Shown: positions 1 through 24,383 of the stretch, piece by piece
Position numbering within the stretch: position 1 is the first letter of the stretch
How the letters are laid out: every line of letters starts with the position of its first letter
From: a virus
Direction: 5' to 3' (one strand)
Length of the DNA: 24,383 nt
IMG/VR virus record: IMGVR_UViG_3300045010_000867
Span: 1-24,383 of that record
Position numbers and translations under genes: made by a program
Notes under the pieces: generated by a model
What the model was told of the DNA's origin: nothing
Seen by the model: only the letters and a program-made list of their open reading frames with translations
Databases searched by the model: none

Positions 1-861
1 TAACTGCCCACTGTTTATGGCCTGATCGTGAAGTCTTTTAATCGATGGACAATTTTTCCAGAGATTTTCTTTTTCAAAAGATTTTTCTTTTTCATTAAAA
101 AATTTTAATTTACTAGAACCATATTTATTAAAAGATTCTAAAAAATCTTTTGGTTTTGTTTTTTCTTCTTCCATTTGATAAGCAAATTGCCTGTACCATT
201 CATTCGCGCTCAAGGAAAATTCTTGTTCTTCAACTAAATTTTCTTTTTGTGTAGAACAGAAAGAAATGATGGAACTAATATCTGAATTTAAAATATTTTT
301 AGGAATTATATTTTTGTACAACCCGGTAGATTGATGCTTCGATCCTGATAGGCGCCACATTCTCCTGATATCATATACCGCAAAATCTAAAGATTCTATC
401 AAGTATTTTTCTTTAATTTTTGAAGCTATATATCTGAATATTTTTGGCAAATCGTTTGTTGGGTTTATTCCAAGAGCCATTGCTTCACATTCAATATGGA
501 AACCTTTTTTACCAGTAAAATAAACAATAACAGATTTTTCGGGAATATATTGTATTAAATAATTATACAGAAACTTTACTTCATTAAAGCATTTATTAAT
601 GTCGTCATTGTCTAAGTCGAAATAAAGTGATCCCAATCGAACGCAGTTGTCGATATCCTGAGAATCATAATGCCAAACCGAAGTATATAGCCCGGTATTG
701 TTGTGTAGTTTTCTATATTCGTCAATATTTTTAATATCGTAGAAAAGCGGACTATCGCCAATTTTATCCCTTATGACTCTATTTAGGGAGGGAACGTACC
801 TCGCAACTTCTACATACTTCCACTGATTAAGAAATTTTGTTTTATCTTTGGGCAGTTTCAC
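1..861 (-). CDS. archaeo-eukaryotic-type (AEP) DNA primase, 3' end outside window
   Basis: The 287 codons in the window read without a stop from a GTG at 861 to the window edge, so the C-terminus is missing. Three AEP catalytic motifs are visible in order: YFDLDND at residues 80-86 (metal ligands D82 and D84), FTGKKGFHIE at 115-124 (H122), and DIRRMWRLSGSKH at 164-176 (R170, S172, H176). A later CPSIKRL at 271-277 resembles the first cysteine of the PriL-type iron-sulfur region, which would make this a fused PriS/PriL-like enzyme, but the rest is cut off. It should make primers for phage replication beside the DnaB-like helicase two kilobases upstream. GTG is chosen because a TAA lies in frame 10 codons earlier and AAAGG stands 10 bases upstream. 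The GTG overlaps the previous stop as GTGA, suggesting translational coupling. The primase call is strong; the PriL-like part is inference. Confidence 0.85.
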   Translation of the reverse strand, partial: MKLPKDKTKFLNQWKYVEVARYVPSLNRVIRDKIGDSPLFYDIKNIDEYRKLHNNTGLYTSVWHYDSQDIDNCVRLGSLYFDLDNDDINKCFNEVKFLYNYLIQYIPEKSVIVYFTGKKGFHIECEAMALGINPTNDLPKIFRYIASKIKEKYLIESLDFAVYDIRRMWRLSGSKHQSTGLYKNIIPKNILNSDISSIISFCSTQKENLVEEQEFSLSANEWYRQFAYQMEEEKTKPKDFLESFNKYGSSKLKFFNEKEKSFEKENLWKNCPSIKRLHDQAINSGQL

Positions 862-1031
862 TTTAAAGAAACCTTTCCAATATCTTGATTATAGTTCCAT
901 ACTATATATTTGCAATTTTCTTTCATCTCGACGCTATGGGATCTATGATAAATTGATTCGTTAATATAGGTCTCTAGGGAATTCAGCAGAAGCAATCTTT
1001 TCTGTAGAACGTTAATTTTTTTGTTTATCAT
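858..1031 (-). CDS. small hypothetical protein, 57 aa
   Basis: This short frame starts at an ATG with AGGTGG seven bases upstream, overlaps the end of the HD-domain gene by 20 bases, and ends in a TGA that overlaps the GTG of the primase. These junctions match those of its neighbours, which is the main reason to believe it is a real gene. The product begins with a basic, leucine-rich helix-like stretch (KKINVLQKRLLLLNSLE near residues 4-20) followed by a mixed region rich in tyrosine and asparagine. I see no membrane segment, cysteine pattern or family motif. Its place between an HD hydrolase and the primase suggests a replication accessory role, but that is only context. Confidence 0.6.
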   Translation of the reverse strand: MINKKINVLQKRLLLLNSLETYINESIYHRSHSVEMKENCKYIVWNYNQDIGKVSLK

Positions 1032-1698
1032 CTGATTTCCACCTGTGCTCTATTATATTCTTTCCGTCAATTATTATATGCAGCTTTGAAGCTATATTAT
1101 CGGCTAAATGAACTATCATTTCCAATTGATTAGCGGGTGTTGTTTCTGGAATTGGAGACCAAGGACCCAAATGACATCTGATTAATCTAAGTATTGACTC
1201 AATAGTAATTTCATCAACAAAAAGAGTTGTAGACGAGGCTTCCGAGGTGTATTTTTTATCCTGGTCTATACACCATACAATAAATTTTTCTACAGTATAT
1301 GGATGAAATGGATCATATGTATATTGGTTTTCTGTAGGCTTCTTTATGCCCTTAGTAATATCATGAAGCAGACATGCTGCGTAAATCATATCTTTTTCTT
1401 CTGTGTCTATTACGTATGATTCGCAAATTATTTCTGCTGCTCTAACTACTCTTTTTGTATGTAAAACATTTCCACCCTCATCTCGCTCATCGATAGGATG
1501 ATATTCGTCAGAAAAACTAGAGGGCATCACCCAAAAATTTTCCGCCTTTAAAAGAACTGATCTTACAAAACTTTTAATATGAATTGAACAAATAAGATTA
1601 ATTTCATCCAATAGGGGAAAAAGGATTTTGTCTTCTTCTTCATTGTTTTTAAAAAATATATCTTCTTTTAATAAATCATCTAATATTGTTTTTTTCAT
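1012..1698 (-). CDS. HD-domain metal-dependent hydrolase
   Basis: The 228-residue product carries the HD superfamily pattern: H80 in NVLHTKR, the H112-D113 doublet in LLHDITKG, a further histidine at 176 in RCHLGPW, and D200 in HLADNIAS. These residues normally hold one or two metal ions and support hydrolysis of phosphomonoesters, nucleotides or phosphodiesters. The spacing suits a small stand-alone HD hydrolase rather than a multidomain RelA/SpoT protein. In this setting a nucleotide phosphatase or an oligonucleotide or cyclic nucleotide phosphodiesterase is possible, but the substrate cannot be read from the sequence. A longer reading from 1716 exists. The ATG at 1698 is preferred because it forms an ATGA overlap with the preceding stop and has GGGG nine bases upstream. 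Confidence 0.75.
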   Translation of the reverse strand: MKKTILDDLLKEDIFFKNNEEEDKILFPLLDEINLICSIHIKSFVRSVLLKAENFWVMPSSFSDEYHPIDERDEGGNVLHTKRVVRAAEIICESYVIDTEEKDMIYAACLLHDITKGIKKPTENQYTYDPFHPYTVEKFIVWCIDQDKKYTSEASSTTLFVDEITIESILRLIRCHLGPWSPIPETTPANQLEMIVHLADNIASKLHIIIDGKNIIEHRWKSDDKQKN

Positions 1699-1883
1699 TG
1701 CAAATCCCCGCTCCAAATTGGACCCTTGTCTTGAATAAAAATATTATATTCTTTATCTAAAATATAATAAATAAAGTCTGATAAATCAGAAAAACTCATA
1801 GATTCTGCCATTTGATTTATCTTTTTTGTTTGTTCTTTTGTAAATAGAATTCCAAGCCTAAAATTATCAGATTCTTCTAACAT
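1695..1883 (-). CDS. small ribbon-helix-helix-like protein, 62 aa
   Basis: The frame is open from 1976, but its first third lies inside the Cas4-like gene. The ATG at 1883 fits better: GAGAGG stands eight bases upstream, and the overlap with the previous gene falls to 17 bases. The 62-residue product has a short strand-like start (FRLGILFT) followed by two predicted helices, EQTKKINQMAESM and SDLSDFIYYILDKEYN. That strand-helix-helix order resembles Arc/CopG ribbon-helix-helix DNA-binding proteins, which act as dimers. The acidic N-terminus (MLEESDN) and the lack of basic residues in the putative strand weaken the match, so a protein-binding role is equally possible. The stop overlaps the next ATG as ATGA. 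Confidence 0.55.
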   Translation of the reverse strand: MLEESDNFRLGILFTKEQTKKINQMAESMSFSDLSDFIYYILDKEYNIFIQDKGPIWSGDLQ

Positions 1884-2658
1884 CTTTCCATCCTCTCCAT
1901 TTTGAGCATGGCTTATCAAATGGACATTTTTTACAGTACCAGGTAAGGCCTCTTCTCGGGACAAATGATTGTTCATCTACTATTTCTTCAGTCCAAAATT
2001 TTAAAGCCATAATGTCCTCTTCTTCTATATCATATTCTTGAAAAAAAATCTTCGGCTGCATAAAATCTATGTATCCAAATTTAGATTGTTTAACTTTAGT
2101 TGGATTTTTAAAACAATATGCGTGCTTCATTGCAGCAAAATCAATTTCATACATATTTTGATGACTGTCTTTGTAATTAAATAAAAACTTAATTACATAG
2201 TATTTTTTATTTTTAGCCAAAATAACATCAAAAGTATATTTAATCTTTGCCCTTTGACCAATTGGAACAACACATTGATCATTAATTGATATTGGTATAT
2301 AATCTTGATCACTAAAGTTTTTGTGAAAAGAAAGAAGTACTGCGGCGGCCTTGGTTGTCAGACTAGCATTATTTCCATAGGCGCTCTCATGCTTTTCTGT
2401 AATAATATCATAATCAGAAATATCTTTTGAAAACCATAGTTTTTCCCACCTATTTAAAAGTGAAGCATACGAGGGGGCATATCCGCCTTGTTTTTTGTAA
2501 AAAAAGTAATAAATAATTTCTTTTATGGTGTTTTCAAATCTTTCAGATATAAGATCCCTGCCATAAATTTTTTCAGGCATTTTGTCTTCATGTCTATATT
2601 TGTATAAAAGTGCACATGTTTGATAGTCCTTAAGGGATTTTGTGGTAATAAGTTTCAT
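1867..2658 (-). CDS. Cas4/RecB-like iron-sulfur protein, nuclease residues apparently degraded
   Basis: The 263-residue product shows the four-cysteine arrangement of Cas4/AddB-type PD-(D/E)XK exonucleases: C15 in DYQTCALLYKY near the N-terminus and C242-x2-C245-x5-C251 near the C-terminus, which would hold a 4Fe-4S cluster. A candidate first catalytic aspartate is D144 in YTFDVILAK. The following strand reads KYYVIKFLF (152-160), where active members have an acidic residue and then lysine (for example VIDYK). That pair is not present in register, and the usual QxxxY motif downstream is only partly recognisable as DFAAMKHAY. The fold call is therefore good but activity is doubtful. ATG overlaps the helicase stop as TAATG, with GGAG ten bases upstream. 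A DNA-end or ssDNA-binding replication or recombination accessory role is inferred from the neighbours. Confidence 0.65.
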   Translation of the reverse strand: MKLITTKSLKDYQTCALLYKYRHEDKMPEKIYGRDLISERFENTIKEIIYYFFYKKQGGYAPSYASLLNRWEKLWFSKDISDYDIITEKHESAYGNNASLTTKAAAVLLSFHKNFSDQDYIPISINDQCVVPIGQRAKIKYTFDVILAKNKKYYVIKFLFNYKDSHQNMYEIDFAAMKHAYCFKNPTKVKQSKFGYIDFMQPKIFFQEYDIEEEDIMALKFWTEEIVDEQSFVPRRGLTWYCKKCPFDKPCSKWRGWKDVRRI

Positions 2659-4118
2659 TATGAAAAATCTCCATTATTTAGTAAATCATCTAGTATCGAA
2701 GACGCATCGTAGGATGCAGAAGTAACCATTTCGTATTCCTCATAGGTTTTTTTTGAATCTACATACCTAACGAGCGGTGGCTCATAAGAGAAGGTAGAGC
2801 CAGTTATTCTATTTTTTGGTATTTGCAGTTGCATAATGTTTTCGTCTTCTGAGTCATCTCCGCTAATAAGCCTTTTTTCAGTAATGAATATTGTAACTGC
2901 ACACTTTTGCTGAATTGCCAAAGAACCGCCTGTGTCAGACTGCAGCACAACCTCTCTTCTTTCTTTCATTCTATTAGAATTTTCTTGTGCTGTAATTATT
3001 AAAACACAATTCATATCTCTTGCAAGTTTTTCTAAGCGAACCATCATTTCCTCAAATTCACCCCATCTTGCCCTGCCCTTTGATCTGGTAAACATAGATT
3101 GAATAGTATCGATGACAATGACATCTGGTATGTGTTTATTTTGTAAAAGAATTTCTCTTAGCCATTTTTCAAGATCCTCAAAATATGGAGTGTCGGGATC
3201 GTGCTTAATCATTAGGCGATCACCCCATTTAATAAGTCTATCCATAAATGCAGAGATGTATTTATTTTTATCTTCCACATTCCATTTAGCCATTTCAGCA
3301 TATACGTTTCTGCCTATAATTTGTGTCATTAGAATTTTTTCCCAATGACTTCTTGCTTCTTCATAATTAATGTATAAGACCCTATAGCCATTGTCCAGCC
3401 AGTGATTAACTAGGCATTTTGCAAATGTGCTTTTACCCTTCCCTGACGCTGCAATAATTGCATGAACGGATCCTCTGTAAAAACCCCCATCGTTCGTATA
3501 TCCCATGGCTCTATTCAGGGATTTGTATTGGGTAGGAAGAAAGTCTGGAGCATCTAGTAGAGAATCAATTTTTTCTATTATTTCTTTAGATGTTACCACT
3601 CCGTCGTAGGGATTATAGTTGATTTGATTTTCGAGGGTTGTTATCTCAATCGCCAAAGATGTCATCTTTGATAGGTCTTCTTCGGACTTAAGACCTTTTT
3701 GACTTAAAATAAATTCAAGTTCTTTAAGAAGATTTCTTTGTTTAATCTTATTATATTTATGCTTTATAACTTTTGTTACAGCTTCTGGAGTAGACAAATC
3801 CATAGTGCTTAATGCATTCATAATCAGATCAACACCGTGTTGACCACTTAAAGCTTCGTATAAATCACTTTCGGTCTGCATCCATGTTTTAAATGCAACT
3901 GGGTCTACTATGTTTAGTTCGGTAGATGTAGAATAGGCAATAAGAGCCTTGTAAAATTCATTTATTCCGCTTTGGCCCTCCAAAAGGCCAACCATATCTA
4001 CTTGTAGATTGTTTTTAAAAAAAGATATTGCGCCCGGCTGCCTAAATGACAGGGCGAATATTTGATATTCTATCGGATATAGATCAGAAGAACTTTGCGT
4101 AAATGATCTATCTGTCAT
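2658..4118 (-). CDS. DnaB-like replicative helicase
   Basis: The 486-residue protein has the layout of a phage DnaB-type helicase. The N-terminal half is helical and would serve in hexamer assembly. The C-terminal RecA-like ATPase starts near residue 200. Walker A is AASGKGKST at 223-231, with the first glycine replaced by alanine. A catalytic glutamate lies in NYEEA (251-255), Walker B is VIVID at 333-337, a sensor glutamine lies in ITAQEN (375-380), and the KNRITG segment (435-440) matches the DnaB arginine-finger region. It would unwind DNA at the fork and cooperate with the AEP primase downstream. The start overlaps the endonuclease gene by 11 bases with a weak AAGAAG upstream, so translation is probably coupled. 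RadA- or KaiC-like ATPases share these motifs, but the helical N-terminal domain and the order of motifs favour DnaB. Confidence 0.88.
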   Translation of the reverse strand: MTDRSFTQSSSDLYPIEYQIFALSFRQPGAISFFKNNLQVDMVGLLEGQSGINEFYKALIAYSTSTELNIVDPVAFKTWMQTESDLYEALSGQHGVDLIMNALSTMDLSTPEAVTKVIKHKYNKIKQRNLLKELEFILSQKGLKSEEDLSKMTSLAIEITTLENQINYNPYDGVVTSKEIIEKIDSLLDAPDFLPTQYKSLNRAMGYTNDGGFYRGSVHAIIAASGKGKSTFAKCLVNHWLDNGYRVLYINYEEARSHWEKILMTQIIGRNVYAEMAKWNVEDKNKYISAFMDRLIKWGDRLMIKHDPDTPYFEDLEKWLREILLQNKHIPDVIVIDTIQSMFTRSKGRARWGEFEEMMVRLEKLARDMNCVLIITAQENSNRMKERREVVLQSDTGGSLAIQQKCAVTIFITEKRLISGDDSEDENIMQLQIPKNRITGSTFSYEPPLVRYVDSKKTYEEYEMVTSASYDASSILDDLLNNGDFS

Positions 4119-4761
4119 AATGCTTCTTGTTGTTGTTCTTCATCTTTTTGTACATATCTCTTTTTCTTTTGTTATATTTTTTTTTCTGTTGTTGATAATA
4201 TTGATTGTTTTTAATATTGTTTTTTTCAGGGCTATTTTTTACATCGGGTTTTGCATTTCTTATGGCCTGTAGTATTCTATCATATACCGCTTCTTCTGTA
4301 AGAAGATCGTTATATCTAAAAACAACAAGAACTATTCCTAATTCTTGGCACTTCTGCATTTTCTTTTCATCTCTCTTTAAAGCCTGCTCAAAGTCATATT
4401 TAGATTCATAAAATCTTTGTGTATAATAAAAATGTTGTCTTCCGTGAAACTCTGCTGCTATTTTGTACGATGGACAATACACATCCAGCTTAAGCCTGTC
4501 ACCAATATGATATTCGTTAAGAATCTTCTGTCCAGGCAGAAGTTTTTTCATAACATGAGTTAAGGCAGATTGTCCCCTAGAAGACTTTCTCTTTTGTTCT
4601 TTTATCCAACCAAGACCAAGAGAAGATATTCTCTTATTTAAATCATTATAAGATAAATCTATTTCTTTAGCTATTGCCGATAAAGTTAAATTAGAATCTA
4701 ATAACAAATCTATAAGAAAAAGATTATCTTCCTCATCAGTTCTTAAATGGTTTTTCTTCAT
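4108..4761 (-). CDS. Vsr/DUF559-like endonuclease with N-terminal helix-turn-helix
   Basis: The 217-residue protein starts with a likely helix-turn-helix (TLSAIAKEIDLSYNDLNKRI, about 26-45). A Vsr-fold nuclease core follows: an upstream glutamate near 83, D93 in LKLDVYCP, E104-x-H106 in AAEFHGRQHF, and RDEKKMQKC (130-138) with the strand IVLVVFRYND. This acidic/histidine pattern is typical of PD-(D/E)XK enzymes related to Vsr, DUF559 and the EDxHD homing endonucleases of phages. The C-terminal 45 residues are a basic, asparagine- and glutamine-rich low-complexity tail that could bind DNA. The ATG lies 26 bases inside the preceding gene and lacks a clear ribosome-binding site. It may process replication or recombination intermediates, or act as a free-standing homing enzyme; there is no intron or split gene nearby to support the latter. 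Confidence 0.65.
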   Translation of the reverse strand: MKKNHLRTDEEDNLFLIDLLLDSNLTLSAIAKEIDLSYNDLNKRISSLGLGWIKEQKRKSSRGQSALTHVMKKLLPGQKILNEYHIGDRLKLDVYCPSYKIAAEFHGRQHFYYTQRFYESKYDFEQALKRDEKKMQKCQELGIVLVVFRYNDLLTEEAVYDRILQAIRNAKPDVKNSPEKNNIKNNQYYQQQKKKYNKRKRDMYKKMKNNNKKHYDR

Positions 4762-5419
4762 TAAATGTTGCTCTGTCTAAAGACTCAGTTTTTGAAAAAC
4801 TTACTATTTTGCCTAGATCGAGGATAGAAAGATCAAATCTATTCCAAATTGTTTGAGCTAAACCAGCCGAAAAAACAGGGCAGTCTAATATAACTACACT
4901 ACCCTGATTTTTGACTTCATCTATAGAATTGCATATTTGATCAAGTCTGTCATAATAATTACTATAGGGAACATGTATATATGCTGCAGGGAAACCAAAA
5001 AGTTTAGTTATATATTTTTTATCATTAAATGATATAATAATAAACGGTGTATTTTTAATATAAAATTCAACAAAGGCATTAAATACAAATTTACTAGAAT
5101 GATAATAATTCTCTAATGTCGATGAATTAAAATATATTGGATCATCTTTAAAAAGAGATAAATCAAAATTATCATTTTTTTCTATAAAATGAGTAAACGA
5201 AGGGGGAATTGCTTTCATATAAGCGGGGTCTTTGATCAAAAATGATTTAGTAATTTCGCTCACAAAAGATGGAGGTATTGCTACGCTCTCGGATAAAGCC
5301 AATGCGAGCAGTGTGGGTTTTGGAAATGATACAAAAGCATACTTGTTTTTGCCTAACATTTTTTTTGTAAGCGTTTGAATAGTTTGTGTTTGGGTTGCTA
5401 TTTTGATTTTATTTTTCAT
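4736..5419 (-). CDS. putative GT-D-fold (DUF1792-like) glycosyltransferase-related protein
   Basis: The 227-residue product resembles the GT-D/DUF1792 fold. It has an N-terminal helix-rich segment leading to a strand (KYAFVSFPKP), a central region rich in aromatic residues, and a C-terminal block with strand VVILDCPVFSAGLAQTIW and then LSILDLGKIVSF. This corresponds to the family's 'lilislGPtA..La..l....~~iDiG' region. The family's metal-binding 'GDGE' near the first strand is not present; PKPT stands there instead. So either this is a divergent or non-catalytic member, or the family call is only structural. Start is ATG 5419, six bases after a GGAG, one base after the stop of the preceding glycosyltransferase. 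That adjacency suggests the two proteins act on the same glycan. Family assignment is moderate to weak. Confidence 0.45.
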   Translation of the reverse strand: MKNKIKIATQTQTIQTLTKKMLGKNKYAFVSFPKPTLLALALSESVAIPPSFVSEITKSFLIKDPAYMKAIPPSFTHFIEKNDNFDLSLFKDDPIYFNSSTLENYYHSSKFVFNAFVEFYIKNTPFIIISFNDKKYITKLFGFPAAYIHVPYSNYYDRLDQICNSIDEVKNQGSVVILDCPVFSAGLAQTIWNRFDLSILDLGKIVSFSKTESLDRATFNEEKPFKN

Positions 5420-5420
5420 A

Positions 5421-6131
5421 TCATACTCCAAAATTTCCCCAATTAATTAATATTGGATTTTTATCCATTATTGATTCTATGTGATTTATACTATGAAATT
5501 CACCATTATCTAATGTAGAATACCTTTTATATTTTGCTATTTTATCCTCATCCCTTTCATATCCCATATGTTTCATAATTAATCCTGATCTTAACCAATA
5601 ATTTCTTTGCCTTATCCAATCTCTAACATATGATGGCTCAGAGCCACACGCAAGTCTTCTGTTTGCAAATCCACCATTTTCTTTGAAACGAAAAATACGT
5701 GAACTATTATTAGGTGCCCAAAGTTTGTCCTGTCTATATTGATTTGCATTCCACATATGATAGAACTTTACATTTATTACATCAAACTCAGATCTATTTA
5801 AAACATCTTTAATATTTAAAATATCAAGATTTTCTTGTACATAGAGCATTTCGTCACAATCTATGGCAATTATCCAATCGCCGACCTTAGCGTGTTCAGA
5901 CAAATTACCCCAGGCATAGGCGCGCAACTGCCCCTCATGCTTAGGGAATAATGGTTCTGAAGTTCGGTATGTCAAACAGTATTTTTTAGCCAAAGAAAGT
6001 GTGTCATCATCAGAGCAATCGTCGGTAAAAATGATTTGATCTACTTGATCGGAAATTCTCTGCAGAACTTTCTCTAAATATCTATTTTGTTCATTTCTGC
6101 CCACCATTTGAGCATAGACTTTTGTATTCAT
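5421..6131 (-). CDS. family 2 (GT-A) glycosyltransferase
   Basis: From ATG 6131 the product is 236 residues. It starts with the nucleotide-sugar binding pattern of family 2 transferases: the first strand KVYAQMVGRNEQ, then IIFTDDCSDDDT (33-44), and a DxD metal site at D91-C-D93 in IIAIDCDEML. The acceptor half contains YHMWNANQYR and a C-terminal basic HMGYERDEDKIAKYKRY. It should transfer one sugar from a nucleotide-sugar donor to an unknown acceptor in the cytoplasm; no membrane segment is visible. The frame is open from 6167, but those first codons lie in an intergenic hairpin. ATG 6131 has GGAG six bases upstream, so it is the better start. It is followed after one base by the GT-D-like gene. 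Confidence 0.8.
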   Translation of the reverse strand: MNTKVYAQMVGRNEQNRYLEKVLQRISDQVDQIIFTDDCSDDDTLSLAKKYCLTYRTSEPLFPKHEGQLRAYAWGNLSEHAKVGDWIIAIDCDEMLYVQENLDILNIKDVLNRSEFDVINVKFYHMWNANQYRQDKLWAPNNSSRIFRFKENGGFANRRLACGSEPSYVRDWIRQRNYWLRSGLIMKHMGYERDEDKIAKYKRYSTLDNGEFHSINHIESIMDKNPILINWGNFGV

Positions 6132-6147
6132 TTTTTTCTCCATGCTA

Positions 6148-6187
6148 AAGGAGGGGGCATTACCCACACCAGCAACGCCCCCTCCTT
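6148..6187 (-). terminator. hairpin, likely terminator or processing site after the 61-aa gene
   Basis: An exact 11-base inverted repeat (AAGGAGGGGGC and its complement) spans 6148-6158 and 6177-6187. The 18-base spacer can extend the stem by five weaker pairs (GUUGC with GUAAU), leaving an eight-base loop. It begins nine bases after the stop of the 61-aa gene. Only three U residues follow the stem, so termination may be partial, allowing read-through into the glycosyltransferase whose start is about 16 bases further on. Confidence 0.6.
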
Positions 6188-6195
6188 GCCAATAA

Positions 6196-6381
6196 TTACT
6201 GAATTTCTAGCATCTCCCTAACTTCTACGGCGGAGATACGCTCTACAGCCGTGTTCGTAGAGAGAATTTCGCCCTTGGTATTCTTGCGGCCAAGAGCAGT
6301 CTTCTCTGCTTCAGACTTATTTCTTGCCCTAACAAGAAATGAAGTCGTAACCTCAAAGTAGTTAAATTTATTATCTGACAT
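6196..6381 (-). CDS. small conserved-looking hypothetical protein, 61 aa, with own promoter
   Basis: The frame is open from 6483, but the ATG at 6381 has a near-perfect AAGGAG five bases upstream, and the upstream part holds a promoter, so the product is 61 residues. It starts with SDNKFNYFEVTTSFLVRAR, probably two short strands, followed by a charged helix (NKSEAEKTALG) and a C-terminal helix VEVREMLEIQ. There are no cysteines, membrane segments or catalytic motifs. The strand-helix pattern resembles many small soluble phage proteins of unknown role. Its base composition is richer in G+C than its neighbours. With a consensus promoter before it and a strong hairpin after it, it looks like a separately and strongly expressed unit. 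Confidence 0.75.
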   Translation of the reverse strand: MSDNKFNYFEVTTSFLVRARNKSEAEKTALGRKNTKGEILSTNTAVERISAVEVREMLEIQ

Positions 6382-6421
6382 GTATTCTCCTTCGTGACCG
6401 TAGTGATTAATTGCAGTTGAT

Positions 6422-6450
6422 ATTATACCTACATCGCAAAAAGAAATCAA
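6422..6450 (-). promoter_or_regulatory. sigma70-like promoter of the 61-aa gene
   Basis: On the minus strand TTGATT (6450-6445) is followed after exactly 17 bases by a perfect TATAAT (6427-6422). Transcription would start near 6415, giving a leader of about 35 bases that contains the strong AAGGAG site. The element lies in the 116-base gap between the nuclease gene and the 61-aa gene. Confidence 0.75.
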
Positions 6451-6497
6451 CTTTAAGTCGCAAAATCTTTTTGTTTTAGCCAAAAATAACGTCTACG

Positions 6498-6899
6498 CTA
6501 ATTATCTTTCTTAAATTCTGTCCAGGTCTTATCACCTACACCATAGTACTCCCTGGCAAGACCAGCGGCCACTATATCGGCATTAAGGCAGTTGCCACCT
6601 GAATCCCAAACCTTGGCTAATACTCTTCCGTATTTTTCATTCTTATTGATTATTGTTTCAATCTTTACTTTATGATTTGCGCGAGTTAACCACTGATCGG
6701 TAAACTCTTTAGCGGCTAATCCCTTTTGTTTTTCTTCAAGATTTAAAGTACGGCTTTCTGGCGTGTTTACGCCGTAAAGACGAACCCTGCCCTTTTTAAG
6801 GGTATCAAAACCCAAATCAATAATGATATCAAATGTATCGCCATCGATAACTTTTTTTATTTCTGCGTTATAAATCCAAGGATTTAATTTATCTGACAT
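6498..6899 (-). CDS. staphylococcal nuclease-like (SNase/TNase) protein
   Basis: The 133-residue protein matches the SNase OB-fold core. KKVIDGDTFDI (15-25) has the aspartate at D21, RVRLYGVNTPES (38-49) has R40 and E48 as the counterparts of catalytic R35 and E43, and KYGRVLAKV (89-97) has R92 for R87. Position 45 is asparagine where the calcium ligand D40 of the staphylococcal enzyme is aspartate. No signal peptide is present, so it acts in the cytoplasm, probably degrading host DNA or RNA to recycle nucleotides. ATG 6899 is preceded by AAAGGAAG. The gene has its own promoter overlapping the end of the methyltransferase gene. Length is close to a minimal SNase domain. Confidence 0.85.
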   Translation of the reverse strand: MSDKLNPWIYNAEIKKVIDGDTFDIIIDLGFDTLKKGRVRLYGVNTPESRTLNLEEKQKGLAAKEFTDQWLTRANHKVKIETIINKNEKYGRVLAKVWDSGGNCLNADIVAAGLAREYYGVGDKTWTEFKKDN

Positions 6900-6928
6900 A
6901 TACTTCCTTTGATCATTGTATATATTGA

Positions 6929-6957
6929 ATTATAGCAGTAATATAATATTTTGTCCA
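6929..6957 (-). promoter_or_regulatory. sigma70-like promoter with extended -10, upstream of the SNase gene
   Basis: TGGACA (6957-6952) is followed by a 17-base spacer and TATAAT (6934-6929). The bases before the -10 are TGC, giving an extended -10. The -10 overlaps the TAA stop of the methyltransferase gene. Expected start is near 6922, with a leader of about 23 bases that carries AAAGGAAG. Confidence 0.7.
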
Positions 6958-8018
6958 ATCCAAGTGGCAACCGGTGATACAACCCCGTTGCCGCATTGTT
7001 TATAGCGTTGCTTGTCCGACTGTCCCGCAGTCCAATTGTCCGGCCACCCCATTAGACGTTCGCACTCAATTGGGGTAAGTTTTCGAACTATCATTTCCGA
7101 TGTGTTTGACGTTGCCACAATTGGGGTTCCTCTTCCTCCACCGTCTTCTGTGACTCCTACTCTATTTGTTAGTGAATGAGTTTTATCACCCAGAGTTGTA
7201 ATTGTATTTTGATTTTCCCATAAAATTATTTTATTTTCATAAACTTGCTGTTGTTGGGGAAACTTCCAATCAGAGGCTGCCAACGGACCAATTATTGGAT
7301 TATAATTACTGTAACAAGACTGTTCATTCGATTTCGTTATTACCCCATGTTCATTGCTATTTTCCTCAAAGCGTTCTCCAACATCGGGGGTAGTTTCTTT
7401 GATCTGTTTTTTGCTCTTCTTATAATCCCCTGACAGGCTTTTGCCGATAGTGAATATCGAGGAGGAACATCGCTCGGCGGCTGTAAAATCGAAGACAGAG
7501 ACGAGGAACACTCTTCTGCGTCGTTGGGGGACTCCGAAGTATTGCGCATCCAAGACTCGCCATTCCTGGACCAATGCCCCTGCTTCAGCCATTTGATCGA
7601 GGACGATTCCGAAATCAACGCCTTTGTTGGAACTAAGTGCACCGCAGACGTTTTCCCAGATAGAGATTTTTGGATATTTTCCATTTGTTTGCTCCTTAAT
7701 TTCTTTTATTATACGGACACCCTCATAAAATAAACTTGAACGCTCACCTTTTAAGCCAATTTTTTTTCCAGAAAAAGAAAGATCTTGACATGGCGATCCC
7801 CAAATAACTACATCAGGCGGCTCAGAAACTGACAAAATGTGACGACCCGTCAGGGTTTTAATATCGCCCCATTTGGGAATTTCGGGAAAATGTCGATTGA
7901 GTACTGAAACAGCGTGTTTATCCCATTCACACATAAATGTAGTACGATACCCTGCGCGATGAAAACCTATATCAAAACCACCAACGCCCGAAAAAAGTGA
8001 TAATACTTTTTTTTCCAA
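6930..8018 (-). CDS. C5-cytosine DNA methyltransferase (orphan)
   Basis: All main motifs of the C5-cytosine family are visible in the 362 residues: motif I LFSGVGGFDIGF (8-19), motif IV GSPCQDLSFSGKK (74-86) with nucleophile C77, motif VI ENV at 122-124, motif VIII QRRRRVFLV (165-173), motif IX KLTPIECERLMGWP (313-326) and motif X QCGNGVVSPV (341-350). The target recognition region lies between about 180 and 305. It methylates cytosine in a specific DNA sequence using S-adenosylmethionine. No restriction endonuclease gene stands next to it, so it is an orphan enzyme that probably protects phage DNA from host restriction or marks it. The start is an unusual TTG with a purine-rich GAGAG about seven bases upstream; no in-frame ATG lies before motif I. 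Confidence 0.92.
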   Translation of the reverse strand: MEKKVLSLFSGVGGFDIGFHRAGYRTTFMCEWDKHAVSVLNRHFPEIPKWGDIKTLTGRHILSVSEPPDVVIWGSPCQDLSFSGKKIGLKGERSSLFYEGVRIIKEIKEQTNGKYPKISIWENVCGALSSNKGVDFGIVLDQMAEAGALVQEWRVLDAQYFGVPQRRRRVFLVSVFDFTAAERCSSSIFTIGKSLSGDYKKSKKQIKETTPDVGERFEENSNEHGVITKSNEQSCYSNYNPIIGPLAASDWKFPQQQQVYENKIILWENQNTITTLGDKTHSLTNRVGVTEDGGGRGTPIVATSNTSEMIVRKLTPIECERLMGWPDNWTAGQSDKQRYKQCGNGVVSPVATWIGQNIILLL

Positions 8019-8020
8019 AA

Positions 8021-8824
8021 TTAATCTCTCTCTATTCCCATGTAATCACAAGCTCCACGAAATATAGATTGACTTATTTTAAATTGTGCATCTGCGGCGC
8101 TGTAGCCTTCACCTGGTTTTGGCGAAGATGCGTGCCAGGTGTGGCCAATTGATACAGAACCATCATATATTACATTGTACCCTAAATGACGAGCAAAGTA
8201 TGAGCACCAAGTTTCCTCGTAATAATGGGGAGTTGGCAGAAATGCCCCTATTGCATTGGGATATAATTTTCTGTATTTACTATTACACGTCAATGTATTC
8301 CAGACTTCTCTTCGAATAAAATACGCAGAGCCCGAAACGGTAACGCATTCTACTCTATCTTTGAACAGCGTATCATTCGGATCTGGTTGCATCCACCCCC
8401 TATGTTTTGGCGCAGTATTTGTACCCACAATACCCGCATGTCTTATCAGACTATATTCATCTCTTTGTTTTGGACCGAGTATGTGTATATTAGAATCTTC
8501 TTTAAAAATTTTAACTATTTTATTTATATCTTCATTACTGAGCCAAACATCGGCGTTGAGCAGTCCGATAATTGCGGAATTTCCAAGGGTTGCTAGTTGA
8601 TTACAGGCTGAAGAGTACCCCACATTTTGATTGAAATATACTCTATCAATTTTATAATTTAAATCATTTTCCCTAAACCAATCAACTGTATCATCAGTAG
8701 ATCCATTATCTGCTATATACAGACGCCAATTCTTATTGGCTATAGATGAACCCCTATGAATATTATCTAAAAGTCTTTTTAGCAGAGATCTAGTATTATG
8801 ATTAACAATACAAAGATCAATCAT
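8021..8824 (-). CDS. family 2 glycosyltransferase (rhamnosyltransferase-like)
   Basis: This 267-residue protein begins at once with a family 2 core: IDLCIVNHN, then ADNGSTDDT (38-46), NQNVGYSSACNQ (65-76), and the metal site N90-A-D92 in LLNADVW. The C-terminal half has VSGSAYFIRREVW and HYYEETWCSYFARHLGYN, which fits the acceptor-side EE/ED catalytic base segment of rhamnosyltransferase-like members. It should add a sugar to an unknown acceptor. No membrane segment is seen. It is distinct from the other family 2 enzyme at 5421-6131, with little similarity outside the core motifs. The ATG lies 8 bases inside the preceding gene and has no ribosome-binding site, so expression probably depends on coupling. 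The methyltransferase start follows two bases after its stop. Confidence 0.82.
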   Translation of the reverse strand: MIDLCIVNHNTRSLLKRLLDNIHRGSSIANKNWRLYIADNGSTDDTVDWFRENDLNYKIDRVYFNQNVGYSSACNQLATLGNSAIIGLLNADVWLSNEDINKIVKIFKEDSNIHILGPKQRDEYSLIRHAGIVGTNTAPKHRGWMQPDPNDTLFKDRVECVTVSGSAYFIRREVWNTLTCNSKYRKLYPNAIGAFLPTPHYYEETWCSYFARHLGYNVIYDGSVSIGHTWHASSPKPGEGYSAADAQFKISQSIFRGACDYMGIERD

Positions 8825-9092
8825 TTTTTGTTATTTTATTTTCTATGACACTTTTAAAAGCGTTATCTTTATTCATTCCAAATTCTAAATACTTTTTATA
8901 TTTATCGTATGCTTCATTAATATTTTTTGATTCAAAATGCTCAATAAAAGAATTATATGGTTTATAATTTTTTGTACTAGAAAACAAATTAAATTTTTCT
9001 ACTGTTTTTTTATTTCTTTTCCAAAAAATATAAAAAGAAGTTGCCACTAAAACCGTGGCAGCAAGATATCTAAATCCAGTAGTTTTCATCAT
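8817..9092 (-). CDS. small single-pass membrane protein, 91 aa
   Basis: The product starts with a single hydrophobic helix at about residues 8-25 (RYLAATVLVATSFYIFW), followed by the basic KRNKK and a hydrophilic, lysine- and asparagine-rich tail with likely helices (YDKYKKYLEF). By the positive-inside rule the tail is in the cytoplasm. No lipoprotein cysteine or catalytic motif is seen. Two ATG codons in tandem (9092 and 9089) are possible starts. It overlaps the preceding gene by 23 bases and the following glycosyltransferase by 8. It may anchor something to the membrane or interfere with a host membrane process; nothing more specific can be supported. Confidence 0.65.
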   Translation of the reverse strand: MMKTTGFRYLAATVLVATSFYIFWKRNKKTVEKFNLFSSTKNYKPYNSFIEHFESKNINEAYDKYKKYLEFGMNKDNAFKSVIENKITKND

Positions 9093-9315
9093 CTAATCCA
9101 TCATTTCCTGTATTGTTAGTATTTTCTATTGCAGAATTTACTGCTTCTATAATTCTATTGCAAACAACTCTGTCATAATCTGATTTAGCAGCTCTGAGTA
9201 GATTGGCGTATGTTTTTTGTATATGAAGAATTACATCAATATCTTCAATGAAGAAAGATTCTCCATTTTTAAGTCTAATATTGACTTTCTTTTTTTGATT
9301 TGTTTTTTTACTCAT
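9070..9315 (-). CDS. small hypothetical protein, 81 aa
   Basis: The 81-residue product has a very basic N-terminus (SKKTNQKKKVNIRL) and a strand pair (VNIRLKNGESFFIEDID). A long helix follows (ILHIQKTYANLLRAAKSDYDRVVCNRIIEAVNSAIE, read in pieces at about 30-65), with an acidic C-terminal tail. The front part recalls small beta-hairpin proteins with an 'i.l.nGesf.~~di' pattern, but I do not recognise a family. The start forms an 8-base overlap with the previous stop, with AGAGG three bases upstream. It belongs to a run of four small overlapping genes after thyX. Confidence 0.6.
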   Translation of the reverse strand: MSKKTNQKKKVNIRLKNGESFFIEDIDVILHIQKTYANLLRAAKSDYDRVVCNRIIEAVNSAIENTNNTGNDGLDDENYWI

Positions 9316-9559
9316 TGTCCTCTGTTTTCTTTTTGGATTTTTTTACTTCTATTTCTTTTTCTATTATATCTTCCTTTGAAACAACATAGGCACAAAGATT
9401 ATCTGTGTCTGGCTCAAAAGATACGAACAAAATCTTTTTATCATTTTCAGAATAACCTTCTGGCGGAGGAGATTCTATGGCTATTTTTTTTGAAGAACAA
9501 CCATAAACCTGACTATGGTTTTTATACACAACAATATAATTTAATTTTGAAGCTGGCAT
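9308..9559 (-). CDS. small hypothetical protein, 83 aa
   Basis: The 83-residue product has alternating hydrophobic strands (KLNYIVVYK, KKILFVSFEP, LCAYVVSKED) and ends in a highly charged lysine/glutamate tail from about residue 64 on. It looks like a small soluble beta-rich domain. I see no known motif. Its ATG follows the stop of the 54-aa membrane protein by four bases; a GTAGGG lies only two bases before the ATG, so termination-reinitiation is likely. It overlaps the next gene by 8 bases. Confidence 0.6.
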   Translation of the reverse strand: MPASKLNYIVVYKNHSQVYGCSSKKIAIESPPPEGYSENDKKILFVSFEPDTDNLCAYVVSKEDIIEKEIEVKKSKKKTEDNE

Positions 9560-9563
9560 AACC

Positions 9564-9728
9564 CTACAATACTAACACAATTCCAGCAAATACGCTAAAC
9601 AAAAGCGCAATTAAAACAGTAGTAATTTTTTGTGATTTACTATTTACTCTGGCATTTACCATATGCATGCCAATAATCCAATTTAAAAAAAATACAAACA
9701 AAATTATTTTAATCAAATTTAAAATCAT
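9564..9728 (-). CDS. small protein with two membrane helices, 54 aa
   Basis: Directly after the thyX stop (TAA, one base, ATG) a 54-codon frame fills what would otherwise be a 170-base gap. The product has two hydrophobic segments, about residues 1-20 (ILNLIKIILFVFFLNWIIG) and 36-54 (TTVLIALLFSVFAGIVLVL). They are joined by a basic loop (R27, K31, K34) which by the positive-inside rule lies in the cytoplasm. No ribosome-binding site is seen, so translation would depend on coupling to thyX. The hairpin topology is seen in some holins and in many small phage membrane proteins, but no endolysin lies nearby, so a lysis role is not supported. Two well-separated hydrophobic segments and tight junctions on both sides make the gene credible. 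Confidence 0.6.
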   Translation of the reverse strand: MILNLIKIILFVFFLNWIIGMHMVNARVNSKSQKITTVLIALLFSVFAGIVLVL

Positions 9729-9729
9729 A

Positions 9730-10428
9730 TTAACCAATCATTCTTGAAATTGTAATAGGAAATTTCTCTTTTGCCAAGGTGTGTATTGCTTTTGCGTACT
9801 CTTGTATTTCGATCTGAGAATCTTCTGCCAATCTTTGTGTAAGAAATAGACATACTGATTGCAAACTGCAAGACCACCTGTAGACCACGTACATTCCATA
9901 TGCCGCAAGAAACAGCCTCGCCTGCTCGGGTGCAACCCCCTGCTCCACTGCCATATTGTAGAGGGCTTCACCCTGCTTAACGTGCTTATTAAGCTCATCG
10001 GTTAAAAGAATGCCCTGCCATGGTCCTATCGGACCACCAGACCCCTGTTTTTTATTCTCCGAAGCGGTTCTCCACTGATCAGCCTGAGGAATATAAAATT
10101 CTGGATCTATAGTTATATATCTTCTAGACGATTCGTTCCAAGAATCCATCGTATGATCAGATCCAACAACATATTTCCAATGTTGTCTGGCAACCATTAA
10201 TGGGGCTTTAATTTCAAAAGTCATAAAAGCATGTCTGAATGGCGACATGTGGTTTTCTCTTATAAGGAAATCGATTAGTCTGGCGTCGTTTGCGGAAAGT
10301 TCTTTTGACTCTTTAGCAAAAGACGCTCTTGCGGCATTTACAACAGACAAATCGCTGCCCATAAAATCAACTAATCTAACGTAACCTTTGTCAAAAATCT
10401 CAATTAGTTTTATACTTTCTTTTTCCAT
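9730..10428 (-). CDS. thyX: flavin-dependent thymidylate synthase ThyX
   Basis: The 232-residue protein is a ThyX, making dTMP from dUMP with methylenetetrahydrofolate and FAD/NADPH. Family features in order are the substrate-binding ENHMSPFRH (58-66), the flavin/dUMP signature region VARQHWKYV (79-87) through WNESSRRY (97-104), and the C-terminal ARLFLAAYGM and SQIEIQEYAKAI blocks. The classic RHRxxS signature is altered. After R81-Q82 comes HWKYVVGSDHTMDS before NE-S-S-R-R-Y, so the spacing is longer and the first RHR is not present as such. The normal length and otherwise intact pattern argue for a working enzyme. It follows the RNR gene by 26 bases and shares the dNTP supply role. No ribosome-binding site precedes the ATG; a -10 element sits six bases before it instead. 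Confidence 0.9.
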   Translation of the reverse strand: MEKESIKLIEIFDKGYVRLVDFMGSDLSVVNAARASFAKESKELSANDARLIDFLIRENHMSPFRHAFMTFEIKAPLMVARQHWKYVVGSDHTMDSWNESSRRYITIDPEFYIPQADQWRTASENKKQGSGGPIGPWQGILLTDELNKHVKQGEALYNMAVEQGVAPEQARLFLAAYGMYVVYRWSCSLQSVCLFLTQRLAEDSQIEIQEYAKAIHTLAKEKFPITISRMIG

Positions 10429-10434
10429 AGTTAT

Positions 10435-10443
10435 ATTATATCA
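10435..10443 (-). promoter_or_regulatory. extended -10 promoter of thyX, placed for a leaderless transcript
   Basis: TGATATAAT reads on the minus strand from 10443 to 10435: a perfect -10 with the TGN extension. Only six bases (ATAACT) separate it from the thyX ATG at 10428, so transcription should start at or next to the A of ATG. No convincing -35 is seen at 16-18 bases (AACAGT at 17), which is acceptable for extended -10 promoters. Confidence 0.55.
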
Positions 10444-10454
10444 CAGAAATATGT

Positions 10455-12548
10455 CTAACTGTTATCTTTAATAAATTTGACTTCACAAGAATCAGTAGTG
10501 CAGTATCGCTCACCAATTGCATCCGCAGCCATTCCTGCATATATGCCTGTTAGGTCAATCGGGAAAAGCTTTTTTTCAGATTCAAGATATTCTTCTTCGG
10601 ATATTTGTATGTAGGGCATTTGTGGATACGTATTGTTTCCGCTTGGTAAAAAAGAAACAGTTTTTAACTGTCCGTCGTGCATGTGTAAAACTGTGCCGAT
10701 ATACTGAGCTTCTGTATCTCTGTTGAAAGAAATCGTTACGGAAACGGAATTGTCTGACCAGTATCTTTGAGCGGTCGTAGCTAAAGCCATTTTTTCAAAA
10801 ATAGTTACATCTTTTTCTGATCTAACTGCGTGAGATTTAATTGGAAAATACACTACTGAGGTAGTGTTGGGCGACTCTGCAGCTGGCTCAACTTTATAAT
10901 TTGCCATTCTGAATAAGGGCAGCATTGGATCTTCGTTAGAAAATCTAATTGTTCTATTAAAAAATTTACCACCTGGTGTCCAGTGAACACCGGGAGATTC
11001 CCCAGCAAGAATTGAAACGGTTCCAGACGGCTTTACTGTGGTCATCTTTATGGATTCACGAATACCCAACCACTCGGAATAAACATTATCATATCTTTGA
11101 ATCGTTTTATACCCCTGATTCATCCACTCTTTCAAGATTGGGATGCCACAATGGTCGGTGAAGTCTGCCACACCAGACATTGAAGTGCCAATACGACGAT
11201 TTCTTTGCATAATTGCATTTGTTTCTTCCCAATGTGTAGGCAATAGCGTGACGGTTTTTGCGTACAGATAGGCAAACTTAAGCGTTCTTTTATAGTCTTC
11301 TAGATTTTCGTGTCTTCCCAAATAGGTTTCCACAAGCGTGCAGCATTCATATGACTCAAGAGACTGTTCTGCACAGGGGTTATATCCAGCGACTCTATGG
11401 TCTTTGTTATTTTGCGGATCAATAAGTCTTCCATATTTCCTGGATACGTCCATCCAAATAACTCCAGGTTCGCCATTCAGGGATATGCCCTCAATAATTG
11501 GGGTAAGATCGGCGCCCACCTCAGTTTCTACAGAATTATTAGACATCCATCCCCAACCTGGAGCATGGGGATCATACGAATTACGTTCGGGAAATTTGTC
11601 TTTGTTTTTTAAGTTTAAAAATTCCTTATCGTTCAGTCTTCCTATTAAAAGTTCAGCTGAGCGGCGAACGTTTCCAGAAACAACACATACGCCAATAAGA
11701 TTACCTATATCGGCTATATCAATTCTTGTAAGTTTAGAACCAGCTCTATCGTTAAATATTTTATTTATGTGATGATGCAATTGCGCAAGAGGTTCGTGAC
11801 CAGCCGCAATACCACCAAATGTCTTTATTGGTGTGCCAGACGGTCTTATCTGAGAATAGTCAAAAAGATACTTTGGTTGGTTCTCTTTTAGATAAGAATT
11901 AAGAAGCAAATTGAGAGACTCAACCCAACCCTCTCTGGTGTCGGGTATCGTATGTGTTATTTCTTCTCCATTCGGCTTATATATTACAAAGTCTTTATCG
12001 GCGCCTTTATCATCAAATCCAACCCCGACTCCCAACATTGAGGCTTCCATTAAAAATGCGAATGGTCTAGCTGGATTTATTTTGGTCATTTCTGCGGTTG
12101 AAACAAAGGCGCAATTTTGAAGAGCCGCTGAATTTTTCTGCACATTTACGATATGGGTCCCCATTGCCCATAAACCACGACCTGGGGGGGTCCATTTTAA
12201 ATTAAATAAACGGTCAAATGCTTCCTTGGCGCTTGCCTGGGCTTTTGCGTCATTCCAGGGAAGACGATTTTTTTTGCAGTGATCTTTTTGAAGAGAGTAG
12301 GTTCCATTGATTACTCTTTCGCAGACATCGATCCATGTTTCTTTAGAGCCGTTTTCTTTCAATCTACTGTATGTCCTAAGAAACGTTATTTCACCAACAC
12401 TATTACCACCTGCGTCTTTGTAGCCAAAAGGAGACGATTTTAATCTATATCCATCAACAAATTCTTCGCTAATTCTAAAAGAAAACATACCAGCTTTTAT
12501 TGATATAGGTGATAGATCTGGATTTGGGTCTTCAATTTCTTGTGTCAT
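10455..12548 (-). CDS. nrdJ: class II adenosylcobalamin-dependent ribonucleoside-triphosphate reductase
   Basis: The 697-residue protein aligns by motif with the monomeric Lactobacillus leichmannii-type enzyme (about 740 residues). C146 in LQNCAF and C403 in YECC form the active-site redox pair. N390-P-C392-A-E394 carries the thiyl radical cysteine and its partner residues. The C-terminal C683-x4-C688 matches the C731/C736 shuttle pair. Also recognisable are SGNVRRSAELLIG, NRRIGTSMSG, TVKPSGTVSILAGESPG and the QRYWSDNSVS block. It reduces ribonucleoside triphosphates to dNTPs with adenosylcobalamin and thioredoxin-like reductant, needing no oxygen and no second subunit. ATG 12548 has AAAGGAG six bases upstream. 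It follows the 233-aa gene by 11 bases, so the two are in one transcript. Full set of catalytic residues, so likely active. Confidence 0.95.
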   Translation of the reverse strand: MTQEIEDPNPDLSPISIKAGMFSFRISEEFVDGYRLKSSPFGYKDAGGNSVGEITFLRTYSRLKENGSKETWIDVCERVINGTYSLQKDHCKKNRLPWNDAKAQASAKEAFDRLFNLKWTPPGRGLWAMGTHIVNVQKNSAALQNCAFVSTAEMTKINPARPFAFLMEASMLGVGVGFDDKGADKDFVIYKPNGEEITHTIPDTREGWVESLNLLLNSYLKENQPKYLFDYSQIRPSGTPIKTFGGIAAGHEPLAQLHHHINKIFNDRAGSKLTRIDIADIGNLIGVCVVSGNVRRSAELLIGRLNDKEFLNLKNKDKFPERNSYDPHAPGWGWMSNNSVETEVGADLTPIIEGISLNGEPGVIWMDVSRKYGRLIDPQNNKDHRVAGYNPCAEQSLESYECCTLVETYLGRHENLEDYKRTLKFAYLYAKTVTLLPTHWEETNAIMQRNRRIGTSMSGVADFTDHCGIPILKEWMNQGYKTIQRYDNVYSEWLGIRESIKMTTVKPSGTVSILAGESPGVHWTPGGKFFNRTIRFSNEDPMLPLFRMANYKVEPAAESPNTTSVVYFPIKSHAVRSEKDVTIFEKMALATTAQRYWSDNSVSVTISFNRDTEAQYIGTVLHMHDGQLKTVSFLPSGNNTYPQMPYIQISEEEYLESEKKLFPIDLTGIYAGMAADAIGERYCTTDSCEVKFIKDNS

Positions 12549-12559
12549 TATATACTCCT

Positions 12560-13261
12560 TTAATTAACGGCTAATATTTTTACAAATTTTGGATTAAGCT
12601 TTTCTATTTCTTTAGATTTTATCTTTTTAATTTGGTCAAAAGTATATACTTTATATATTTCTCTTTCAAAAAAATATCCGCTTCTCCAATTAAAAACTTT
12701 ATCAACAGCGTTTGCGTGATTCGTAAATATATTTGATATCACAGCTCCGCCATATATTCTTATGAGATTCTGCATTTTTTTTGAAACAACGCTTTTAGTC
12801 TTTTCGTTAACTGCACTAGTGCTTTCCGAACGGGCATATAACCAATTATATGCCTGCCTTGTTATTGGAGAATAATCTATGGGATCTATAACTCCCATCG
12901 CAAGTAGTTCTTTATGATTTTTTTGTATTTCAATATCCTCTTTTACGATATTCCTAAACAGAGAAAACCAATCTTTTTCCTTGTACTGATTCCACGTTGG
13001 ACACCAAAATAACATTAAGTGAACTGGATCTGGTATATTTGTTTTTTCCAATGTTGGCAGCAGAGCAGTGCACGAGATGGCTCTTTTGATATCTTCTCTG
13101 CTTATGTCTACATTTTTATTTTTGTTTTCAAAATTAGTCCAAAGTTTGGATATATAAGTTTTCCAATCAGCTTCACCTATATAGATGTTGAGATATTTTT
13201 CCGCTACATCAATGGGCAATACGCCATCTTCAGCAACTGATATCATTTGCCCTAAAATCAT
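12560..13261 (-). CDS. hypothetical protein, 233 aa, first gene of the metabolic/replication block
   Basis: I do not recognise this protein. It is mostly helical and soluble, with tryptophan-rich stretches (LMLFWCPTWNQYKEKDWFSLF at about 83-103, in two parts) and a C-terminal lysine-rich helix (FDQIKKIKSKEIEKL). A middle segment ARSESTSAVNEKTKSVVSKK is polar and could be a linker. No catalytic motif, cysteine cluster or membrane helix is seen. ATG 13261 has AAGGA eight bases upstream. It is the first gene after the triple hairpin at 13328-13395 and 11 bases ahead of the RNR gene. Its place at the front of the block would suit an early regulator or a nucleotide-metabolism accessory, but this is context only. 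The 66 bases between the last hairpin and this ATG must hold a promoter or be read through; I find no convincing -35/-10 pair there. Confidence 0.75.
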   Translation of the reverse strand: MILGQMISVAEDGVLPIDVAEKYLNIYIGEADWKTYISKLWTNFENKNKNVDISREDIKRAISCTALLPTLEKTNIPDPVHLMLFWCPTWNQYKEKDWFSLFRNIVKEDIEIQKNHKELLAMGVIDPIDYSPITRQAYNWLYARSESTSAVNEKTKSVVSKKMQNLIRIYGGAVISNIFTNHANAVDKVFNWRSGYFFEREIYKVYTFDQIKKIKSKEIEKLNPKFVKILAVN

Positions 13262-13327
13262 CTACATAATCCTTATTAAATGTATCGGAAACTAAATAAA
13301 CCCATATATCAAATCCTAAATTAACAA

Positions 13328-13348
13328 TCCCGCCCTTTTGGGGCGGGA
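13328..13348 (-). terminator. intrinsic terminator at the end of the structural block
   Basis: An exact eight-base GC-rich inverted repeat (TCCCGCCC / GGGCGGGA) with the five-base loop CAAAA on the transcribed strand is followed by UUGUUAAUUU, a moderately U-rich run. It lies about 75 bases after the stop of the 195-aa gene and before the 233-aa gene. Confidence 0.75.
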
Positions 13349-13349
13349 C

Positions 13350-13365
13350 AAATACTTTTGTATTT
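13350..13365 (-). other. small stem-loop just upstream of the terminator
   Basis: AAATAC and GTATTT form a six-pair stem with loop AAAA on the minus strand. It ends one base before the terminator stem. Alone it is weak, but it is the middle of three stem-loops in a row. Confidence 0.45.
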
Positions 13366-13367
13366 AT

Positions 13368-13395
13368 TTCCGCGCTGATATTATACCAGCGGGAA
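13368..13395 (-). promoter_or_regulatory. palindrome with a consensus -10 at its centre, possible promoter/operator or hairpin
   Basis: CGCTGGTATAATATCAGCG is a 19-base palindrome with a single mismatched pair. As RNA the flanking UUCC/GGAA extend the stem with one bulged base. Its centre contains a perfect TATAAT (13385-13380) preceded by TGG, an extended -10. GTCACA sixteen bases upstream (four of six matches to TTGACA) could be a -35. The core GGTATAATATCA is identical to that of the promoter at 6422-6450. It lies between the stop of the 195-aa gene and the terminator, so a transcript from it would be only about 45 bases unless it reads through. Confidence 0.45.
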
Positions 13396-13422
13396 CTGTT
13401 ATGTGACTAATTCTGGATAAGA

Positions 13423-14010
13423 TTAAAGAGCTTTTGCGGAAGGAACTCCTTTGTACTCTCCAACTTTATTGCGACCGTATGAAGATTCCACATTTAACTG
13501 ACCATATCCAGATTTAAATATCGTTGCGCTAGGCACTCCGTCAAACAAATCGTTGTTATAGAAACTATAATATACTGTTCTCTTAGAATGACCATAGCCC
13601 GCATTGAAAGCGTTGGCCGAAGTGACTCCATCAAATACATAATTGCTGTAAAGACTATAATTGGCTGATCTATCTACGTGGCCATAGCCAGAAGTGAACA
13701 CGCCCAAAACACCCTTGTAGGTGTGTGGCCTAAAACGTGCGCCTTCGTAAGCGGCGCCGTTTTTAAATGTTCCCGAAAGTGGATGAACATAAAGCGAAGT
13801 TCCTTTAAAAATTTGCGACAAAAGCACATTGCCAGGATGGCTGCCGGTCCCGGGAACATGATTGTTATCTGGGGCACCGTCTAATACGTGACTATTCGCA
13901 AACAGCGGATAGAACGAATAGTTGCCCGCAGTACCCTTGTGGGGATTGACCATTCCCGAAGAGGACCTCCCTTTCAGAACTGGTCTTGGACCAACATAAT
14001 ATGTAGCCAT
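13423..14010 (-). CDS. repeat-built structural protein, 195 aa (candidate virion decoration or fibre component)
   Basis: The protein is made of repeats of about 30 residues ending in a [FYL]-[KD]-G turn, at G14, G45, G70, G100, G128, G158 and G188. The clearest copies are 107-136, 137-166 and 167-195, each opening with [SA]GYG and containing YSxYxxxxFDGVxSA. It is rich in G, Y, S and N and has very few charged residues and no cysteine, like beta-structured virion surface proteins. No family is recognised. AAGGAG lies nine bases before the ATG, and the gene is richer in G+C than its neighbours, so high expression is plausible. It is the last gene of the structural block, directly before the triple hairpin. 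The 68-base gap upstream holds a TATACT (14087-14082), a weak promoter candidate overlapping the end of the previous gene. Confidence 0.8.
   Translation of the reverse strand: MATYYVGPRPVLKGRSSSGMVNPHKGTAGNYSFYPLFANSHVLDGAPDNNHVPGTGSHPGNVLLSQIFKGTSLYVHPLSGTFKNGAAYEGARFRPHTYKGVLGVFTSGYGHVDRSANYSLYSNYVFDGVTSANAFNAGYGHSKRTVYYSFYNNDLFDGVPSATIFKSGYGQLNVESSYGRNKVGEYKGVPSAKAL
13426..13692 (-). repeat. three tandem 30-residue coding repeats in the 195-aa gene
   Basis: The last 89 codons contain three in-register units of 30, 30 and 29 residues. Each has [SA]-G-Y-G at its start and [YF]-[DK]-G-V near position 20. Similarity is at protein level; the bases differ at many third positions, so the repeats are old and kept by selection. 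Four weaker units precede them. Confidence 0.7.
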
Positions 14011-14078
14011 ATTTATTATCTCCTTAAACTAAGTTTTCCTATATAGTAAAAAGAAATAGGGTTTTTGCACTTTTAAAA

Positions 14079-15347
14079 TTAAGTATAATTTACAATTAGA
14101 TCAGATAGAACAGGAGCCGTTCCATCCCCAAGCTTATTAAGAGTTACCTCAATCCATATTGAGGTTGAACCAGGAATCGGATCTAGGGTATACAAAGAGC
14201 CCTGCCTATAGATAACCCTATAACTAAAAGCAGTTGAAATTAGCTCATCTGGGACATTATACATTTTGGGTATAACCTCTTCAACATTAAGTATTGTTGT
14301 ATTATTGGGGGCGGTAAATTTAATTATGGTTTTACCGCTATCAAGAAATTTTTGCGACCTGACATCCATATCTGATAACCCATATGTATAAATATACTTG
14401 CCGTTTTCCGTAACGTAATTTCTCTGCCTAAAAGAAACTCTTATTGCATTTATCTCAATTGGTGGGAAATAAAAACCAACAGGTCCCGCGTTTAGAATAA
14501 TGTCGGCACCCGCTGTTGACCACCCGCCGGGTGGCACTTTGCCAACGGCCTCATTTTGATTATTATAAAGCCTATTAAAGTTTAGCGGAATCCACTTATC
14601 ATTTGGATCAAGGTTCGGATTTGCATCGGATGTATATTCTATTGAGATAATATCTACACCGAAAATAGGATATGGAGTTATCGACATAAAGTTGCTGGCA
14701 GCTGAACCAGAAAAAGACGAAGGTATGTTTGTATATAAATACATCTGCGCACCGGCAGCTGATGGTAAATCAACAATAACGTTTCTTTTCCAAAACTTAT
14801 CAGAAGAATCCAACAATGAATAGTATATCGGCGTTGTGTCTATCTTGGATCCAGCCGTATCTACTCCAACAAAATTATTTTCTATTTTCATTTCAAGAAA
14901 ATCTGGTATAACCTGAGCTCCTGATGAATCAAAAAATTTTATCTTTGAATGCGAAGAACCCTGAACTTTGGGCAATGTGATTATATTATACACATAATCA
15001 AAACTTAGTGCATCAGTGCTACTTATTGCGAAGGTCGGATCATTAACGAATGAGGCGATATCTATTTGGGAATAAGTATAGATGGAAATTTTTTTATACT
15101 CAGACTCTGATGAATATTCAAGAGCTTTAACCCTATCCTCAAGATCTAAAACCGCCATTGACAAAAAGTGGTGATCTTTCAGGACTCTTTCAAATGCTTC
15201 AGATAACTTTTGATCCAGAATTCCAGACCTATTGTATAGGTGAACAAGATCTCTATAGTTTTGTTCTGCCCTTAGATTAAAATCTGCGCTATTTACTGGA
15301 CCATCGTATTGAACTGTTTTATTTTCTGAATTTAAAAAATCTGGCAT
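14079..15347 (-). CDS. tail/baseplate-like structural protein, 422 aa
   Basis: The N-terminal ~95 residues are helical with heptad-like hydrophobics (YRDLVHLYNRSGILDQKLSE, LDLEDRVKALE). The rest is beta-rich, with many S, N, Y and P residues, typical of tail or baseplate proteins. It contains NDKWIPLNF followed by YIYTYGLSDMDVR, which resemble motifs in the 882-, 549- and 730-aa proteins upstream. It ends with SIWIEVTLNKLGDGTAPVLS and a last strand, like the C-termini of those proteins. So it seems a shorter relative in the same family. No enzymatic motif is seen. The ATG follows the previous stop by one base, with GAGAAAGA upstream. Confidence 0.7.
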   Translation of the reverse strand: MPDFLNSENKTVQYDGPVNSADFNLRAEQNYRDLVHLYNRSGILDQKLSEAFERVLKDHHFLSMAVLDLEDRVKALEYSSESEYKKISIYTYSQIDIASFVNDPTFAISSTDALSFDYVYNIITLPKVQGSSHSKIKFFDSSGAQVIPDFLEMKIENNFVGVDTAGSKIDTTPIYYSLLDSSDKFWKRNVIVDLPSAAGAQMYLYTNIPSSFSGSAASNFMSITPYPIFGVDIISIEYTSDANPNLDPNDKWIPLNFNRLYNNQNEAVGKVPPGGWSTAGADIILNAGPVGFYFPPIEINAIRVSFRQRNYVTENGKYIYTYGLSDMDVRSQKFLDSGKTIIKFTAPNNTTILNVEEVIPKMYNVPDELISTAFSYRVIYRQGSLYTLDPIPGSTSIWIEVTLNKLGDGTAPVLSDLIVNYT

Positions 15348-15348
15348 A

Positions 15349-15783
15349 TTATCTTTCTCGTCTTTCTAATTGATTTATTTTAAAATTTAAATTTATGAGT
15401 TTTGCGGCTATAGAATTAGTAGTGTAGAGATTTACATTATCGTCACTAATTGATGGAGTTGCAGATGCCCCGGCATTGAAAAATGCAACTGAGTCTTTTG
15501 TTAAATCATAGTATTTTGCCCCATAATACTTTGACCCCACTTCTGTATCTATTTCGTGAGTACTGGATGTTTCAGCTCCAATAATAAGTTTTACTCTATT
15601 GAATATTTTTGTATTTATCAACTCTAATTCTATATATATTCTGCTAAGATCCATATATATTTTTTGATAAAAAAGATTTTCTTGACTACTTTTTCTTGCA
15701 GTTCTGTAAAAGGAGCGAATTCTTTTAAAAAGCGGCTGCCTCACTATATTTTTTTCATCTGAATTTTGATAGGTAACTGCCAT
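15349..15783 (-). CDS. hypothetical structural-block protein, 144 aa
   Basis: The 144-residue product has a basic N-terminal part (VRQPLFKRIRSFYRTARKSS), then a helix with regular hydrophobics (LSRIYIELELINTKIF), a central polar segment rich in S, N and Y, and a final helix KLINLNFKINQLERRER. It could be an adaptor between larger tail proteins. No family is recognised. AGGA lies eight bases before the ATG and overlaps the last codons and the stop of the 730-aa gene. The next gene starts one base after its stop. Confidence 0.65.
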   Translation of the reverse strand: MAVTYQNSDEKNIVRQPLFKRIRSFYRTARKSSQENLFYQKIYMDLSRIYIELELINTKIFNRVKLIIGAETSSTHEIDTEVGSKYYGAKYYDLTKDSVAFFNAGASATPSISDDNVNLYTTNSIAAKLINLNFKINQLERRER

Positions 15784-15788
15784 GATTT

Positions 15789-17981
15789 TTATCCTAACTG
15801 CTCGTCTTCAATTTTTTGATTATTTTTAAATTTTACAGTAAAAGAATCTATAGCTGGTGATCCTATCGGGTTTTGAGACCTAGACATATCTGCCCTTACT
15901 CTAATTGATTCAACTTTATTTGAATTATTGGTGAAATAAAATATTTTAGAACTTAATCTCATATTTGTTCTGCTAAAGATTTCTTTATTTCCAAAAAAAT
16001 TTTCTATTGTAAAAACATAATCATATACAGATCTATTCTTTTTAAATTCTAGTGGATCCACATAACTATAGTAGTCTAGGTAAACCAAACCATACTTAGC
16101 TAGGGTGCTGTCCTCCATCAGTGTTATTGCGCCGTTAGCGCTATCTTCCACGTCTATGGCTACCCTAATTGTATTTACACCTTGTTTAAAATTCCATTCA
16201 ATTAATTCAGAAAATTGACCAGATGGTATATAGGTTGGTTTTTCATTTACGTAAACAGCTATATTCCAATTTTTGGAATTGGCATCGTTTTTTAAAAATG
16301 TATGTCTCACTGTTTTTTCTGTTGCGCAGAAAACTTTCGTCTCCAAAAGAATACTGATTCCAGAAACATTCGGTCCCACAAAAAATGTTGAATCAGAAGA
16401 AACATCATATGCCGGTATAATATAAAGTTGTTTTATGCTTGAACGACCTGCAATTATTGAATTCCATGTTGAAAGTCCATCAACTTCATTAAAAATTTTA
16501 TTTGTATAATTTATATAATAACCCCTAGCTAATCCAGTTCCAAAAAGAATATAGGAATCATACGGCTCATCACCAATATCCACCTTAGCGATTCTATATA
16601 TAGTCTGATTGGGATATAGATCCAATATTGGATTTTGTTGATTGAGATTTGCATCACCGCTCTTTGAAACTAGGGGTATTTTTTCTATTTCTATTTTAGG
16701 ATTAGATACTTGATCGACAATTTTTTTTGACTTCAAATAAGTTCCCTCAAAAGAAATTACATTTGGATATGAAGCTAAAGTATCATTTTTTGTTGAGATT
16801 GGAATCCAATTAAAATCAGAGATTATTTGAGCCGCAGGATTGTCTTCCGCAACAAAATAAGATATAGTTCCATTTTCAATTCCTGACTCACTGGTCGATA
16901 GTGAAACGGCATCTATCGCTAAATTTTTGTTGTCTTTTGTCTTTAGGCTTATTGGTTTACTAACATAAGTGGCGGATCTTTCGTGATATTTGCCAGATAT
17001 TGCAATATCCCTAAATGCAAATCTGTACGCATATTTATCTTTTTTGGTCTCCTCAATGTAGTCTGGTTCTGATTTTAGTAGAAATAGATCTATGGATGCA
17101 ACACTACCTGCTTGAAAATTAAAAGAAAATCTATCATAATCTTTTGAAGATTTTTTAATAAAAATAGCATTTGTTTTTGTTGCGTCGAAGTAATTAATCT
17201 TGCAGTAAATTTCAACTGGAGAAATAGTATTTAATTTACCGGAAATATTAGAAATAATTATATTTTGATTTATTGGTAAATTAAGATTTAAACTTACCAA
17301 GCCAATTGAATCAAAAAAGAAAGTTTTCTGCCATTCTGTATTTTCTAACCCATCAAACACTGAGGCAAAAAATGATTCATTGGAAACTGGTTGATTAGTA
17401 TGAATGGAGTTTTTGTTAAAAGACAAAGAATAGGTAACCCCATTCGCAACAACACTTTTTGCTGATATCAAATCAAAAACAGCAGAATCGAGAGCTGGAA
17501 GACTAACTTTGCCGTTGGTAATGTCTACATACGCTGTAGTAAAATTAAGATCTGTCCCATCTGCTGTAGAAAAACTGTCGGTATAAGAGGCGTAAATGGA
17601 ATCAGAATTTTGATTTACGAAAGTAAGATCATCTATTTTATTTTCCAGTTCTATCCTTCTTGCTTTTAGATTCTGTAATCTTTTATTTAAAGCCGTGGTT
17701 ATTCTCATAATTTCTTCTGAGTTTTCAAGAAGAGAGTCATAGAGGATCTCAATATTGAATAGCGTAAAAAGCATTTTTTGGTTAACAATATTAACATCGC
17801 TTGCAAATAACTGCCTAAAGATTTCCGCATCTATGGGTAGTGGTTGACCAAGTTGATATGTTGAAAAATATTTAGAAAAAAACTCTAACATTTCTGACTC
17901 TTTTGGAATATAGCCAGAGGAATATAAATTTCTATAAACTACATCTAAAAACTTTTCTTTTTGAATGTTTGCTATGCTCAT
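15789..17981 (-). CDS. large tail/baseplate-like protein, 730 aa
   Basis: Residues 1-130 are helical, with a clear coiled-coil-like stretch (LNKRLQNLKARRIELENKI). After YASYTDSF the protein becomes beta-rich. A module in the middle reads YAYRFAFRDIAIS ... NWIPIST and closely parallels a module in the 882-aa protein; the C-terminus (ESIRVRADMSR ... SPAIDSFTVKF) parallels those of the 882-, 549- and 422-aa proteins. This suggests repeated duplication of one tail or fibre protein. No enzymatic motif is seen, so receptor binding or baseplate structure is most likely, not proven. The start overlaps the previous stop as ATGA. The last codons CAG-TTA-GGA-TAA also form the ribosome-binding site of the next gene. 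Confidence 0.75.
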   Translation of the reverse strand: MSIANIQKEKFLDVVYRNLYSSGYIPKESEMLEFFSKYFSTYQLGQPLPIDAEIFRQLFASDVNIVNQKMLFTLFNIEILYDSLLENSEEIMRITTALNKRLQNLKARRIELENKIDDLTFVNQNSDSIYASYTDSFSTADGTDLNFTTAYVDITNGKVSLPALDSAVFDLISAKSVVANGVTYSLSFNKNSIHTNQPVSNESFFASVFDGLENTEWQKTFFFDSIGLVSLNLNLPINQNIIISNISGKLNTISPVEIYCKINYFDATKTNAIFIKKSSKDYDRFSFNFQAGSVASIDLFLLKSEPDYIEETKKDKYAYRFAFRDIAISGKYHERSATYVSKPISLKTKDNKNLAIDAVSLSTSESGIENGTISYFVAEDNPAAQIISDFNWIPISTKNDTLASYPNVISFEGTYLKSKKIVDQVSNPKIEIEKIPLVSKSGDANLNQQNPILDLYPNQTIYRIAKVDIGDEPYDSYILFGTGLARGYYINYTNKIFNEVDGLSTWNSIIAGRSSIKQLYIIPAYDVSSDSTFFVGPNVSGISILLETKVFCATEKTVRHTFLKNDANSKNWNIAVYVNEKPTYIPSGQFSELIEWNFKQGVNTIRVAIDVEDSANGAITLMEDSTLAKYGLVYLDYYSYVDPLEFKKNRSVYDYVFTIENFFGNKEIFSRTNMRLSSKIFYFTNNSNKVESIRVRADMSRSQNPIGSPAIDSFTVKFKNNQKIEDEQLG

Positions 17982-19627
17982 GTCTGCTCTACTCTTCCTA
18001 TCAATTTATATGAAAATAATGTCGGAGTTGTATTGGAATATCTGGGCCTATAGATTTCTATCTTCACTTTTATTTTTTTTGTTTCAGAAGGAATATCTGG
18101 ATAATTATAATATCCTATTCCTTTTAGTTTTTCTCCATTTTTTGGAAACTGATTAAAGGATAATACCTCGGGTATTCCCGTAAATGGGTTTTCTATTGGA
18201 GATATTCTAATCCAGTTTTTTGCTTCATCTACAGAAATATATGTCTTTATCAATGATTCATTTTGTGAAATTGCGCTATAATCGATTTTGGAATTAAGAG
18301 ATATAGTAAGATTTTTAACATTGCATGGGAACTCAAAAGTATTGGAAACAAAATTTGAGCTAGATTCATAAAGTTGATAACCAATGTCTATTGATCGTAG
18401 GCCTATCGCAAAACGTTTTGCTTTATAAATCTCATAATCCTTTTTAAGACTTAATGTAGCTGTATATGTTTTGGGATTAAATGTCTGTTTTATAGTTTCT
18501 ATGTTAATATTTTGGAAGTTATTGCTAGACCATTGGTTTGAAGATATTTTTCCTTCAATATATAACTTAATTCGCTCAGCTGCGTCTTTAGATTCAGCTT
18601 TCCATGCAGAATTTATATCAGTAGTGGCTGCTTTTTCTTGCTGTTTTTCTAGTGTTTCAAATCCAGTAAAAGCATTGGTATAATAATACTTAATTAAAGA
18701 AGATCCAGATTGTCTCTGAAATGAAATCAAATATGAGTCCATCTTTTCTTGATCTTTATATGTTATATTAAGCTGCTTTACGAATAAATCTGATTGATCC
18801 TTAAAAATATTAGGCCTAGTTATTGGTGGAACTAAATCAAAAATATTATATTGCACTTCCCCAAACCCCAAAGAGCTAAGTGCGCTAGGATCAAATCTTG
18901 TTTGAGTATTCAATGAGGAAAGTTTCCCATCAGAGGGAAGCGGTTTCCAATACATATGCTTAATGTTAATTTCGGAACAATCATTCTGCTCGATGTATAC
19001 TTGTATTTCTGATGTAATTACTTCTGAAAAAACTAATTTTACTTTGTCATAAAAATAATTTTTTAATGAATTTGAATCCGTTGGAATTAATGCAGCTCCC
19101 ACATAAATGGGATCGTCAATTAAATCTATCTCTTTTGACTCTTTATCAATCGCAACTATTTTTGTTATTTTGAGCTGTGCGCTGGGTGCTTGGTCTGTTC
19201 CCCAAAACGGAATAATATCAATTGTATTTGCTTTTTCGGGTTTATCTGACTTAAAACTTAAAACCAATTTAAGGGGCTCTTTATCATTATGATCTATCCA
19301 AGATTTATATTTAACAACCTTTGAACTACCAGATACTTCTTCGTAAGAATACAAGAATTCATAACTTTTTGCTTCACGGAAAGGTGTGCTAGATTTGTTA
19401 ACGGAGATAGCTTCATATTCAAAATATGTTAAAGGATTTAAATCAGTAACATTACCGATAAGACCAGAAGAGGGATTATCCAGATAGCTATACCTATACG
19501 TTGAACCCCCATCTCCGTACGCGTAAACTGCATGATTATTGCCTAAAAATCCATTTGATTTATTTTCAACTACAGAAATCGATTTTGCTTTCCAGGCAGA
19601 AGATGATTTGAATGGCAGAGAAGCCAT
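17978..19627 (-). CDS. large tail/baseplate-like protein, 549 aa; second half of a split paralogue
   Basis: The product lacks the helical N-terminal part of its relatives and starts straight in beta-rich sequence. YLDNPSSGLIGNVTDLNPL and TYFEYEA, then LKLVLSFK and ANTIDIIPFWG, resemble a discoidin-like sandwich and match a region of the 882-aa protein. Later KRFAIGLRSIDIG ... NWIRIS and the C-terminus IKVKIEIYRPRYSNTTP match its relatives as well. The missing N-terminal part is encoded by the 183-aa gene just upstream in another frame, overlapping by 62 bases. The GGAGG before the ATG is only one base away, too near for normal initiation, so either coupling, frameshifting or a sequence error should be considered. 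Its stop overlaps the start of the 730-aa gene. Confidence 0.7.
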   Translation of the reverse strand: MASLPFKSSSAWKAKSISVVENKSNGFLGNNHAVYAYGDGGSTYRYSYLDNPSSGLIGNVTDLNPLTYFEYEAISVNKSSTPFREAKSYEFLYSYEEVSGSSKVVKYKSWIDHNDKEPLKLVLSFKSDKPEKANTIDIIPFWGTDQAPSAQLKITKIVAIDKESKEIDLIDDPIYVGAALIPTDSNSLKNYFYDKVKLVFSEVITSEIQVYIEQNDCSEINIKHMYWKPLPSDGKLSSLNTQTRFDPSALSSLGFGEVQYNIFDLVPPITRPNIFKDQSDLFVKQLNITYKDQEKMDSYLISFQRQSGSSLIKYYYTNAFTGFETLEKQQEKAATTDINSAWKAESKDAAERIKLYIEGKISSNQWSSNNFQNINIETIKQTFNPKTYTATLSLKKDYEIYKAKRFAIGLRSIDIGYQLYESSSNFVSNTFEFPCNVKNLTISLNSKIDYSAISQNESLIKTYISVDEAKNWIRISPIENPFTGIPEVLSFNQFPKNGEKLKGIGYYNYPDIPSETKKIKVKIEIYRPRYSNTTPTLFSYKLIGRVEQT

Positions 19628-20117
19628 TCCTCCGAGATATTAATGGTAGATTTTTACTATTTCCTATATCAATAAAATCCAGATTGTCAAAAGAATCACC
19701 AAAATAATAAAGGTCTGTTCCCGGACTATTCGAATACGTATTCAGAATATTGGTTTTTGATTTTATTCTATTTATAAATTTTGATTCTTTTTCTATTTCG
19801 GCATTAAACATATTAAAAAGAGAAACAATCATTCCAGTTTGATAATCTAATTGTTTGGCGAAGATGCTTAAATCGTCTGAGACGGATTTGATGAATCTAT
19901 TCATTTTTTGAGAACAGGGTGGTTCGCCTTTTATTATTGGTTCGTAATTTGAAATTTGACTAGTTGCATACTTGTTGACTTCTGTTATCAGCAAAATGTA
20001 TTCTTCCGCTATTTCTGAATAAGAAGCGTTTTTATTATTTTTATATTTATTTATGAAATCTTGAATTTTTTTTATAATCTGATCATAAAATATAGTGTTA
20101 GTAGATAATTGAGCCAT
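19566..20117 (-). CDS. helical N-terminal part of a split tail/baseplate paralogue, 183 aa
   Basis: The 183 residues are mostly helical (YDQIIKKIQDFINKYKNNK, YSEIAEEYILLITEV, ISNYEPIIKG, VSLFNMFNAEIEKES) and end in DLYYFGDSFDNLDFID. This corresponds to the helix-to-sandwich junction DLYNFSYIENFDNN of the 882-aa protein and YASYTDSF of the 730-aa protein. The final ~20 residues overlap the 549-aa gene in another frame and look like read-out. The start follows the 882-aa gene by five bases; AGG within CAG-TTA-GGT-TAA gives a weak ribosome-binding site. It may be a separate subunit that pairs with the 549-aa protein, or the first part of a frameshifted fusion. Confidence 0.7.
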   Translation of the reverse strand: MAQLSTNTIFYDQIIKKIQDFINKYKNNKNASYSEIAEEYILLITEVNKYATSQISNYEPIIKGEPPCSQKMNRFIKSVSDDLSIFAKQLDYQTGMIVSLFNMFNAEIEKESKFINRIKSKTNILNTYSNSPGTDLYYFGDSFDNLDFIDIGNSKNLPLISRRNGFSAIQIIFCLESKIDFCS

Positions 20118-20122
20118 AAAAA

Positions 20123-22771
20123 TTAACCTAACTGAAGTAGTTTTTGAATATTAGTGTCTGGAGATTTTGTCTTCATTTTAATTATGACATTGTCAACAGA
20201 ACCGCTAGAAAAATAGTTTGGAAAATTGTTTCTTACTATTAATCTAAATCTTATGTAATTATTCATATGGTTATAAATGACATTAAATGACTGATTAATT
20301 GGTTTGTTGAATATGATATTTTTTTCATTTTGAAAAAATAAAATTTCAGACGTATTATAGAAATTTGCCTTTTCAAAGTTTCCCTCTAAATAATTTGTTA
20401 AATTAATTGCATACGTTCCATTCGCAAGTTTAACAATAACTGGACTATAACCAGAGTAATTGGATGCCGCTATAGTACCGTATGTAAGACTATAGGTGGC
20501 GTTTTTTAATTTCGCATTGTCGATATGTGGGTTATTCTTTAGTACTATCTTATTTTCAGAACCAGTTCTTTTAAACGATTCCCCATCTTTACCTTTTTCT
20601 CCGGCACCCAATATTTTAACCACATCAGACAGAAGCGACACATCAACGTATTGCTGTGAATAATTATCATTATCTAACTCATAACTTGCAATATAAATTG
20701 AGTTTTTATTAAAGGAATTAATAATTATTGATTTATTAAATCTATTAACTGTATATTCATTGGTTGATAAAATCTTTTGATTTTCAAAAATTTTCAACGT
20801 TGTGGGCTGAGGATAAAAACGAAGTATGGCGGACGAACTGACCGAATCAACAAACAGCATTTCGGAATTAATTTTACTTGAATCATAAGATGCTATTGGT
20901 ATCCAATCATTTTCTATTTTGGGATTTTCACTAAAGGATATAGAAAGCTCATGGGAATTTGCTTCCTGTAAATCAAATGATGAAGAATTATAGCTGGCTG
21001 CATTTTCATCTAGATTCAGTTTAGCTTTTATTCCATAAACATCACCGGGGACAGAAATCCTAGAACTTATATAGCACGCTTTTGCGAGGGGGAGCGCTTT
21101 GCTTCCCGATTTTGCAACGCTGGCCTTGCCGACCTGGATCCCCCTAATCGTAAAAGAGTATTCATAATTATTAACAGATGCAAAATTATTATTATACAAT
21201 AAAGTTTTTCCAAACTGAGACCCTGGAATTGCGTAATCGGATGCGTTTTCAAGGCCTTTATATCCAAGCGTATTTAGGTTTTGCGAAATGACAGAAGGAG
21301 CGCTAGTAATCTCTGACAATCTATTTTCAGTATAAGCCGTTTTTGTTTCTTTAAATAAAGTATTTTTAAAAATATTTACTTTTGAACCCAAAGCTTGAGA
21401 AACTATACTTTGAACTAAATTTGTTAACGGACTATTTTTGAAAGACTTATCGGAATCATCAATACTTATTAAAGTATTTTTTTCTTTATTAAATTCATTT
21501 TCAATTAATGAAGGATGATTTTTATCATAAATTGGAAACTTGCAGGTGTAATATTCGGAATAAGAATAATTATTTCTTTTAAATTCATCTATTGAAATAT
21601 TTTTTCTGAAATATTCAACTACAATGTCTTGAAGAACACTATAGCGATTTTTTCTATCTTTTTGAGTTTTTGCAATATACTTAGAAATAGATCTAGATAT
21701 TAATTCATTAATTAAAGGTGGATTATTCGACTTTGTATAAGTGCCCTGATTAAATATCAATATTATTTTTTTGACTCTGTCAAGTGATAGATTAACATCA
21801 ATTGTTGATTTTATTATTAAAGGAGCTTTTAATATTTTTTTAATTTCATAACCAGAGACTGGATTATTCGAATTAAGTGAATATATTTTTTCTGCCGCAT
21901 TCGCAGCTTCCACAGCCACCTGCAAAAGTTGTAAGCCGTTACTTTCTCCTGGAAATATTCTTAAAAAATCCATTTCAATTTCTTTGATTAAAGAAATCTC
22001 GACTAAGGTTTTAGCCCCAACTATATATGAATAATCATAGTCTATATACTTTGAAATTTCCTTAATTGTAGATGTAATAACAACAGGAGATTTTACTGAT
22101 ACACTCCAGGTATCCGACTCATCTTCATTAAATAAACTATTGAGATTACCTTCTGAGGAAACATATTGTTCATAATTTGAAATCATTTTTATTTCTTTTA
22201 TATTGTCTAAAATATTTAAGATATTTATTCCAGAACCTATCTTGAAGGTAGATGATATCGGATCAACATATCCGTTTCCATTATCTGAAAAAGGTATTCC
22301 ACCCCTATCTATATAGGGAACTCTTTGCGTTTCGTATTCGTTCGAATACAGATTATTATCAAAGTTTTCTATATAAGAAAAATTATATAAATCGTCTTTA
22401 CCAGAAATAAACTCGTAATTATTAATATAGTTTTCATAATAAGCTAAGGATTTTTCGGCTTTCGATATTTGAGAAAGCATTATTTCGGTTATTGAATTTA
22501 TTACAGTATTTATTGAATTTGATGCGTCAAAAAATCTAGAAAATCTTATTTCAAAATCTCTAAAGAAATCAACAAAAAATTCCGATCTAATCAGTTCTCT
22601 TGATATTGAAAGAGTGGGGACAAAAGTAGGACCAGCAGAAAAATCTGCAAGGTTTTTTACCAATTCTGCTATCTGGGTCTTGTCTACCTTTATGTCGGCA
22701 ATCAAAGAACCAATTGTTTTTTGAGAATTTTCAGAAAAAGTTTTTATTGTATCAGGAAGAAAGTTAATCAT
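20123..22771 (-). CDS. large tail/baseplate-like protein, 882 aa
   Basis: This is the longest member of the set. Residues 1-120 are helical and lead to DLYNFSYIENFDNN (127-140). A beta-rich sandwich follows (YVSSEGNLNSLFNEDESDTW; IEMDFLRIFPG), then a mixed central region, the paralogous module YEYSFTIRGIQVG (537-549) to DWIPIAS (622-628), and a C-terminal IRFRLIVRNNFP with a closing strand. A short GAGEKGKDGES near 720 looks like a flexible turn rather than a true collagen repeat. No peptidase, lysozyme or glycosidase motif is evident. The role is probably structural in baseplate or tail fibre. The start follows the previous stop by three bases without a strong ribosome-binding site. Confidence 0.75.
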   Translation of the reverse strand: MINFLPDTIKTFSENSQKTIGSLIADIKVDKTQIAELVKNLADFSAGPTFVPTLSISRELIRSEFFVDFFRDFEIRFSRFFDASNSINTVINSITEIMLSQISKAEKSLAYYENYINNYEFISGKDDLYNFSYIENFDNNLYSNEYETQRVPYIDRGGIPFSDNGNGYVDPISSTFKIGSGINILNILDNIKEIKMISNYEQYVSSEGNLNSLFNEDESDTWSVSVKSPVVITSTIKEISKYIDYDYSYIVGAKTLVEISLIKEIEMDFLRIFPGESNGLQLLQVAVEAANAAEKIYSLNSNNPVSGYEIKKILKAPLIIKSTIDVNLSLDRVKKIILIFNQGTYTKSNNPPLINELISRSISKYIAKTQKDRKNRYSVLQDIVVEYFRKNISIDEFKRNNYSYSEYYTCKFPIYDKNHPSLIENEFNKEKNTLISIDDSDKSFKNSPLTNLVQSIVSQALGSKVNIFKNTLFKETKTAYTENRLSEITSAPSVISQNLNTLGYKGLENASDYAIPGSQFGKTLLYNNNFASVNNYEYSFTIRGIQVGKASVAKSGSKALPLAKACYISSRISVPGDVYGIKAKLNLDENAASYNSSSFDLQEANSHELSISFSENPKIENDWIPIASYDSSKINSEMLFVDSVSSSAILRFYPQPTTLKIFENQKILSTNEYTVNRFNKSIIINSFNKNSIYIASYELDNDNYSQQYVDVSLLSDVVKILGAGEKGKDGESFKRTGSENKIVLKNNPHIDNAKLKNATYSLTYGTIAASNYSGYSPVIVKLANGTYAINLTNYLEGNFEKANFYNTSEILFFQNEKNIIFNKPINQSFNVIYNHMNNYIRFRLIVRNNFPNYFSSGSVDNVIIKMKTKSPDTNIQKLLQLG

Positions 22772-22774
22772 AGT

Positions 22775-24383
22775 TTAAACCGTAATCCAGTCATTTCCTT
22801 CCATGTCTTGTATTTTAAATACAACACCGGCTGTTATATTTTTTCTAATTATAGAATAAACATCTTCTTTATCCACAAAATTATCTAAAACTGTTTTGGG
22901 AAGTTTAATTATTATAAACCCACCCTTTGGATAAGCCTGCTGGCTTGATGGATATACGTCCCAAAATGACACCGCTTCTTTTGTTTCTTTAAGTATTTTT
23001 TCAATATCCAAAAATCCGTATGAATCTAAATTTACAGACTTATCGTAAGTGGATTTCAAACCCCCACCCCTAACCCTTAGGTCAACCATATTAATACCAG
23101 ATTCTGGAGTATTTTTTATGATATGTATTAAACCTATTTGTAAGGCAAATGGATCATAGCTAACACTATCGTAGGGATTAAAAATGCTATTGTCATATGT
23201 AAAGTGAACAACCCCATTAAACACATATTCCGAAACATGATTCCATACATATACTAATTCGTTTTGATTTGAGGAAGACGCCGCAATTGGCTGCAGCACT
23301 TCAATCTTTGACGGTTTTATGTAAATATATAAGGGCTTTTCTGGTTCTACTAGATTTTGATTTAAGAATGGGTTGAGCGGAACAGGACTTCCGTTCACCT
23401 GCTTTATCGGTATGCCACTTGACTTAACGGCATAAGAAACTCTTATCAAATCGGGATCCTGCGGAAGGTCTATCTTTAGATCAATTATGCCCGTATCACA
23501 GTTTATGTTTCTTATATAAGAAGAACTCAATAATTCCCATGGATAGGAAATAGATTCTCTTGTCTCTATAAAAAAGTACTGTTTTAATATGCCAAGCCTA
23601 TTGGCTGATGGCTCAACGTAAGATGCTATAGGAACCTGTGACAATTGAATTTTTCTAGAAGAAAGGAAGAGTGGATATTCGTTAAAAACATCCACATATG
23701 GTTGACCCAATATTTCTGACCATAATATATTTGATACATCCAATGTAGAGTACAATGCTTTAAGTTTTTTAGCAGTATATTTTTGCAGCCAATTGGTATA
23801 GCCGTATTTCGGATCAATATAAAATTCTTTTACAAAAGATCCAGATGTAATATATAGCGGCCACTGATCTAGTTTTGAAAGATTTGGTGGAATAGACGAA
23901 AGGGAAATTTTTGAAGACGGAATATATTTTATATTATATATCGGGCAAGCGAGATTAACCGGTGCAGTCGGAGGATTGATTGTGCCGAAAGTTTTTGCGC
24001 CCAAAAAATCGGGCCCGCCCGCATTTCCATCGGCGTCTACCGCCATTAATCCAATGTATATATTTTCTGGCCCTCTTGAAATATAGTCAACATAATACAA
24101 AGTTTTTCCAATAAACTCTTTTTTAGATTTATCATAAAATCCGTATAAAAATCCACCATTATCTGGAATCTCATTCTGCAAAACAAACGCACCATAGTCT
24201 ATGTTGAATTCAGTGTTAGAAGAGTTGTTGCTAACAAATGACTGAAGATTAATCCCGTAAGGTTTTCCAATTTTATCAGAATCAGAGCTTGGTTGACATA
24301 AGAGCAATAGTCCATCTAAAACGCTGATTGAATTTTTTGTTTTTTGAATTAGTGAGCCGTCTGTTTTGAGTAGCCAGTAATTG
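22775..24383 (-). CDS. tail/baseplate-like structural protein, 5' end outside window
   Basis: A TTG at 24307 could serve as start, but the frame remains open to the window edge (reading YWLLKTDGSLIQKTKNS before it) and no ribosome-binding site precedes the TTG. So this is a 5'-truncated gene with at least 535 codons here. The product is beta-rich with hydrophobic and polar alternation. A segment YVDYISRGPENIYIGLMAVD followed by NPPTAPVNL resembles the end of one fibronectin-III-like sandwich and the proline-rich lead into the next. The C-terminus ends in GNDWITV, which recalls the 'WI[PR]I' strand of the downstream paralogues. No enzymatic motif is seen. It is probably a tail fibre or baseplate component, followed after three bases by the 882-aa gene. 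Confidence 0.7.
   Translation of the reverse strand, partial: NYWLLKTDGSLIQKTKNSISVLDGLLLLCQPSSDSDKIGKPYGINLQSFVSNNSSNTEFNIDYGAFVLQNEIPDNGGFLYGFYDKSKKEFIGKTLYYVDYISRGPENIYIGLMAVDADGNAGGPDFLGAKTFGTINPPTAPVNLACPIYNIKYIPSSKISLSSIPPNLSKLDQWPLYITSGSFVKEFYIDPKYGYTNWLQKYTAKKLKALYSTLDVSNILWSEILGQPYVDVFNEYPLFLSSRKIQLSQVPIASYVEPSANRLGILKQYFFIETRESISYPWELLSSSYIRNINCDTGIIDLKIDLPQDPDLIRVSYAVKSSGIPIKQVNGSPVPLNPFLNQNLVEPEKPLYIYIKPSKIEVLQPIAASSSNQNELVYVWNHVSEYVFNGVVHFTYDNSIFNPYDSVSYDPFALQIGLIHIIKNTPESGINMVDLRVRGGGLKSTYDKSVNLDSYGFLDIEKILKETKEAVSFWDVYPSSQQAYPKGGFIIIKLPKTVLDNFVDKEDVYSIIRKNITAGVVFKIQDMEGNDWITV

Follow-up and report, generated by a model that had tools for sequence, protein, structure and literature searches.

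A conserved, hairpin-embedded promoter element and predicted terminator between the structural and nucleotide-metabolism genes of uncultured freshwater phages

Introduction

Between two gene blocks of a phage genome, three consecutive stem-loops surround and follow a promoter-like sequence, and the question raised by this locus is whether they form a regulated promoter, the end of a messenger RNA, the gene of a small RNA, or some combination of these. The window, i.e. the whole stretch of DNA analysed in the present study, is a 24.4-kb fragment of an uncultured tailed phage that carries nearly all of its genes on the minus strand; a freshwater origin is given for this phage and for the group of its relatives, which are also uncultured. 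On the minus strand, the structural block is closed by a 195-aa ORF (13423..14010) and followed, after 161 intergenic bases, by a 233-aa orphan gene (12560..13261), a class II ribonucleotide reductase (RNR; 10455..12548), which is the next gene of the presumed operon, and ThyX. A preliminary description of the locus placed a replication operon downstream; the genes directly downstream actually belong to nucleotide metabolism (RNR, ThyX), and a helicase is encountered further on. The 195-aa protein contains internal repeats of the type YSxYxNxxFDGVxSAxxF, which are conserved in relatives, and a family search gave no match for it.

No DNA similarity of the window to phage records was found. The hosts are probably Actinobacteria, because WhiB genes are present in relatives (4 of the 24 checked, exactly the four records longer than 200 kb) and the closest RNR is that of phage DSL-LC01 (78%), an Actinomycetia phage, in which a model of the element described below finds no match. 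One of the relatives carrying WhiB (G025; 205,907 bases; loci L296-L306) is encoded mostly on the plus strand over its first ~150 kb and on the minus strand over the remainder; its final 40 bases are found again at position 88, which would agree with a complete genome bearing a terminal repeat of about 127 bases.

Results

All three stem-loops of the preliminary description are present, and the relevant strand is the minus strand, in the same direction as the neighbouring genes; a plus-strand reading was ruled out by these genes and by the asymmetry of the G-U pairs, which favours the minus sense. First, hairpin 1, the palindrome of that description (13368..13395, minus strand), falls in the 3' UTR of the 195-aa ORF. 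In the RNA sense, bases 13395-13384 pair with 13380-13368, with one G-U pair and one bulge, and the extended -10 element TGGTATAAT (13380..13388, minus strand) occupies the 5' arm and the loop, so that the hairpin encloses the -10. The fold reaches -14.7 kcal/mol, a stability that none of 200 shuffles matched (z -4.55), and it is the most stable hairpin surrounding any of the 33 TATAAT sites on the minus strand. Second, a six-pair stem-loop follows (13350..13365, minus strand), with the sequence AAATAC-AAAA-GTATTT read from 13365 to 13350. Third, a GC-rich hairpin with a T-rich tail (13317..13349, minus strand) has the form of an intrinsic terminator and would be common to the structural operon and to a short RNA; its stem, TCCCGCCC-CAAAA-GGGCGGGA (13348-13328), comprises eight Watson-Crick pairs and one G-U pair, and it is the best terminator-like site of the scanned region, with a T-run that is only moderate in the window (TGTTAATTTA). 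Folded as one minus-strand RNA, the whole three-stem region is far more stable than its shuffles (z -5.2), and no Rfam family was found above the gathering threshold in the window. The core of the palindrome had also been equated with that of a promoter at 6422-6450. The 12-base identity is real, but the likeness is confined to the -10 consensus and ATCA, and that site has neither the TG nor a hairpin (z -0.33); the shared core is therefore mostly -10 consensus.

The conservation of the element was followed through the 233-aa gene, which always lies directly downstream. A search with the 233-aa protein gave 36 close contigs, a profile extended these to 239 in IMG/VR, of which 80 were kept, and the removal of duplicates left 49 distinct elements. 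The motif TGnTATAmT was present in 49 of 49; it was located by regular expression, and its letter-perfect invariance is thus partly by construction, but it is not by construction that every distinct locus except one had such a motif. In the exception, a more distant contig (L295), the promoter is absent and the terminator is kept. This contig (PWLF01000138.1), which carries the 233-aa gene, is filed under a Bacteroidales MAG and is probably a misbinned phage contig. The order in the relatives is an upstream stop codon, the hairpin with the extended -10, a leader, the terminator hairpin, usually a TTTTATAGGTTT-like box, a ribosome-binding site and the start codon, and this synteny, with the motif upstream of the 233-aa gene, holds at 41-83% protein identity. 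A covariance model scored strongly once per contig in close relatives, where the element was expected, and more weakly in distant ones, and a collection-wide pattern scan with the sequence of one subgroup returned only contigs already collected. An exact search of viral contigs for GGTATAATATCAGC was also tried and was unspecific among the matches listed. No description of the element was found in the literature. Two loci (L031 and L032) match the 233-aa gene over 700 nt, and no single frame translates the gene of L032, which suggests a frameshift or an assembly error in these contigs.

The motif itself looks like a genuine host-type promoter in these phages. When the ORF starts following TGnTATAmT were collected from G025, from another long relative (G007) and from the window, 9 of the 35 lay 6-7 nt past the motif and one at 8 nt, none was observed at 0-5 or 9-20 nt, and the remainder lay at 21-56 nt. 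Such leaderless genes follow a pattern that is familiar in actinobacteria (e.g. PMC3898074). Since their start codons stand 6-7 nt past the motif, transcription is predicted to begin with roughly the seventh base past the -10, near 13373 on the minus strand. The assignment to the extended -10 class is consistent with the occurrence of the motif in every distinct element and with the spike of start codons behind it, the position of +1 being a prediction; no -35 is conserved among the elements. Within 13240-13440 there is a single consensus promoter position. Elsewhere in the window, thyX appears to have a leaderless promoter of the same kind, TGATATAATataactATG (10443-10426, minus strand), at the end of the RNR gene, and several ORFs of G007 and G025 have the same spacing between motif and start.

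Hairpin 1 was then considered in the two senses in which a palindrome may be conserved, as paired RNA or as a DNA dyad. The preliminary description would have been weakened by a palindrome without conservation or compensatory changes in relatives; the palindrome proved to have both. In the alignment of close relatives, five pairs had changed on both sides, a number that none of 500 shuffles reached (1.4 in these), and a slid-partner control on the same alignment gave none or one. For example, columns 17/33 of hairpin 1 hold G-C in the window, G-U in L004 and A-U in L003; the pairs of stem-loop 2 likewise change on both sides in the close relatives that form the group of the window, and this stem is absent in distant ones. 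In a wide alignment (A1), covariation was weak, with one pair changed on both sides, because the arms of the hairpin shift register, and the test of a single structure was replaced by lineage-wise tests together with the close-relative alignment. For 29 lineages of less than 80% identity, the best stem enclosing the -10 was compared with that obtained from shuffled flanks, TGnTATAmT being held fixed. With G-U pairs allowed, the mean z was 1.84 (Fisher combined p 3.5e-11); in the mirrored control, in which A-C was allowed, equivalent to G-U on the opposite strand, z was 0.78 (p 0.019), and the paired difference between the two was significant at p 8.7e-5. At 65 other TGnTATAmT sites, from two long relatives and the window, z was about 0 in all modes. 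Because the lineages share ancestry, the p-values can be only approximate, but the elements stand well apart from the controls. Poor hairpins by an ungapped score were observed in L036, L254 and L267.

The predicted short RNA of the window (13318..13373, minus strand) is about 54 nt long. Across the 29 lineages, a GC stem with a T-rich tail is always present (29 of 29), beginning at +10 to +37 (median +19) and giving an RNA that would end at about +50, with predicted lengths of 44-73 nt; the leader from the promoter hairpin to the terminator measures about 9-36 nt in relatives. Because its 5' arm is upstream of +1, hairpin 1 lies outside this RNA, and only transcripts that enter from the structural genes can fold into it. 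An antiterminator, in which a GCGG at the 5' end of the RNA would pair with the CCGC of the terminator, was considered and rejected, as GCGG is not shared by the elements generally and all predicted folds contain the terminator stem.

Between the terminator and the start codon of the 233-aa gene lies the conserved TTTTATAGGTTT-like box (13298..13312, minus strand), which is kept even in L295, where the promoter hairpin is missing. The box might be a second promoter for the 233-aa gene or an element of its mRNA. As a general phage promoter, TTTTATAGGTTT was not upheld, its copies being in no clear excess when G025, G007 and the window were compared with a Markov shuffle. For the 233-aa protein, no PHROG, Pfam or convincing solved-structure relative was found, and a search of phage records gave none. 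Its AlphaFold model is confident (pLDDT 90) and all-helical, and its one strong match by structure is another protein from an uncultured phage. In the PDB, region 2 of sigma-H aligns best (Z 4.2 over 62 residues), and the fold weakly resembles sigma region 2 or cyclin-like folds. A Z of 4.2 is within the chance range for helical proteins, and the protein was not accepted as a sigma factor; a possible role in transcription would fit.

Discussion

Herein, we propose that the unit acts as a promoter-terminator gate ahead of the 233-aa gene and RNR, with a terminator shared with the structural operon, a proposal to which we give about an even chance. First, polymerase arriving from the structural genes would transcribe the 3' UTR, producing hairpin 1 and the terminator, and would stop there. 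Second, the extended -10 inside hairpin 1, with a start near the 3' foot of the hairpin, would fire a ~54-nt RNA lacking the hairpin into the same terminator, as the promoter motif and the spacing of the leaderless genes suggest. Third, the unit would most likely be the attenuated leader of the 233-aa/RNR operon, which would be turned on when polymerase passes the terminator, either by leakage or through a putative antitermination factor. A gated leader is favoured because the unit occurs as a single copy at a fixed place, because there is no other consensus promoter between, and because in one relative (L290) the terminator is followed by the start codon after 29 nt, a gap that leaves little room for another promoter. 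The moderate T-run of the window and the TTTTATAGGTTT box, which could be a second promoter, speak against the gate, and the box is the main cause for caution. The preliminary description had offered a promoter giving either a ~45-nt RNA that ends at the terminator or the leader of the downstream operon, and this part is retained in the proposal, with an extended -10 and an RNA of about 45-55 nt; the notion of the -10 as the centre of an operator is not.

Alternatively, the unit might be an autonomous gene for a trans-acting small RNA, a stable RNA of ~50 nt that would pair with phage or host messages and take its 3' end from the shared terminator, while the downstream gene would be expressed from a promoter at the box. 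The unit has its own promoter and terminator and a short stable fold, stem-loop 2 covaries in the group of the window, and the conserved box could serve the downstream gene. However, the sequence from +1 to the terminator is not widely conserved across lineages, stem-loop 2 is missing in many of them, and the unit is always tied to the same downstream gene. In addition, no complementary target of at least 11 nt was found for the short RNA in G007 besides the locus itself, which, together with the unconserved leader, argues mildly against a trans-acting RNA. We consider this explanation unlikely.

It has also been suggested, in the preliminary description, that the stem-loops are a stacked 3' end of the structural mRNA, and this probably also applies, with hairpin 1 forming in the read-in RNA. 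As a complete explanation, in which the hairpins serve to protect the late mRNA or to process it and the -10-like sequence plays no part as a promoter, it appears unlikely. The RNA-sense selection of hairpin 1 and its place in the 3' UTR of the structural operon are consistent with such a role, but the bases paired with TGnTATAmT differ whereas the motif itself does not, it moves between stem and loop, and it behaves as a promoter elsewhere in these genomes. Thus, the motif appears to be constrained as DNA. The hairpin, in turn, is selected in the sense of the coding strand, a comparative result that points to RNA transcribed through from the structural operon or, with lower probability, to the coding strand as single-stranded DNA. 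Within the proposed gate, hairpin 1 would be a structure of the read-in transcript that stabilises or processes the 3' end of the structural mRNA, and not the operator of a repressor.

A repressible promoter with its -10 at the centre of the operator of a dimeric repressor is very improbable: the inverted repeat is centred on the -10, and palindromes that differ between phages would be expected with co-evolving repressors, but a DNA dyad should show no strand bias in its mismatches, whereas on the coding strand they take the form of G-U instead of A-C, and neither the register nor the loop length is constant, which points to an RNA hairpin rather than to a protein-binding dyad. Equally improbable is a primer or initiator RNA that would open the DNA or prime replication at an origin, despite the single copy per genome, the short promoter-terminator RNA ahead of DNA-metabolism genes and the RNA-based origins of actinobacterial prophages (PMC7157519), as no clear turning point of GC skew was found at the element in G025 or G007 and no iterons were noted.

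In addition to the gate, a further function of hairpin 1 might be conceived, although we regard it as distinctly unlikely, namely that it allows polymerase of the late operon to pass the strong promoter embedded there, the DNA promoter being furnished with its own RNA clearance hairpin. A consensus extended -10 in a transcribed region could hold an elongating polymerase through sigma, and the folding of the nascent RNA over the -10 segment would block backtracking or the formation of an R-loop.

Several known systems share features with the proposed gate. In T7, promoters adjoin RNase III hairpins, and a promoter and an RNA hairpin thus occur at one place between transcription units, as here; T7 uses its own polymerase, whereas in the present element a host-type -10 would be part of the hairpin itself. 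The lambdoid PR'-tR' region, the site of Q antitermination, likewise consists of a phage promoter whose short RNA ends at an intrinsic terminator ahead of an operon, and its -10-like elements also act on the elongating polymerase (PMC4604602). Unlike PR'-tR', the element has its -10 within a hairpin that forms in the RNA from upstream and is predicted to give an RNA of only 44-73 nt, and its operon is one of nucleotide metabolism; no Q-like gene was identified here by a non-systematic search. Small-RNA genes with their own promoter in a 3' UTR (e.g. MicX; PMC9438474) resemble the unit in having a promoter at the end of the upstream unit and a shared terminator, but the present unit is phage-borne and shorter, its leader is not conserved across lineages and its promoter lies in a conserved hairpin. 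The RNA-based origins of cluster A mycobacteriophages are also intergenic noncoding RNAs of actinobacterial phages, but they lie beside parABS and serve prophage replication (PMC7157519), neither of which was seen here. In comparison with known promoter-terminator leaders, the distinctive feature of the candidate gate is that its promoter is enclosed by a conserved RNA hairpin belonging to the upstream transcript.

Thus, a conserved control element outside Rfam has been revealed in a large group of freshwater phages that are uncultured and whose hosts are probably Actinobacteria, and its comparative signature combines promoter constraint at the DNA level with pairing at the RNA level within the same 30 bases. 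If the proposed reading is true, the element would illustrate how two operons are kept apart and gated in such phages, and would provide a compact test case for promoters that lie within transcribed, structured RNA.
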